A stretch of 60,022 nt of DNA from Planctomycetaceae bacterium (lineage in GTDB: Bacteria > Planctomycetota > Planctomycetia > Pirellulales > Pirellulaceae): assembly GCA_007127095.1 (NCBI GenBank), contig SKZY01000076.1, positions 1 through 60,022 on the forward strand, read 5' to 3'. Of this stretch, positions 1 through 60,022 are shown piece by piece. Position 1 is the first letter of the stretch; each line of letters begins with the position of its first letter. The position numbers were made by a program, and so were the translations under genes. Under the pieces are notes generated by a model. The model ran no database searches. It saw only the letters and a program-made list of their open reading frames with translations, and was not told where the DNA came from.

Positions 1-1115
1 GCTAGCTGGTTTAGGTTGTCGTAACGCGCGTCGGGTTGCTTGGCGATCGCTTTCAAGCAGATCGCCTCGAGGTCCTTGGGCAACGCAGAGTCGAGCGAGC
101 GGGGCGGCGGCGGTTCGTGACTCGTGTCCGCGACTTTGGCTAGTACCGAATGCGGCGGTCCGCTGAACGGTTTTACTCCGGTCAAAAGTTCATACAGCAC
201 GACTCCCAAGCTGTACTGATCGCTGCGCTCGTTGACTTGCGAGATCTCGCCGCGAGCCTGCTCGGGGGCCATGTAGCTGGGGGTACCCAAGACGCTGCCG
301 TCGATACTGAGCGACGAATCTTCGTCGATCTGCTTGGCGAGGCCGAAGTCCATGATCCGTGGGCGACCGTCGCTGGCCAACATCACGTTGTCAGGCTTGA
401 TGTCGCGGTGTACCACGCCCTGGTCGTGAGCGTAGCCGAGCGCCAGCGCCAGGTCGCGACCCCAGGTGACCGCCTGGCGTTGGTCAGGCCGCCCACTGTC
501 GATCCGTGTCGCCAACGATTGGCCGTCGACGAACTCGGCGACGATGAACGGTTTTTCATCTTGGACCCCTTCGGCGATCACGGCGACGATCCCCGGGTGT
601 TGCAGTTTGGCTGCCGCACGGGCTTCCTGGCGAAACCGTCTCAGTTTTCGCTCGTCGGTGACGTCGAACCGCGGGACCTTGATCGCCACTTGACGCTGTA
701 ACTGCGTGTCCCAGGCTCGGTAGACATCACCGAAACCGCCGCGGCCGAGAATCGATTTGAGCTCGTAGTGGGCGAAACGACCCAGCGACGGAAGGTCGGC
801 GATCGAATCACGCCGGCGTGACCCACGGCTGCTAGCGTTGGTGGCGGAGGATCGCTCACTGCGAGATCGGGCACTGCGAGATCCGGCACTGCGAGATCGC
901 TCGCCGGATGGTTGTTCGGCGGCATGACTGGTCGCGGTATCGATCGTGTGCCGCACCTCCATGCTCGGTTCGGCGGCCATGGAAGTATCGCCGCTGCCGG
1001 TCGAGGTGACACGAAACTTGCAGTTGCAAGCCGGACAACGAGCCCAACTACCGAGTCGCTCGGGTGGACAACGAAGCGATTTGTCGCATTGGGGGCATCG
1101 GGTCTTGAGCTGCAT
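1..1115 (-). CDS. Zinc-ribbon Ser/Thr protein kinase (C-terminus beyond the window)
   Basis: Protein kinase that phosphorylates Ser/Thr on unknown targets, of the family abundant in planctomycetes. The ATG at 1115 has an in-frame stop four codons upstream. Residues 7-30 form a zinc ribbon (CPQC...CPAC), followed by a low-complexity linker with three SRSxx repeats (residues 74-88). The kinase domain starts near residue 117 with the glycine loop GRGGFGDV (124-131). VAIKVPR (ATP lysine), HRDIKPDN (catalytic loop), DFGLAK and GTPSYMAPEQ follow in order, so the catalytic set is complete and the enzyme should be active. The frame is still open at base 1, so the C-terminal half (often WD40, TPR or membrane segments in this family) cannot be seen. 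It lies downstream of the denD-like gene on the same strand, 152 bp apart, and is probably a separate unit. Confidence 0.93.
   Translation of the reverse strand, partial: MQLKTRCPQCDKSLRCPPERLGSWARCPACNCKFRVTSTGSGDTSMAAEPSMEVRHTIDTATSHAAEQPSGERSRSAGSRSARSRSERSSATNASSRGSRRRDSIADLPSLGRFAHYELKSILGRGGFGDVYRAWDTQLQRQVAIKVPRFDVTDERKLRRFRQEARAAAKLQHPGIVAVIAEGVQDEKPFIVAEFVDGQSLATRIDSGRPDQRQAVTWGRDLALALGYAHDQGVVHRDIKPDNVMLASDGRPRIMDFGLAKQIDEDSSLSIDGSVLGTPSYMAPEQARGEISQVNERSDQYSLGVVLYELLTGVKPFSGPPHSVLAKVADTSHEPPPPRSLDSALPKDLEAICLKAIAKQPDARYDNLNQL
852..896 (-). repeat. 15-bp in-frame tandem repeat, three copies, in the kinase linker
   Basis: Three nearly perfect copies of GGATCTCGCAGTGCC (minus strand) encode SRSAG-SRSAR-SRSER between the zinc ribbon and the kinase domain. 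The unit is a multiple of three, so copy-number change would keep the reading frame. A flexible, positively charged linker is the likely role. Confidence 0.8.
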
Positions 1116-1267
1116 CGCATCGACTCAGGAGTCAATCGTTCGATCAAACCATTCGCCCTTCGGATTCGACGAGTCGTCGAATACCGCCACCAATGGGCCA
1201 ATTGATCGAACAAAATACCACCCCGCTGGGGATGCAGCAACAAGGCGACCGACGGGTTTGGTGACGG

Positions 1268-2251
1268 TTACTTGCCGAAGTCGGTGAGGTATTGTTCGAC
1301 GATCTGTTGCAACGGCGGCGGTTGGGGGAGTCCCATTCGGATCGCTCGGGCTCCATCGATGCCGATCGGCCAGCCGTCGACAATCGCTTGAATCCGCGGA
1401 TCGGGAGTGTCGACGATCTGGCCGATTTGCAATCCGCGTTCGTTGGCGACTTGGCGGATCACTTCGTCGGCGATCCGCGGGGTGACTTGGTGGGCTGGCA
1501 GACCGACGGCTCGGTCGCAGCCGAATCGTTCGCTCGGCAATTCGTGCAGGGCGATCAACGATTCGATCACGGTTCGGTAGCCGGTCATCGGGTGACATTG
1601 GTCACGATGGACCGGCAGTTCACAAGGTTGGCCGGCGAGCGGTTCGCGAAACATCCCGCTGGCCCAGCTCGATGCCGCCGCGTTCGGTTGGCCGGGACGG
1701 ATGATCACGGTCGGTAGCCGAGCCGAACGGCCGTCAAAAAAGCCTTTTCGCGAATAGTCGTTGACCAGTAGTTCGCAGATCGCCTTGGTCATCCCGTAGG
1801 TCGTCCCGGGCAGCGGTTTGGAATAATCGCTGAAGGCGTCGGGAATCGCGTCGCCGCCGAAGCAGGCGATACTGCTGGCGAAGACGAGTCGCGGACACCC
1901 CGAGGCGGCGCGAGCGGCTTCGAAGACGTTGCGGCCGCCGTCGAGGTTGACTCGCAACGCGTCGTCGAACCGCAGTTCGCACTCACCGCTGACCATCGAG
2001 GCGAGGTGGAACACGGCCACGTCGGCTGCGTCACCGATCGCATCGAACACGGCATCGCGATCGCTGATGTCGACGACGTGTTGTGACAACCGCGCGTCGT
2101 CGGCGGGAGAGTGAAAGGCGGCATCGAGCAAGCGGATCTGGTCGATCGGTTCCGGTTCGCCGGAGGGGCCGGTCAGCTGGCCGCGCCGGAGCAGGCTGGC
2201 GGCGAGCATCGAACCGAGAAAACCACCGCCGCCGGTTATCACCACCTTCAT
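1268..2251 (-). CDS. denD: D-erythronate dehydrogenase-like NAD-dependent epimerase/dehydratase
   Basis: Extended short-chain dehydrogenase of the DenD type, which oxidises C2 of D-erythronate in four-carbon sugar-acid breakdown. The N-terminal Rossmann motif is GGGGFLG (residues 7-13). FHLASMVSGE, the NLDGGRNVFEAAR helix, the SSIACFGG strand with the catalytic Ser, and YGMTK (Tyr/Lys pair) follow. The block NDYSRKGFFDGRSARLPTVIIRPGQPNAAASSWASG is characteristic of the DenD branch rather than of sugar-nucleotide epimerases. At 327 aa the length is usual. It is divergent from a 3-hydroxyisobutyrate dehydrogenase relative whose start lies about 70 bp away, so both probably share a regulatory region. 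Family identity is firm; the exact substrate is inferred, and no kinase or isomerase partner gene (DenK/OtnK, OtnI) is seen nearby. Confidence 0.85.
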   Translation of the reverse strand: MKVVITGGGGFLGSMLAASLLRRGQLTGPSGEPEPIDQIRLLDAAFHSPADDARLSQHVVDISDRDAVFDAIGDAADVAVFHLASMVSGECELRFDDALRVNLDGGRNVFEAARAASGCPRLVFASSIACFGGDAIPDAFSDYSKPLPGTTYGMTKAICELLVNDYSRKGFFDGRSARLPTVIIRPGQPNAAASSWASGMFREPLAGQPCELPVHRDQCHPMTGYRTVIESLIALHELPSERFGCDRAVGLPAHQVTPRIADEVIRQVANERGLQIGQIVDTPDPRIQAIVDGWPIGIDGARAIRMGLPQPPPLQQIVEQYLTDFGK

Positions 2252-2323
2252 CCAAAGAATCCTTGATTTGCGTTACGATGAGCCAGCGCGATCCGAATGC
2301 GTCAGAATCACGAGAGGTACAGA

Positions 2324-3196
2324 ATGGACGAGCGTCTAGCAGGAAATCGTATCGGCTTTGTCGGGCTGGGGAACATGGGGGCCCCGATGGCCCGACACCT
2401 GCATGACGCCGGGGCGGACGTGATCGTTTGGAACCGCAGTCCCGAGCCGGTGCGATCGGCCGTCGCGGCCGGGATGCGTGCCGCGGCGACTCTGGGCGAA
2501 CTGGCAACCGAGGTCGGTGGCGGAGCGATTTGTATCAACTTGACTCACACCGACGTGGTCGAGGCGATCGTTTTTGGTGCGGAGGGGCTGGCCGGGTCGT
2601 TGGCCGACGACGCGTTGGTGATCGATTTCGGAACCACCGGTGTCGCTGAAACACGGCGGTTTGCAGAGCGAGTTCACTGGGTCGACGCGCCGGTTTCGGG
2701 CGGGCAGGTCGGCGCTGAGAATGCGACGTTATCGATTATGGTTGGCGGAAGCGATGCCGACGTCGCTCGAGCCCGACCGATTTTGGAAACGGTCGGTGGA
2801 CGGGTGACGCATCTCGGTCCTGTCGGATCGGGACAAGTGACGAAGTTGGCCAATCAGTTGATCGTTGCACAGACGATCGACGCGGTAGCGCAGGCGTTAC
2901 GGTTGGCCGAATTGTCGGGCGTCTCGGCGGCGGCGGCGCGTGACGCGATGTTGGGCGGTTTTGCAGACAGCCGGATTTTGGACCTGCATGGCGACCGGAT
3001 CGCCCGGCGTGACTTTGTCGCCGGAGGCCGTGCGGAATTGCAATTGAAGGACGTTCGACTGATCTGCCAATTGGCCGAATCGGTCGGATTGCAGTCACCA
3101 ACGCTCGCTAATTCGCTCGATCGTTGGGAAGAGTTCGTCGATCGGCGGGGGTGTGGTGAGCTCGATCATTCGGGGCTGTTCAAGCTGTACGAGTGA
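2324..3196 (+). CDS. NAD(P)-dependent beta-hydroxyacid dehydrogenase (3-HIBADH/LtnD/GarR family)
   Basis: Oxidises or reduces a beta-hydroxy acid such as tartronate semialdehyde/glycerate, L-threonate or 3-hydroxyisobutyrate. The N-terminal GFVGLGNMGAPMARHL is the family nucleotide-binding signature, WNRSPE ends beta-2, APVSGGQVGAENATLSIMVGG is the substrate loop, and KLANQLIVAQTIDAVAQAL carries the catalytic Lys. The protein has 290 aa, the usual length. The ATG at 2324 is chosen over the one at 2297 because GAGAGG lies 6 nt before it. The gene is divergent from denD, and the pairing suggests a joint role in four-carbon acid catabolism, where DenD and LtnD relatives act on D-erythronate and L-threonate. 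Substrate assignment is inference. Confidence 0.88.
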   Translation: MDERLAGNRIGFVGLGNMGAPMARHLHDAGADVIVWNRSPEPVRSAVAAGMRAAATLGELATEVGGGAICINLTHTDVVEAIVFGAEGLAGSLADDALVIDFGTTGVAETRRFAERVHWVDAPVSGGQVGAENATLSIMVGGSDADVARARPILETVGGRVTHLGPVGSGQVTKLANQLIVAQTIDAVAQALRLAELSGVSAAAARDAMLGGFADSRILDLHGDRIARRDFVAGGRAELQLKDVRLICQLAESVGLQSPTLANSLDRWEEFVDRRGCGELDHSGLFKLYE

Positions 3197-3344
3197 ATCG
3201 CGGTTGGATGAGTGAATCGAATTTCGAACAGATCGTCCGCAGAATTTGATTGACCTGGGCACCTGGTAGGCGTCACGATGAGCTAAGCCGATCAGTGATC
3301 GACTGATTCTTTTCTCTTCATCGTCATTTCACGAGGCGTCACGA

Positions 3345-3821
3345 ATGTTGCCAGTCCCTGTCACGGCGCGAGACATGATGGTCCGCAACTTGATCACGCT
3401 TTCTCCTGACATGGATGTCATCGACGCGATCGATGTATTGTTGAGACACCGCATCAGTGGCGCCCCGGTCGTCGATCGCGACGGGCATTTGCTGGGTGTG
3501 TTCTCGGAGAAGTCGAGCATCAGCTTCATTGTCGAGGCGGCTTATGAGCAGATGCCGAGTTCGACATTGATGGCATTTGTCGACACCGATCCGCCGAAGA
3601 TCGGTGAGGATACCGACCTGCTGACGATCGCTCAGACATTCCTCGATTCGGCCTGCCGTCGTCTGCCGATCGTCGATCAGCACGGGCATCTGTTGGGGCA
3701 GGTCAGTCGCCGCGACGTGATGCGAGCCGTACGTGGTCAATTACGACGGGTGGAAACGGCGCACGTCGGGGCCGGCTTGTACCTTAGCGCGCTGCACGAT
3801 TCTGACGAACGACGCGTCTAG
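3345..3821 (+). CDS. Protein of two CBS domains
   Basis: Small stand-alone CBS pair (158 aa) that probably binds an adenine nucleotide and regulates a partner. CBS1 runs from about residue 8 (ARDMMVRNLITLSPDMDV..HRISGAPVVDRDGHLLGVFSE) and CBS2 from about residue 80 (PPKIGEDTDLLTIAQTFL..RRLPIVDQHGHLLGQVSRRDVMRAV). Both keep the DxxGxLLG turn. GAGG lies 9 nt before the ATG. The stop codon overlaps the stop of the convergent yceH-like gene inside a CTAG palindrome. There is no fused catalytic domain and no operon partner, so its target is unknown. Confidence 0.9.
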   Translation: MLPVPVTARDMMVRNLITLSPDMDVIDAIDVLLRHRISGAPVVDRDGHLLGVFSEKSSISFIVEAAYEQMPSSTLMAFVDTDPPKIGEDTDLLTIAQTFLDSACRRLPIVDQHGHLLGQVSRRDVMRAVRGQLRRVETAHVGAGLYLSALHDSDERRV

Positions 3822-4549
3822 GACTCGATCCGATCCAAGCGACGTTTCAGCTCTTCGATTTCGGCCTGCATCGTTTCCAAACGCTGCTCAAACGTTGCGA
3901 GCCGCTCGGCGTTAACACCAGCGTTTTCTCCGCTTGGTGGATGGTGGCTGTTCGATGAGCTTCGGTCGGGAGCGACGATCGCGGGAGTGTCGTCCGGCAG
4001 GTTGGACGCGAACTTTTGCGTCAGGTAGTGCTGTTCGTCGTCGGGGTAGAGTCGGTGAGCGAACGTCTGTCCGCGACCCGGCGGCGTCAGCGGTTGGACC
4101 AAGCCGGATTGTTCGAGTTTGGCGACCGCCGCGGCGACGCTGTCAAGGTTCGGAAATTCATGCATTCGCGAGGCTCGGGAGCGGAGTTCGCCGAGCGTCT
4201 GTGGCCCGCGGAGCAGCAGTTCCGTCATCAGCGCCGCGCCGGCGGCATCAACACCGAGCCATTCGTAAGCGGCATGGCGGAACTTGGTCACCCGGCCGCT
4301 GCCTTGGATCTCACGGACCGCGCCGAGTTGACGCAGTTCGTCGAGAGCCAGCGTAACGTCGTCGTCATCGAGTTGCATTTGCGGCGCCCGGTTCGATTTT
4401 TGGTTCGAACCGGTGACCATAGCGGCCAATGACAACGGGTAGTTTTCAGGCGTTGTCTTGGCCTTTTCGATCAACACGCCGAGAACACGTCGTTCGGTCT
4501 TACCGATCGGTGACCAGGTCGCGGCAGGGGCTTCGCTGCTATCGTTCAT
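3818..4549 (-). CDS. yceH: YceH family protein (DUF480)
   Basis: DUF480 protein of 243 aa made of tandem winged-helix domains; its function in the cell is not established. Family signatures are the N-terminal TERRVLGVLIEKAKTTPENYPLSLAAMVTGSNQKSNR and the middle TELLLRGPQTLGELRSRASRMHEF. The C-terminal tail (from about residue 205) is a predicted coiled coil rich in Glu and Arg. The ATG at 4549 is chosen over the TTG at 4555 because it overlaps the upstream gene's TGA as ATGA, the usual sign of translational coupling. It is therefore the second gene of an operon behind the sulfurtransferase. Confidence 0.9.
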   Translation of the reverse strand: MNDSSEAPAATWSPIGKTERRVLGVLIEKAKTTPENYPLSLAAMVTGSNQKSNRAPQMQLDDDDVTLALDELRQLGAVREIQGSGRVTKFRHAAYEWLGVDAAGAALMTELLLRGPQTLGELRSRASRMHEFPNLDSVAAAVAKLEQSGLVQPLTPPGRGQTFAHRLYPDDEQHYLTQKFASNLPDDTPAIVAPDRSSSNSHHPPSGENAGVNAERLATFEQRLETMQAEIEELKRRLDRIES

Positions 4550-5595
4550 CGACAATCGTTTTCTTGGTATCGGTTAGGGGATTCGGGTTTTATCACAGGA
4601 GTATTCTCGGCGTTGCCCCATTCCGCCCAACTCCGGTAGTAATTGCGGACGTCGGAGGCTCCCATTAGTTCCAAGCCATAGGCCATCACGGAAGCGCGGC
4701 CGCCGCTTTGGCAGTAGGTGGCGGTGGGGCGATCGAGTCGAATACCGGCTGCGTCGAAGAGGCGTTTTAGTTCATCGGCCGGCTTGAAGCGATGGGTTTG
4801 ATCGTCGATCAAGTCGACCCACTCGAGGTGTTTGGCTCCCGGGACGGCTCCGGCACGTTGATTGTCAAGCGGCTTGATCCCACAGAACTCGGCTGCTGAC
4901 CGTGTATCGACGATTTGCAGCGATCGGTCGGCAAGCGAATCGATTAATTGGTCCTTGGTCGCCAAGCGGACGGGGGCTGGCACGGCCTCGAACTGCACCG
5001 CGGTAGCCGACGGTTGTGAATCATCGATCGGTAGATCGGCGGCCTGCCAACCGAGCCATCCTCCGTTGAGCAGACGTGCGTCCGAGACACCCCAATAGCG
5101 GAGGATCCACCAGATGCGGGAGGCGTCTTTGGAGCGTACGTCGTCGTAGAGCACCACGGTGGTATCGGCGGCGATCCCGAGTTCGCCGATCCGCTGCGAC
5201 CACTCGGCCGCATCTTGACCGTCGCTGAACGCCTTGGCCCACTGGCCGGGATCGATGCGGATCGCACCGGGGATGTGCCCTTCGGCAAACGACGCTTCAT
5301 CGCGAGCGTCGAGGATCACCCAGGAATCATCCGCGAGCGATTCGGCGAGCTTTGTTGGTTCGATCAGCCATTGGCCGCTGGGATAGCCGGGGTCCGCGGC
5401 GAGAGCCGGTGAGCCAGCCACCATGGTACCGATCAGCAGTAGCGTCGCCGTGCGGACCCTGAGGAGCAGCAGCGACGGAGCGTTCCGCCGGGGGCTCGCT
5501 TCATTCCCGGAGGGCTGCGATCGGTCAACGCGGAGCGGTCGTGGGGTGGTGGGAATGGGGCGATTGGGATCGATTTCGAGTCGATTCAGATACAC
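4546..5595 (-). CDS. Exported two-domain sulfurtransferase (rhodanese/3-mercaptopyruvate type)
   Basis: Transfers sulfane sulfur from thiosulfate or 3-mercaptopyruvate to an acceptor. A GTG start at 5595 is supported by GAGGAG 7 nt upstream. The N-terminus is long and basic and leads into a hydrophobic stretch (residues about 41-62) ending ALAA, so export or membrane anchoring is likely. Two rhodanese domains follow: residues about 75-190 (ILDARDEASFAEGHIPGA, LYDDV, RIWWILRYWG, LNGGWLGW), which is the non-catalytic half, and about 215-330 (IVDTRSAAEFCG, GAVPGAKHLEW) with the active loop CQSGGR, Cys295. The CQSGGR loop fits thiosulfate sulfurtransferases better than the CGSGVT-type loop of mercaptopyruvate enzymes. 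It is followed by yceH with a 4-nt overlap. Confidence 0.9.
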   Translation of the reverse strand: MYLNRLEIDPNRPIPTTPRPLRVDRSQPSGNEASPRRNAPSLLLLRVRTATLLLIGTMVAGSPALAADPGYPSGQWLIEPTKLAESLADDSWVILDARDEASFAEGHIPGAIRIDPGQWAKAFSDGQDAAEWSQRIGELGIAADTTVVLYDDVRSKDASRIWWILRYWGVSDARLLNGGWLGWQAADLPIDDSQPSATAVQFEAVPAPVRLATKDQLIDSLADRSLQIVDTRSAAEFCGIKPLDNQRAGAVPGAKHLEWVDLIDDQTHRFKPADELKRLFDAAGIRLDRPTATYCQSGGRASVMAYGLELMGASDVRNYYRSWAEWGNAENTPVIKPESPNRYQENDCR

Positions 5596-5773
5596 GACGG
5601 TGCTCCTCAGCCGGTGGGGAGATCGGGGCCAAATTAGGCCGCGGTCTGGAATGGTCGGGAGCGAAAGATTGTAACCGATCCTGGCTGTCGCGTCGGGTTA
5701 TGAGTGGGAGGAGCTGTCTAATTCGATTCGTGTTTCGTCATGTCGGGCGACTGAGGGGGGCGGATCGGCGCAT

Positions 5774-5806
5774 AAAAAAAACCGATGGTCGCGAGGCGAC
5801 CATCGG
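5774..5806 (-). terminator. Intrinsic terminator for the 5863-6246 gene
   Basis: Perfect 11-bp stem (CCGATGGTCGC / GCGACCATCGG, 5782-5792 with 5796-5806), three-base loop, followed on the minus strand by seven or more T. It sits 57 bp past the stop of the small secreted protein gene and in the right orientation for it. Confidence 0.9.
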
Positions 5807-5862
5807 CTTGCGAATGGATTGGCGAAAATCAGGATAGCGTTTCGGCTAGCCTGATCGGCCGA

Positions 5863-6246
5863 TCATTCAGCGGATTCAGAATCGTCAACGTCGTTCTTCT
5901 TCACCGAATCGGTAGCCACCACTCGTTCGCTGATGATCACCGGTCGGCCAACGGTACGCTGTTGGGGGACAGCTTGACGCTGCACGACTTGACCGGGCTG
6001 AGCCGGTTGGCAAACGATTTCACCGCTAGGGAGCACAACCGGCTGCTGGCGAGCGATCTGGGTCTGCGGCATCGCGACGACCCGATTCTGTGGCCAATTG
6101 GCGTAGTAACCGCGGTTGGCCTGTTGTCGATACATCGTTGAACGCGGCTTGACCCCTCGGGCCTCGGCGATACCGGGCAACGTCAAACCCATGGCTAGAG
6201 TCATCGCGCCTAGGGCCAAACCGCGGGTCAAGTAGGACATATACAT
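5863..6246 (-). CDS. Small secreted Gln/Arg-rich protein of unknown function
   Basis: A 127-aa protein that I do not recognise. The ATG at 6246 is preferred over the upstream ATG at 6336 because TGAGGT lies 8 nt before it and the first residues then form a clean signal peptide (LTRGLALGAMTLAMGLTLPGIAEA, cleavage after AEA near residue 26). The mature part is rich in Gln, Arg, Val and Pro (QQANRGYY, ARQQPVVLPSGEIVCQPAQPGQ, RQAVPQQR), has a single Cys, and ends in an acidic tail (KKNDVDDSESAE). It is monocistronic, with its own terminator. It may be a cell-envelope or matrix protein, but nothing in the sequence proves that. Confidence 0.75.
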   Translation of the reverse strand: MYMSYLTRGLALGAMTLAMGLTLPGIAEARGVKPRSTMYRQQANRGYYANWPQNRVVAMPQTQIARQQPVVLPSGEIVCQPAQPGQVVQRQAVPQQRTVGRPVIISERVVATDSVKKNDVDDSESAE

Positions 6247-6474
6247 TGAGAAAACCTCAGGTGAATTGGAGTTTCGGCAGCGATATACGGGTACGCGGTG
6301 TTCCGCAAACAACCGTCCGCTGCTTATTACATTCACCTAATGCAACTGCCATGCCGAGTAATAAGAATCTCCTAAATGGCTGAATCGTTAACGAATTCGT
6401 CCGCGGCATCGAAGCCGAGTGTACTCTTCGGTTGACAGAGGTGTCTGCCGAGTGTCGCCCTTGGTTTACAGGTG

Positions 6475-7911
6475 CTAGCGTTGCTCACGAAACCGGGCGG
6501 CTGAGATTTCGTATTTGTTCAGCAACTTATGGAGCGATTGGCGGGAGAGGCCGGCGTGGCGGGCGGCGCCCGAGATATTGCCCCGGTATTCACGCAGCAG
6601 CGCCTCGACGTAGCTGCGGTCGATCGATCCGCGGGCTTCACTGCGTGACATCGCGATCACGCCGGCCGGAGGCGAAAACGAGGTCTCGTCGATGATCGCT
6701 TGGTCGTCGGCGATCCAGTCGGGAAGGTCGGCGACGTCGATGCGTCGTGTCGTACAGAGGGCCAGTGCGCTTTCGACCGCGTTGCGTAATTCGCGGATGT
6801 TACCGGGCCAGCGATACTGACGGAGGCGTTCGAGACAATCGTCGGTGAACCCTTCGACATGCGGGTTGACCGTGCGGAGGGTTTGTAGGAAGTGTTGGGC
6901 GAGTTGGATGACGTCGTCGCCGCGGCTGCGTAGCGGCGGCAATTCGAGATGGAGCACACTGAGTCGGTAGAAGAGGTCGCGACGAAACCTGCCGGCTTCG
7001 ACTTCTTTGAGCAGATTGCGGTTGGTCGCACTGATGAAGCGGGTATTGAGTTGGGTCGCTTGGCTTTTACCGACCGGGACGAATGTCTGTTCTTGGATCA
7101 CCCGCAGCAGTTTGGGCTGCAACGTCATCGGCAGTTCACCGATTTCATCGAAAAAGGCGGTCCCACCGTCGCTCCGCTGCAGCAAGCCTTGGCGGTCATC
7201 GGTGGCACCGGTAAACGAACCTTTGACGTGACCGAACAGCAGCGACTCGAACAGCGTTTCGGGGATCGCGGTGCAGTCGATGATCTGCAGCGGGAAGTCG
7301 CGTCGATGGCTGATCCGGTGGATCGCCGCGGCCACCAACTCTTTACCGGTGCCGCTTTCGCCGGAGATCAGTACGTTGGAATCGGACGCGGCGACTCGAG
7401 TGATCATTTCCAGCAGGTTTCGGATCGGTTCGCTGGAACCGATGATCCCGTGGATCTGTGGATCAGACGCAATGACCTCGGGCAGGTCGCCAGCAAGTTC
7501 ACTGTCATCGCTGGCGGCAGCGGCCCGCTTGGCGGCCAGCGTCCTTTCGATGCTCTTCAGCAGCACTTCGAACTTGACCGGTTTGATCAGGTAGTCGGCG
7601 ATCCCCAAGCGGACACTCTCGATCGCGGTCGGCAGCGAGGGGACGCCGGTGACGACGACCAGCGGCACCCGGGGAAAATGTTCCCTGCCGGCCTGCAGCA
7701 GTTCCAGTTTGAGGTTCCCAGGCATATTGAGATCGGTCAGCACCAGGTCGACCGGTCGGTCACGGAGCACCGCGATCGCGGCATCGGCATCGGCGACACA
7801 TTCGCAGTCGTACCCGGCTTTGCGGAGCAACTGTGAGGTGGCTTGGAGATACAGCGGCTCGTCATCGGCGAGCAGGATTCGGGCTGGGGGGCGGTCTGTT
7901 TGGTCGTTCAC
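6475..7911 (-). CDS. NtrC-family sigma-54-dependent response regulator
   Basis: Enhancer-binding activator of 478 aa. Receiver domain residues 11-125: acidic pair DD16-17, phosphoacceptor Asp60 (LVLTDLNMPG), Thr88, Lys110. AAA+ domain about 150-390: Walker A GESGTGKE (184-191), sigma-54 contact loop GSFTGA (231-236) instead of the usual GAFTGA, and FFDEIGELP (Walker B). The C-terminus is a Fis-type helix-turn-helix (GNISGAARHAGLSRQSLHKLLNKY). The GTG at 7911, 16 nt after the kinase stop, is chosen; an open frame continues upstream to 8187, but that part lies inside the kinase gene. It is the last gene of the oxoamine synthase-kinase-regulator operon and is surely the partner of that kinase. 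Targets are unknown. Confidence 0.94.
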   Translation of the reverse strand: MNDQTDRPPARILLADDEPLYLQATSQLLRKAGYDCECVADADAAIAVLRDRPVDLVLTDLNMPGNLKLELLQAGREHFPRVPLVVVTGVPSLPTAIESVRLGIADYLIKPVKFEVLLKSIERTLAAKRAAAASDDSELAGDLPEVIASDPQIHGIIGSSEPIRNLLEMITRVAASDSNVLISGESGTGKELVAAAIHRISHRRDFPLQIIDCTAIPETLFESLLFGHVKGSFTGATDDRQGLLQRSDGGTAFFDEIGELPMTLQPKLLRVIQEQTFVPVGKSQATQLNTRFISATNRNLLKEVEAGRFRRDLFYRLSVLHLELPPLRSRGDDVIQLAQHFLQTLRTVNPHVEGFTDDCLERLRQYRWPGNIRELRNAVESALALCTTRRIDVADLPDWIADDQAIIDETSFSPPAGVIAMSRSEARGSIDRSYVEALLREYRGNISGAARHAGLSRQSLHKLLNKYEISAARFREQR

Positions 7912-7927
7912 GACATGGTCACTCGGT

Positions 7928-9178
7928 TCAGAGTTCGACACGTTTGGGCAGAATCGCGGAGAAGCGGCTGCCGCGGCCCAGCGACGTCCTGACCTCGATC
8001 CGGCCGCCGAGTGATTCGATGATCGCCTGAGAGACCGATAAGCCGAGTCCCATTCCGCCGCCGGAATCGTTCCCTTTGGTGCTAAAAAAAGGCTCGAAGA
8101 TCGATTCCAGGTCGCTGTCGCTGATCCCCCGGCCTTGGTCGGTGACATCGATCCGGTAATGGTCTTTGAGATCGACCAGACTGACATCGACGGCCTGGCC
8201 CCCCGGCGACGCTTGGATCGCGTTGCGGACGAGGTTGTAGATCACCTGCTTGATTTCATCCTCGGGTAATTCGACCATGGCGGCAACGTTACCACAATCG
8301 TTTTGCACCCGCACATCGCGTTGCGACGCGACGGTATCGAGAAAGAACAGGACTTCTTGGATTGCGGCCACCAGGTCGAAGGCTTTGGCGGGCTGCGATT
8401 GCCGCCGGTAGGACTGGTACATCTGTTGAACGATGCCGCTGATCCGGTCGATTTCCTTATCGATCAGTTCGAAAATCGGATGTTGCGGGTGATCGGCGGC
8501 GAGATCTGATTGGATCAGAGTCAGGGCGTTGCGGATCCCGGCCAGCGGGTTGTTGATTTCGTGGGCGACGGAAGCGGCGAGTTGTCCCAGTGCGGCCAGC
8601 TTTTCCATCTGGGCCTGTCGGCGTTCGAGTTTGCGGAGGCTGGCGGTTCGATCCTTGACCATTTGTTCGAGTTGCTCGGCGTAGCGTTTCAATTCATCGC
8701 GGAGCATCTGCTTGCGAGAGATGTCACGGACGCTGGTACGAAAGCCGAGGGTCCGTTCGGAGTCTTTCATCGGTTGCCATGAAATCGCGACCCAGACGAT
8801 CGTCCCGTTGCGATGCCGGATCCGAAACTCAACGTCGTTGCCGGTGGTCGAGTCGAGGATTTGTCGCAGCAATTCGGCGACCTCCTGCCGGTCTTGCTCC
8901 ACGACCATCGGCAGCGGGTAGGAGGGCATGGCGAGACATTCGTCTACCTGGTAGCCGGTCATCCGGGTAACGGCCGGATTGACCCACAACGGCTTGCCCT
9001 CGATCGACAGCCAGGTTTCCCAGTCGTAGGTATAGTCAGCGACGAGTCGAAAGTGCGTATCGTCACCGGCCTGCGGGACCGCCGGCAGTTCGTCCGAATC
9101 TCGCATCGGTGGGGACAACGGGGGTTGGGGAAGCGGAGACTCGTGATCCCCGTTGTGGTTCGCCGGTTTTCGGTTCAT
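7928..9178 (-). CDS. Soluble PAS-domain sensor histidine kinase
   Basis: Class I histidine kinase of 416 aa with no membrane segment, so it senses a cytoplasmic or membrane-permeant signal. PAS domain about residues 42-155 (WVNPAVTRMTGYQVDE, RNGTIVWVAISWQPMKD, VRDISRKQ), then a coiled coil (about 158-195), HisKA with His206 in ASVAHEINNPLAGIRN, and HATPase_c with N box NLVRNAIQAS, DQGRGIS (G1), FEPFFSTK and GGGMGLGLSVS (G2). The NtrB-like HEINNP box suits an NtrC-type partner, which is the next gene. The ATG at 9178 lies 116 nt inside the upstream synthase gene; ATG 9106 is an alternative that would cut the overlap to 44 nt. Neither start has a good Shine-Dalgarno site. Confidence 0.93.
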   Translation of the reverse strand: MNRKPANHNGDHESPLPQPPLSPPMRDSDELPAVPQAGDDTHFRLVADYTYDWETWLSIEGKPLWVNPAVTRMTGYQVDECLAMPSYPLPMVVEQDRQEVAELLRQILDSTTGNDVEFRIRHRNGTIVWVAISWQPMKDSERTLGFRTSVRDISRKQMLRDELKRYAEQLEQMVKDRTASLRKLERRQAQMEKLAALGQLAASVAHEINNPLAGIRNALTLIQSDLAADHPQHPIFELIDKEIDRISGIVQQMYQSYRRQSQPAKAFDLVAAIQEVLFFLDTVASQRDVRVQNDCGNVAAMVELPEDEIKQVIYNLVRNAIQASPGGQAVDVSLVDLKDHYRIDVTDQGRGISDSDLESIFEPFFSTKGNDSGGGMGLGLSVSQAIIESLGGRIEVRTSLGRGSRFSAILPKRVEL

Positions 9179-12100
9179 CGGTTGGCATTTGGCCGAGATC
9201 TTTCAGGTGGTGGACCAGTCGCTGCACGGTGTAGCGGATCTGGGATTCCGAATGCTCACTGGTGATGAAGAAGCGGAGTCGCGCGGCCGATTCGTCGACA
9301 GCCGGATAGAGGATCGGTTGGACGTTCACACCGTCGCCGAACATCCGATGCGACAACCGCAATGCGACCAACGAGTTGCCGGTGATCACGGGGATTACCG
9401 CCGTGCCGCCACTTTCACCGGTATCGAGGCCGGCGTCGCGGGCGAGTTGGAGGAACAATTCGCTCCGCTGGCGGAGCGTTTCGATACGCTGGGGCTGATG
9501 TTCCAACAGGTCGATCGACGCCAAGGCGGCAGCCGCGGACGACGGTGGCAGGCCGACGCTAAAGACGAACCCGGGGGCGGTGTAGCGGAGGTATTCGATC
9601 AAGGCGGTCGAACCGGCGATGTATCCGCCACAGGAGGCAAAGGCTTTGCTGAGCGTCCCCATCCAGACGTCGACGTCGGTCGCTGGCAGTCCGAAATGCT
9701 CGGATATGCCTCGGCCTGTCGAGCCCATCGTGCCGATGCTGTGGGCCTCATCGACCATCAACATCGCGCGATGTTTCCGCTTCACGGCGACGAACGCCGG
9801 CAGCTCGGGGAAGTCGCCATCCATGCTGTACACGCCCTCGATGATCACCAACACGCGTCGATACTGCGAGCGGACCTTGGACAGCAGTTCATCGAGAGCC
9901 TGGTGGTCGTTGTGAGGAAACGCCCGCCGACGGGCGCCGGACAGTAGCGCCCCTTGGACGATACTGTTGTGTGACAGTGCATCGTGAACGATCAGGTCAC
10001 CGGGCCCGAGGAGGTGTCCGATGGTCGTTTCGTTGGTCGCGTGGCCGCCGACCATCGTGATCGCGGCATCGACACCGATCCAGCCGGCGATCCGCGATTC
10101 GAGTTCACCGTGGACCGGCTTTTCGCCGGAGACCAAACGGCTTGCCGAAACGCTCGTACCATATTGGCGGATCGCTTCGATGGCCGCTTCGCCGACGACC
10201 GGTTCACCCGACATCCCCAGATAGTTGTAGCTGGCGAAGCTGATCAGTTCTCGGCCACCGACCACGGTGGTGTCCCGAACGACCGACTCATGAACCGTAA
10301 AGTAGGGATTCGGCACGCCGGTCATCAGCATCTGCGACATCGTTTGCCGCAGACGTTGGTACTCGGGGAATTGCGTGATGTCGTCCTGCGGCTCGACCTC
10401 GGTCGCCGGGTGGGGCTCGACGGTAGCGCCATTACGGGCGTAGGCGTCGGCAGCCACGCTACCGAGCGGCGCGACGAGATCGCTAGCGGCACGCCGAATG
10501 CCCTCGGCCGGCATGTGTTGGATGATCGCGACGGCGGTTTCTTGGAGCGTCTCGATTTCGTCGAGTACGTCCTGGGGGAAGCGGCCTCCGAAGGCCTCTT
10601 CGAGCCGGCGAGCGATATCGAGTCGTTCGAGGCTGTCGAGGCCGAGGTCGAGGACGATGTTGGTGTCGGGCGTCAATTCGCCGGCGCGTTCGCCAGCGAC
10701 CGCGCGGATCTGGCGTTCCAAGATCGTCAAGACGAGCGGCAACTCGGCAGCTTGGCCGACGTCGCGAAGCGGACTCGCTTGGCCGGTCGCCCGGCTGCGA
10801 TGGCCGCGGGTCGCCGGTCCGGCCGTCATCATCGTCGGACCACCGCTGTGGACGACGCCGGCGACTTCCTCCCAGCGGACCCATTTGGCGATCAGTTTCA
10901 GGTCGCCATCTCGAACCGCTTCCATGCAGGAATGCCGCTGAATTTTGCCGCTGCTCGTTTTCGGCACCGAACTGTTGCGAACGAGGTAGACGGCATCGGG
11001 AGGCAGGTCGTGCTCTTCGGTGACGGCGCGACGGATCTGTTGGAGATGGGAATCCCAATCGAGTCCGCGTTGGCGGACCGTCTCGGCGACGATCACTAGG
11101 TGTTCGCGGTCCTGCAGCGTCATCGCGAACGCCGCCACCGACCCGGCCTGGACGGCATCGCTGGCCGCTTCGACCGTCTGTTCGATGTCTTGGGGATAAC
11201 GATTGACGCCACGAACGATGATCACGTCCTTGAGTCGACCGGAAACGTACAGCTGGCCGTCATGCAAGAATCCGAGGTCGCCGGAACGCAGGAACGGACC
11301 TTGGCCGTCAGCGGTCATGCCGCAGAAGGTCTTTTCGGTCGCTCGCAGCGCCTGCCAATAGCCGCGACCGACCGACGGGCTTTGGATCCAAATCTCGCCG
11401 ATTTCGCCATCGGGCAGGATTTCGAAGCTATCGGGGGAGACGATTTCGACCACCTCACCGGAAATCACCCGCCCGCAGCCGACCAACCGGCGTGAATGCT
11501 CGGCACCGGAGGCGCAGGGGACGACCCGCCGTTGGTCCAGCATCGATCCGTCGAAGGTCTTCGTCACCGGTCGGCCCTGCCGTGGTCCGCCGGTTACCAG
11601 CAGCGTCGTTTCGGCCATTCCATAGCAGGGCAAGAACGCTTCGCGACGGAACCCGTAGGGAGCGAACCGTTCGGCGAAGGCGTCGAGTGTCTTCGGGCGG
11701 ATCGGCTCAGCCCCGTTGAAGGCGATTTTCCAGTTCGATAGATCGACGCCCTCGATCTCCTCGTCGCGGATCTTGTCGACACAAAGTTGGTAGCCGAAAT
11801 TCGGCCCTCCGCTGATTTCGAGCTGGTCGCGCGAGAGCGTTTGTAACCAACGGGCCGGACGCTGCAAAAATGTCATCGGGCTCATCAGCGTCGAGGATCG
11901 CCCGGTGAACAGCGGCTGCAGGATACCGCCGATCAGCCCCATGTCGTGGTAGGCCGGCAGCCAAGCCATCCCGCGATGATCCCGCTCCGGCTCGAACGCT
12001 TCCAGGATCAGTTCGCAATTCGCCAACACGTTGCGATGCGACAGCATGACCCCCTTGGGGGATCCGGTCGAGCCGCTGGTGTATTGCAGGATCGCCAACG

Positions 12101-12629
12101 ATTCGGCCGAGAGCGACGGTGGTCGCACCCACGCATCAGCATCGCGCAGATCAGCCGCATCGGTACCGAGGATCGTGACCCCTTCGAGATCCTCGTAGCG
12201 GTCATCGGCACTCAGCTGTTCAGCGACCGATTCGATCGAAAATGCGATTCGGGTATCGGCATCGTCGACGATTGAGCGAATTCGCGAGGCGCGACGATTG
12301 CGGCGGGGCGGGTATGCCGGAACGGCGATGGCGTCGAGCGCATGACAGGCGAACAGACCGATCACGAAATCGAGTCCTGGGGGGTAGAGCAACAAGATTC
12401 GTTGCCCCGGTTCGATCCGGTCACGCAGCGCCCCGGCCAAACCTCGAACCTCGTCCCACAGCCCGCGGTAGGTCAGTTCCCGCTGATTTGTCTCGCCGTC
12501 GGTGAAGGCGAAAGCCAAACGGTCCGGCTGAACTTCCGCCCAATGTTCGACCACCGCCAGCACATGGTCCGTCGGCGGTGCCTGTTTGCCGAAGTATCGC
12601 TGCAGCGTCTGGTTGGTTCGTTTTAGCAT
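9063..12629 (-). CDS. Fatty acyl-AMP ligase / acyl carrier protein / alpha-oxoamine synthase fusion
   Basis: One 1188-aa enzyme with three parts. Residues 1 to about 590 are a fatty acyl-AMP ligase (AMP loop TSGSTGSPKG 184-193, ISGGPNFGYQLC typical of FAALs, CYGMAET 335-341, RSGDLG, GRLKDVIIVRG). About 630-710 is a carrier domain with phosphopantetheine Ser666 in GLDSLERL. About 750-1150 is a PLP enzyme of the AONS/KBL/serine palmitoyltransferase family (GTSVSASRLVSGEKPVHGELE, DEAHSIG 960-966, PLP Lys995 in GTLSKAFASCGGYIAG). Expected chemistry: activate a fatty acid, load it on the carrier, and condense it decarboxylatively with an amino acid to a long-chain aminoketone. Product and amino acid are not determined; a sphingoid-like base or a ketone signal are both possible. 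The ATG at 12629 is chosen by homology-like N-terminus; no Shine-Dalgarno site is seen. First gene of an operon with kinase and regulator. Confidence 0.92.
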   Translation of the reverse strand: MLKRTNQTLQRYFGKQAPPTDHVLAVVEHWAEVQPDRLAFAFTDGETNQRELTYRGLWDEVRGLAGALRDRIEPGQRILLLYPPGLDFVIGLFACHALDAIAVPAYPPRRNRRASRIRSIVDDADTRIAFSIESVAEQLSADDRYEDLEGVTILGTDAADLRDADAWVRPPSLSAESLAILQYTSGSTGSPKGVMLSHRNVLANCELILEAFEPERDHRGMAWLPAYHDMGLIGGILQPLFTGRSSTLMSPMTFLQRPARWLQTLSRDQLEISGGPNFGYQLCVDKIRDEEIEGVDLSNWKIAFNGAEPIRPKTLDAFAERFAPYGFRREAFLPCYGMAETTLLVTGGPRQGRPVTKTFDGSMLDQRRVVPCASGAEHSRRLVGCGRVISGEVVEIVSPDSFEILPDGEIGEIWIQSPSVGRGYWQALRATEKTFCGMTADGQGPFLRSGDLGFLHDGQLYVSGRLKDVIIVRGVNRYPQDIEQTVEAASDAVQAGSVAAFAMTLQDREHLVIVAETVRQRGLDWDSHLQQIRRAVTEEHDLPPDAVYLVRNSSVPKTSSGKIQRHSCMEAVRDGDLKLIAKWVRWEEVAGVVHSGGPTMMTAGPATRGHRSRATGQASPLRDVGQAAELPLVLTILERQIRAVAGERAGELTPDTNIVLDLGLDSLERLDIARRLEEAFGGRFPQDVLDEIETLQETAVAIIQHMPAEGIRRAASDLVAPLGSVAADAYARNGATVEPHPATEVEPQDDITQFPEYQRLRQTMSQMLMTGVPNPYFTVHESVVRDTTVVGGRELISFASYNYLGMSGEPVVGEAAIEAIRQYGTSVSASRLVSGEKPVHGELESRIAGWIGVDAAITMVGGHATNETTIGHLLGPGDLIVHDALSHNSIVQGALLSGARRRAFPHNDHQALDELLSKVRSQYRRVLVIIEGVYSMDGDFPELPAFVAVKRKHRAMLMVDEAHSIGTMGSTGRGISEHFGLPATDVDVWMGTLSKAFASCGGYIAGSTALIEYLRYTAPGFVFSVGLPPSSAAAALASIDLLEHQPQRIETLRQRSELFLQLARDAGLDTGESGGTAVIPVITGNSLVALRLSHRMFGDGVNVQPILYPAVDESAARLRFFITSEHSESQIRYTVQRLVHHLKDLGQMPTDEPKTGEPQRGSRVSASPTPVVPTDARFGRTAGGPAGR

Positions 12630-13064
12630 GGGATGGCGAGTAAGGACGTTCGAGGCATTCCGAGATCGGCCGACCTGCACCGACAGGTTCGATACCACAT
12701 ATTTATCGGTCGTCGATGACCTCTTGATCCGGCCGGTCTGCGATTTCCGCTGGCAACTTTCTGCTCGACAACCCGGGAGAACCACCGTTGTGGCTGGCCC
12801 CGAAACAACTGGCCGGTTCCACTGCCGAAGGCATCACGCTGGCCGACGCTACGGCGTCACTACCGAATTTGCCCAGCCTTCCTCGCCGGCCCGAACGATA
12901 TTCTACCCGCAGCTGGCATATCCGTAAGATCGGCAAGCGGGTCACCGACAATTGGACCACTCCGGCCGACAATCCGTCCTTCTTGCCAGACCCGGCACTA
13001 TAACCGTTACGATGCCGTCGGCTCGACTCGTTTTCAATCCCTCTGTGTTTCCCAAGCGACCGCC
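12630..13064. other. 435-base divergent intergenic region
   Basis: Separates the minus-strand oxoamine synthase from the plus-strand GlmU-like gene, so it must hold both promoters. Short frames exist on both strands (for example 12788-13003 plus) but none shows a start signal, a domain or coding-like composition that I trust. An AT-richer patch near 12695-12710 (minus-strand ATAAATATG) could be the -10 region for the synthase. I found no properly spaced sigma-54 site. Confidence 0.5.
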
Positions 13065-14393
13065 ATGCCCGCCGATCCACGATCCGCAACGACGATTTTT
13101 TGCTTCGAGGACCGGTCCGTCGATCGACTCAATCCCGCCACAACCGCTCGGCCGGCTTACGCGATCTCTTGCGCCTCGCTGCGATTGATCGATCATCTCG
13201 AAGCGTTGCGCGTGCCGATTTTCGGCGAATGCAGGCCGCACTTGGCCGAAGTCCAGCGACTCGACTTCGGCTTGACCGAACCGCCGGCATCGCCGGAACG
13301 CGGCCCCGCAACGCTGTTGGTCAATGCTCGCGTCGTCCCCAATCTGAATAACGTCGCGTTGCTGGAACGCATGCTGCGCGATCGCCAGCCGGCGGTAGTT
13401 CGTGACAGCGAGGGGAAGGTCGCGATGGCTTGGCTCCCACCGGGGCATCCGTCGCGGGAGTGCGACCCTGGCGATTCGGGGCTTGCCGGGGAGGGGCGGA
13501 TGGGCGGCCCGAGTGGCGACCAAGACACTCGGTTGGGAATCGACGAGTGGGCAGAAAGGGTGACGGTGGAATTGCCGGCGGTCACAGAACTTGCCGACAC
13601 CTTCCAATGGCCACACGATATCGTGCTGCACCATATGCGGTCGATGTCGGCAGCGATGGAGTGGCGGATCGCCGGCGGCGATTACGAGCAGATTGCCGAC
13701 GGAGTATTCGTTGCGCCCGGGGCGAAGATCGGTGACCACGCGGTGATCGACGTCAGCAAAGGGCCGATCCTGATCGAACGGGACGCCCAAGTCGGCCCGT
13801 TCTGTTTCCTCGCCGGTCCGGTGCATATCGGCGCCGGAGCTCGCATTTTGGAACACGCGGCGCTGAAGGACGCCGTCGCGTTGGGGCACACGACCAAGGT
13901 CGGTGGCGAGGTGGAGGCATCGGTGATCGAGCCATTTACCAACAAGCAGCACCACGGTTTTCTCGGCCACAGCTATCTCGGCAGTTGGATCAACCTCGGG
14001 GCGGGCACCTGCAACAGCGATTTGAAGAACACCTATGGCACGATCAACATGGAATACGGCGCCGAAAAGGTCGCGACCGAGATGCAGTTCATGGGTTGCG
14101 TGATGGGCGATTACTCAAAGACCGCGATCAACACGGGGATCTTCACCGGCAAGGTGGTCGGTGTCTGCAGCATGCTGTACGGATTCGTGACGTCGAACGT
14201 GCCGAGCTTCGTCAATTACGCGCGGTTGTTCGGACAGACCGCGACGTTGCCACCGGAGGTGATGATCAGCACTCAGGCCCGGATGTTTTCGCGACGTCGG
14301 GTGACGCAGCGGCCCTGCGATCAGCAATTGATCTTCGACATGTTCGAACTGACCGAAGAGGAACGTAACCTACAGTCCGCTATCGGATTGTAG
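13065..14393 (+). CDS. GlmU-like putative sugar nucleotidyltransferase / hexapeptide acyltransferase
   Basis: 442-aa protein of the alternative GlmU-like family. The N-terminus (FEDRSVDRLNPATTARPAYAISCASLRL) matches the family's modified nucleotidyltransferase domain, which lacks the classic GxGTRM loop. From about residue 205 there is a left-handed beta-helix of hexapeptide repeats (GVFVAPGAKIGDHAVID, GPILIERDAQVGPFCFLAGPVHIGAGARI). The conserved C-terminal block has HGFLGHSYLGSWINLGAGTCNSDLKNTYGTI and GDYSKTAINTGIFTGKVVGV. The likely role is an acetylated amino-sugar nucleotide for envelope polymers, cytoplasmic. Its last 24 bases overlap the convergent rsmD-like gene. No neighbour shows which sugar is used. 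Confidence 0.85.
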   Translation: MPADPRSATTIFCFEDRSVDRLNPATTARPAYAISCASLRLIDHLEALRVPIFGECRPHLAEVQRLDFGLTEPPASPERGPATLLVNARVVPNLNNVALLERMLRDRQPAVVRDSEGKVAMAWLPPGHPSRECDPGDSGLAGEGRMGGPSGDQDTRLGIDEWAERVTVELPAVTELADTFQWPHDIVLHHMRSMSAAMEWRIAGGDYEQIADGVFVAPGAKIGDHAVIDVSKGPILIERDAQVGPFCFLAGPVHIGAGARILEHAALKDAVALGHTTKVGGEVEASVIEPFTNKQHHGFLGHSYLGSWINLGAGTCNSDLKNTYGTINMEYGAEKVATEMQFMGCVMGDYSKTAINTGIFTGKVVGVCSMLYGFVTSNVPSFVNYARLFGQTATLPPEVMISTQARMFSRRRVTQRPCDQQLIFDMFELTEEERNLQSAIGL

Positions 14394-15026
14394 CGTCAGC
14401 ACTCGGCCGAGGCGGTCGGTTTGATGGAAGGCAAGCGTCATGTTCCCTTTGGGGCGGACATCCCACGGACTGAGTGGGAGCGTCGCGACGTCAAAAAATT
14501 TGTCACTTTCCGTCACCAGCAGGCTGTCGGGCGGGGCCGAATCGGCCGTGGTTTGCAGCAGAGCGAAGAGTTTTTCCCGCTGTTCGGTCCACATCGCATA
14601 GGGCGGGCAAAAATAGACGACCCAGGGTGTCAGCGGATCGGCCGCGGCGACTTCGCTCATCCGAACGGGCGAGACTCGGAAGGTGTCGCCGTGAATCACT
14701 TCCACCTCGGCGGACGACAACCCGATCGCGGCGGCGCTGTCACGGATCGTCCGTGCGAAAGTCCGACCGCGTTCGATCGCCAGGGCTCGTTTGGCACCGC
14801 GGCTATACGACTCGATCGCGAGGATGCCGGTCCCTGAAAAGAGGTCCCAGGCGATCCGCTCCTTAATCGCTGGGCCGACAATGTTGAACAGCGCCTCGCG
14901 GAGGCTCTCTTTCATTGGCCGGGTATTTCGGTCGCCTAGATAGGTCACGCCGCGGCCTCGCATCTGGCCGCCGATGATCCGAAGCTTGCTCGGCTTGACG
15001 TTCGCCAATCGCTTGGTCAACGGCAT
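14370..15026 (-). CDS. rsmD: RsmD-like 16S rRNA (guanine-N2) methyltransferase
   Basis: SAM-dependent methyltransferase expected to modify G966 (E. coli numbering) of 16S rRNA. Signatures: LRIIGGQMRGRGV at the N-terminus, RPMKESLREALFNIVG, and motif I DLFSGTGILAIESYSRGA. The catalytic motif IV, normally (D/N)PPY, reads CPPY here (FCPPYAMW; codon TGC near 14610). ATG 15026 (218 aa) fits the family's short N-terminus; the frame stays open to a GTG at 15146, which would add 40 basic, Ser/Arg-rich residues. It converges with the GlmU-like gene with a 24-nt overlap. The fold assignment is strong; activity with Cys in place of the Asp/Asn is uncertain. Confidence 0.85.
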   Translation of the reverse strand: MPLTKRLANVKPSKLRIIGGQMRGRGVTYLGDRNTRPMKESLREALFNIVGPAIKERIAWDLFSGTGILAIESYSRGAKRALAIERGRTFARTIRDSAAAIGLSSAEVEVIHGDTFRVSPVRMSEVAAADPLTPWVVYFCPPYAMWTEQREKLFALLQTTADSAPPDSLLVTESDKFFDVATLPLSPWDVRPKGNMTLAFHQTDRLGRVLTLQSDSGL

Positions 15027-15285
15027 GGCGGGGCGGCCATATCGGTCCTTGCGACCATTTCCCGGGGAGGCCTTCGGGTCAGCCGAAGAATCGGTCCGCG
15101 ACCGTCGTCGCGGGGATCGGCCTGGAGGAACATCTGCTGGGGGCACTGATCAAACCGCCATCGGGGTGCGTAACGTGAAGGGACGATCCGGTTCGGAACT
15201 CGACCGGGTCGGGAAAGTATGGGGCAGAGACATTCAGCGGGGAACTCGCCGATCGAGCGATCCGCAGCGGAGGATGCCTGCCCTT

Positions 15286-15313
15286 TGTTTCCCGCTCAAT
15301 GTTTCCCGTTCAA
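15286..15313. repeat. 14-bp tandem duplication
   Basis: TGTTTCCCGCTCAA followed directly by TGTTTCCCGTTCAA (13 of 14 identical), about 110 bp before the cyclophilin-like gene. It is one of several 14-18 bp tandem duplications in the gaps of this window. Confidence 0.7.
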
Positions 15314-15425
15314 TGCTCATTGGCCGAACCGTCATCGGGCTGACGCCAGCGACCCTCAGCGTTTATCCTGACGGATCGATCGCGTTGGCGACAGTCGCAA
15401 ACTTCCAAAACCTGATGCAGAAAAT

Positions 15426-16751
15426 ATGGTTTGTATAGCACATTGTGGCAATTCCTGTGGATCGGCGATCACGCTGCGGTACCTGTTGAAGTCGATCTGC
15501 CTGCTGTGGATGCTGGCCGCGGCGGTCACGGCGATGGCTCAGCAGGTCGGTGACGGCGGCGACGCCCCTGACCCGCCGGCGAGCGTGCCGGGGTCGACTC
15601 CGGTCGACGCCGAGACCGCGGCCGAACTTCCTGCCGCCGGCACGATCGACCTGACCGGTTTGACCGATGAAGAGCGAGCGATGGTGCAAGCTTTTATCGA
15701 GGTACGTGAGGTTTGGGTCGAAACGTTGGTGGAGATGCGTCAGGTACAGATCCGGTTCAACAACTCGGTCGAGAAAGACCCGCGGTCGATGGTCCGCTTT
15801 CGCGAACTCCGCAACCTGGCGCGGGAGCAGTTGAAAGACCTTTTCGCTGCCGGCGTGCGGCTATTTGAAACCCGACCTGGCGATTTCGAATCCGGCTCTT
15901 TTCTCGCCACGGTGCTCGATTACCGCAAAGAAAATTCGATTTACGAGGACTCGTTCCACGCTGCCAAGCTGCTGATCGACTCCGAAATTCCGATGACCGA
16001 ACTCTACTTGGTCGCGGCGCGGGCGGCGTTTATCGAAGGTCGGTTCGACGAGGTCTTGCCGATGTACGAGGCTTATGTTGCCGCCGAGGGGCCGGACAAG
16101 ATCGAGGACGTCGACAAACAATTTGTCGGGATGTTGGAACCGTATCGGGATTGGTGGGCGGAGGAGATCGAGCGGCGACAAGCCGAGACGGAGGCTGACG
16201 ATCTGCCTCGGGTATTGCTGGAAACGACGTGCGGTCCGGTGGTGCTGGAATTGTTCGAAGACCAGGCCCCCAATACGGTGGCTCATTTTCTCCGCTTGGT
16301 CGAAGAGGAATTCTACGACGGTCTCGACTTTTATCAGGTGATCAGCGATTTGTTGGCGATGGGCGGCGACCCGATCGGTGATGGCACCGGCACCTATGGC
16401 CGGTTCATCCCCGACGAACATGAGCGGGCAGATAGCCGGCGTATCTTCCGCGGTTCGATTTTTATGGCCAAAATGCCAGCCGATACCGAGGGGACCAGCT
16501 ACGTGCCCGACACGGCGAGCAGTCAGTTCATCATCGCCTTGGTACCGATGGCTCCGCGGGAGCGGACGCAAACGGTGTTCGGCCGTGTGATCGAAGGGCT
16601 CGACGTCGTCTGCTCGTTCCGCCGCGTCGATCCGGCGAAAAAGAAGGAGAATGAAGTCGTGATGCCGCCCGATCGGATTCTGACCGCCCGCGTCGTCCGA
16701 AAACGTGATCATGATTACGAAGTCAAGTACGTTCCCGCGGGTGGCGATTGA
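15426..16751 (+). CDS. Exported cyclophilin-like protein with altered active site
   Basis: 441 aa. A signal peptide or anchor (about residues 18-38, SICLLWMLAAAVTAMAQQ) is followed by a Pro/Asp-rich stretch, a helical domain of about 180 residues (DEERAMVQAFIEVREVWVETLVEMRQVQI onwards, TPR-like) and a C-terminal cyclophilin domain from about 262 (VLLETTCGPVVLELFEDQAPNTVAHFLRLVEEEFYDGLDFYQVI). Cyclophilin landmarks are GGDPIGDGTGTYG, GSIFMAK, SSQFIIA and QTVFGRVIEGLDVV. The catalytic Arg of FHRVI is Gln (FYQVI), the Gln before GGD is Met, and the Trp/His near the C-terminus are absent. It was thus probably a periplasmic chaperone or scaffold rather than an efficient prolyl isomerase. Confidence 0.85.
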   Translation: MVCIAHCGNSCGSAITLRYLLKSICLLWMLAAAVTAMAQQVGDGGDAPDPPASVPGSTPVDAETAAELPAAGTIDLTGLTDEERAMVQAFIEVREVWVETLVEMRQVQIRFNNSVEKDPRSMVRFRELRNLAREQLKDLFAAGVRLFETRPGDFESGSFLATVLDYRKENSIYEDSFHAAKLLIDSEIPMTELYLVAARAAFIEGRFDEVLPMYEAYVAAEGPDKIEDVDKQFVGMLEPYRDWWAEEIERRQAETEADDLPRVLLETTCGPVVLELFEDQAPNTVAHFLRLVEEEFYDGLDFYQVISDLLAMGGDPIGDGTGTYGRFIPDEHERADSRRIFRGSIFMAKMPADTEGTSYVPDTASSQFIIALVPMAPRERTQTVFGRVIEGLDVVCSFRRVDPAKKKENEVVMPPDRILTARVVRKRDHDYEVKYVPAGGD

Positions 16752-16893
16752 CCGCGAGCGGGCCGGAGGGATGTAGGCACGCGTTGACGAGGCGCCGTCG
16801 CTGCGTTAGCTTCCCGTCTCCGCATTCGCGGTCCCGACGTCCCGCCGGAGGGCGTCCACGCCCCCATTACCCACCTGATTGAGAACGCCTGCG

Positions 16894-17988
16894 ATGTCTT
16901 ATGAAGTGACGTTGATCACCGGTGACGGAACCGGTCCCGAATTGGCCGAAGCGGCTCGTAAGTGCATTGATGCCACCGGGGTCAAGATCGAGTGGGACGT
17001 CAAGGAAGCCGGCATCGACGTGATGGAAACAGCCGGTACGCCGCTGCCGGAAGATACGATCGCTTCGGTACGGCGGACCAAATGCGCTCTCAAGGCGCCG
17101 ATCACCACCCCCGTTGGCAAGGGGTTTCGCAGTGTTAACGTTTTCCTGCGACAAGAACTCGGTCTGTTCGCCTGCATCCGGCCCTGCAAATATTATCCCG
17201 GGGTTCGCAGCTTTTTCAGCGAAGTCGGGGTCGATTTGGTGGTGGTCCGTGAGAACACCGAAGACCTTTACGCCGGTGTCGAGTTCGAAGCCGGTCGCCC
17301 CGAAACCGGGCAGCTGATCGAGTTCATCAACGGCTTGCCGAGTGACCGAAAGATTTTGACGGGAGCCGACGAGACCGGCATCAGCATCAAGCCGATCAGC
17401 AAGTCAGGGACCGCCCGGATCGTTCACTGTGCTTTCGATTACGCTCGCAAGAACGGCCGCAAGAAGGTGACGATCGTTCACAAGGCCAACATCATGAAGT
17501 ACAGCGACGGGCTGTGGTTGGCCGAGGCGATGAAGGTCGGCGAACAATATCCGGACATCGAGTGTGAAGAGCGGATCGTCGACAACATGTGCATGCAGTT
17601 GACGCAAAAGCCCGAACTTTACGACGTCATCGTACTGCCGAATCTGTACGGCGATATCCTCAGCGACCTCGGTGCCGGCCTGATCGGTGGGCTGGGGATG
17701 GCTCCCGGGGCGAACATCGGCCCCAACGGCGCCGTTTTCGAAGCGACGCATGGCAGCGCCCCGAAGTACAAGGGACTCAACAAGGTCAACCCGACCGCAT
17801 TGATCCTTTCGGGCATGTTGATGCTCCGTCACCTCGGCGAAATCGATGCTGCTGAGCGGCTCGAACAGGCTGTCGCCGCCGTAATCGCCGAGGGTCGTGA
17901 CGTGACTTATGACCTCAAGCCCAACCGCGACGACCCGACCGCTGTCGGGACACAGGAAATGGCCGCAGCGATCTGCGCCAAGATCTGA
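16894..17988 (+). CDS. NAD-dependent isocitrate dehydrogenase (IDH3-like)
   Basis: Decarboxylating dehydrogenase of the isocitrate/isopropylmalate family, 364 aa, TCA cycle, cytoplasm. Starts with [25 protein letters not shown]. The substrate loop is [25 protein letters not shown] (Ser and Arg ligands), followed by [46 protein letters not shown] (Lys/Asn), [39 protein letters not shown] (metal Asp) and [13 protein letters not shown]. The SVNVxLR loop and [10 protein letters not shown] fit the homoisocitrate/IDH3 branch rather than LeuB. ATG 16894 is preferred to TTG 16879. An lpxK gene follows after 44 bp. Confidence 0.92.
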
Positions 17989-18032
17989 CCTCGCCATGCG
18001 ATCCCACGCAGAATAGGTCGGCGTTGTTGGGA

Positions 18033-19100
18033 ATGATGCATTACCGAGCGATATTGAGTGGCCAGCGGCGCGATCCGCTGGCCTTTTTCTTGCGAATCAT
18101 CCTCCGCGGGATGACGCTGCCCTATCTCGTCGTCGTCGTGATTCGGAACCTCGCGTTCGATCGAGGTTGGATGACCGTTCATCACAGCGATGTACCGGTG
18201 ATCTCGATCGGCAATCTGACCACGGGCGGCACGGGCAAGACACCGTTGGTCTGCTACCTCGCTAGACGACTCCGTGATTGCGGGCTGCGGGTGGCCTTGG
18301 TCAGCCGTGGCTATGGTGCGGCGGCGGGTGAAGAAAATGACGAGGCGATGGAGTTGGCTTGGTCGCTGCCCGATGTACCGCATCTGCAGAATCCCGATCG
18401 TGTCGAATCGGCCCGGGTGGCGGTGGAGGAGTTGGAAACCGAGGTGATCGTGATGGATGACGGTTTTCAACACCGTCGCCTCGGTCGTGATTTCGACATC
18501 GTCGTCATCGATGCGACCTGTCCGTTCGGCTATGACGCTTTATTGCCTCGCGGGTTGCTGCGGGAACCGCTGCGCGGCTTGCGGCGGGCCGACGTGGTCG
18601 TCTTCACCCGCTGCGATGCCGTCACGCCTGAGCAATTTGCGGCGATCCGGGCGCGGGTCGCTCGGTTTGCGCCGCAGGCCATCGTCACCGAGTCGGTACA
18701 CCGGCCCGCCGGGCTACTTTCGTGGCCCAATCGATCCGCCCCGATCGATCGATTCGCGGACCAGTCGGTCGCCGTGCTCTGTGGAATCGGCAATCCCGCC
18801 GCCTTTGTCCGAACGGTTGAGTCCTGCGGCCTACGGATCGTCGATACGCTGACGCTGCCCGATCATGACCGCTACGAGCCGTCGACTTTGGAAATGATCC
18901 GATTGCGGCTCGGTCGACTCGGTGATTCGGTGTCGGCAGTCGTCTGCACCCACAAGGATCTTGTCAAACTGCAGACCGATCGGCTCGGAGGATTGCCGCT
19001 GTGGGCGTTGCGGATCGAAATCGATCTGATTTCGGGAAAAACGGAGTTCGATCGTGAAGTGACGCGGGTCGCATCGCCTGGCGAGTCGCCTTCGGCTTGA
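18033..19100 (+). CDS. lpxK: Tetraacyldisaccharide 4'-kinase
   Basis: Inner-membrane kinase that phosphorylates the 4' position of the lipid A disaccharide. 355 aa. The N-terminal membrane segment (LPYLVVVVIRNLAFDRG) is followed by the P-loop GNLTTGGTGKTPLV, VSRGYG, PDRVESARVAVEEL, the conserved MDDGFQHRRLGRDFDIVVID, and LLPRGLLREPLRGLRRADVVVFTR. All key blocks are present, so the enzyme should be active. ATG 18033 or 18036 is likelier than the TTG at 18024. With waaA at 40.6 kb it shows that this organism makes Kdo-lipid A. It may be cotranscribed with the isocitrate dehydrogenase gene 44 bp upstream, although the functions are unrelated. Confidence 0.93.
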   Translation: MMHYRAILSGQRRDPLAFFLRIILRGMTLPYLVVVVIRNLAFDRGWMTVHHSDVPVISIGNLTTGGTGKTPLVCYLARRLRDCGLRVALVSRGYGAAAGEENDEAMELAWSLPDVPHLQNPDRVESARVAVEELETEVIVMDDGFQHRRLGRDFDIVVIDATCPFGYDALLPRGLLREPLRGLRRADVVVFTRCDAVTPEQFAAIRARVARFAPQAIVTESVHRPAGLLSWPNRSAPIDRFADQSVAVLCGIGNPAAFVRTVESCGLRIVDTLTLPDHDRYEPSTLEMIRLRLGRLGDSVSAVVCTHKDLVKLQTDRLGGLPLWALRIEIDLISGKTEFDREVTRVASPGESPSA

Positions 19101-19301
19101 TCGCCACATCCGCAGCCTGCTGGCGACCAGCGGAGGCGAAACCATTCGTCTTCATCCGGGTTTAGCACCAGTTGGTAAGGTAAGTTCCAGGTAGCTTGGC
19201 GAGGAAATCGCCCTTCGGATGCTGTATGCGAAACCTACCTGGCATATCGTTTCCCTGCTCGACATCCATTCGACTCCTCTTAACGACGGATACCGCGACC
19301 G

Positions 19302-19970
19302 ATGAATCTGATCCTCCCACCGACCTCACGGCGTCATTTTCTTCGTGGCACCGGACTCTCGGCGGCGGCGCTGTGGGCCACGCCGGGGTTGTTTGCCGAA
19401 GAGTTATTCCGCACCGCGGCGATGACCGAAGGGCCGTTCTATCCCGATCGGCTGCCGCTGGACACCGACAACGATCTGTTGGTGATCAACGACGCGATCA
19501 CGCCGGCGATCGGCCAGGTTACTTACCTGAGTGGCCAAGTGATGAACCAGTCGGGTAATCCGTTGCGAAACGCGTTGGTCGAGATTTGGCAGACCGATCA
19601 CAACGGCGCCTACATCCATTCGCGGTCATCGAATGCGGAACGCCGAGACGGCAACTTTCAGGGATACGGCCGTTTTCTGACCGATTCCGCCGGCCGTTAT
19701 TTCTTTCGCACCGTCAAGCCGGTCGCTTACCCGGGACGTGCCCCGCACATCCATTTCGCGGTATCGCAAGGCAGCAAGCGGGTACTGACCACCCAGTTGT
19801 TGGTCGCGGGTGAACCGCTCAATGACGGCGACGGTTTGCTGCAACGACTGGGCGATGAAAAAGCGAAGCAGAGCGTATTGACCGAGTTTGAGCCGCTGGC
19901 CGATTCCAAGGTGGGTGAATTGACGGCCAAGTGGGACATCGTGCTGGGCGTCACCGCGGCGGATGCCTGA
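19302..19970 (+). CDS. Exported intradiol ring-cleavage dioxygenase-like protein
   Basis: 222-aa protein of the protocatechuate 3,4-dioxygenase/intradiol family, which uses Fe(III) to cleave catechols between the hydroxyls. The N-terminus has a twin-arginine signal (SRRHFLRGTGLSAAALWATPGLFAEE). Family features: TEGPFYP, VTYLSGQVMNQSGNPLRNALVEIWQTDHNGAYIH, GNFQGYGRFLTDSAGRYFFRTVKPVAYPGRAPHIHFAV. The Tyr of GRYFF and the two His of PHIHF are the expected iron ligands, so activity is plausible. Tat export of a pre-folded iron enzyme fits. There is no aromatic-degradation gene cluster around it; such secreted stand-alone members occur widely in planctomycetes. Substrate unknown. Confidence 0.9.
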   Translation: MNLILPPTSRRHFLRGTGLSAAALWATPGLFAEELFRTAAMTEGPFYPDRLPLDTDNDLLVINDAITPAIGQVTYLSGQVMNQSGNPLRNALVEIWQTDHNGAYIHSRSSNAERRDGNFQGYGRFLTDSAGRYFFRTVKPVAYPGRAPHIHFAVSQGSKRVLTTQLLVAGEPLNDGDGLLQRLGDEKAKQSVLTEFEPLADSKVGELTAKWDIVLGVTAADA

Positions 19971-20010
19971 GCCGAGCGTGAGAAACCATCGCGCCGCGGC
20001 TCACCATCGC

Positions 20011-20127
20011 TCAACGCTGCATCGGTAGTTTTAGTTCGACGGTTTCGCGGCCGCGACGAACGGTGACGGTCACCGAATCGCCCGGCACGCGATTCTGGAC
20101 GCCGTGCCGAATCAGATTAGTTTGCCG
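20011..20127 (-). pseudogene. Remnant: C-terminal end of a PDZ domain
   Basis: The 38 codons before the TGA at 20011 read NLIRHGVQNRVPGDSVTVTV, then RRGRETVELKLP, which is the last third of a typical PDZ domain (helix, PGD turn, two final strands) as found in DegP/HtrA-like proteases. Upstream in the same frame the sequence becomes unrelated and runs into the aminotransferase gene, whose stop is at 20129. There is no start codon with a binding site and no first half of the domain. I read it as the tail of a gene whose front was lost, perhaps when the aminotransferase segment arrived. Confidence 0.6.
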
Positions 20128-20128
20128 C

Positions 20129-21058
20129 CTATGGCGACCGGACGCAACGATCGAACCGGTCCAATACACGCAGGTAGCACTGCCCCGCCGCCCCGGCATG
20201 AATGGCGACGCCGTCGACGGCATTTGCGAACCAGAGTCCGCCATCGGTTCCCATCAGCCAAACCTCATCCGCGGTACGCAGATCAGCGGGGTACAGCGGT
20301 GCATGGGTCCAAGCGATGTCTAACTCGGCGGCGATCTCCATCACCAGCTCTTGGGTCACACCTGGCAAGACCCGTTCCGCTGGCGGTGAGACGACGGTGC
20401 CGTCGCGGAGAATCGCCAAGTTGGCCACGGAGGTTTCGGTCACCGACCCATCGGCATCGACCAGCACTCCGATCGCGGCGGGGTTCAGTTCGGCGGCGAT
20501 CCGGTCGGCGACGTAGTAGTGCAGCCGACAGCGGACTTTGATGTCTCGGGGCCAGGTTTTTTCCGGCGGCGCTTGGACGTCGGTGATCACCAGCGGTTGA
20601 CCGCCCTGGCGGTGGGCGGCGATTTTTGCGTGATCGAGGCGATTGAGGTGCAGAATCTCGATCGGCCCCGCAGCGGTGGGGCCAGCCGTTCCGGGGGTGG
20701 CGAGCATCGTAATCCCGAAGTCGTTTTCGGAATCGCACCACGCTCGATTTCGCTCGATCAGCCGCTCGATCCGTTCGAAGCAGACAGCCGAATCGCTGTC
20801 GATTCGAATTCCGACATGCTCGAGGGTCCGCCGCCATCGGACCAGATGTGATTCGACGGCCAGCGGGACTCCCTGATAGGTTCGCAGGCGTTCGACCGCG
20901 ACGACGCCTTGACGAAACCCCACATCGGTAACAGCGATCGCCAAATCGGCGTTTAATATCCAGCCACCGTCGCCCGCGGCGTGCGGTGCCGCGGAATCGC
21001 CGTGGCGAAGATAAGAATCCGACACCCAAGCGACCGTATCATCGTGTTGTGAAGTCAT
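20129..21058 (-). CDS. Class IV PLP aminotransferase (branched-chain aminotransferase / aminodeoxychorismate lyase fold)
   Basis: 309 aa. Fold type IV: LAIAVTDVGFRQGVVAVERLRTYQGVPLAVESHLVRWRRTLEHVGI at the N-terminus, the PLP lysine region DIKVRCRLHYYVADRIA, then the cofactor loop DADGSVTETSVANLAILRDGTVVSPPAERVLPGVTQELVMEIA. These match DAAT/ADCL/BCAT enzymes; the specific reaction cannot be told. The ATG overlaps the stop of the upstream alpha/beta hydrolase as ATGA, so the two are translationally coupled. A 16-bp tandem repeat spans this junction and encodes parts of both proteins. Downstream is a PDZ remnant. Confidence 0.85.
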   Translation of the reverse strand: MTSQHDDTVAWVSDSYLRHGDSAAPHAAGDGGWILNADLAIAVTDVGFRQGVVAVERLRTYQGVPLAVESHLVRWRRTLEHVGIRIDSDSAVCFERIERLIERNRAWCDSENDFGITMLATPGTAGPTAAGPIEILHLNRLDHAKIAAHRQGGQPLVITDVQAPPEKTWPRDIKVRCRLHYYVADRIAAELNPAAIGVLVDADGSVTETSVANLAILRDGTVVSPPAERVLPGVTQELVMEIAAELDIAWTHAPLYPADLRTADEVWLMGTDGGLWFANAVDGVAIHAGAAGQCYLRVLDRFDRCVRSP

Positions 21059-21077
21059 CGTGTTGTGGAATCATCGG
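21039..21077. repeat. 16-bp tandem repeat across a gene junction
   Basis: TCATCGTGTTGTG recurs at 21039 and 21055 (period 16) with a partial third copy (TCATCGG) at 21071. The repeat covers the ATGA overlap between the hydrolase and aminotransferase genes and therefore codes for the last residues of one and the first residues of the other. It may have created the overlap by slippage. Confidence 0.7.
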
Positions 21078-22083
21078 ATGAATCGGCTGGCAGTGGGTTG
21101 GGCGAGGCTACCGGCGAAGCGCCATGGATCAACCTTGCCAATGTCGGGCCGATCCGACACCCCCGGGCGTAGTAATCGATTTCGCTGTGTCCGATCCCTA
21201 AGAACCGAGCACAATCCCGCATTACCAGTGGGACACGTTGGCCATCGTACCCGAGCGCGATTCGCTTCGGTCCTGAATACCCGAGGGCACCTCCGCGAGT
21301 CGCCGAAGTGATCAACCAATATCGCTTCAAGATTGCATCTTTGGAATTATAGAGCACGGCTAGATCACTCATATTTTGACTCGCCAATCCATGGTATTGC
21401 CCGCGATCGAGCCAGTTGGCTTCGAGCGCCGGGGCGACCAGACCGACCGCCAATTCGGCACCTCGGATCGTCGGGCCTGGCAGGCGTCGCCCTGACAGAT
21501 GGCCGCCGGCGAGAGTGTGCAGGGCGCCGGTGACGACACGGGCACCGAAACTGTAACCGATCACCGTGACGCTCAAGTCACGCTGGACGAGTTCTCGTAG
21601 AAACCAGGCCAGGTAAAGCCCCTCGGCTTCGGTCATTTGGGCCTTGCGTCGGCCGTCGCGGATCGGCAGCCCCAATCGTTCACTCGGCCAGGTAAAAACC
21701 AGGAAATCGATCGCGGGGTAGGGTAGGCACGGGGTCACGTTTCGGTAGACGAACAGCCCTCTGGCGATCGCTTCACATTCGGTCAGTCGGTTGCCATGGA
21801 CGTGCAGTACGACAGGGCGTCCCGGTTCGAGCTGGGCGAAGAAATCGTCGAGCGACGTTGATTGCCGATTCCCGATCGGATCGAGCCGGGTGACGCTGAG
21901 GTCGGGCGATTCGACATTTGCCAAGTAGGCGTCGGAGGTGATTTGTCGTGAACTGATCGTCCACAGCCGATCGTCGCGCTCGACGGTTGTCGCTTGTTCG
22001 TCGGCAACAGCCCCGATCGCCCCCGAGCTAACGGTTATGAGGATCGCAGCGATCATCATGAAGAGGCGTCGGATGTAAATCAT
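21055..22083 (-). CDS. Exported alpha/beta-hydrolase-like protein
   Basis: 342 aa with a signal peptide (FMMIAAILITVSSGAIGAVADE). The hydrolase core has VVLHVHGNRLTECEAIARG, DFLVFTWPSERLG (as in DUF900-type lipase-like hydrolases) and the nucleophile elbow VIGYSFGARVVTGALHTL, with Ser in GYSFG. C-terminal candidate Asp (VLYNSKDAIL) and His (GIGHSEIDYY) are in order, so a full triad is plausible. Location is periplasm or outside. It is the first gene of a two-gene operon with the class IV aminotransferase. Substrate unknown. Confidence 0.8.
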   Translation of the reverse strand: MIYIRRLFMMIAAILITVSSGAIGAVADEQATTVERDDRLWTISSRQITSDAYLANVESPDLSVTRLDPIGNRQSTSLDDFFAQLEPGRPVVLHVHGNRLTECEAIARGLFVYRNVTPCLPYPAIDFLVFTWPSERLGLPIRDGRRKAQMTEAEGLYLAWFLRELVQRDLSVTVIGYSFGARVVTGALHTLAGGHLSGRRLPGPTIRGAELAVGLVAPALEANWLDRGQYHGLASQNMSDLAVLYNSKDAILKRYWLITSATRGGALGYSGPKRIALGYDGQRVPLVMRDCARFLGIGHSEIDYYARGCRIGPTLARLIHGASPVASPNPLPADSSDDSTTR

Positions 22084-22121
22084 TGGGTATCAGTCGCGGC
22101 GAGTTCGATGTGGCGTTTCTA

Positions 22122-22134
22122 CAACAAATTGTTG
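22122..22134. promoter_or_regulatory. Perfect 13-bp palindrome, possible operator
   Basis: CAACAA-A-TTGTTG lies in the gap between the divergent hydrolase and Cys-rich lipoprotein genes, about 40 bp upstream of the hydrolase start and 110 bp before the lipoprotein start. A second feature at about 22196-22211 repeats GTCGTACGA twice. Either could bind a regulator of the divergent pair. This is based only on symmetry and position. Confidence 0.35.
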
Positions 22135-22243
22135 CATAAAAAAATCATCCTTTGCTTGCATCGCACATTAGGCAACCTAGATTTGTGCGGCTCGTCGTAC
22201 GAGTCGTACGATAACGCTCGCTTTGCACATGAAGGGAAATGAA

Positions 22244-22795
22244 ATGAATATTCGCTTTGTCACCTGTGTGACGACTTTGTTGGTGCTGACGACTTCGGGT
22301 GGTTGTACAGGAATGAGGAACTTTCTGTTCGGTCGCGGTGCCGCCTGTTCCAACTGTGCGACCCAAGGTCCGGCCTATGGCGGTTTGGGACAGGGGCCGT
22401 CCGGCGGCGAATACGGGTGTGGAACCGAACTCGGCTGTGGTCGCGAACCGGGTTGCGGCTATGAGCACGAAGGTACCCAACCCTTCCGCCCCTTCGCCCG
22501 ACTCCGTCAGAACTGCGGACTGCTCGGTGGACGTGGCATTTGCAACGGGTCTCCTAACTGTAATTGTGGTCCTCAAGGCTACGCCACACCGTACGGCGCC
22601 TACAACAGCGGCGCGATCGATCCCTATGCCTATGAAGGCGAAGTGATCGGATCGGAGATCGTCGGTGACGGCTACGGCGGTTACCCGGGTGTCATCTATC
22701 CGAATTCTCGGATTGTGGATGACAACTTCGACGTACGGGGCGAGCGAATCATCGGCGTCGACCCGGTTCCGAACGGTTCCTCACGATCCAACTGA
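22244..22795 (+). CDS. Gly/Cys-rich secreted lipoprotein-like protein
   Basis: 183 aa, not recognised. The ATG at 22244 follows AGGGA at 6 nt. The N-terminus (MNIRFVTCVTTLLVLTTSGGC) looks like a lipoprotein signal with Cys21 as the lipidation site. The mature part is very rich in Gly, Cys, Tyr and Asn: CSNC, GYGCGTELGCGREPGCGYE-like Cys-Gly spacing, then NCGLLGG, CNGSPNCNCGP and a Tyr/Gly-rich tail (YGAYNSGAIDPYAYEGEVIG). About a dozen Cys suggest disulphides or metal binding in a surface or wall protein. Planctomycete cell walls are known to be rich in Cys-containing proteins; a link here is only a guess. Confidence 0.75.
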   Translation: MNIRFVTCVTTLLVLTTSGGCTGMRNFLFGRGAACSNCATQGPAYGGLGQGPSGGEYGCGTELGCGREPGCGYEHEGTQPFRPFARLRQNCGLLGGRGICNGSPNCNCGPQGYATPYGAYNSGAIDPYAYEGEVIGSEIVGDGYGGYPGVIYPNSRIVDDNFDVRGERIIGVDPVPNGSSRSN

Positions 22796-23001
22796 TTCGG
22801 TTACAGCAGCCAACGTCTTTCCCTGACCCTTGACAATATCCGCCCGCTGCGGGGGGATGACCGGGGACCGCGAGGCGGGTTCCGTATGACGGCAAGTACG
22901 TAGGCGACTAGAATAGAAGAGTCGTTGAAGTTCCTTTGTTTAGGCTGCGAGGCCGTAGCAACCGGGCCGCCACTGCGGTGCGGCTCGACCGAAAGCCCAA
23001 A

Positions 23002-24078
23002 ATGATGAATCTGCAAAACCAGGCTGACTTCGTTCGGCCGACCGAAGGTGACCGACGTCAATTCATGAAGCGAGCGGTGATGCTGGCGTCGGGCTCACTG
23101 ATGACCGCTGGCGGTCCGGCCAGCGGTCAATTTCGACAGCGAAACCCGCGGTCAACCAACGACGATGAGACCGCTGGCGGGCTTGATGAAGCTCAAGAGA
23201 TCTCGGCAGGGCGGTTGCGATTCGACAATCCGAAGAGCCAGGTTTGGCGAATCGGTCTGAGGCTCGAAACGCGGGGGATCGCCTGCGGTGACGTGTTGGC
23301 TACCTTCCCGATTCCGATGCCTTGGCCCGAGCAGGGCATCCGTGTCGTACAGCAAGAGATCGATCCGCGGGTCGATCGGTGGGCGGTCCGCAACCTGCCC
23401 GGCGGGGCTCGACAGGTCGTGTTGACGATGCCGCGGGTGCCGGCTGGTAGCACGCCGGAAGTGATGTTCGAGTTTGAGGTGACGCGGTCGCGGATCCTGG
23501 GTCCCGAAACGACTTACGACTTGCTGGTCCCGACGCGTCCGGGGAGTGATTTGAAGGTGTTTCTCGGTACCAGTCCTTATATCGACATCGGTGATTCGCG
23601 GATCCGATCGCTGGCCAAGGAATTGGGGGGGGGCGAGGATCTCGAGGCGTGGCGACTAGTCGAATCGATTTATGATTGGGTCCGTGACCATATCGAATAC
23701 GTCGAGGGCGACATCAAGCCGGCGTCGCAGGCGTTGCGGGACGGTAACGGCGATTGTGAGGAGATGACCAGTCTGTTCGTCGCCCTCTGTCGGTTGAATT
23801 CGATCCCCGCTCGGATGGTCTGGATTCCGGGCCATTGTTACCCCGAGTTCTATCTTGAGGACGCGGATGGTATCGGGACTTGGTTTCCGTGCCAGGCGGC
23901 GGGGACGCGCCAGTTCGGCGGGATGGATGAGTATCGCCCGGTACTGCAGAAGGGTGACCGGTTCAAACTGCCTGAGAAGCGGCAACCGGTCCGCTATATC
24001 GTCGAATTTTTTAGGTGCATCGCCGTCGGCCGACGGCAACCCTCCCCGGTGTTCGTCCGTGAAGTGATCGAAGGCTAG
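23002..24078 (+). CDS. Exported transglutaminase-like cysteine protease-fold protein
   Basis: 358 aa. The start is one of the paired ATGs at 23002/23005; the frame extends upstream to a TTG without support. The N-terminus has a Tat-like signal (GDRRQFMKRAVMLASGSLMTAGG). The beta-rich N-terminal half is followed by a transglutaminase core: RLVESIYDWVRDHIEYVEG, catalytic Cys in NGDCEEMTSLFVALCRLNSIPARMVWIPGH, His in GHCYPEFYLED, and Asp further on. The triad is therefore present. Probably a periplasmic peptidase or amidase, possibly acting on the envelope. A CHAT-domain gene follows 69 bp downstream on the same strand. Confidence 0.87.
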   Translation: MMNLQNQADFVRPTEGDRRQFMKRAVMLASGSLMTAGGPASGQFRQRNPRSTNDDETAGGLDEAQEISAGRLRFDNPKSQVWRIGLRLETRGIACGDVLATFPIPMPWPEQGIRVVQQEIDPRVDRWAVRNLPGGARQVVLTMPRVPAGSTPEVMFEFEVTRSRILGPETTYDLLVPTRPGSDLKVFLGTSPYIDIGDSRIRSLAKELGGGEDLEAWRLVESIYDWVRDHIEYVEGDIKPASQALRDGNGDCEEMTSLFVALCRLNSIPARMVWIPGHCYPEFYLEDADGIGTWFPCQAAGTRQFGGMDEYRPVLQKGDRFKLPEKRQPVRYIVEFFRCIAVGRRQPSPVFVREVIEG

Positions 24079-24147
24079 GAGCGGTCGCGAGAACGCTTGC
24101 TGGTTGCTTCATTTCGGCAACCCACGACAGATCAGAGGATTGAACCT

Positions 24148-27100
24148 GTGTATTTATTTCGATCGAACACGTCCGCCGCGGAATCCGCGCTACGATTAGG
24201 GTTTTTCCTGGTGGCGGTTTGGTCGGTTTCCCCAGCGTTTGCTCAAGGGGTGGGTACTCCGGCGCCACAGGGTGGACCAGCGATCGCGCCTGGGTTGGGC
24301 GTTGCGGCGGTGAATACGTACCCGAACGAGCACTATTATCTTGGGCTGCGTCAGTATCGGGATGGCGAATTGGGCAATGCGGCGATGGCCTTCGACCTCG
24401 CCTTGGGCCGCACGCGGAAGGACCCGTCGGGACGTTGGATTGATGCGATCCCGGTATTGGCGATGATCAGCGAATGTCTGTATGCGGCCGGAGACCTGCC
24501 AGGCGCGGTGGAGAACATCGACTCGGCCTTGGAAATCGCGATCCGGAACCGGGGCTGGTTGGCGGCGTTGGATTGGTCCGATCTGGCGACTGCTCCTCAA
24601 CGTTCTCCCGACCCGGCAGCGGGTTGGACGGCGCCGAATGTCCCGCAGTTGGTACCGGTTCCGAATCGCATGTCGATTTCGTCGGGACAGGTCAACCTGG
24701 CGCCCGTGCTAGCCCGTGGAGGGGTGCTCGAATCAGCGAATATGACCCGTATCGACGCGGTCGAAGTGATGCGTGGGCTCGCGATCGCGTTGTACCGTCG
24801 AGGCGTGATCTTCGGCGAGATCAGCGGAGAGTTCGAAGTGGCGAATCAGACATTGGCCGCGACCAAATACCCATCCCGGATGGAATTACCGGTCGGACGG
24901 GCCTTGATCGGTGCGATTCGGGGTTGCGGTAAGTTCGCTGCTGGCGACGGCGACGCGTTGGCCAGCGATATTGGTAGTTACGCTGCCCTCGGTAACCGCG
25001 TCCACCCGTTGTCGCCGATCTTGCAACTCGCCGGAGCGCGCTATTTGGCGATGCAAGACCAACCGGCTCCGGCGCTGGCGCTGGCGACTCGGGCTGCGTC
25101 TGGCGCGTCGGCGTTGGGACATCCTGAATGGGTTGGCGAGGCCTTGATGGTGGCGGCCGGGTGTGTGGAGCCTGGGGCATCCGCCGCAGGACTTCAGGCG
25201 ACCGCGGCGGCGGCGGCCACGGCGCATCAGCGGCGCGGTCGCTTAGCGGCGCTCGGCTCGCTGGCTGCTGCGGCCGACGCAGCTCTCACGGCTGGCGATG
25301 TCGGCTCGGCGACGACGCTGCTGTCTCAGCTCCGCTCGGCTCTATCGCAACGTGATCGGGTTCAGCCACGCTTGGCTGCCCATGCCGAATATTTGACCGC
25401 GGTCTCGGCGGCGGCGGGCGGCGGGGCGTTCGGCGACGCCGCGATCGATGAAGCGATCACTCGCGTCTTGGCCTTCGCCCAAGGCAACGTACCCGGATTG
25501 CGGCGAGGCGCCTCGGCGCGACGCGGACGCGGTAACGCGGCGGCGACCCCGCGGCTGTTTCAAATCGGTTTTGTCGGCGCTGATGCTCAGGGCCGTGGGA
25601 TGGCTGGCCGAGCGGTTGAGAAGCGGATCGCCAGTTATCTTGATCAACCGTCGCCAGGCGTGTGGCGGAGTGACCCCGTCGACGCCTTGGCAGCCCTCAG
25701 TTTCGATCCCTCGGGTCTACTCGCCGGTCAGTTGCTGGCAAGTGCCAAGCAGGGCAAGGCGGAAGAGACGCTGCTGCATGCTGATGCTGTGTTGAGGCAG
25801 CGTTTCTTGGCGACGCTGCCACTTCGCGGCCGTGTCCAGCAGATCCGGCATCTGGTATCGACCGAGAAGGCCCGGTTGCTACCGACGGCTGCGACCTGGC
25901 TTGAAAAGCCGCCAGCCAAGGTGGCGGCGATGCTGCAAGCGGTCGCTTTGCCGCGACCTCCGGTCGGATCGGCCGAAGCGGTCGCTCGCGGTAATCAGCT
26001 CGAATCGCTCGCCGCCCAAATCGCGCTTTCGCGTGGCACGCTGCCGATGGTGACGCCTCATCCGGTCGTCGACGAAACGGCGGCCGGCCGGTTGCCAACT
26101 GGGACCGGCCTGCTAACGCTGGTCGACCTCGATGCGGCGATCATATGCACGCTGCATGCTGGCAAGGAATCTCACGTATGGGCGGTTCCGAGTGGACGAG
26201 GTGTCGCGAACGAAATCATTAAAGTGTTGCGGGGGATCGGAGCCAGCGGCCGGCCGGCGGCTTCGAGACTGGATGATTCGGAATCGTGGAAGGGCGATGC
26301 GGCCTCATTGAGGCGACGGTTGATTCCCAATGAGCAACTCGATGCCTTCGCCGGAATCGACCAGTTGCTGATCGTTCCGAGTGGCCCGCTCTGGTATCTG
26401 CCGTTCGAGCTATTGCCGATGGGCGACCAAAACGCTCCCCTGCTGGGCGATACGCTGTCGCTGCGATACGCGACCACCCCGGGATTAGCACTCTACCCGT
26501 CGCGGCCGGCGCAACCCGAGTTAGCGATCGGAACGGCGGCGCAATTGTTCTTCGCGGTCCGCGACCGAGACCTCAATTCGCAGCTGATGGAGAATGTCGT
26601 GTCGGCGGTCGAACGGCATCAATCGCTGGCTGCTGGGGCGCCGGTCCCGAGCGGCCAGATCGGCGATGCGATCGGCTTTTTCGCAGCCTTAGGAGCGATC
26701 ACGCCGAATACGTCCGCGCCGCTGATGACCTCGGTGTCGCTGTTCGACAAGAACGTGCAGACGGCCCCGCTTGCAGCGTGGCTGCGTTTTCCGGGCCAAC
26801 CCGCAGCCGGAATTTTCCTGCCCGGTTACCGGACTTCCGCCGTCGCCGGGCAGCTCGGTGACGGTCGTGAATTGTTCATGACACTGACCGCGTTGCAAGT
26901 CGCAGGCGTTCGCGACGTTGTGATCAGCCGCTGGCCGGTTGGCGGCGAGTCGACCGCGATTTTGACGAAGGAGTTCTTGCAGGAGCTGCCGTTTGCAGGC
27001 GTCGAACCGGCTTGGCGACGGGCGGTGCAGACGCTCAGAAGGTCGTCACTGAATCCCGACTCCGAACCGTTACTCGGCAACAAAGATCAAAAACGCGACG

Positions 27101-27168
27101 AATTGACAGGCGACCATCCGTTGTTTTGGGCTGGCTATCTAATCGCATCGCCGCTCGAACCGAAGTGA
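24148..27168 (+). CDS. Exported TPR-CHAT domain protein lacking the catalytic pair
   Basis: 1006 aa. The GTG at 24148 is chosen because GAGG lies 9 nt upstream and the signal peptide (LGFFLVAVWSVSPAFAQG) is then near the N-terminus. Helical repeats follow: TPR-like HYYLGLRQYRDGELGNAAMAFDLALG and ECLYAAGDLPGAVENIDSALEIA, then Ala-rich helices. The C-terminal 350 residues are CHAT-like (LLIVPSGPLWYLPFELLPMG, LSLRYATTPGLALY, LFMTLTALQVAGVRDVVISRWPVGGESTAILTKEFLQEL, HPLFWAGYLI). In active CHAT proteases this region holds a His and an (S)AC(E/x)TG Cys. Here the Cys site reads LPGYRTSAV and no His is found, so it is probably a pseudoprotease acting as a binding module. Confidence 0.85.
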   Translation: MYLFRSNTSAAESALRLGFFLVAVWSVSPAFAQGVGTPAPQGGPAIAPGLGVAAVNTYPNEHYYLGLRQYRDGELGNAAMAFDLALGRTRKDPSGRWIDAIPVLAMISECLYAAGDLPGAVENIDSALEIAIRNRGWLAALDWSDLATAPQRSPDPAAGWTAPNVPQLVPVPNRMSISSGQVNLAPVLARGGVLESANMTRIDAVEVMRGLAIALYRRGVIFGEISGEFEVANQTLAATKYPSRMELPVGRALIGAIRGCGKFAAGDGDALASDIGSYAALGNRVHPLSPILQLAGARYLAMQDQPAPALALATRAASGASALGHPEWVGEALMVAAGCVEPGASAAGLQATAAAAATAHQRRGRLAALGSLAAAADAALTAGDVGSATTLLSQLRSALSQRDRVQPRLAAHAEYLTAVSAAAGGGAFGDAAIDEAITRVLAFAQGNVPGLRRGASARRGRGNAAATPRLFQIGFVGADAQGRGMAGRAVEKRIASYLDQPSPGVWRSDPVDALAALSFDPSGLLAGQLLASAKQGKAEETLLHADAVLRQRFLATLPLRGRVQQIRHLVSTEKARLLPTAATWLEKPPAKVAAMLQAVALPRPPVGSAEAVARGNQLESLAAQIALSRGTLPMVTPHPVVDETAAGRLPTGTGLLTLVDLDAAIICTLHAGKESHVWAVPSGRGVANEIIKVLRGIGASGRPAASRLDDSESWKGDAASLRRRLIPNEQLDAFAGIDQLLIVPSGPLWYLPFELLPMGDQNAPLLGDTLSLRYATTPGLALYPSRPAQPELAIGTAAQLFFAVRDRDLNSQLMENVVSAVERHQSLAAGAPVPSGQIGDAIGFFAALGAITPNTSAPLMTSVSLFDKNVQTAPLAAWLRFPGQPAAGIFLPGYRTSAVAGQLGDGRELFMTLTALQVAGVRDVVISRWPVGGESTAILTKEFLQELPFAGVEPAWRRAVQTLRRSSLNPDSEPLLGNKDQKRDELTGDHPLFWAGYLIASPLEPK

Positions 27169-27199
27169 ATGCTCGTTGGCGAAGTCGATTGAGCGATCG

Positions 27200-28051
27200 C
27201 TACCAAGCGGTCCAACCGCCATCGACCAATAGGTTTTGGCCAGTGACATAGCTGGAGGCATCCGAGGCCAAAAAGACGACCGCTCCCTTCAACTCGTGAG
27301 CGGCTCCCATCCGTCGCAGGGGAGATTTTTCTCGCAGTCGGGCGACGAGTTCAGCGGGAGCTTGCGGCCCCGGAAACGGTCCTGGGCTGAGGCAATTGAC
27401 CCGAACTCGATCGGCCGCCCAAGAGACGGCTAAGTGGCGAGTCAGGTGAATGATCCCCCCTTTCAACGCGTGATAAGCCGCCGGGCTGGCAGCGCAGATT
27501 CCTTGGTAGACCTCAGGGTACGACCCGACCACGCCGTACATCGATCCGAGTAGGATCACGTTGGCGGCGGCTTGGCGATCGACGGCATGGTCGTGGAGTC
27601 GGCGAGCGAGCAGGAAGTATCCGGTCAAGTTCGCTAGTTGCCGTTGAAATTGGTCGCCGTCGACGGTCGTCCAGTCGGCACCGATCGGTTGGTGGCCGTT
27701 GTTCACCAAGATATCGACCGCCCCGGCCAGGCGCACCGCTGTATCGAACCCGTCGTCGATCGAGGCGGGATCGAGGTGATCGAGGCCGACACCGACGTGG
27801 CGGCCGGCTTCGGCCCCGCCGAGTTCGGCGGCCGTCGACCGTGCCGCCTCGGCATCGCGACTCGTCGCAACCACCCGGGCTCCCGCCTCGGCCAACGCGT
27901 CCGCCATCGATCGTCCCAAGTGGCCTCGGGCGCCGGTGATCATCGCTACACGACCGGAGAGATCAAACAACTGTCCTACGGTCGGGGCGGCCGACGACTG
28001 ATTCGGCTGGTCTGTCATCAAATCGATTCTGGTGCGGGTGGCATGATTCAT
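27200..28051 (-). CDS. Short-chain dehydrogenase/reductase
   Basis: Classical SDR, 283 aa from ATG 28051 or 272 aa from ATG 28018; no Shine-Dalgarno site decides. The cofactor motif is TGARGHLG (TGxxxGxG variant with Gly-Leu-Gly end). VDILVNNGHQP is the NNAG strand, LLGSMYGVVGSY carries the catalytic Ser, and YHALKGGI carries Tyr and Lys. VRVNCLSPGPFP and YVTGQNLLVDGGWTAW at the C-terminus are typical, so the enzyme should be active with NAD(P). The substrate is not evident. It converges with the CHAT gene 32 bp away and has no operon partner except a possible 46-codon frame upstream. Confidence 0.9.
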   Translation of the reverse strand: MNHATRTRIDLMTDQPNQSSAAPTVGQLFDLSGRVAMITGARGHLGRSMADALAEAGARVVATSRDAEAARSTAAELGGAEAGRHVGVGLDHLDPASIDDGFDTAVRLAGAVDILVNNGHQPIGADWTTVDGDQFQRQLANLTGYFLLARRLHDHAVDRQAAANVILLGSMYGVVGSYPEVYQGICAASPAAYHALKGGIIHLTRHLAVSWAADRVRVNCLSPGPFPGPQAPAELVARLREKSPLRRMGAAHELKGAVVFLASDASSYVTGQNLLVDGGWTAW

Positions 28052-28114
28052 CCGCTGCGACGACCGTGGCGGAATTCGCCCACAGTCTAGCTGCCCAGCG
28101 TACCGAGTGGATGG

Positions 28115-28255
28115 TCACCACTGAACCCGATTTCCGGCCGCTATCGGATCGTTTGGGGTATCGGAACCGAATCGATCGGGGGCTGTCGCGACGATGCTGC
28201 CAAGCGTCCATGCCAAGAAAATATAGAGCAGCGCGGTGACTCGTTTAGTCAGCAT
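28115..28255 (-). CDS. Possible 46-aa single-pass membrane protein
   Basis: A short frame with ATG at 28255 and TGA at 28115. It has a basic start (MLTKR), a hydrophobic helix of about 20 residues (VTALLYIFLAWTLGSIVATA) and a polar tail (DRFGSDTPNDPIAAGNRVQW). TTGAGA lies just before the ATG as a weak binding site. The hydrophobic-then-polar pattern with positive inside suggests a real small protein, but length and lack of relatives in memory keep this uncertain. Confidence 0.35.
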   Translation of the reverse strand: MLTKRVTALLYIFLAWTLGSIVATAPDRFGSDTPNDPIAAGNRVQW

Positions 28256-28435
28256 GGTCTCAAGCTGGGGCTGGGATAGCGACGATCCGTATTGGGTGTA
28301 GAAAACCTAGGTCATGTTTGGAGTAGGGTCGGTCCGATGAGCGATAAACCGCTCTGCGGAGGGGACGTTTTGTGACTGCAGGTCGGTTTACGCCGGCCGT
28401 TGCCTGACCGATCCCGTCTCCCTAGCCGGTTTTTT

Positions 28436-28465
28436 TTGACAGAACTTTTTTTGGGCAACTATACT
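28436..28465 (+). promoter_or_regulatory. Sigma-70-type promoter for the coiled-coil gene
   Basis: TTGACA (28436-28441), 18-base spacer, TATACT (28460-28465). The -35 element is consensus and the -10 differs at one place. Predicted start is near 28472, giving a leader of about 65 bases before ATG 28539. This also argues against the longer reading frame from TTG 28473. Confidence 0.75.
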
Positions 28466-28538
28466 TCTGGCATTGGGGCGGTTGCTGCCGTCATCCCTTT
28501 TCACTTTGTCGTTTCCGGTCGATCGAGAGCCATTCGCG

Positions 28539-29375
28539 ATGACACTACTGGGCAAGTTCCTGGCGATGCTCATATTTATTTTGAGCGCCGCATTCATGGT
28601 TTTGGCGCTCGCCGTCAACGCTTCGCACCGCAATTGGCGAGACGTGGTCTTGGATCCCAGCTCGGGATTGAAGCAGCAGGTCGAAGTTGCCAAGACAACG
28701 AATGACCAGTTGCGAGCCGATCGGCAGCGGACGCAGCAAGCTCTCGACCGAGAGCAGGCGGCTCGGCGGACGGCGTTGGCCGCCCTGCAGACTCAGCTCG
28801 ACCAGATCGAGCAGGTGTTGCGGAACAGCGAAGCGCAGGTTCAGCAACTGGAAGCGAAGAACACCGAATTATCGCAGCTTGACCGAAGTCGCGCAGAAGA
28901 GCTTCAGCGGTTGACCGAGGAGACTCGCAAGCTTCGTGATCAGATTCGCGAAGAGCAGGAAGACCGCGATACGCTGTTCGCCGAAACGCTGAAGATGACC
29001 GACCAGATGAATCGCTTGCGAGGGATCGTGCAGCAGCAGGCAGAGCGGAATCAACAACTGCTAACGCAGGTGAGTCGCTACCGCGAGGTCGTTGACATGA
29101 AGGGCATCGACATCAACGAGCCGCTCGACGGGGCTCCGCCAGATCGCAACGGGACGGTGTTGGTCGTCGACCGGTCTCGCAACTTGGTCGAGGTTTCGAT
29201 CGGATTTGATGACGGACTTCGCGAAGGCCATCTGCTCGATGTCTCTCGTGGGGGACGGTATCTGGGTCGTCTGCGGGTTCGCAGAACCGAGCCGAATCGG
29301 TCGGTAGCCGAAATCCTCAAAGACTTCAATCAGGGTGCGATCCAGGAGACCGACCGTGTCGACACAACTTTCTAA
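28539..29375 (+). CDS. Membrane-anchored coiled-coil protein
   Basis: 278 aa. One N-terminal membrane helix (LLGKFLAMLIFILSAAFMVLALAVNA) is followed by a long coiled coil (about residues 50-195) rich in Gln, Glu, Arg and Leu. A C-terminal globular part of about 70 residues follows (NGTVLVVDRSRNLVEVSIGFDDGLREGHLLDVSRGGRYLGRLRVRRTEPNRSVAEIL), a small beta-domain resembling the KOW/SH3-like domain of planctomycete envelope proteins of unknown role. The next gene starts inside it (20-nt overlap) and encodes a small membrane protein, so the two probably form a complex. The promoter is described separately. Function unknown; a scaffold at the cytoplasmic membrane is likely. Confidence 0.82.
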   Translation: MTLLGKFLAMLIFILSAAFMVLALAVNASHRNWRDVVLDPSSGLKQQVEVAKTTNDQLRADRQRTQQALDREQAARRTALAALQTQLDQIEQVLRNSEAQVQQLEAKNTELSQLDRSRAEELQRLTEETRKLRDQIREEQEDRDTLFAETLKMTDQMNRLRGIVQQQAERNQQLLTQVSRYREVVDMKGIDINEPLDGAPPDRNGTVLVVDRSRNLVEVSIGFDDGLREGHLLDVSRGGRYLGRLRVRRTEPNRSVAEILKDFNQGAIQETDRVDTTF

Positions 29376-29592
29376 TTCCCCCGTGGCAGGAAGCCAGCCA
29401 CGCAAGGCGAACGCCAACGTCTATGCCGTGATGTTGATTTTGAGCGCGGTCTTCATGCTGATCGCCGTGATCGCGATGTGGATGGAGTACAGTCGTTACG
29501 CTCCCGATTACTGGAAAACGACAACGGCGCGACCGAACGTGTCGGCTCAGTCGGTCGAGGACTTGCGGGTGGCTGTGGCGAGCTTGGGATAG
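29356..29592 (+). CDS. Small single-pass membrane protein, partner of the coiled-coil protein
   Basis: 78 aa from a GTG at 29356, chosen because AGGAG lies 7 nt upstream. A Ser/Pro/Lys-rich N-terminus is followed by one helix (VYAVMLILSAVFMLIAVIAMWMEY) and a short Thr/Val-rich tail. It starts within the last 20 bases of the coiled-coil gene, a sign of coupled translation. The helix resembles that of the upstream gene (LMLIFILSAAFM against VMLILSAVFML), which hints at paired or duplicated anchors. Function unknown. Confidence 0.75.
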   Translation: MSTQLSNSPVAGSQPRKANANVYAVMLILSAVFMLIAVIAMWMEYSRYAPDYWKTTTARPNVSAQSVEDLRVAVASLG

Positions 29593-29607
29593 TGGCGGCT
29601 CGGCAAA

Positions 29608-29635
29608 TTGACACCAAGGTTCCAATCCCTACAAT
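29608..29635 (+). promoter_or_regulatory. Sigma-70-type promoter for thioredoxin
   Basis: TTGACA (29608-29613), 16-base spacer, TACAAT (29630-29635). Predicted start is near 29642, giving a leader of about 105 bases. It follows the stop of the small membrane protein gene by 16 bp, so thioredoxin has its own promoter. Confidence 0.75.
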
Positions 29636-29747
29636 TTTACGGATCGCGGACTTGGTGTCCGGCGATCGGGAAATGATTCAACCAGTGGTGTCATCGACAG
29701 ATTCGTCGACGACTCAATTCACGACTGCCAAAAGTAAGGGTCTTTGC

Positions 29748-30065
29748 ATGGCTTCCGATGCGGTTCTCGAGTTCACGGACGACAACTTCGACACCGAGGT
29801 GCTTCAGGCCGAGGGAGCAGTTCTGGTCGATTTTTGGGCCCCTTGGTGTGGTCCCTGTCGTCAGATCGCGCCAGTCATTGACGAACTGGCGAAGGAAAAT
29901 CCGGGCGTAAAGATCGGCAAGGTAAACATCGACGACAACCCGGGTGCCGCTCAGCGTTTCGGGGTCAGCAGCATTCCGACGTTGATGGTATTCCGGAACG
30001 GTCAGGTCGCCGACAGCTTTGTCGGAGTCAGTCCGAAGACGCGTTTGCAGGCTGCTATCAGCTGA
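29748..30065 (+). CDS. trxA: Thioredoxin
   Basis: 105-aa cytoplasmic dithiol-disulphide oxidoreductase. VLEFTDDNFDTEVLQAEGAVLVDFWAPWCGPCRQIAPVIDELA has the WCGPC active site with the buried Asp upstream. KIGKVNIDDNPGAAQRFGVSSIPTLMVFRNGQ holds the cis-Pro. The ATG at 29748 follows AAGGG at 8 nt, and the length is exactly that of family members; the frame is open upstream to 29478, but without support. It has its own promoter and terminator, so it is monocistronic. Confidence 0.97.
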   Translation: MASDAVLEFTDDNFDTEVLQAEGAVLVDFWAPWCGPCRQIAPVIDELAKENPGVKIGKVNIDDNPGAAQRFGVSSIPTLMVFRNGQVADSFVGVSPKTRLQAAIS

Positions 30066-30093
30066 ACGAACGTCCGTCATTGGCATATTTTTG

Positions 30094-30126
30094 AACCACA
30101 GGTGGTCTCAGCCGCCTGTGGTTTTT
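30094..30126 (+). terminator. Intrinsic terminator of thioredoxin
   Basis: 12-bp stem AACCACAGGTGG / CCGCCTGTGGTT with one G-T pair and a six-base loop, followed by TTTTTG. It is 28 bp after the thioredoxin stop. Confidence 0.92.
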
Positions 30127-30149
30127 GTTTGCGCGGCTGGTTGGTCGCG

Positions 30150-30155
30150 TATAAT
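30150..30155 (+). promoter_or_regulatory. Perfect -10 hexamer before the giant acidic membrane protein gene
   Basis: TATAAT at 30150-30155, just past the thioredoxin terminator and 57 bp before ATG 30212. A fair -35 (TTTGCG, 16-base spacer, or TTGTTT, 19) lies upstream. It is the only plausible promoter in this gap. Confidence 0.55.
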
Positions 30156-30211
30156 TCAGCAGTGGTGATCGCCAGGCGATCCACTCTCCGTTTCCGCGTT
30201 TCGGACCGATC

Positions 30212-33200
30212 ATGGCGACCGCTGTCCAACCCCGACTTGCTCACTCACCGCCAGAGAAGCCGCGTCTTACGGTCGGTGACGAATTGATCGCCCAGCGGAT
30301 CGCGGAGGCCCAATCCGCGCTGTGGCGTGCCGAATTGTCGCGAGCTTTGTTGATCGGGGTGATCGGTGGCTTGAGCGCTTTGGTCGGTTGGTTCGTGATC
30401 GACCAGTGGGTCTGGTCACCGGGACGGATCGGCCGCGTAGCCGCGTTGGTAACCGGTCTGGTGTTCGCCGGATGGTGGTTGCTGACTCGGGTGCTACCGT
30501 TGGCCGGACGTAGAATCCGCGCCGATTACGCGGCTCAGAGTTTGGAACTCGATATGCCTGAGCTGCGGCACGCGTTGACCAGCTACGTCGCGCTGCGTGA
30601 CGACGTCGAACGGCCCGGTGTGCGAGGGGCTGTTGTCCGCTCGATCGGTGTTCGTGCCGCCGGCCAGATCAAGCAACATCGGCTCGAGATTCCGAGTGAG
30701 GCGACGGGGATCCTCGGTTGGTGGATTGCTGTCGCTGTCGTGCTGGCCGCCTTTGCCGCCTATTCGCTGCTCAGTCCCAAAAACACGCTGCAATCGGCCC
30801 AACGGCTGTTTTTGCCGCTGGCCAAGATTGATCCACCGACCCGGGTCACGATCCGCGATGTGCTGCCCGGTGATACCGAAATGCTCGCCGATCGCGAAGT
30901 GGAAATCTCCGCGGTAATCGATCAGGTCGCAGCTCAGGACGAGCCGGTCATTCGGTTCGGCTACGGCTTTGGGCAAAGTGAGCCGCTGCAATGGGATGAC
31001 TCCTCGGGACGTCATTCGGCTGTCGTCAAGATCAGCCATTCGACGCGATACCGAATCGAGGCGGGTGACGCCATTGCCGGGCCGTTCAAGATCGTCGCCC
31101 GCGATGTCCCCGTCGCTACCGTGCGGTCGATCACGATTACGCCTCCCAAATACACGGGACTGCCCGCGAGGGGTTTGACCGGTGGGGCGGTATCGGCCGA
31201 GGAAAATTCACAGGTTTTGGTCACGGTCAGTACCAACCGACCGATCGCTCGTGGCCGGATCGACTTTAACCCGAGGACGCTTGGCGACGATTCCGCCCGT
31301 TCGAACGGTCGACGAAGCGGCGCTACCGCCGGCAGTGTGGAGATGACGGTCGACGAGGATGGGATGTCGCTTTCAGGCGGTTTCGCCGTCAAATTGCCGC
31401 GGGATGGCAAGGCCGCCGTTGCCATCGATTCCTACGCCATCCGGGTCTGGGATGCTGAGGACAATTCGAATCCCGATCCGATCGTCTATCCGGTCCGAAT
31501 CATTCCCGATCTGGCGCCCGAAGTCCGCTTCGGGCTGCCACGTGAGCCGGTTCAGGACGTCCCGATCAACGGACAACAGCGACTCGAGGTGAGTGGACTG
31601 GACCCCGATTATGGGCTGCGAAAGATTGAACTTTCGCTGCGTCGAGGCGCCGACCCCGTGGTGGTCGAAACGCTTTGGTCGTCCGCAGTCGGGGTTCGCG
31701 GAAATCAATACGCCGAGTACCGTTTTCGACCCGCTGAACTCGGCTACCGCGTCGGCGATAAGATTTTGGTGACTGCCCGGGCCAGCGACAATCGGGAAGA
31801 TGTCGCCGGGCAGCCGCAGCCCAATCGAACCGAGACCCAACCGATCGAACTACGGATCGTCGCTGAACAGCCGCTGCCACCTCCCACGGCAGACGCAGAC
31901 GGTTTGAGCGAACCCGACGATCAACCGGCCGCCGAACAATCCGGCGAAGCGCCATCGACCGAGGACGACGGCGAAGGTGATTCGGGACAAAACGGAGCCA
32001 CCGGTGGTCAGCCCAGCGAAAGTGAGTCGGCCGAGGAAGGCGATCGAGGCGATGGCGAATCGCAGCCGAGCGATCAGTCCGATCCGACCACGGGCGATGA
32101 GGCGAAGACAGGTGACGGTGACGGTGACGGTAAATCGGGCAGTGAGGGCAGTGAGGGGGGCGCAGCCGGCGATCGGGAAAACGGGACCGATGAGGACGCT
32201 TCTGAAGGCCCAGAAGAGATGAGCCGAGAAGATGTGGGCCGAGAAGAGATGGGCCGAGCGGGTAGCGGTCGTGATGGCGAGGAAGTCGACTCTGAAACGG
32301 CATCAGCCGACGATTCAGCCGGCGAGCTCGGCGATCGTCCCGACAACGGTAGCGATCCGGCTGCCCCGTCGCAACCGCCGCAGCATGATGGCGATGCGTT
32401 CGAACGGATCCGCGATTATTTGGAACAAAATCGATCGCAGGGAGAATCAGCGACCGATGATTCGGCTTCTGATCCCGAGGGTGATGCAGTAGAGTCGGAG
32501 GCCGCTGAACCAGGCGTTGATGGAGCCGATTCCGAACGTGAAAACGGCGACCAAGTAGCCGACGGTGACGAATCAGCCGAAGCTGACCGCGAAACCGGGG
32601 AGGGCCAAGCGGCTGATGGTGACCGGGAACCCGACGGCGGTCCTGAGCAACCGAGTCGCGAGTCGGAGCCGGCTGGGAGCGACCCCACCGCTAGCGAATC
32701 CGCAGAGACCGATTCCAGCGAAGGCGATTCCAGCGAAGCCGCAGAGACCGATTCCAGCGAAGCCGATTCCAGCGAAGCCGATTCCAGCGAATCTGAGCCC
32801 GCCGATAGTGATCCGCTTGAGGCCGATCCGATGCCGGATGAGCCGACACCGCGCGACCAAGCCGGGGAGCGTCAGCCGTCGTCGGCTGAAGAGGCGAGCG
32901 AAGCGAATGGCGAGCCGGATGGCGGCGGCGAGGATACGGGTGGGCCGCCTGCCGATGGCGAGGCTCCGAGCGCCGGTGAGCCTGCGACCGAGGGGGCGGG
33001 AGACGCGGCGAGCGCTGATCAATCGTCGCGTGATGGTGGGCCACCCGCGGAGGCGGGCGACGGGCAAGCCGCGGAAGGTGTCGGTGATGCGGGCAGCGAC
33101 GAAGTCCGGCCACCCGATCCGGTCGATCTCGACTACGCCCGTCAGGCGACCGACTTGGTGCTCGATTATCTCGATCAGAATCGTGATACGCCGGACCCCG

Positions 33201-33484
33201 AACTACTCGATCGCCTCAATTGGACGCCGGAAGAACTGCGAGACTTCACGCAGCGATGGCGGCAAACGCTGCAACCGACCGACGACGGTGGCAGCGTCGA
33301 TCCTCGCCAGGTAGAGGACGCCTTGAAGAGTTTGGGGATTCGCAAGCCGACGGATCGGACGATCGGCGAAACGCGAGATTCCGCGGACGAGCTGCGAGGG
33401 CTGCAAGACGGAGGAAATCGGCCGCCAGCGCCAAGTCTCTATCGAGACGCGTTCGAAGCGTTCCGACGCGGCGTGGGACGCTGA
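30212..33484 (+). CDS. Large membrane protein with Ig/DUF4175-like domains and a very acidic linker
   Basis: 1090 aa. The N-terminal 190 residues hold three membrane helices (ALLIGVIGGLSALVGWFVI, VAALVTGLVFAGWWLL, GWWIAVAVVLAAFAAYSLL) around a cytoplasmic segment. About 200-560 is beta-rich and likely periplasmic (PPTRVTIRDVLPGDTEMLADREVEISAVI, VRSITITPPKYTGLPARG, SGLDPDYGLRKIELSLRRG), similar in layout to DUF4175 proteins. About 560-970 is a low-complexity, extremely Glu/Asp/Ser/Gly-rich stretch with tandem repeats. The last 110 residues are folded again (PDPVDLDYARQATDLVLDYLDQN, NWTPEELRDFTQRWRQ). Such proteins in planctomycetes usually sit near MoxR/BatA genes, but none is present here. 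Function unknown. Confidence 0.85.
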   Translation: MATAVQPRLAHSPPEKPRLTVGDELIAQRIAEAQSALWRAELSRALLIGVIGGLSALVGWFVIDQWVWSPGRIGRVAALVTGLVFAGWWLLTRVLPLAGRRIRADYAAQSLELDMPELRHALTSYVALRDDVERPGVRGAVVRSIGVRAAGQIKQHRLEIPSEATGILGWWIAVAVVLAAFAAYSLLSPKNTLQSAQRLFLPLAKIDPPTRVTIRDVLPGDTEMLADREVEISAVIDQVAAQDEPVIRFGYGFGQSEPLQWDDSSGRHSAVVKISHSTRYRIEAGDAIAGPFKIVARDVPVATVRSITITPPKYTGLPARGLTGGAVSAEENSQVLVTVSTNRPIARGRIDFNPRTLGDDSARSNGRRSGATAGSVEMTVDEDGMSLSGGFAVKLPRDGKAAVAIDSYAIRVWDAEDNSNPDPIVYPVRIIPDLAPEVRFGLPREPVQDVPINGQQRLEVSGLDPDYGLRKIELSLRRGADPVVVETLWSSAVGVRGNQYAEYRFRPAELGYRVGDKILVTARASDNREDVAGQPQPNRTETQPIELRIVAEQPLPPPTADADGLSEPDDQPAAEQSGEAPSTEDDGEGDSGQNGATGGQPSESESAEEGDRGDGESQPSDQSDPTTGDEAKTGDGDGDGKSGSEGSEGGAAGDRENGTDEDASEGPEEMSREDVGREEMGRAGSGRDGEEVDSETASADDSAGELGDRPDNGSDPAAPSQPPQHDGDAFERIRDYLEQNRSQGESATDDSASDPEGDAVESEAAEPGVDGADSERENGDQVADGDESAEADRETGEGQAADGDREPDGGPEQPSRESEPAGSDPTASESAETDSSEGDSSEAAETDSSEADSSEADSSESEPADSDPLEADPMPDEPTPRDQAGERQPSSAEEASEANGEPDGGGEDTGGPPADGEAPSAGEPATEGAGDAASADQSSRDGGPPAEAGDGQAAEGVGDAGSDEVRPPDPVDLDYARQATDLVLDYLDQNRDTPDPELLDRLNWTPEELRDFTQRWRQTLQPTDDGGSVDPRQVEDALKSLGIRKPTDRTIGETRDSADELRGLQDGGNRPPAPSLYRDAFEAFRRGVGR
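32711..32791 (+). repeat. 15-bp tandem repeats coding for DSSEA units
   Basis: Five copies of GATTCCAGCGAAGCC-like units inside the acidic linker of the giant membrane protein encode DSSEG/DSSEA repeats, with a 15-bp insertion (GCAGAGACC plus neighbours) in the middle. Other short repeats nearby are GGTGAC x3 at about 32110 and GGGCCGAGAAGAGAT-like units at about 32220-32260. Confidence 0.75.
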
Positions 33485-33494
33485 GAAACCAGCT

Positions 33495-33728
33495 TCATTC
33501 GATCGACGACGATTCGTCCTCGTCGCCGTGATATTCGACCGGGCTGTCGCCGGGATCACCCTCGAACGGCAGCCCGATGCTCTCGTCCAACCAGCGTCCG
33601 AGGTCGATCAATTGACATCGCTCGCTGCAGAACGGCGGTACGATCGATTGGTGCAACAGAAACCGCTTGCCGCACCTTGAACAGCTCATCTGCGTCGTCT
33701 GTTTTCGCGGTCCCGGTGATGCATTCAT
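33495..33728 (-). CDS. yacG: YacG-like DNA gyrase inhibitor / zinc-binding protein
   Basis: 77-aa zinc protein of the YacG family; in E. coli YacG binds GyrB and blocks gyrase. CSRCGK...PPFCSERCQLIDLGRWLDE gives the four zinc cysteines with the conserved spacing and the C-terminal DLGRWL helix. ATG 33728 is chosen (MNASPGPRK); the frame continues upstream to a GTG at 33785, but that part runs into the A-rich repeats. The tail is acidic (GDEDESSS). It converges with the giant membrane protein gene, 10 bp apart. Confidence 0.9.
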   Translation of the reverse strand: MNASPGPRKQTTQMSCSRCGKRFLLHQSIVPPFCSERCQLIDLGRWLDESIGLPFEGDPGDSPVEYHGDEDESSSIE

Positions 33729-33768
33729 GGTGTGACTCAACCTGGTCGACGTTTGTTTAGCAATGTGT

Positions 33769-33821
33769 GGGAAAAAAAGTACCACGGGAAAAAAGTGTCA
33801 GGCGGGAAAAAAGTGCCGGGC
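33769..33821. repeat. Three tandem GGGAAAAAAGT units
   Basis: Copies start at 33769 (GGGAAAAAAAGTACCAC), 33786 (GGGAAAAAAGTGTCAGGC) and 33804 (GGGAAAAAAGTGCCGGGC), period 17-18 bp. The last copy runs into GTGCCGGGCAC, a perfect inverted repeat with one central base. The block lies between the divergent-tail ends of yacG upstream sequence and the CehA-like gene. I believe A-rich AAAAAGTGCC/GTCAGGC motifs are scattered in planctomycete genomes, but I cannot verify that here. Confidence 0.7.
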
Positions 33822-33856
33822 ACTTGCTTTCCGTTCGATCCATAACGGGCGACGCA

Positions 33857-35461
33857 TCAGTCGACATTCGCCTGTTGCAGCCGTTGACGCCAAAAGCCGC
33901 GAGCAGTTCGGACCGGCTTGATATGAGGCGCCAGACGTTCTGGGGGAAGTTTTTTCAGCTCGGTTTCATAATCGGTCAACCACTGGCCAAAGAACTCGAC
34001 CGCGGATTTCGATATCCGAGGCGAATGGTCGAAATCGATGAACCACGGCGCGCTGATCGCGGCTCGATAATGCTCCTCGAATTGGGTCACCACGCGGACG
34101 ATCACCCAGCCGCTGGAACGGAAATCGAATGGCGGAATCACGCCTTGGGTCTTGGCGAAATCGTCCAATCGGGCACTGTAGATCACGCCACCGTTGTGGA
34201 TCACCTCGACGTAATCGACAGGGTCACGAACCGCCAAATGGAGTTCCACCGACATGCTCAGTTGTTCGCCATCGCTGGCGTTGAAAACATGCCCCGGGGC
34301 GTAGCCGCCGAGCGTTGGTCGCAGTAGCGGCCCATTGGTCAACACACTCCGGCCGGCCCACACCGCGTCATAGAACTCGGCCTCGTCAGCGACCGGCGCG
34401 ACACGACGGTCATCGTCGTCGAGCAGCGATTGGCCGATCGCATAGGTCCGATTGTAGCCTGCGGCCGAACCGGTTTCGGAGGGCCCGGTGCCCGCCAACG
34501 GTGCGGGTCGGAGCCCGGTCTCGAGTAACTGCCAGTAAACGAACTCGGCGTAGCGTCCCGGCCCTTGTTCACCCTTGAATCCGATTTCGGCGGGAGGACG
34601 CCCCGATCCGATCCGGTCGATTCGGCGATCCTCGCGAAGCCAATCGCCAAGTAAGAAAAAACCGTCGATCCGGCCGGTGGCTAGCCAGACCGGCAATTGC
34701 CAGGCAAAGGGATCGGCGATCGCGATACGAGTCCCGTCGATCTGGTCGCCGTCAGGGGACTCGTCGTTGAGTGATTCGGTCCGCGGAGGGTAAACCAGTA
34801 AACCGTCGTGATCGGTCGCGACTTGCCCGGTCCAGATCGGCTCGGCATTCGCTTCATCGGCGGCCACTTCATCGGCTTTTTGCGTCACTGCGGCTGGACG
34901 ACTCCGTCGCGACGGGGCCTTCTCGCCACCTGAGTCGCGGTCGCCTCTCTCGCCGGGCGAAACCCGCGTGACGACATGCAAGTCCTCCGCTGCCATCAAC
35001 AGCGACAGATCGGTCGACGGGCCGGAATAGGCCAGATCGCCGGAGAGGAATCCCTCGGCCCGCATATCGACCATCCGCGACATCTCGATCAACCGTTCGC
35101 CCTCAGCAGCCGGTTCGATCACGAAATTTCCGGTTACGACTCGATACTCGGGCCCGCGAACGATTCGAAATCGGTAGGCCCCGTTGGAAAGGGAAAGATC
35201 GAGCGCGCGATCGAGTACGATGCCGGGGCCCGAGACGATCGTCCTGCGGACCCGTGCCGATTTACCCGACTCGGTCCGCAATTCCAGTCGCGACGGTATC
35301 GCCTGCCGACTTTCCTCATCGGCCGTCGTCAATCTCAGCACACCTCCGGCCGCCCTCGCACCCGCGGTCCAATCGTGGGGCACGCCGCATGGGGCTACCA
35401 AAACGGCGGCGAATAAGCAAAAAAATCGGTTCGCGATCCCGGATCGTTTCGTCTGGTTCAT
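33857..35461 (-). CDS. Exported CehA/McbA-like protein with degenerate metal site
   Basis: 534 aa from ATG 35461, which opens a signal peptide (FFCLFAAVLVAPCGVPHDWTAGARA); the longer frame to 36085 lies antisense to the J-domain gene and is rejected. It follows the CehA/McbA (PHP-like metallohydrolase) plan: a beta-domain (about 40-130), AEGFLSGDLAYSGPSTDLSLLMAAEDLHV where active members have DLHVHR, a long Arg/Glu insertion, YWQLLETGLRPAPLAGTGPSETGSAAGYNRTYA, and FYDAVWAGRSVLTNGPLLRPTLGG, then a C-terminal beta-domain. The metal-binding DLHVHR is replaced by DLAYSG, so the hydrolase is probably inactive or uses other ligands. Monocistronic, divergent from the J-domain gene. Confidence 0.8.
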   Translation of the reverse strand: MNQTKRSGIANRFFCLFAAVLVAPCGVPHDWTAGARAAGGVLRLTTADEESRQAIPSRLELRTESGKSARVRRTIVSGPGIVLDRALDLSLSNGAYRFRIVRGPEYRVVTGNFVIEPAAEGERLIEMSRMVDMRAEGFLSGDLAYSGPSTDLSLLMAAEDLHVVTRVSPGERGDRDSGGEKAPSRRSRPAAVTQKADEVAADEANAEPIWTGQVATDHDGLLVYPPRTESLNDESPDGDQIDGTRIAIADPFAWQLPVWLATGRIDGFFLLGDWLREDRRIDRIGSGRPPAEIGFKGEQGPGRYAEFVYWQLLETGLRPAPLAGTGPSETGSAAGYNRTYAIGQSLLDDDDRRVAPVADEAEFYDAVWAGRSVLTNGPLLRPTLGGYAPGHVFNASDGEQLSMSVELHLAVRDPVDYVEVIHNGGVIYSARLDDFAKTQGVIPPFDFRSSGWVIVRVVTQFEEHYRAAISAPWFIDFDHSPRISKSAVEFFGQWLTDYETELKKLPPERLAPHIKPVRTARGFWRQRLQQANVD

Positions 35462-35569
35462 CGTTTGCAATCCCGTAGGAAAAGATCGTCTCCTCTGCCA
35501 TGATGGCGGGAAGGCGATCCGATCGACTCCCCCCCCTGTAAAAGCCTCCGCATCCGTTAACTTTATCCG

Positions 35570-36529
35570 ATGGCTGAAGACCTGTACCAAACGCTTGGTG
35601 TCGACCGTCAGGCCGACAAAGACGCACTCCAGAAGGCCTACCGCAAGCTGGCCCGCAAATATCATCCCGACATGAACCCGAACGATGATCGGGCGCAAGA
35701 GAAATTCAAGCGGGTGCAAGAAGCGTACGACGTGCTCAGCGATCCCGAAAAACGGGAAGCCTATAACCGCTATGGCGCCGACTTCGAGAAAATTCGCAGC
35801 GGAGGTTTTCAACCCGAGGCTGCTGGCGCCTCCTTTGAGGGGCTCGACCTGGAACAGATTTTCGGGCGCGGCGGCGGTGGCGGTTTTCAGAACGGGTTCA
35901 ACGACTTTTTCGAACAGCTCGTCGGCGGCGGTCGCGGCGCCGGACCGCGCGGTGGGGGCCGGCGGCAGCGTCCCCAGCGGCCGGTCGCGGGTGAAAACAT
36001 TCGTCACGAACTGAGGATTCCGCTCCGCAAAGCACTCACCGGTGGTCAGCACGAGTTCTATCTGCTCGGGGAGGCGGGCCAGCAAAAAATCGCGGTCAAT
36101 ATCCCTGCCGGAGTCGAACCGGGAGCCAAGATGCGACTGCGGGGCAAAGGCTATCCATCAACGACGGGCGGCCCGGCTGGCGATTTGATCTTGGTCATTC
36201 AAGTCGACGAACATCCGCTGATCAAGCGGAGCGGCAAGAACGTTGAGCTGAAGTTGCCGGTCACCTTGGCTGAAGCCGCTCTGGGGGCCAAGGTAGAAGT
36301 CCCGACCCCCAAGGGGAAGCTGCAATTGACGATTCCCGCGGGCAGCAGTGGCGGTCGTCGCCTTCGACTCAAGGGTCAGGGGGTCGACGATGGCAAAGGC
36401 CCGGCTGGCGATATGATCGTCGAACTGAGAATCAGCCTACCGGCCGAAATCGACGACGAGGCGAAGGGGTGGATCGAGAAGTTTGACCAGCGTCATCCGC
36501 TCGCCCCGCGATCGGAACTCCATTGGTAG
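35570..36529 (+). CDS. cbpA: CbpA-like J-domain co-chaperone
   Basis: 319-aa co-chaperone of DnaK. J-domain residues 1-70 with HPD in KYHPDMNPND, a Gly/Phe-rich linker (about 85-125: FGRGGGGGFQNGFNDFFEQL) and two C-terminal substrate-binding beta-domains (IRHELRIPLRKALTGGQ, VNIPAGVEPGAKMRLRGKGYP, LKLPVTLAEAALGAKVEVPTPKGKLQLTIPAGSSGGRRLRLKGQG). The zinc-finger domain of DnaJ is absent, which places it with CbpA/DnaJ type II. rnpA follows 9 bp downstream, so the two are cotranscribed. Confidence 0.93.
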   Translation: MAEDLYQTLGVDRQADKDALQKAYRKLARKYHPDMNPNDDRAQEKFKRVQEAYDVLSDPEKREAYNRYGADFEKIRSGGFQPEAAGASFEGLDLEQIFGRGGGGGFQNGFNDFFEQLVGGGRGAGPRGGGRRQRPQRPVAGENIRHELRIPLRKALTGGQHEFYLLGEAGQQKIAVNIPAGVEPGAKMRLRGKGYPSTTGGPAGDLILVIQVDEHPLIKRSGKNVELKLPVTLAEAALGAKVEVPTPKGKLQLTIPAGSSGGRRLRLKGQGVDDGKGPAGDMIVELRISLPAEIDDEAKGWIEKFDQRHPLAPRSELHW

Positions 36530-36538
36530 GGCCTTCCG

Positions 36539-36904
36539 ATGAATCGCTTTTCCAAACGGGATCGGATCGTGCGAGGCGATGACTTTACGGCGATCATTCG
36601 TGGCGGGGCATTCGCCGCCGATGACGTGCTGGTGGTCAATGTCCGCAGCAACGATAGCGAGACAAGCGTGCGGTTGGGAATCACGATCCCCAAGAAAACC
36701 GGTTCCGCGGTCGTGCGGAACCGCTGGAAACGATGGATCCGGGAGGCCTTTCGTATCAACCGTGATCGACTGCCCACCGGACTCGATATCGTGGTTCGCC
36801 CGAAACGCGATGCCGTCGGCAATTTCGCAAAGATCGCAAAATCGTTGCCGAGTACTGCACGACGGGCAGCCCGTAAATTGGATCGTCAGGAGCAGTCTGA
36901 TTGA
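36539..36904 (+). CDS. rnpA: Ribonuclease P protein component
   Basis: 121-aa basic protein that binds RNase P RNA and helps mature tRNA 5' ends. FSKRDRIVRGDDFTAIIRGG at the N-terminus, VRLGITIPKKTGSAVVRNRWKRWIREAFRINRDRLPTGLDIVVRPK with the RNR box. Length and charge are normal. In most bacteria rnpA follows rpmH near the origin; here it follows a J-domain gene by 9 bp and neither rpmH nor yidC is nearby. It converges with the DUF3299-like gene, 12 bp apart. Confidence 0.93.
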   Translation: MNRFSKRDRIVRGDDFTAIIRGGAFAADDVLVVNVRSNDSETSVRLGITIPKKTGSAVVRNRWKRWIREAFRINRDRLPTGLDIVVRPKRDAVGNFAKIAKSLPSTARRAARKLDRQEQSD

Positions 36905-36916
36905 GTGGATCGCTGT

Positions 36917-37456
36917 CTACTTGACCGCGGTTCCGAGCAGATTGAAGATCGCGAAGTGGCCTGAATCGTCCGGGTACTTGTACTCTTTGAGCCGAAACTT
37001 GCCGGTTACGGTCACCGGACGCGTGGTGAAATCGGTCCGCACGTCACCGACCAGGTTGACAACGACGCAGTCGAACAAGGCCGCGCCGGGGCCGAAACAG
37101 CACTCTTGATTGTCACGGACCAGCACGAACTCGTCGATGTTCGTTTCGCGGAATAGCGTCGAAGGGAGAATGAAACCGCGGAGTTTGACGACCTTACCGT
37201 CAAGTTCGCGGATCGAGTCGGTCAACATCGACGGATCGTAGGGAGCATCCGGCTCGATATCGAACTTGAGATCATCGAACGAGATATCACCTTTCGCCTT
37301 CGAACTCGGCCGCGATCGGTTCGGTTCCTCTTTCGTTGCTGCGCCGGCGGCGGATGGCCGAGCCGGTTGCTCTGCGAACCCTGGCTGAGCGATTATCAGC
37401 GCCAGGCAGATGAGTCCGACGAGTTGCGACAACGATTTCGGACGGATGGTCATCAT
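36917..37456 (-). CDS. Exported DUF3299-like protein with CCFG motif
   Basis: 179 aa with a signal peptide (LSQLVGLICLALIIAQPGFAEQ). After a Ser/Lys-rich linker comes one small beta-domain: IRELDGKVVKLRGFILPSTLFRETNIDEFVLVRDNQECCFGPGAALFDCVVVNLVG, then a C-terminal strand region (RPVTVTGKFRLKEYKYPDDSGHFAIFNLLG). The layout matches DUF3299 proteins, whose GACIHVPPPPPNQ block is replaced by ECCFGPGA. The preceding gene has the same domain with GTCCFGGQP, so they are paralogues. It is the last gene of a three-gene operon (16-bp gap). Two adjacent Cys could bind metal or form a vicinal disulphide; function unknown. Confidence 0.8.
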   Translation of the reverse strand: MMTIRPKSLSQLVGLICLALIIAQPGFAEQPARPSAAGAATKEEPNRSRPSSKAKGDISFDDLKFDIEPDAPYDPSMLTDSIRELDGKVVKLRGFILPSTLFRETNIDEFVLVRDNQECCFGPGAALFDCVVVNLVGDVRTDFTTRPVTVTGKFRLKEYKYPDDSGHFAIFNLLGTAVK

Positions 37457-37472
37457 GGGTTCCAGTTATTGC

Positions 37473-38153
37473 TTATCGAATCTGGTCGACTCGCAACCGG
37501 TAATAGATTTGGTTGTCGAAGTCGGCGGCCCGGTGATCGAACTTGTTGATGGTGAACTTCCCCGCCAACTTCCGCTTGGACATCCCACCGGCACGAATGG
37601 ATTGCCCGTTGGTCAACGTCACTTCGATCATGTCTGTACTGCGCGGCTGGCCACCGAAGCAACAGGTTCCCAGGTCAGGAACCAAAATGAAGTTTTTCAG
37701 CATCCCCGAGCCAGAGGATGGGTGGATGTAGCCCTTGACGAAAATGTCTTGGCCATCGACTTCAAGAGCTTTTTGGGTCGGGATATCGGGTAGCGGTTCG
37801 GACTGCTGAAAATCGAAGAAGGAGACCCTTTGGTAGCCCTCAGGGACTTCCGTCGCGTAGACATAACCGTGCCAAGATGTTCCGAATATCAGCAACAAGG
37901 TATTGACGATCAACCCGCCGAACGCCAATGGGCGACCGCTGTACTCGTCGGGCCACGTACGGATCGTCTTCAGCGAAAGCGAAGCCGCTACGATCGCTGC
38001 GACCGATAAAGCCAACAGCGGGGCGAAAGCTTGGATCAGCCCGAGCATCGCGAACGGCGTCAACAGAATCGAGACAACGGCCGCGCGGCTGACCGCGCGA
38101 TACGGGAAATCGACCGCTTCGGCGTAACCGCCCATTGAGACTTCAGCTGACAT
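37473..38153 (-). CDS. Membrane-anchored DUF3299-like protein with CCFG motif
   Basis: 226 aa. Three membrane helices at the N-terminus (AAVVSILLTPFAMLGLIQAF, LLALSVAAIVAASLSL, GGLIVNTLLLIFGTSWHG) carry a DUF4190-like unit, followed by a periplasmic domain (VDGQDIFVKGYIHPSSGSGMLKNFILVPDLGTCCFGGQPRSTDMIEVTL, then AGKFTINKFDHRAADFDNQIYYRL). The domain is paralogous to that of the next gene: same GYI/GFI-P, FxLV, CCFG and T/VVNL elements. It sits between the CPFC protein (54 bp upstream) and the soluble paralogue (17 bp downstream). Perhaps the three handle a metal or a thiol at the outer face of the membrane. Confidence 0.8.
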   Translation of the reverse strand: MSAEVSMGGYAEAVDFPYRAVSRAAVVSILLTPFAMLGLIQAFAPLLALSVAAIVAASLSLKTIRTWPDEYSGRPLAFGGLIVNTLLLIFGTSWHGYVYATEVPEGYQRVSFFDFQQSEPLPDIPTQKALEVDGQDIFVKGYIHPSSGSGMLKNFILVPDLGTCCFGGQPRSTDMIEVTLTNGQSIRAGGMSKRKLAGKFTINKFDHRAADFDNQIYYRLRVDQIR

Positions 38154-38206
38154 CTTGACTGCTAGGCTCCCTCAATTCCGCTAAACCGGTTGAAAACATG
38201 GCTCGC

Positions 38207-39652
38207 TCACTCACGGCTCGAAATCACGGAGCCCCTCGCCCCACCCCGTGCCCCGCCGCTGAGGACGAGTTGAACCGCGACGACGACGATCGCGATCGAG
38301 ACTATCGTTACGCCAAACAGCCGCAGTTGGTTCGCTGACGAAACCGGCTCCAACGATCCGACCGACTTGCCAGCCAAACGCTGCAGCGGCGGGAAGTCGA
38401 CACTCCAGACAGACGATGCCGACGCCAATTGACTGCTGCGGTTGGGCAGTCGCATGCTGGTCGACGGCTGCGCCGGCGCCTGGGGAATCGGTATCGAGAA
38501 CAGAGACCCGGCTCGGCGGACGCTTTCGGGATCGATTTCGCGGAGCTTTTCGAGCGCCGTTTCCGCCTCCGGTTTCGGGCAGGCTCGGAGGTAATTCACC
38601 ACCGGAACCCGGATCCAATTGTTGTCTTCCTCCGCCTCGACGAACAACTTCACCAAGCGATCGATCTGGCTCCAATCTCCCCACCGAGCCAAATCGGGGA
38701 TCACTAAGTCTGCTAAATCCCTTCGTTCCAGCACCAAGTGAAGCGACTCAACAAGTACCGATCGAGGGATCTTATCGGCCTCGGTGCCATGGAACCGGAG
38801 CGCCATGATCGCCGCGTAGGTGTCGGCGTAGGGCGCTTGGGCATTCGCCAGAAACGATTCGTTGATCAATTCAAGCCCCGGCTCTCCGGCGAGCAGCAGG
38901 TAGCAAGCGATCAAGGCGTCGAGCCCGCTGCGTGAACTCGGCTGAGTGCTGGTCAGCATCGATTCGAGCATCGGAACGTCGTCTTCGCTGCCACACACGC
39001 CCAACATCGTCAGGTAGAGCCGTTTCCGATCGGCTGGCATTTCCGGGTCCTTGATCCACTGGACCAATTGGTCATGGTCCATGTACGGACGCAACGACTG
39101 AACGACCGGGTAGGGGGTGATCGCGAATTCATCGTAGGCGTCACGACTGAGCATCGTGTCGTCACTTTGCAGGTAATCCTGAAAGAACTTAAGCCGAGCT
39201 AACCCGTCATCGGGTAACTCCAGTACATTCAGGACGTAGGCCTCGCTCTCGGAGGTCAGCGGCAGGCAACTCCACTGCAAATTCGGCGGGTCGACGCCGG
39301 AGAGCATGAAACGCCTACCGACCGGAATTTCGCCAAAGTAGACCGCGGTGACCATCGATTCCGGCTTGACGAGCTGTTCACCCTTGAGCACCTTCACAAC
39401 CCGCAGTTGCACCGCGCCGGACTCTTCATCGCGGACCGAATCGCGAGTCGCCTCGGCGATCACTACCGCGTCCATCACCGCTACCTCCTGACGGATCGTC
39501 TGCGACACGGCACTGCAGAACGGGCAAGCCAACGCGTTCGCGGGAAACATGGCCGAGCCGAACACTGCCAGGATCAGAAACAACGATCCAGAGAAAGTTG
39601 GGCGATTCAGGCGATTCAAGGATGGTAACCACCCCGAAGATTTTGAGGTCAT
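38207..39652 (-). CDS. Exported planctomycete protein with N-terminal CPFC motif and C-terminal anchor
   Basis: 481 aa. A signal sequence (LFLILAVFGSAMFPANALA) ends just before CPFC (Cys43, Cys46), a thioredoxin-like CxxC or metal site. A beta-domain follows (VVIAEATRDSVRDEESGAVQLRVVKVLKGEQLV, as in proteins with an OB-like fold), then helical repeats (about 170-390: MPADRKRLYLTMLGVCGSEDDVPMLESML, HEAT-like), a Pro/Ser linker, and a C-terminal membrane helix (LFGVTIVSIAIVVVAVQLVL) with a basic tail. First gene of an operon with the two CCFG proteins. Function unknown; the shared Cys motifs suggest one exported thiol or metal system. Confidence 0.78.
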   Translation of the reverse strand: MTSKSSGWLPSLNRLNRPTFSGSLFLILAVFGSAMFPANALACPFCSAVSQTIRQEVAVMDAVVIAEATRDSVRDEESGAVQLRVVKVLKGEQLVKPESMVTAVYFGEIPVGRRFMLSGVDPPNLQWSCLPLTSESEAYVLNVLELPDDGLARLKFFQDYLQSDDTMLSRDAYDEFAITPYPVVQSLRPYMDHDQLVQWIKDPEMPADRKRLYLTMLGVCGSEDDVPMLESMLTSTQPSSRSGLDALIACYLLLAGEPGLELINESFLANAQAPYADTYAAIMALRFHGTEADKIPRSVLVESLHLVLERRDLADLVIPDLARWGDWSQIDRLVKLFVEAEEDNNWIRVPVVNYLRACPKPEAETALEKLREIDPESVRRAGSLFSIPIPQAPAQPSTSMRLPNRSSQLASASSVWSVDFPPLQRLAGKSVGSLEPVSSANQLRLFGVTIVSIAIVVVAVQLVLSGGARGGARGSVISSRE

Positions 39653-39990
39653 CAGCTGATGTGGGGAAGCAGGTGGGATGAAGGTGCGGTTTCCGTTTCA
39701 ACCTATTGTAGGTCGCCGGCCCACCTTCGGTGAAGTCGACTTCGGTGACTTTTGCCGGATCCGAGGTCGGCCGGTCGCTCCAAATATTCTGCCAGCGGTA
39801 CGTCGAATCGGCAGGGATTGGCAGCAATGATTTGACGTTTGTCGCTTGACTGCGATAATAGACTCCAATCCAGCGGCGAAGATTCGATCCACTAACTTTC
39901 AGCTTGGGGCCGTTTGGTTCCCGCAATCGCCACTTAACGGCGATGTGGCCGCCGCAGGCCGATACGAGATTCAGTGCAAGGGATGGTCCG
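39653..39990. other. 338-base intergenic region with the ECF sigma promoter
   Basis: Divergent gap between the CPFC operon (minus) and the ECF sigma gene (plus). It holds the plus-strand promoter described at 39832-39859. A short plus-strand frame upstream of ATG 39991 has no start signal. No other structure was recognised. Confidence 0.6.
39832..39859 (+). promoter_or_regulatory. Promoter-like site for the ECF sigma gene
   Basis: TTGACG (39832-39837), 16-base spacer, GATAAT (39854-39859). Predicted start is near 39866, with a leader of about 125 bases. It looks like a housekeeping promoter, not an ECF-type (GAAC..GTC) site, so simple autoregulation is not indicated. Confidence 0.6.
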
Positions 39991-40629
39991 ATGAGAACGA
40001 CGACAACCCAACCGACCTATACGATCGAAGACAGCGATGAATTGCTGCTCGCCGAATACGCGAAGTCAGGCGATCGCCGACTGTTCGAGACGTTGATGCG
40101 ACGGTACGAGCGAGAAATTTTCAGTTATTTGCGCCGTTACATTGGCCAGGAAGAACTCGCGGAGGACGCGTTTCAAGCGACTTTTTTACAGGTTCACTTG
40201 AAATGTGATCAGTTCGATTCATCGAGACGGGTTCGCCCTTGGCTGTATGCGATCGCGACCAATCAAGCGATTGACGCACAGCGTCGGGCGAAACGCCGAC
40301 GAATGGTCAGCCTCAATCGCTCGACACGTTTTGATGATGACCTTTCGGAAAGTTCGTGGGCCGACAAGTTGGTCGCTGACATCGACGATCCGGGCGATGT
40401 GGCCGGCCGCCGTGAGGAGGGACGCTGGGTTCGCGAAGCGGTTGCCGGCTTGGGCGAATCGTTCCAACGCGTGATCCAGCTGGTCTATTTCCAGGGGCTC
40501 AAATATCGTGAGGCTGCCGAAGTGCTAGGGGTTCCCGTCGGGACCGTCAAAAGTCGAGTACACGCGGCGATTTCTCGACTGTCCAGCCACTGGCAGGAGG
40601 TTCAACCCGAGCCGGTTTCACGAGACTGA
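39991..40629 (+). CDS. ECF RNA polymerase sigma factor (sigma-70 family)
   Basis: 212 aa. ATG 39991 follows AAGGGA at 8 nt. Region 2: RRLFETLMRRYEREIFSYLRRYIGQEELAEDAFQATFLQVHLK..PWLYAIATNQAIDAQRRAKRRR, the core-binding and -10 recognition helices. Region 4: ESFQRVIQLVYFQGLKYREAAEVLGVPVGTVKSRVHAAISRLSSHW, the -35 helix-turn-helix. Between them lies a variable acidic linker. No anti-sigma gene is adjacent: the next gene converges and encodes WaaA. Control is therefore by transcription or a distant partner. Planctomycetes carry many such factors. Confidence 0.93.
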   Translation: MRTTTTQPTYTIEDSDELLLAEYAKSGDRRLFETLMRRYEREIFSYLRRYIGQEELAEDAFQATFLQVHLKCDQFDSSRRVRPWLYAIATNQAIDAQRRAKRRRMVSLNRSTRFDDDLSESSWADKLVADIDDPGDVAGRREEGRWVREAVAGLGESFQRVIQLVYFQGLKYREAAEVLGVPVGTVKSRVHAAISRLSSHWQEVQPEPVSRD

Positions 40630-40642
40630 GCTAGGTGGACCA

Positions 40643-42082
40643 TCAAGCGATCCGGCGAACGGCCCGTGAAGGCTTTCGGATTCGCTCATCACCGTTCGAT
40701 TGTCGGCAAAATGTCTCAGCCTCGGCGCAAATACCCTCTACCGGATGGACCGCTACCCTCTGGTCGGTGGATTCGGTAAGTTGCTTGTCCAGCAAACCGA
40801 CCAACTGTCGTACGGTTTGTTTTGCAGCTCCGCGATGCAGGTTGACCACTTCGCGGGCAGCGTTGCCGAGCGTGTCGGCTGCTGGCGGGTGATCGAGGCA
40901 GTGTGCGGTGAAACGGGTCAAGTCAGCGGGGGTTTGTAGTTGCACGGCGGCATCGGCTTGCAACAACCGCTTCGCGATGTCAGCGAAGTTTCGAGTATTC
41001 GGGCCGAAGCACACCGCACTGCCGTAGCCGGCCGGTTCCAGCATGTTTTGGCCTCCGCGATCACCAAAGCTGCCGCCGACGAACGCGATTCGGCTGATTC
41101 CCCACCAGTGACGTAATTCGCCGATGGTATCGACCAACACCACCGTGTCGGCTGGCCAATTGTCTGCGGCGAGGAGTTGAGCCGAGCGTCGGCGGACTCG
41201 GAAGCCACGTCGTCGAATCGCGTCGGCCACGTCATCGAATCGCTCGCGGTGACGCGGGACGATCACGAGCCGCAATTCCGAGTGACTCGGCGACAATGAG
41301 GCGTAGGTATCGAGCGCCGCTGCCTCGTCCTCCGCCTGTGTACTGCCGGCCATCAAAACTTGATGCCAAGGGTCGATCGCCGTCCAACGGGAGAGCCGAG
41401 CGACCTCCGCAGTATCGCGACTCGACGGGGCGTTGTCGAACTTGATCGAACCGGTAACGGCCACGGCTTGCGAGCGGGCACCGCTGGCGATGAACCGCGC
41501 CGCCGAATCGGAATCCTGGCATCCGACCCAGTCGATCCGAGCAAAGGTTGCACCGAGCAGTCGGCGGAATCGGGCGTACCGCTTTCCGCTGCGTTCGCTG
41601 AGCCGTCCGTTCACCACCGCCACCTGGCAGTCCTGCCGCCCGGCGGTGCCGATCATATTGGGCCAAAGCTCGAGTTCGGCCAGCACCAGCAAGTCCGGCC
41701 GCAGCGTATCGAAGGTCTGCCGAACGGCCCAAGAAAAATCGAGCGGACAGAAGAAAACCGGGATATCAGAGAACCCCGAACGGGCCAGGTCATACCCAGT
41801 ATCGGTCGATGTGCTGACCACGACCCGACAATCGGGATAACGCTCACGAAACGCCTTGACCAAACCGCCGATCAAGTTGACCTCGCCAACACTGACGGCA
41901 TGGAACCAAGCCAATTGGGCTTCGCGTGGTCGCGAAACGATCTCGTTGGGGAAGTCATGAGCGGAGGCACCGAGCACCTTTTGCCAGATCCCGCGACGGT
42001 AACGGCCGTAACGAGCCGCCCGATAGATAACCACCGGCGACACCAACGCCAGCAGGCACAAGTAGATCAAATTGGCCAGCAT
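40643..42082 (-). CDS. waaA: 3-deoxy-D-manno-octulosonic acid (Kdo) transferase
   Basis: Transfers Kdo from CMP-Kdo to lipid A precursor at the inner membrane (GT30). 479 aa. N-terminal anchor MLANLIYLCLLALVSPVVIYRAARYG, then WFHAVSVGEVNLIGGLV (catalytic Glu), VVVSTSTDTGYDLAR, PDLLVLAELELWPNMI, NGRLSERSGKRYARF; the C-terminal donor domain has VLMAGSTQAEDEAA, LVIVPRHRERFDDVADAI, FVGGSFGDRGGQNMLEPAGYGSAVCFGPNTRNF. All GT30 hallmarks are present. The C-terminal 40 residues are an extra basic tail. It converges with the sigma gene, 13 bp apart, and lies downstream of secA. Confidence 0.93.
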   Translation of the reverse strand: MLANLIYLCLLALVSPVVIYRAARYGRYRRGIWQKVLGASAHDFPNEIVSRPREAQLAWFHAVSVGEVNLIGGLVKAFRERYPDCRVVVSTSTDTGYDLARSGFSDIPVFFCPLDFSWAVRQTFDTLRPDLLVLAELELWPNMIGTAGRQDCQVAVVNGRLSERSGKRYARFRRLLGATFARIDWVGCQDSDSAARFIASGARSQAVAVTGSIKFDNAPSSRDTAEVARLSRWTAIDPWHQVLMAGSTQAEDEAAALDTYASLSPSHSELRLVIVPRHRERFDDVADAIRRRGFRVRRRSAQLLAADNWPADTVVLVDTIGELRHWWGISRIAFVGGSFGDRGGQNMLEPAGYGSAVCFGPNTRNFADIAKRLLQADAAVQLQTPADLTRFTAHCLDHPPAADTLGNAAREVVNLHRGAAKQTVRQLVGLLDKQLTESTDQRVAVHPVEGICAEAETFCRQSNGDERIRKPSRAVRRIA

Positions 42083-42119
42083 TGGACACGAATCCGTTCG
42101 TGAGCGTGGGGAGATGATC

Positions 42120-45100
42120 CTAAGCCATCTTCTTCATGCAACAGCTTTTGTATTTCCGTCCACTGCCACATGGGCAAGGATCGTTGCGACCGACCCGAGG
42201 GCCGTGGTGACGGATCGGCTCTGGCTTGACTTCGCTGTCATCGCGATTGCTCTGCTCAGCCACCGCCTGTGCGGACGTCCCTTTCTTTCCCGCAGCACCG
42301 CCATCGCCGCCTTGGCTCGGAATCGCCGAGGTTTTGTCGGCACGGGCATCAACCCAGGTGCTACGAACGAACTCCTCGTTGAACGATTCCATCCGAAAAA
42401 TCAGGTCGGTTGCCCGTTCACCGATGGCGTCCCACATCGACTCGAACAGCCGCATCCCTTCCTTTTTGTACTCAACCTTGGGATCGAGCTGGGCGTACCC
42501 CTTGAGCTGGACGCTACTCCGCAGGTGGTCCATCGCCAGCAGGTGATTTTTCCAGGACTCGTCGACAATCGTCAGCAGCACCTGGCGTTCCATCCGGCGC
42601 ATTTCCGGGTGGAACTTGTCGTCGATCGCCCGATCGACGAGCCATTCGACGGCCTGGCGATTCATTCGACCGAGGTCTTCAATGATGGCCTCGTAGCCGA
42701 ATTCGGTCTTCAGATATTCGACAAAATCGCTGATCTCCTGATGGCCTTTGACGGCCACCGACAAGGTCGTATCCCGATCGGCCTTGCCGAATAGGCCAGC
42801 AACCCGTTGCTGGGCTTCCGCCTGCTTGGATCGCGAAACATCGGACGATGATTGGCTGTGCAGAATCAACTGGGCCTTCAATTCGTCTCGGTTCAGCTGC
42901 ATCTGTTCGATCGGCAGGCTGGCGCCGAAGCGGCCTTGCAGCCAATTGGCCAAACCCTCACGGTCGAGGTGGATCTGGGCACCTTGTCGCGCGGTGAAGG
43001 CCGACAAGCCGGTCAGGATCGGATACTCCTTTTCCTTCTCGATGTAGGCCCGCTCGGCCCGATCGATCAGCAGTTCAGAAATCTTGCCACGATCTTCGAA
43101 ATCGGCGAACTCGTCCGGCGTGACCTCGATACCGAACTTATGTCGAACCCAACCGCAGAGCGATCGAAGGCCGAAGTTCTCTTCCAGAAACGTTGCCCCT
43201 TCGCTGAGATCGGTTTCCTTGATCCGGTGATAGGCCTTGGAGTTCAACTGGTCGATCATTTCATCGCGATCGAGCTTCTGTAAGTCGCGGTCGCGATAAT
43301 TCGTACCGAACCGAGTATTCGACCACTTGGCCATCGCCTGCCAGTTCCATTCATCCTCGGGAAGCTCGCTCGGCAGGTTCTCCTCGACCACTTCCAAGAC
43401 CGCGACCTCGGCGGCGCGTTCCGCCTGATCTTTGGCGTATTCATCGGCCGCAGCGAAGTCCATGTTGCGGAAGTCTTTCGGCTCCAGCACGCAAGAGAGT
43501 TGACCGCCAGCGTATCCGGCGAACGAAGCGGCGCCGTAATCGGCATCCAGGAAGACCATGACAAACTTGTTGATCTGGCCCCGGATCTGGTCGAGGATCA
43601 GCTTCCGGCAACTGACGCCATTGAGAATTTTCTGGCGGTAGCCATAGACCCGCTTCCGCTGCTCGTCCATCACTTCGTCGTATTCGAGCAAGCTTTTGCG
43701 GATTTCGAAGTTTCGTTCTTCGACTTTTTTCTGGGCGGCGGCGATCCGGCGGGTGACCAACGACGACTCGATCGCCTCACCCTCCTGCATCCCCAACCGT
43801 TCCATCACGCCGCGGACGAAGTCGCCAGCGAAAACCCGCATCAAGTCGTCTTCGAGCGAGAGATAAAACCGACTGCTACCGGGATCGCCTTGCCGCCCAC
43901 AACGACCACGAAGCTGCAAATCGATACGGCGTGATTCGTGGCGTTCGGTGCCGATCACGTAAAGCCCGCCGATTTTGCGAACCGTTTCCCCCTCAGGCCT
44001 CATGTTCTCGCGTACTTCGATCTCTTTGACGAGCGCTTCCCACTCTTCTTCGGGCACTTCGAGCCGCGTCGGGTATTTGTGTTGCAGCTGTGCCCAAGCG
44101 AGCGTATCGGGGTTACCCCCGAGAATGATATCGGTACCACGGCCGGCCATGTTGGTGGCGATCGTGACGGCGCCACGTCGGCCCGCTTGGGCCACGATCT
44201 CGGCTTCTCGACCGTGCTGTTTGGCGTTCAACACCTCATGCTTGATCCCGCGGCGGTCGAGCAACGCCGACAACCGTTCGCTCTTCTCGATGCTGACGGT
44301 CCCGACCAAAACGGGGCGGCCGGCAAGTTCGAGGTGATCGATTTTGGCAGCAGGAATCTGGACGGTTTGCCGGGCATCTTTATCGAAGAACTTAACTTCC
44401 GCCGCCTCGGCGTCGCCTTCGAGGTTACCCCACAATTCAGAGCCGTCTTTAAGGACCAGCACATCCCATTTATGGGTCCTTTCGATATCTTCGGCAAGCG
44501 CGTTGAACTTGTCTTTTTCGTTCAAATAAATTTTATCCGCGTGCTCGATCCGTTGCATGTCGCGATTGGTTGGAATCGCGATCACGTCCAACTTATAGAT
44601 CTTCCAAAACTCGTTCGCCTCAGTCATCGCTGTCCCGGTCATACCGGCGAGCTTGCGATAGAGTTTGAAAAAGTTTTGCAGAGTGATCGTTGCGAAAGTC
44701 TGAGTCTCCTGCTTGATCGGCACCCCCTCCTTCGCTTCGACCGCTTGGTGCAGCCCGTCGCTCCATTGACGGCCTTCCATCAGCCGTCCGGTGAACTCGT
44801 CAACGATCACGATTTGGCGGTCTTTGACGACGTAATTGACGTCCAGTTTGTAGAGGTAGCGGGCCTTCAGCGCGTTATCGATCAGGTGCGGCCAATCCAT
44901 ATTTCCGGCGGTGTAAAAACTTTCCACACCGGCCAACCGCTCGGCCTCCCGCACACCATCATCGGTCAACGTGACGTTGTGCTGCTTTTCGTCGACTTTG
45001 AAGTGTTCGTCACGTTTCAGTTGGCTAGCGATCCGATCGGCATCGCCATACTTGGCGAGGTCCATGTCGGCCGGGCCGCTGATGATCAACGGGGTTCGCG

Positions 45101-45842
45101 CCTCATCGATCAGGATGTTGTCAACCTCGTCGATCACCGCGTAGTTCAACGGCCCTTGACTTTGCTGCAACTCGGTCGGGAAGCGATGGTCGCCACGGGC
45201 GGCGGGACGCATGTTGTCGCGGAGATAATCGAAACCGAACTCGTTGTTCGTCCCGTAGGTGATATCGCAGGCGTAGGCCTGTTGCTTTTCGAGCGTCCCC
45301 ATCCCGCTTTGGATCGCCGACACCGTCAAACCGAGTTTGGTGTACAGCGGCGCCATCCATTCCATGTCGCGGCGGGCGAGGTAATCGTTGACCGTGATGA
45401 CGTGGACGCCTTTACCCTCGATCGCGTTGAGATAGGCCGGCAGCGTCGCCACCAGCGTCTTACCTTCACCGGTCACCATTTCGGCGATCGCGCCGCTGTG
45501 CAGCACCATCCCGCCGATCAGCTGCGTGTCGTAATGCCGCATTCCGAGGAAGCGTCGACCGCCTTCGCGACAGACGGCGAAGGCTTCATCGAGAATATCG
45601 TCGAGTGTCTCACCCGCTCGCAAGCGTTGGCGGAACAGCTCGGTCTGGGCCTTCAGTTCGTCATCGCTGAGCTTCTGAAACCGCTGTTCCAAAGTGCCGA
45701 TGCGAGTCGCTCGCTCGCTCAGCTTGGCGACCTCGCGGGCATTCTTGCTGCCAAAAATGGCGGTAATGGTATTGTTGATGCCGCCAAAAAAGCTGCCGAA
45801 CAGCAGACCCAAGGCGTCCCAAAGTCGTTCAAAAAATGACAT
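42120..45842 (-). CDS. secA: Preprotein translocase ATPase SecA (long form)
   Basis: 1240-aa motor that pushes unfolded proteins through SecYEG; E. coli SecA has 901. Walker [15 protein letters not shown] (GEGKT 125-129), [19 protein letters not shown] (Walker B), [61 protein letters not shown] and a C-terminal zinc tail [13 protein letters not shown] for SecB/ribosome contact. Extra parts: an insertion in the nucleotide-binding region (about 455-500, [26 protein letters not shown]) and an enlarged helical scaffold/wing (about 835-1110, from [16 protein letters not shown] to the [10 protein letters not shown] segment). Active-site blocks are intact. Single gene; waaA lies downstream. Confidence 0.97.
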
Positions 45843-45940
45843 CGCGTCGTAGCTTTCGTAATTTTGCTGCGGGTGACACCCGTCGCGGAGCCCCCTCAGT
45901 TTCTAAGGCTACGTGTTTGGCGAAAATGGGTCAACGCCGA

Positions 45941-46447
45941 TCATTTTTTGCCCAACGCTCGCTTGCTGGCGAAAAACTCGGTCAGCAGGTAACCGCACTC
46001 ACCGGCCAGCAAACCCGCTGAAACGTCGCAGCGGTGATTCAGCCGACTGTCGCTCAGCAGTTGATAAAGGCTCTGCACCGCCCCCGCCTTGGGATCGGTC
46101 GCCCCGAATACCACCCGGGGAATACGGGCCAGCAGGATCGCGCCGGCGCACATCGGACACGGTTCCAACGTGACGTAGAGCGTGCATCCTTCCAGCCGCC
46201 AATCTTCGATCGCCGAGGCGGCTTGTGTGATCGCCAGCATCTCTGCGTGAGCCGTCGGGTCCCGCAGCTGCTCTCGACCGTTGTGGGCTTGGGCCAAAAC
46301 GCGTCCCTCGCGAACGATCACCGCACCGACCGGGACTTCGTCGGCCTGAGCCGCTAACTTCGCCTGAGCGATCGCTCGACGCATCCAGGTCTGATCGAAA
46401 TCGATCGGCCGGTCGTCGTCGGAGTCGTCAAATCGGTACTCGATCAA
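45941..46447 (-). CDS. tadA: tRNA-specific adenosine deaminase
   Basis: Converts wobble A34 to inosine in tRNA-Arg(ACG). 168 aa. [11 protein letters not shown] (zinc His plus catalytic Glu) and [23 protein letters not shown] (two zinc Cys) are the deaminase motif, and [15 protein letters not shown] is the family N-terminus. A TTG start at 46447 is accepted: GGAG lies 6 nt upstream, and the TTGA overlaps the stop of the upstream DUF1080-like gene. The next in-frame ATG, at residue 22, would cut into the fold. The C-terminal KRALGKK is usual. Confidence 0.93.
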
Positions 46448-47184
46448 GGGAGTCTCCGTACCCGGACGTTGCGGATCTGTGACTCACACTGAAAAGCGGC
46501 GACACCGACAGGGGTCGACTGCTCCATCTCGGCACGGATATCGAGCGGGCGGTCGTCGCGTTCAAAATCGATGATTTCTTCATCGTCGAGCCACACCTGA
46601 ATCCGCTTTTCCGCGACCCGCATGCGGATCTTGTACCAGCGATTCTGTTCGAACTCGCGAATCATCATCGTCTCGTTGTTGGCAGCGTCCTCCCCGCCAA
46701 TGCTCGACAAACCGATCAGCGACCCGCCCCAGCCGCCGAGGATCAGGCTGCAGCGTTGATCGCCGACCGGAACGGTCATCCCGCAAAAAAAGTCGAAGCC
46801 CGCAGTCCGTCTCGCTTCCAGCGAAATTTCATAGTTCAACTTGGGGAACTCACCCTCCCAGCGAACCCCGGTCAAGGGATCGCCGAAACCGAGCGAAATG
46901 ACGCCGTCGCCGATCTTGATTTCCCCATCGCCGCCGAACCGTGACTCGACCCAAGATCCCCCGCTACCGATTTCCAAAGGTTTCCAATCCGGCCGTGACT
47001 TGGCTTGGTCGTCCGCGTCGGCGTTGTGCTCGGATGCCGCCTGGCTGCCGGCGGTGTGATCGCCTGCCGAACTGTCGGTCGGACCGATCATCAGGACAGC
47101 GGCCAGGACGAGTGGCCAACCACCGACAGGCCACAGCTTCGATGACCGGCAGCGGGGCGACGACAGACGGGGGTGAGCGAACAT
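46444..47184 (-). CDS. Exported DUF1080-like (concanavalin-A-fold) protein
   Basis: 246 aa from ATG 47184, which has GGAGG 10 nt upstream; the frame runs on to 47313 without support. A signal peptide ([19 protein letters not shown]) and a polar linker are followed by a beta-sandwich ([105 protein letters not shown]). This pattern matches DUF1080/3-keto-disaccharide hydrolase-like lamG domains, plentiful in planctomycetes and linked to sugar polymers. Catalytic residues cannot be assigned. Coupled to tadA by the 4-nt overlap, though functions differ. Confidence 0.82.
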
Positions 47185-47423
47185 CAAGAAATAACCTCCA
47201 AAAGGCGGCAGTGGTCGGTGAATCAAGCCGGCGGCACTGGCCAGGCATTTCGGCGAAACGGATCTTGAAAAGACGGCTAGGGCCGGCCGCAGCGGTTCGC
47301 TAGGCTTTCCCAACCATCAAGGCGGCGTCGAAGAGTCGCCTGAAACGGTCGTAGACCGGCGATCGCAGTCCGGAAAACGTGTCAACACCACCTTCGGCCA
47401 GCGGTCCGGCCCGCATTCTAACC

Positions 47424-47840
47424 ATGCCACAGCTCAGTCGTGTATCGATCTTCGGAATTCGCCTCGCGACGTGTGTGCTGGTCGTTTACTGGATCGCCCT
47501 GTTCACCGGAACACACATGCCGCATCCGCCGAGTCCGGCCGCGGTGGGTATTAAGGCGAGTGACAAAGTACAGCATTTCACAGCATTCTTTGGACTCGCG
47601 ACGTTGCTTTACTGGGTCGTACCGGGCCGCAGAGGACCGCTCCGCAAGGTGCTGGTCGTATTGGCCATCGCTGTCCCCTATGCCGCTTTTGATGAGTGGT
47701 CTCAAGGGTTCGTCAGCACCCGAACCGTCGATTTCCGTGACTTTATCGCCAATTGCCTCGGGATCCTGGCAGCCACGCTACTCTACCTGGTCCTGCGACC
47801 GATCGTCCACCGCTGGCGAAGCCGGTCCGATTTTGATTAA
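47424..47840 (+). CDS. VanZ-like membrane protein
   Basis: 138 aa. ATG 47424 (the frame opens earlier at a GTG at 47379, unsupported). Four membrane helices with the family motif: VYWIALFTGTHMPHPP, DKVQHFTAFFGLATLLYWVV, VPYAAFDEWSQGFVSTRTVDFRDFIANCLGILAATLLYLVL. The DEWSQ..RxxDxxDxxAN signature defines the VanZ family. Function is unknown in most bacteria; VanZ gives low-level teicoplanin resistance. Its stop overlaps the convergent membrane-protein stop inside TTAA. It is divergent from the DUF1080-like gene. Confidence 0.88.
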   Translation: MPQLSRVSIFGIRLATCVLVVYWIALFTGTHMPHPPSPAAVGIKASDKVQHFTAFFGLATLLYWVVPGRRGPLRKVLVVLAIAVPYAAFDEWSQGFVSTRTVDFRDFIANCLGILAATLLYLVLRPIVHRWRSRSDFD

Positions 47841-48736
47841 GGGGCGTCGCTACTGAGTTGAACCGCCACCGAAACAGCGATCAGCGCGATCGAAACGACC
47901 GCAGCAACGAACGCTCGCAGCCATGCCGACCGGATCCGAAACGCCCAATCGAGGCCGGCGACCGTCGGTGCGACAGCGATCAACAGGGCATAGCTCCACC
48001 AAGGATGCTCTTCGAAGCTGTAAAAGCGGCCGGCCGCATTGATCACGGTCGCCAACGCGATCGCGGGATAGCCGATCGCGACCGCGATTGCCGATGGGAG
48101 CCGTCCCGCGAGTGCGAATCCGGCGCTGACGGCTGTCGCGGCTAGGGCGGAAAGCGTCCACTGGGCGATCGCACCGTAGGTCGTCGCGGCGACAAACATC
48201 GGCCCGGCGAGGGCCGCCAAGACTACCAGTGGAAACCATCGATCGGCTTTCGAATTCGCCAACCGGTCCAGAGCGAAGAAACCGGCCAGGCATCCGCTAG
48301 CGAGTAACGCTGCCCAGCCGCGATGAAGTGGTAGCGCATCGTCCCAACCGTCCCCGACCGGCAGACTGATCGCGGCTGTGACGATCGCGATCAGTCCGGC
48401 AATGACCCAACGGAGCGGCGAATCTCGGACGCTCGCTCGCGTTGTCGTCCCCAGCAGCAGTCCGGCGGCGAGCACGCCCCAAAATCCGCGGTGCCAAAAC
48501 TCGTCAGACCACCAAAACGAAGATTCCTCCGCCGCAACGATCCGCTGGCCGTAAAGCGCGGCAACCACGGCCACGACCCAACCCAATCCGAGACAGATCG
48601 TCGCGTGATGCCAGCGATTCGACCTCGGATCGTCATCCCCGCCGCGACCGCCGACGAGAAAACTCGCGATCAGGCAGCTGATCGCGGCGATGGCGGCGGG
48701 CAACAAACCGCTGACCAGCCAAGCGGTCGAATCCAT
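47837..48736 (-). CDS. Polytopic membrane protein of unknown function
   Basis: 299 aa with about nine or ten hydrophobic helices (WLVSGLLPAAIAAISCLIASFLVGG, LGLGWVVAVVAALYGQRI, GFWGVLAAGLLLGTT, WVIAGLIAIVTAAISLPV, WAALLASGCLAGFFALDRL, LVVLAALAGPMFVAATT, AIAVAIGYPAIALATVI, ALLIAVAPTVAGLDW, AFVAAVVSIALIAVSVAV). No motif of a known transporter or enzyme was recognised. It starts 55 bp before the yceI-like gene, on the same strand, so it lies downstream of it in one unit. High Ala/Val content and conserved-looking charged turns suggest a real protein. Confidence 0.8.
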   Translation of the reverse strand: MDSTAWLVSGLLPAAIAAISCLIASFLVGGRGGDDDPRSNRWHHATICLGLGWVVAVVAALYGQRIVAAEESSFWWSDEFWHRGFWGVLAAGLLLGTTTRASVRDSPLRWVIAGLIAIVTAAISLPVGDGWDDALPLHRGWAALLASGCLAGFFALDRLANSKADRWFPLVVLAALAGPMFVAATTYGAIAQWTLSALAATAVSAGFALAGRLPSAIAVAIGYPAIALATVINAAGRFYSFEEHPWWSYALLIAVAPTVAGLDWAFRIRSAWLRAFVAAVVSIALIAVSVAVQLSSDAP

Positions 48737-48790
48737 CTCGTCCTCGCCGAAAGTCGAATGGTGGCAGACTGCGAAATCGGTTGTCCGGGC

Positions 48791-49339
48791 TTATCGCTTC
48801 AACACAAACTTGGCGTCGATCTCGACGTCGTTCTCGATGTTGCCGGTGCCGTAATCCATCCCCCACACCGTACGATCAAGCTTGAACTTGGCGACCAGTT
48901 CGACGACGTCGTCGGTAACCGTCACTCGACAGGGGACGGCCAACGAGGCGGTTTTGTCGAGCATCTTCAAGTCACCGATGATCTTGGCCTCGGTCTCGGA
49001 TTGAGGGTCGATCTCGGTCGCCGTGAAGACAATCTTGGGATACTTGCGGATATCGAAGAAATCAGGATTTTTGAGATGGTTGGTCAATTTTGCGTTGTCC
49101 GACCAGAGACTGGCGGTCGCGATCTCGATCACCAGTTTTCCGTTGGTCGGTTCGTCGAAATCGGCTTCTGCCTCGACGGTGAACGACTTGAAACCACCGG
49201 CGTGTTGACCATCCGACTTCTTACCGAGGAAGTTGATTTTCGACTTCTCGGTGTCGAGCGTCAGCGTTTCGGCTGCGGTCGCCGGCAAAACGACCATGCT
49301 CGATATAAGCGCGACGGCGCCAAAAACTCGTGTCCACAT
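48791..49339 (-). CDS. Periplasmic YceI-like lipocalin-fold protein
   Basis: 182 aa from ATG 49339 with GGAG about 10 nt upstream; the frame opens earlier at 49777 but that part is not coding-like. Signal peptide WTRVFGAVALISSMVVLPATAAE. YceI domain: LTLDTEKSKINFLGKKSDGQHAGGFKSFTVEAEADFDEPTNGKLVIEIATASLWSDNAKLTNHLKNPDFFDIRKYPKIVFTATEI, the fold that binds an isoprenoid chain in a beta-barrel. VGM-like end: VWGMDYGTGNIENDVEIDAKFVL. Role: isoprenoid carrier or stress protein in the periplasm. Neighbour downstream is the polytopic membrane protein. Confidence 0.9.
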   Translation of the reverse strand: MWTRVFGAVALISSMVVLPATAAETLTLDTEKSKINFLGKKSDGQHAGGFKSFTVEAEADFDEPTNGKLVIEIATASLWSDNAKLTNHLKNPDFFDIRKYPKIVFTATEIDPQSETEAKIIGDLKMLDKTASLAVPCRVTVTDDVVELVAKFKLDRTVWGMDYGTGNIENDVEIDAKFVLKR

Positions 49340-49564
49340 CGGCCATTCACTCCAAATGAAAGCGGGGCGGGTTCGGTGACGGAGAAATCCGCCGCCATTT
49401 CGAGTGCAGTATAGCCGTCGGCTACCCGTCGGTTGGCATTCGGCGGTCGGCAACGGACGTTTTCCGTCTTGACTTTGTGCTCGCCGATTTCGCACGTTGC
49501 CGGGCGGCCCAAGGAACTTGAGCCAAAGTTTCAAAATCATCCATAAAAAAGTTTTCGGGGTTCC

Positions 49565-50953
49565 ATGTTCATCAGCCCCCGCATCATCAGCTCTCGGGTC
49601 TTGATGACCGTCGTAGCGGCCTCCCTGCTGCATTCCGTGATCGTGGCGATTCCGGAGGCATCGGCCCAGCCGTCGGGCGTTTATCTGGCCGATCCGATCA
49701 CCGCCGCGGCGACCGACCCCTACGCGACTCAGCCGAGCGGCTACTTCGGCAATCCGTCGGCCGGCTTGATCGATCAACCGGTGTTTGACGGCAGCCTGCT
49801 CCGCAATTCCCCGCTGGCGCCACGACGCCTATTCGACAGACCGGTGCCGTATCGGGGCCGTTTGTTCATGCGATCGGACTACCTCGCCTGGTGGATGGAC
49901 CCGATGGACACGCCGGCATTGGTCACCGAAAGCCCGGCGGGAACACCACCGAATCAGGCCGGATTCCTTGGTGGCAATCAGACTTCGACGCTGTTCGGCG
50001 GTGAACTCAATGGCGATTTTCGTAGTGGAGTTCGCGTCCGCGGCGGATGGTACGTCGACCCTTCCCGCTACTGGGCTGTCGGTGGCGACTATTACCAATT
50101 GTTCGGCTCGGGGGATTCGTTTTCCGCCAGCGGACCGGGCACGCCGGGCGGTCAGATCCTGGCGCGGCCATTTTTCAACATCGTCAGCGGCAATGAAGCG
50201 GCCCAGTTCATCAGCCTTGCCAATGTCGTCAGTGGCGATGTCGCGATCGATTCGCGGAGTCGGTTGCAATCGTTCGGTATCAATGTCCAGGCCGATGCCG
50301 TCAACGCGCCGAACGCGGCGAGTCAGATTGCCAATGGTTGCGGACGTGAGCCGCGGATCGATTGGATCATCGGCTATCGATACGTCGCGCTCGACGACGA
50401 GTTGCGATTCGCCGAAAACCTCGTCGCGTTGGGCCTGTCGGGCAACGACAATTTCGTCAATTCACGTGAATCGTTCGAAACCGAGAACCGGTTTCAAGGA
50501 TTGGAGCTCGGCTTCGTACGCGAAATCCCATTCGGAAGGTGGTGGTTCGAAACGGTTTCTCGGATCGCGATCGGCACCAATGCCCAGAAAGTCAGGATCG
50601 ACGGCAGCACGATGTTGACTGAATCCGGCGTACCGGCGACGTTTCCAGGGGATCTCTATGCCCAAACGACCAACATCGGCACCTATGAGCGAAACCGTTT
50701 CGCGGTCGTGCCCGAGGTCGGTGCCACTCTCGGATTTCACTTGTCACCGCGGATGAGCCTGACCGCCGGTTATACCTTGGTCTATTTCAGCAACGTTGTC
50801 CGGGCCGGCGACCAAATCGATACCGACCTCAATCCCGATCTGCTGCCGGTCGCCAATCTGCCACTGACCGGGGCCGCTCGTCCACGATTCGTTTTTCGCC
50901 AGAGCGACTTTTTCGCCCACGGTGCCACCGCCGGTCTCGACTTCCGGTTTTGA
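49565..50953 (+). CDS. BBP7-family outer-membrane beta-barrel protein
   Basis: 462 aa. Signal peptide (VLMTVVAASLLHSVIVAIPEASAQ) and a Tyr/Pro/Ala-rich N-terminus. The PYRGRLFMRSDYLAWWMDPMDTPALVTESP block and SGVRVRGGWYVDPSRYWAVGGDYYQLF are typical of BBP7, a barrel family almost confined to planctomycetes. Many amphipathic strands follow (IDWIIGYRYVALDDELRF, GLELGFVREIPFGRWWFETVSRIAIG, VVPEVGATLGFHLSPRMSLTAGYTLVYFSNVV), and the last residue is Phe (GLDFRF), as in outer-membrane barrels. ATG 49565 with GGGG just upstream. Function unknown, likely a surface porin or adhesin. Confidence 0.88.
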   Translation: MFISPRIISSRVLMTVVAASLLHSVIVAIPEASAQPSGVYLADPITAAATDPYATQPSGYFGNPSAGLIDQPVFDGSLLRNSPLAPRRLFDRPVPYRGRLFMRSDYLAWWMDPMDTPALVTESPAGTPPNQAGFLGGNQTSTLFGGELNGDFRSGVRVRGGWYVDPSRYWAVGGDYYQLFGSGDSFSASGPGTPGGQILARPFFNIVSGNEAAQFISLANVVSGDVAIDSRSRLQSFGINVQADAVNAPNAASQIANGCGREPRIDWIIGYRYVALDDELRFAENLVALGLSGNDNFVNSRESFETENRFQGLELGFVREIPFGRWWFETVSRIAIGTNAQKVRIDGSTMLTESGVPATFPGDLYAQTTNIGTYERNRFAVVPEVGATLGFHLSPRMSLTAGYTLVYFSNVVRAGDQIDTDLNPDLLPVANLPLTGAARPRFVFRQSDFFAHGATAGLDFRF

Positions 50954-50980
50954 GCGATGCGGTACTGCGAGCCGCATCGC
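50954..50980 (+). terminator. Hairpin directly after the BBP7 stop
   Basis: Perfect 9-bp stem GCGATGCGG / CCGCATCGC with a 9-base loop, starting at the base after the TGA. No T-run follows, so it is either a weak terminator or a 3'-end stabiliser. Confidence 0.5.
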
Positions 50981-51064
50981 CGCTAGGGGAAACCATTACC
51001 CCAATGTGCTGGCTGAGTGCCCTACTCCTCGCCGTCGGCGTACGTTTTAATGAACAGTTGTCCG

Positions 51065-51098
51065 ATTCGGTTTGGCAATGAATTCGGTTTGGCAATGA
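51065..51098. repeat. Perfect 17-bp tandem duplication
   Basis: ATTCGGTTTGGCAATGA occurs twice in direct succession (51065-51081, 51082-51098), ending 17 bases before the LOV-kinase ATG. It changes the spacing between the promoter region and the gene. Confidence 0.9.
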
Positions 51099-51114
51099 AC
51101 AGGTAAAGAGTGTC

Positions 51115-53790
51115 ATGTCCGGTCTCCGCATACTGATTGTCGATGACAATCCGGAATCTGCGGAACTGCTCTTGAGTGAGATCAGACGGGGCGGGATCGA
51201 GCATCTGGCGACTCGCGTGGTCGACATGGACAGCCTGCGGTCGCGATTCGCCGAAGGGGGTTGGGATCTCGCGGTAATCAGCGACTCAGTCGCGACGTGT
51301 CCCGCAGCGAATGCCCTGGAAATACGGAACCGGTTCGCCGCCGACGTCCCGTTGATCGTAATCGTTAGCGATGAAGCGACGGCGGCGACGTTGTTGCGCC
51401 GCGGCGCGAGCGACTGCATCAGCCGAGCGAACCTGAGCAGGCTGGTCCCCCGCATCGAGGGAGAGCTGAGGGAACGCAGGCGGATCGAGGAATCGTTGCG
51501 ATCGAGCGAAGAGCGATATCGGTTGATGTTCGAGGCGAACCCACAACCGATGCTGCTGTACGACCTCGAAACGCTCGATTTCCTTGCGATCAACGCGATC
51601 GGTGAGCAGGTTTTCGGCTATCGCCGCGAGGATCTGCTGAAACGCAAGGCCTTCGAACTGCTGGCGGTGGAGGAGCACGATCGATTGCGGGACGTCTTGT
51701 CCGAATCGGAGGCCAGCCCGAGTCGTCCGGCACTGTGGCGAGTCCGCCGTGCTGACGGGAAAATGGTCGATGTCGAGGCCTGTGGCAGCAATGTCCGCTA
51801 CGGCGATCGACCGGCCCGACTGGTGCTGGCGGTCGACGTCACCGATCGGGTGCGGGCCGAAGCCGAACTGCGTCGTACCGCGACCTTGTTGAAAGCCGTC
51901 GCCGACGGTACCTCCGACGCCGTCTTCGTGAAGGACCTCGAGGGTCGTTACCTGTTAGCCAATCCGGCCACGGCCGAGTTCATCGGACTGCCCGCCGAAG
52001 AGATTTTGGGAAAAGTCGACAACGACTTCTTCGACCCTGCTGACGCGGCCGTGATTCGCGAGAACGACCTGCGGGTGATGCAGTGCGGTGAGGCCGTCAC
52101 CCGAACCGAGCGTTTGCACAGTACGGACGGAATACGCAGTTGCCTCGCGACCAAGGCTCCCTATTTCGACGCCGAACGCAACGTCATCGGACTGATCGGG
52201 ATCTCTCGCGATATCACCGAACTGCTTCAAGCCGAAGAGGCATTGCGGCTCCGCGATCGGGCGATCGGTATGGCACCCCACGGGATCGTGATCACGGACC
52301 CCAATTCGCCCGATAACCCGATTGTCTACGCGAGTCCGGGCTTCGAAAGGCTGACCGGGTTTTCGCAGGCCGAGGTGATCGGACGGAATTGCCGGTTTCT
52401 GCAAGGTCCCGAAACTTCACGACAAACGGTGGCCGAAGTCCGTTGGGCGATCAGCAACGCGATGCCGATCCGCGTGGAGTTGCTAAACTATCGCAAGGAC
52501 GGCAGCAGTTTTTGGAACGAATTGTCGATCTCCCCGGTTCGTGACGAACAACGCAATTTGACCCACATCGTCGGCGTCCAGTCGGATGCCACCTCCCGCC
52601 GCAAGATGGAATCGCAGTTTCGGCAATCACACAAGCTGGAAGCGATCGGGCAACTCGCTGGCGGCGTCGCCCACGACTTCAATAACTTGCTGACGGTGAT
52701 TTCGGGTTATAGCGAAATTTTGATCGCCGAACTCGAGCCCGACCACCGCTTGCTGCCGCTGGTCCGAGAAATCCATCGCTGCGGCGAACGGTCGGCGGCT
52801 TTGACCAACCAATTACTCGTTTTCAGCCGTAAACAGGTCATCGATCCCCAAGTGCTGAATCTCAATGAGGTGGTAATCGGTACCGAAAAGCTGCTCCGTC
52901 GGGTGATCGGTGAGGACATCCGCTTGGAGACCCGGCTGGAAAACCTGGGCGGCCAGGTCCGCGCCGACACCGGGCAGCTCGAACAGGTGTTGGTGAATCT
53001 GGCGGTCAATGCCCGTGACGCGATGCCGCGGGGCGGCACATTGACGATCACGACAACGGAGTGCGAACGAACTGCCACCGACGTCGCCCCGTTCATCGGT
53101 GTCCGCCCAGGGCGCTTTCTGGTGCTCTCGGTCAAAGATACCGGTTGTGGGATGACCGAGGCGGTGAAATCACGGATCTTCGAGCCTTTCTTCACGACCA
53201 AGGATGTCGGTAAAGGGACCGGATTGGGGCTTTCGATGATCCATGGCATCGTCGAGCAGAGTGGTGGTTATATCGACGTCCAAAGCGACCTCGGGAGTGG
53301 AACGACCTTTAAGATCTTCCTCCCCTGTGTCGCCAGGCCCGCTGTGGAGATAACGCGCCAGACACCAGCCCAACCGATCTGCAAGGGGACCGAAACCGTC
53401 TTGCTGGCCGAAGACGAAGACAGCGTTCGGTCGCTGACCAAGCTGGTATTGACCGGGTGCGGGTATCAGGTCTTGGAGGCCGCCAACGGGCACGAAGCGT
53501 TGGAGGTCGCCCAGCAGCACTCGGGGACGATCGACCTGTTGCTCTCCGACGTCGTGATGCCTGGAATGGGTGGGTGGGAATTGTCCGAACGGCTGCGAAA
53601 GGATTGCCCGTCCATTCTGGTTTTGTTCGTTTCGGGCTATACCGACGACGCGATCGTCCGCCACGGCGTATTGGAAGAACAGGTACCGTTCTTGCCCAAG
53701 CCGTTTTCGCCTCGGGCGCTCGCTTTCAAGGTCCGTCAGGTACTCGATTCACGCGGTAGCTCCGTCGCGGCTTCGACACCGATGCCCTGA
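51115..53790 (+). CDS. Hybrid histidine kinase with a LOV (blue-light) domain
   Basis: 891 aa, soluble. Residues 1-120 are a degenerate receiver (ILIVDDNPESA, but the phospho-Asp region reads LAVISDSV). Three PAS units follow: PAS1 (about 130-250), PAS2 (about 260-375), PAS3/LOV (about 380-505). PAS3 has GRNCRFLQGPETSRQTV with the photoactive Cys426, then LLNYRKDGSSFWNELSISPVRDE and HIVGVQSDAT, the set that binds FMN and forms a Cys-flavin adduct in blue light. HisKA His520 (GGVAHDFNNLLTVI), HATPase (NLAVNARDAM, DTGCGM, FEPFFTTKDVGKGTGLGLS) and a C-terminal receiver with Asp812 (LLLSDVVMPGMGG) follow. ATG 51115, AAAGAG upstream. No cognate regulator gene is adjacent. Confidence 0.92.
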   Translation: MSGLRILIVDDNPESAELLLSEIRRGGIEHLATRVVDMDSLRSRFAEGGWDLAVISDSVATCPAANALEIRNRFAADVPLIVIVSDEATAATLLRRGASDCISRANLSRLVPRIEGELRERRRIEESLRSSEERYRLMFEANPQPMLLYDLETLDFLAINAIGEQVFGYRREDLLKRKAFELLAVEEHDRLRDVLSESEASPSRPALWRVRRADGKMVDVEACGSNVRYGDRPARLVLAVDVTDRVRAEAELRRTATLLKAVADGTSDAVFVKDLEGRYLLANPATAEFIGLPAEEILGKVDNDFFDPADAAVIRENDLRVMQCGEAVTRTERLHSTDGIRSCLATKAPYFDAERNVIGLIGISRDITELLQAEEALRLRDRAIGMAPHGIVITDPNSPDNPIVYASPGFERLTGFSQAEVIGRNCRFLQGPETSRQTVAEVRWAISNAMPIRVELLNYRKDGSSFWNELSISPVRDEQRNLTHIVGVQSDATSRRKMESQFRQSHKLEAIGQLAGGVAHDFNNLLTVISGYSEILIAELEPDHRLLPLVREIHRCGERSAALTNQLLVFSRKQVIDPQVLNLNEVVIGTEKLLRRVIGEDIRLETRLENLGGQVRADTGQLEQVLVNLAVNARDAMPRGGTLTITTTECERTATDVAPFIGVRPGRFLVLSVKDTGCGMTEAVKSRIFEPFFTTKDVGKGTGLGLSMIHGIVEQSGGYIDVQSDLGSGTTFKIFLPCVARPAVEITRQTPAQPICKGTETVLLAEDEDSVRSLTKLVLTGCGYQVLEAANGHEALEVAQQHSGTIDLLLSDVVMPGMGGWELSERLRKDCPSILVLFVSGYTDDAIVRHGVLEEQVPFLPKPFSPRALAFKVRQVLDSRGSSVAASTPMP

Positions 53791-54005
53791 CCTGCCGACA
53801 ATTGCCGATTAATCCGCTTCTAACGGTCGTAGCGGTTGTCGGTTGCCGTAGCGATTCGGCTGACTTTTTCTTTCCGTTGCGACCGAACTTGTCGGGGCAA
53901 GTTTGCCGATCCCGAAAGCTGGGCTAGCGTTCTGGAGAGCCTCGTCGGTCACGGATTGGCCATTCGGATTGTCCCGCCCGTTCGCCATCTCATTCGGAGT
54001 CCATC

Positions 54006-54758
54006 GTGCTTTCGACGTCCCATTTTCCTGCCCTCCCGATCCTTCCCGGCGCGGCATCGCTGTCGACCGAGTCGGGCTTGCGCACTCAGCCGTCGGCCGA
54101 TCTGGCGTCGAGATACCTGTTGGTTTGTCATGCCCGCAGCCTCAGCATCACCGAGGGCGTTTGGTATTTCACACTTGAGACACTCGACGGCGATGCGGTG
54201 CTGGATGCCGAAGATCATGAGGAAGGCGATCTGAATCGCTTATCGCTGTTGGCCGCTGTCCGTGGTCTCGAGGCGATCGATGGTGGATCGCTCGTCTCGC
54301 TGGTCAGCAATAACCGTTACTTGATCCGGTCGCTCGACCAGTCGCTGCCTCGATGGCGCGAGAACGATTTCGTCTGGGAACACTTCGGTCGCAAGCTGCC
54401 GGTTCAGAACGCCGACTTGTGGCGGCGGATCGACCGCACCTTGGACATCCACCAGGTGACCGCATCGCTGGTACAAACCACCCGGGTATCGAGCCGCTAC
54501 CAAGGCGATGCCGCACCGACCGATCCGTTGTCTCAGGCCCCCTTGCCGCTTGTCCCTCAGTTGTCGGCACGATCGCAGGGCACCGCCGCCGGTGAAAAGC
54601 TGCGATTCGATTCTGCACAACTCCCGGGCCGACGCCCCACCGACCCGACCCTGCCGACCGACCGCTTGAGGCAGTGGCTGGCCGGAGCCGATCCCGGCGC
54701 GGACACCCGTCCGGGGCGCCGTGGACGTTACCGGGCCGAGGATTTGGCGCTCGGTTGA
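54006..54758 (+). CDS. RNase H-fold protein lacking catalytic residues
   Basis: 250 aa from a GTG at 54006 with GGAG 6 nt upstream. Residues about 35-155 follow RNase HI element by element: a strand pair (RYLLVCHARS, WYFTLETLDG), LNRLSLLAAVRGLEAI (E. coli NRMELMAAIVALEAL), LVSLVSNNRYLIRSL (E. coli VILSTDSQYVRQGI) and PVQNADLWRRIDRTLDIHQV (VKNVDLWQRLDAALGQHQI). The three acidic residues are missing: Asp10 site is CHAR, Glu48 site is Ser80, Asp70 site is Asn102. The C-terminal 90 residues are Pro/Ala/Arg-rich and probably disordered. It cannot cut RNA/DNA hybrids; nucleic-acid binding is possible. glgB follows 105 bp downstream. Confidence 0.78.
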   Translation: MLSTSHFPALPILPGAASLSTESGLRTQPSADLASRYLLVCHARSLSITEGVWYFTLETLDGDAVLDAEDHEEGDLNRLSLLAAVRGLEAIDGGSLVSLVSNNRYLIRSLDQSLPRWRENDFVWEHFGRKLPVQNADLWRRIDRTLDIHQVTASLVQTTRVSSRYQGDAAPTDPLSQAPLPLVPQLSARSQGTAAGEKLRFDSAQLPGRRPTDPTLPTDRLRQWLAGADPGADTRPGRRGRYRAEDLALG

Positions 54759-54863
54759 GTTTGTCACCGACAACCGTGCCCCGTCACACGGCGGGGCTTC
54801 CTTTTCCGGTTTGGCCCGTCGCCGTCTTTGTTTACGCCGCAACCAATCGCAACTGTAACAGCC

Positions 54864-57203
54864 ATGCACAGCCAATTGTCACTATCGAGCATCGGAAGTT
54901 TGATCGATGGGACCTATGCCAACCCGGCTGATTTACTCGGCCCGCATCCGATTGACTATCGGGGCGAGACGGCGATCGCGGTGCGAAGCTTTCTGCCCGC
55001 AGCTGCGGCGGCTTGGGTCGTCTCACCCGATCGCCGATTTCGGCGATCGATGAGAAAGATCCATCCGGCGGGCTTTTTCGAAGGGTTGATTCCCCCAGGC
55101 GATTTCGGCTTCGATGCCAGTGGCCGACTGCAAAGCGACGCGAGCCACCGCAGCTCGAAGTCTCATGACGGCTCCGATCGCCACGCCAGCCCTGAACGTT
55201 ACCGTCTGGGGTGTTGCCGTGGGGGAGACGCAGCAGGACCCGTTTCGGTTTACAATATCGAGTTTTCCGACTCGACCGGTAAAACCATCGTGATGCAAGA
55301 CCCCTACGCCGTCCCCTCAATCCTGACCGACTTCGACCGTTACCTGATCGGTGAAGGACGCCATCTGCAACTCTATGATCGGCTCGGTGCTCAACCGCGG
55401 ACGATCGACGATCGGTCCGGGGTTAACTTTGCCGTCTGGGCCCCCAACGCCCGTGCGGTTCAGGTCGTCGGCGACTTTAACGGCTGGGACGGCCGGCGGC
55501 ATGCGGCTCGCGTGCATGCTCACCTGGGGATTTGGGAGCTGTTCGTCGCCGGCGCCAAGGTTGGCGACAAGTACAAGTTTCGCTTGTTGACGGAACATGG
55601 CGAGTGGGTCGACAAATCCGACCCGTTGGCGTTCGCTGCCGAATTGCCGCCCTTGACCGCTTCGATCGTGACCGACTTGACGGCCCACCGCTGGCGAGAT
55701 GACGAGTGGCTGGAGCGACGTGCGAGCGTCGATCCTCAGCGTCTGCCCATGAACGTCTTTGAGGTCCATTTGGGGAGCTGGCAGAAAGGGCCCGGTCGGG
55801 CCCACGGCTGGCTCGACTACCGAGATCTCGCCCACCGCCTGGCCGACTACTGCCACCGGATGAACTTCACCCATGTCGAACTGATGCCGATCAGTGAGCA
55901 TCCGTACTCCGGGTCTTGGGGCTATCAGACGGTCGGCTACTTCGCGCCGACCAGTCGCCACGGTTCACCAGCCGATTTCATGTATTTTGTCGATCACCTG
56001 CACCAACAGGGAATCGGCGTGCTGGTCGATTGGGTCCCCGCACACTTCCCCAAGGACAGTCACGGTCTGCGTCGCTTCGACGGTTCGGCTCTCTATGAAC
56101 ACGAAGACCCTCGCAAGGGCGAGCATCCCGACTGGGGGACGTTGATCTTCAATTACGGCCGCAACGAAGTCCGGAATTTCCTGATCGCCAACGCGCTGTT
56201 TTGGTTCGACAAGTACCACATCGACGGCCTGCGGGTCGATGCGGTCGCCTCGATGCTATACCTCGATTACAGCCGTGAACACGATCAATGGGTACCGAAC
56301 CAGTACGGCGGTCGCGAGAACATCGAGGCGATGGAGTTGCTCCGCGACTTCAACACCGCCGTCCACGAGCAGTTTCCTGGCGCGATTACGGTCGCCGAGG
56401 AATCGACGGCATGGCCGGGCGTTTCGAGACCGGTTAAGGACGGCGGACTCGGGTTTACGCTGAAGTGGAACATGGGGTGGATGAACGACACCTTGCGGTA
56501 CATGCGGCATGAGCCGATCCATCGCCAGTACCACCACAATGAGCTGACCTTCAGCCTGATCTACGCCTTCACCGAGAACTTCGTGTTGCCACTATCACAC
56601 GATGAAGTGGTTCACGGAAAAGGGGCGTTGATCGCCCAGATGCCGGGCGACTTGTGGCAAAAGTTCGCCAACCTGCGGCTGCTTTACTGCTACATGTGGA
56701 CGCACCCCGGCAAGAAATTGCTGTTCATGGGCGGTGAACTCGGCATGTGGAACGAATGGAATCACGACGACGGTCCGCAGTGGGAACTGCTCGACTTCGA
56801 CACCCATCGTGGGATCCAAAACCTCGTTTCGGATCTCAATAAGCTGGTCGTCGATAACCCCGCCCTGCACGCCGAAGATTTTTCGGGCGTCGGATTCGAA
56901 TGGGTCGATTGTCTCAATGCCACCGACAGCATCCTCTCCTACATACGGAAGGCTCCCGGCGCCCCGCCGCTGCTGATCTGCTGTAACTTCACTCCGGTCG
57001 TTCGCCATGGCTACCGCGTCGGTGTGCCTCAGGCGGGCTTTTGGAAAGAGTTGTTCAACAGCGACAGCACGACCTATGGCGGCAGCAATGTCGGGAACTA
57101 CCCCGGTCGGGAGACGACAGGCGTTCCCCACCACAGCCGGCCCGACAGTATCCAGATCGACTTGCCGCCGTTGGGCGTGAACGTGTTTCGCCTCGATAGC
57201 TAG
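54864..57203 (+). CDS. glgB: 1,4-alpha-glucan (glycogen) branching enzyme
   Basis: 779-aa GH13 enzyme that makes alpha-1,6 branches in glycogen, cytoplasm. N-terminal module to about residue 170 with a 45-residue Ser/His/Arg-rich insertion (SGRLQSDASHRSSKSHDG). CBM48 at about 175-270 (GVNFAVWAPNARAVQVVGDFNGWDGRRH). Catalytic barrel: ELMPISEHPYSGSWGYQTVGYFAPTSRHG, nucleophile Asp459 in IDGLRVDAVASM, acid/base Glu512 in VAEEST, Asp580 in LSHDEVVHGKGAL. The end is the usual beta-domain. ATG 54864 is chosen over TTG 54828. All catalytic residues are in place, so it should be active. No other glycogen gene is close. Confidence 0.95.
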   Translation: MHSQLSLSSIGSLIDGTYANPADLLGPHPIDYRGETAIAVRSFLPAAAAAWVVSPDRRFRRSMRKIHPAGFFEGLIPPGDFGFDASGRLQSDASHRSSKSHDGSDRHASPERYRLGCCRGGDAAGPVSVYNIEFSDSTGKTIVMQDPYAVPSILTDFDRYLIGEGRHLQLYDRLGAQPRTIDDRSGVNFAVWAPNARAVQVVGDFNGWDGRRHAARVHAHLGIWELFVAGAKVGDKYKFRLLTEHGEWVDKSDPLAFAAELPPLTASIVTDLTAHRWRDDEWLERRASVDPQRLPMNVFEVHLGSWQKGPGRAHGWLDYRDLAHRLADYCHRMNFTHVELMPISEHPYSGSWGYQTVGYFAPTSRHGSPADFMYFVDHLHQQGIGVLVDWVPAHFPKDSHGLRRFDGSALYEHEDPRKGEHPDWGTLIFNYGRNEVRNFLIANALFWFDKYHIDGLRVDAVASMLYLDYSREHDQWVPNQYGGRENIEAMELLRDFNTAVHEQFPGAITVAEESTAWPGVSRPVKDGGLGFTLKWNMGWMNDTLRYMRHEPIHRQYHHNELTFSLIYAFTENFVLPLSHDEVVHGKGALIAQMPGDLWQKFANLRLLYCYMWTHPGKKLLFMGGELGMWNEWNHDDGPQWELLDFDTHRGIQNLVSDLNKLVVDNPALHAEDFSGVGFEWVDCLNATDSILSYIRKAPGAPPLLICCNFTPVVRHGYRVGVPQAGFWKELFNSDSTTYGGSNVGNYPGRETTGVPHHSRPDSIQIDLPPLGVNVFRLDS

Positions 57204-57609
57204 TTCAGTTGGCAAGGCGATTTCGGTACCCCTTGCTTGGCGATCAAGGGACGTGAGGTCATCCTTTCCACCGATTGCCGGCTGCCGAGATGTCTCCGCA
57301 GTGGCTCGGTTTGTTCCGTTGTGCAGCCGGAGTGGCTTTTTTGGGAATCGAAAAGCACCTTGCCGCCATTGCGGCCGACAGGGTGTCGGTCTAAGCTTTC
57401 ACTCTGAAAGCGAATCGACTCCGTCCTCTGCCTGCTGACGCTGAGCGCCAGTCTTCCCTCCTGAAGACTTTCTTGGCCGCCGGTTTCGTCCTCTGCGTTT
57501 GACAACGGTCCGCCTTCGCTGGCGTTGACCGTCAAGGTTTCGGTCACGCCTCGTCTCAGGCGTATGACAGCGTCTACCTTTGCGCCCAATTTCTTTGACT
57601 CAACCTCTC
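57204..57609. other. 406-base gap rich in short perfect hairpins
   Basis: No gene between glgB and sulP. Five perfect stem-loops lie in a row: CCCTTG/CAAGGG (57230-57250), CCGACA/TGTCGG (57375-57389), GCTTTCA/TGAAAGC (57395-57411), AGTCTTC/GAAGACT (57450-57469) and ACGCCT/AGGCGT (57546-57563), stems of 6-7 bp and loops of 3-9. The first may end glgB transcription, and the rest could be a structured leader of sulP or a small RNA. A 129-codon minus-strand frame (57200-57589) crosses the area but has no domain or start signal. Confidence 0.5.
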
Positions 57610-59382
57610 ATGCTGAACCTCTTTGCACCCCGCCGGCAGGATCTAAAGGCGGACATCCTGTCGGGAATCACCGTTGCGCTCGCCCTGGTCCCCGAAGCGG
57701 TTGCGTTCGCGTTTGTAGCGGGCGTATCGCCGGTGATCGGGCTTTACTCGGCATTCTTTATCGGCCTGCTCACGGCGATCTTCGGCGGCCGTCCGGGGAT
57801 GATCTCGGGAGCGACCGGTGCGATGGCGGTGGTGGTGGTGTCGCTCGTCGCCTTGCACGGGATCGAGTATCTGTTCCCGGCTGTCATCCTTTGCGGCCTG
57901 TTTCAGGTAGCGGTCGGGGTTGGGCGACTCGGGATGCTGATCCGGATGGTACCGCACTCGGTTTTGTTGGGCTTTGTCAACGGTCTGGCGATCGTGATCT
58001 GCGTCGCTCAGTTCGGCAGTTTTCGGACGGTCGACCGACTCGGTGAGTTGACCTACATCGAGGGAGCGCCGCTTTGGATCATGATCGGCCTGGTCGCCTT
58101 GACGATGGCGATCATCTGGTGTTTGCCGAAGATCACGACCGCCATCCCGGCGTCGTTGGCCGCGATCCTGATCGTCACCGCGATCGCGACCGGCCTCAAC
58201 GGCGTGCTCGATTCCGGACTGGCTGCCGAAAATCAGCGGCAGGTGGTGATGACCGTCGGTGACATGTTGGTGACCAATGCGAAGGCACAGGCGGTACAGG
58301 ATTTTGTCGCTGCATCCGCCACCGAATCGGCGAACCGTGACCTGGCAACGGTCGAAGCCGGCATCCGAGAGTCGCTCGAAGGAGTGATGGCCGAATCGGT
58401 CACGCTCAGCGCCGGCCTGCCGAAACCGTTCTTTCTGGATTATGCCTTTCCGCCGCTGACGTGGGAAACGCTGCGGATCATCTTGCCGTTTTCGCTGGTA
58501 CTCGCCGCGGTCGGACTGATCGAGTCGTTGATGACGCTCAGTCTGGTCGACGAGATCACGGAGACCCGCGGCCAGGGCAATCGCGAGTGCATCGGTCAGG
58601 GGATTGCCAACGTGACCTGTGGCGTCTTCGGCGGGATGGGCGGCTGTGCGATGATCGGCCAATCGTTGATCAACGTGAATTCCGGCGGTCGAGGTCGATT
58701 GTCGGGGATCGTCGCTGCGGTCTGCCTGCTGATGTTCGTGTTGTTTCTCTCACCCTGGATCGAAATGGTGCCGATGGCGGCGCTGGTGGGACTGATGTTC
58801 ATGGTCGTCATCGGGACTTTCGAGTGGGCAACGTTGAAAATGTTTGGCAAGGTTCCCAAGGCCGATTATCTCGTCATGGTGGTCGTCACTGCCTACACCG
58901 CGGTGATGCATGACCTAGCGACCGCGGTCGTCATCGGCGTAATCGTCTCGGCACTCGTTTTCGCTTGGCAGCACGGTCGGCACATCGTGGCCGATGTGAA
59001 ATACAACCAGTACGGCAGCAAGATCTACCAACTTCACGGGATGCTGTTCTTCGCCTCGGTCAGCTCGTTCAAGGAGCTGTTTAAGCCGCAGCAGGATCCC
59101 GATGACGTCGTCCTCGATTTCTACTACACCCGAATCTACGACCAATCGGGGTTGGAGGCGATCCATTGGTTGAGCGAACGCTATGCCCAACACGGAAAGC
59201 GGCTTCACCTAACCCACCTCAGTCCCGACTGCCGCCGGTTACTCGACCGGGCAGGCGACTCGGTGGTGGTCAATCTTTCCAGCGACCCGCAGTACCATGT
59301 CGTCACCGACCGCATCGAAGGCTTGGCCGAAGCTGAGCGGTTGGTCACCCGTGATCAGACGGTGTCGCCGTCGAAGGCTTGA
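57610..59382 (+). CDS. SulP-family inorganic anion transporter (bicarbonate/sulphate)
   Basis: 590 aa from ATG 57610 (frame opens at TTG 57580, unsupported). [26 protein letters not shown] is the SulP signature near the N-terminus; 10-12 helices follow, including [18 protein letters not shown], the [52 protein letters not shown] core and a C-terminal STAS domain from about residue 480 ([51 protein letters not shown]). A 100-residue insert between helices (about 205-280) is soluble. The relation to cyanobacterial BicA-type carriers suggests Na+/HCO3- uptake, but sulphate is possible. Preceded by a hairpin-rich leader. Confidence 0.9.
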
Positions 59383-59418
59383 TCGCCAGGCTCTGTCCGA
59401 AAACCGTTCAAAGAGCGT

Positions 59419-59862
59419 CTGGGCTGTCAAAAATTCGGGGTTGACATGTAAAAATAACGTCGGTGCGTTGACAATTTCTTGTCTCGAATCTCGGAGTGCA
59501 AACATCACTACAACGGGAGTTGGCGTGGCCGAAAAGAATGGATCGTTCGGGAACCTTGGATGCTGCGTTGATTACAGCCCGGAGGGCGACACATCGTCGG
59601 CGCGCGTACAAACTGCAACGTTTGTGTCGGCCTCCGGCCTTGAGTACCGCTGTAGGGAATGGTCCGGTGACTGACGCCACCGGCAAAGATTTGTCGGCCT
59701 CCGGCCTGGATTGCTGGCTTCTCGTTCCAGCCCGATGAGCGACATGGAATCTGCGGAAATTGCCGCAGCTCGTCCACCGCATCGGCAATTTAACTCCAAC
59801 CTGACCGACAAAAACCAGCGCACACGAGGTTTCGCAGCAACCCCGAAGTTTTGACAGCCCAG
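59419..59862. mobile_element. MITE-like element with 25-bp terminal inverted repeats
   Basis: Left end 59419-59443 reads CTGGGCTGTCAAAAATTCGG followed by GGTTG; the right end 59838-59862 is its reverse complement with one mismatch in 25 (A to C at position 15). The 444-bp interior has no transposase. Inside are a 16-bp direct repeat (TGTCGGCCTCCGGCCT at 59625-59640 and 59692-59707) and a CCGGTG/CACCGG hairpin. No clear target-site duplication is visible at the edges. The minus-strand frames inside (to 59788 or 59934) look non-coding. It sits 36 bp after the sulP stop. Best reading: a non-autonomous transposon copy. Confidence 0.65.
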
Positions 59863-60022
59863 GGTTAAGCTACATCCCGCGTCCCGCGTCCTCGCGCACC
59901 CTGCCACCTGCTCCCAGCCTTCAGTCTCCCACAACCTGCGCCACCCTTACCGTTGTCGCTGACTGGGAAAGCTAATCGTCGATGATAGACCGGTGTCCAA
60001 ATCGGTCTTTGCCGGATTCTGA
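59863..60022. other. End of window, no gene recognised
   Basis: 160 bases after the inverted-repeat element. It contains a short tandem TCCCGCG pair (about 59877-59890) and no frame with a plausible start. A gene could begin beyond the right edge. Confidence 0.4.

Follow-up and report, generated by a model that had tools for sequence, protein, structure and literature searches.

A family of short non-autonomous transposons with structured-repeat cargo and a 9-bp target duplication in Pirellulaceae

MITEAba12 of Acinetobacter is moved by ISAba12; it is 111-114 bp in length, has a co-resident IS with matching ends, and shows no sequence preference (PMC6382973). Other mobile elements are attracted to dispersed palindromic repeats: ISPpu9 and ISPsy8 are REP-targeting IS which carry their own transposase (PMC1525189). 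Among structured repeats, the Acido-Lenti-1 RNA motif was described in 2010 from Acidobacteria and Lentisphaerae only (PMC2864571). The MITE family of Pirellulaceae reported here is apparently undescribed; literature searches found no account of it.

The window analyzed in this study is a stretch of 60,022 nucleotides of a Planctomycetaceae bacterium, which is the entire contig C279. A distance of 161 bp separates the element from the contig end. Its features and those of its neighborhood are as follows.

57610 to 59382, plus strand: SulP-type sulfate permease gene, the upstream neighbor, outside the element (PF00916, E 1.9e-52; STAS domain, PF01740)
59390 to 59419, plus strand: left flank, a truncated copy of the repeat that also flanks the C332 and C261 copies (CTGTCCGAAAACC...), from flank comparison
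59420 to 59861, no strand assigned: non-autonomous transposon (MITE) of 442 bp with T...A ends, from its inverted ends, the own-genome copies, and boundaries given by the 9-bp duplications of relatives
59420 to 59443, plus strand: left terminal inverted repeat TGGGCTGTCAAAAATTCGGGGTTG (repeat I1), whose end pattern is conserved in 30 of 241 family genomes
59420 to 59485, plus strand: left (A-type) arm with the terminal repeat, TTGACA, and an inner TTTCTTGTC motif, from the alignment of 24 A-type arms
59576 to 59640, no strand assigned: inverted pair of palindromic repeats (AGCCCGGAGGGCGACACA / TGTGTCGGCCTCCGGCCT), BIME-like cargo (repeat I3, 18 nt, 89% complementary)
59625 to 59643 and 59692 to 59710, plus strand: 19-nt direct repeats TGTCGGCCTCCGGCC (with GGCCTCCGGCC), 67 bp apart; the unit number differs among C376, C30, and the window
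59664 to 59707, plus strand: two-hairpin repeat unit of Acido-Lenti-1-like layout, cargo (Rfam RF01687, 19.8 bits; covariation of both helices; unit dispersed in other genomes)
59807 to 59861, minus strand: right (B-type) arm with the terminal repeat, TGCGC, and TTTTTGTC, from the alignment of 26 B-type arms
59838 to 59861, minus strand: right terminal inverted repeat TGGGCTGTCAAAACTTCGGGGTTG (repeat I1)

The initial annotation had proposed a 444-bp element at 59419-59862 with 25-bp inverted ends matching far beyond chance. The match itself holds: the inverted arms at 59419-59443 and 59838-59862 are 25 nt long, complementary at 24 of 25 bases (96%), and separated by a spacer of 394 nt. With up to 3 mismatches, the end pattern was found at 2 sites in the 60-kb window, which are the two arms, and at none in 100 shuffles. 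The boundary, on the other hand, moves inward. Since the family places the outermost base of the element (T/A) one step inside 59419 and 59862, the true element is 59420-59861 (442 bp) with terminal inverted repeats of 24 nt (96% complementary). By comparison with the family, the C/G by which the 25-bp match exceeds the element is the final base of the 9-bp target site. The ORFs inside the stretch gave no Pfam match, in agreement with the earlier statement that there is no transposase inside. Small size, inverted ends, and the lack of a transposase gene are what is expected of a MITE. An effect of this MITE on the sulP transcript is hypothetical.

Is this sequence present elsewhere in the genome? 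When the stretch was used as a query against its own genome, more copies were found on C261, C376, C475, C473, C405, C85, C30, C289, C287, C242, C311, C332, C293, and C209, so that full or partial copies are present on about 15 contigs. The end pattern has 20 matches in this genome, while the reversed control has none. Most copies stop at contig ends, many being broken inside the element, as expected for a short-read assembly, which breaks in repeats; by distinct flanks there are about 8 to 13 insertions. The contig ends of C85 and C287 carry the identical GGTTAAACC, which suggests that they are a single insertion split by the assembly. The C376 copy has a duplication in which 8 of 9 bases are identical (GAGTAGCCC/GAGTAGTCC). 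The copies have common arms and a variable number of internal repeat units; the C376 copy has an additional unit, and its left arm is shortened, while the C30 copy has one unit fewer. A second set of solo ends in the same genome (C109:4599, C282:7162, C265:1073, C425:12771, C463:13840, and C296:6276; L058, L059, L120, L060, L126, and L122, respectively) has an identical tip and a different interior (GCGGCG.TAAGCCGC..., CCCCTC repeats), which suggests, as far as sequence can tell, another MITE subfamily.

The family extends beyond this species. The pattern TGGGCTGTCAAAANTTNGGNNTTG with up to 2 mismatches matched 30 of 241 Pirellulaceae genomes, some with tens of copies, and gave almost no control matches. 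The ends are therefore not confined to this locus, as the initial annotation had said they would be, with an interior conserved as a gene or terminator pair in relatives, if its reading were wrong; several dispersed copies exist both in the own genome and in the family. Exact end patterns had no match in the genome contigs or viral contigs searched; a degenerate pattern retrieved 16 stretches, all of them MITE copies or solo ends. The interiors vary by lineage, while the arms are constant. There are two arm types, which differ in having a TTGACA or a TGCGCA motif after the terminal repeat. The consensus is TGGGCTG..AAAA..T.GG..TTGACA...TTTTTGTTCC for the A-type (24 arms) and ..TTG.g.c..TT..GT.TGCGCaagTTTT..TCc for the B-type (26 arms); a TTTTTGTTCC-like inner motif closes both, about 50-65 bp from the tip.

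Target duplications were assessed in the fetched loci, from which 79 distinct insertions with paired ends could be read. The flanks are at least 8/9 identical in 33 of the 79, exactly at T|GGGCTG...CAGCCC|A, and 9/9 identical in 20, whereas offsets of 1-15 gave 0 or 1 insertions at the 8/9 level. When right flanks were dealt to other insertions, 3.7 reached at least 8/9 and 1.3 reached 9/9; this count is not zero because the target itself is preferred. Lengths other than 9 bp are unsupported, perfect matches of other lengths being almost absent. The fraction with a duplication is a lower bound because the set holds some false pairs. Members confirmed by a duplication range from 182 to 691 bp; the smallest, from an uncultured planctomycete, has the perfect duplication ACCTAAGCC, and a 279-bp insertion in the same genus as the window (L174) also has a perfect duplication. 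In some loci (L163, L165, L168, L250, L251, and L267), elements of different subfamilies are stacked head to tail, and the next element begins at once behind the 9-bp duplication of the preceding one. This arrangement points to a repeated use of one site, as read from the junctions.

An alternative is a decayed IS, a single insertion sequence that was shortened by internal deletion and never moved again as a short element; the inverted ends and the TTGACA of the left arm could be what is left of it. Several own-genome copies, however, share the interior as well as the ends at separate insertions, and in G188 nearly identical 327-bp copies lie at many sites with perfect duplications, so the short forms themselves move. 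There is hardly any chance that such decay explains the element.

The duplications also reveal where the elements insert. Their consensus, GGCTAACGC, is nearly symmetrical, and in 27 of the 79 insertions one of the flanks reads into a hairpin, GGGGCTAACGCCC-NNN-CGGCT. Among the loci fetched from G188, this hairpin is also seen free of any element (12 matches to a loose pattern, a few of which are themselves element junctions). Thus, the target is often a dispersed host hairpin repeat, with a preference for GGCTAACGC-like sites. When the element and one duplication were removed, several of the joined flanks recurred intact at other places among the fetched loci, one of them at 98.7% over 79 of 81 bp that include the junction. 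The initial annotation had recommended a search for empty sites in relatives. What was found are, judging from these alignments, related host-repeat sites without an insertion and not orthologous ones.

Another reading takes the locus as an immobile intergenic structure after sulP, that is, paired terminators or a REP cluster with the outer inverted repeat closing a long hairpin. The intergenic position, the covarying hairpin repeats inside, and the folding of the stretch as single-stranded DNA, which is far better than that of shuffles (z -6.0), agree with it. Terminator-like sites, however, are no more frequent than in shuffles (1 found, 1.0 expected), and the ends recur at unrelated sites across many genomes, around other interiors and with 9-bp duplications. 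As a whole explanation it is refuted by the duplications and the empty sites, and I regard it as very improbable.

I therefore consider, with a probability of about 0.9, that the window element is a MITE of a mobile family, moved by a transposase in trans and carrying its interior as a passenger. The support is sequence-based and consists of the many copies, the common ends, the 9-bp duplications of relatives, the site preference, the related empty sites, and the covariation of the cargo. The MITE-like nature proposed at the outset is strongly supported by the copy number, by ends common to a bacterial family, by the duplications of relatives, and by the related empty sites.

The window copy itself has no 9-bp duplication; only 2 of 9 flanking bases match. 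The initial annotation had noticed this and thought of age or an unusual transposase. The observation stands, but an unusual transposase is not borne out: the family makes 9-bp duplications, as seen also in the own-genome copies C376 and C85/C287, and the absence is a defect of the window copy rather than a trait of the enzyme. The left flank of the window, CTCTGTCCGAAAACCGTTCAAAGAGCGTC, resembles the C332 flank up to AGAGCGCC, after which C332 runs through the palindrome to the insertion point. The simplest reading is that a deletion of about 27 bp probably removed the left duplication together with the left flanking hairpin.

What does the interior consist of? In the window it holds the two-hairpin unit, and this unit is also found alone, without the ends, in many copies in G003, G010, G017, and G019; a tally of cargo matches lying beyond the elements was left out because overlapping loci confound it. 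In its two helices, 6 of 12 pairs are changed on both sides and 97% of cells are paired; none of 500 shuffles reached this covariation, and slid controls were far lower. The GGCCTCCGGCC repeats are a host repeat in their own right that the element encloses, and this supports the earlier suggestion that internal direct repeats may mark a composite origin. The RF01687 model aligns to the window unit over its full length (model positions 1-46) with 19.8 bits; the gathering score is 37, and the unit is not a member by this measure. In a genome of the same genus (G004), L071:1936-1981 is an Acido-Lenti-1 match above the gathering score (49.7 bits). A different cargo is seen in G229, where an element of 691 bp (L313:2943-3633) with the 9/9 duplication GCGCTAGCC contains a 144-aa DUF559 gene. 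L313 and an element of similar size, about 690 bp, in G151 (L176:6493-7182, duplication 8/9) share the ends of the family and have a DUF559 (endonuclease-like) gene or gene fragment between GGAGGAGAAGGGG hairpins.

Given the palindromic two-hairpin repeats, the element might instead be a REPIN or another kind of REP element, mobilized by a RAYT or an HUH transposase of the IS200 type; the inverted ends would then be accidental. The own genome (G000), however, has no match to PF01797 (Y1_Tnp, HUH), and it is the arms, not the repeat, that are constant. HUH transposases are not known to make 9-bp duplications or to use long terminal inverted repeats. As the mover of the whole element, this mechanism is refuted by the duplications, and it seems extremely improbable as an account of the locus, while REPIN/HUH activity may be the origin of the internal repeats.

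Returning to a MITE moved in trans, which transposase is responsible? The initial annotation had expected an autonomous relative with the same ends. A search with the ends recovered the several copies described above and no full IS; no autonomous IS with such ends was found in any genome examined, in a search that covered some of the transposase families and, for the own genome, a fragmented assembly, from which repeated IS copies are easily lost. The PF01609 profile had no match in the own genome. The 30 PF01609 loci read from nine element-bearing genomes, which are not every PF01609 copy, all have other ends, so no IS with matching ends that would make the element an IS4-type (DDE_Tnp_1) derivative was seen among them. 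In the parts read of four element-rich genomes, arm searches gave only short spacings, namely short elements and solo arms. The single-arm sites fetched from G188 and G200 turned out to be short elements of the usual kind or solo ends, none of them an autonomous copy, and a scan by eye of all fetched loci for an unpaired end followed by a gene gave no recognized transposase. G188 has an IS (L210 and L226) encoding a 445-aa DDE_Tnp_1 protein, with ends CAATAGTGTTCGGCCCGACG and 9-bp duplications GGACGGAGG and CCCCCGTCC; its ends are unrelated to the MITE ends. In G066, four left ends lie at contig ends (L294-L297), with repeat-free sequence beyond (...GATAATGGTCAAAGCTATCCACGAGTATC) and with ATGGTCAAAGCTATCCACGAGTAT. 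This stretch, to go by its position, could be the start of the gene of an autonomous copy. It had no match in relatives or plasmids, and every G066 copy breaks at a contig end.

From the terminal repeats and the fixed length of the duplication, I infer that the mover is a DDE transposase. Duplications of 9 bp are made by IS5/IS903-type elements and several other families, and they fit an IS5/IS903-type origin; the IS partner of MITEAba12 belongs to that group. The 9-bp duplications led to the rejection of both an IS110 and an HUH mechanism.

The element would thus be a short DNA transposon with terminal inverted repeats of about 24 bp and longer two-part arms, whose transposase is supplied in trans. 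A DDE-type transposase may bind both motifs of each arm, cut at the T/A, and insert the element at a target cut with a stagger of 9 bp. The interior would be passenger DNA: in the own species clustered palindromic repeats of the host, with a number of units that differs from copy to copy, and in other species different hairpin repeats or a DUF559 gene. With such a passenger, each jump would also spread structured repeats to new intergenic sites. A wider reading, which I hold only tentatively and think rather unlikely, is a Pirellulaceae-wide transposon frame with constant arms, a cargo exchangeable per lineage (REP pairs, Acido-Lenti-1-like units, or the DUF559 gene), and a transposase preferring one host hairpin. 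If true, such a frame would serve both to generate families of structured repeats or RNAs in intergenic DNA and to disperse them.

How does the family compare with the described systems? Like MITEAba12, it is short and non-autonomous, with terminal inverted repeats and 9-bp duplications, and a duplication is kept in part of the copies (40% in MITEAba12, PMC6382973; 33 of 79 at 8/9 or better here). In contrast, the Pirellulaceae elements confirmed by a duplication are 182-691 bp in length, carry passenger repeats, prefer GGCTAACGC-like sites, and have no IS partner found; their ends are TGGGCTG..AAAA, unlike the GGCTTTGTTGC ends given in the MITEAba12 paper (PMC6382973). With ISPpu9 and ISPsy8 they share the insertion into a dispersed intergenic palindromic repeat, but each of the latter is a complete IS that brings its own transposase (PMC1525189), the Pirellulaceae element has none, and in only about a third of its insertions (27 of 79) does a flank extend into the hairpin named above. 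The cargo resembles REP, BIME, and REPIN sequences in its palindromic units in inverted and direct order with many copies in related genomes; unlike these, the units are enclosed in transposon arms and would move as passengers, and no RAYT was found in the own genome. The layout of a hairpin, a spacer of about 12 nt, and a second short hairpin is that of the Acido-Lenti-1 RNA (RF01687; PMC2864571), although the score leaves the window unit similar in layout and outside the family. What is unusual in the Pirellulaceae family is the preference for a host hairpin together with a cargo of structured repeats. The precise target preference makes the transposase worth finding, and the family offers a concrete way for palindromic repeats of intergenic DNA, among them units that resemble an Rfam RNA, to spread as transposon cargo.
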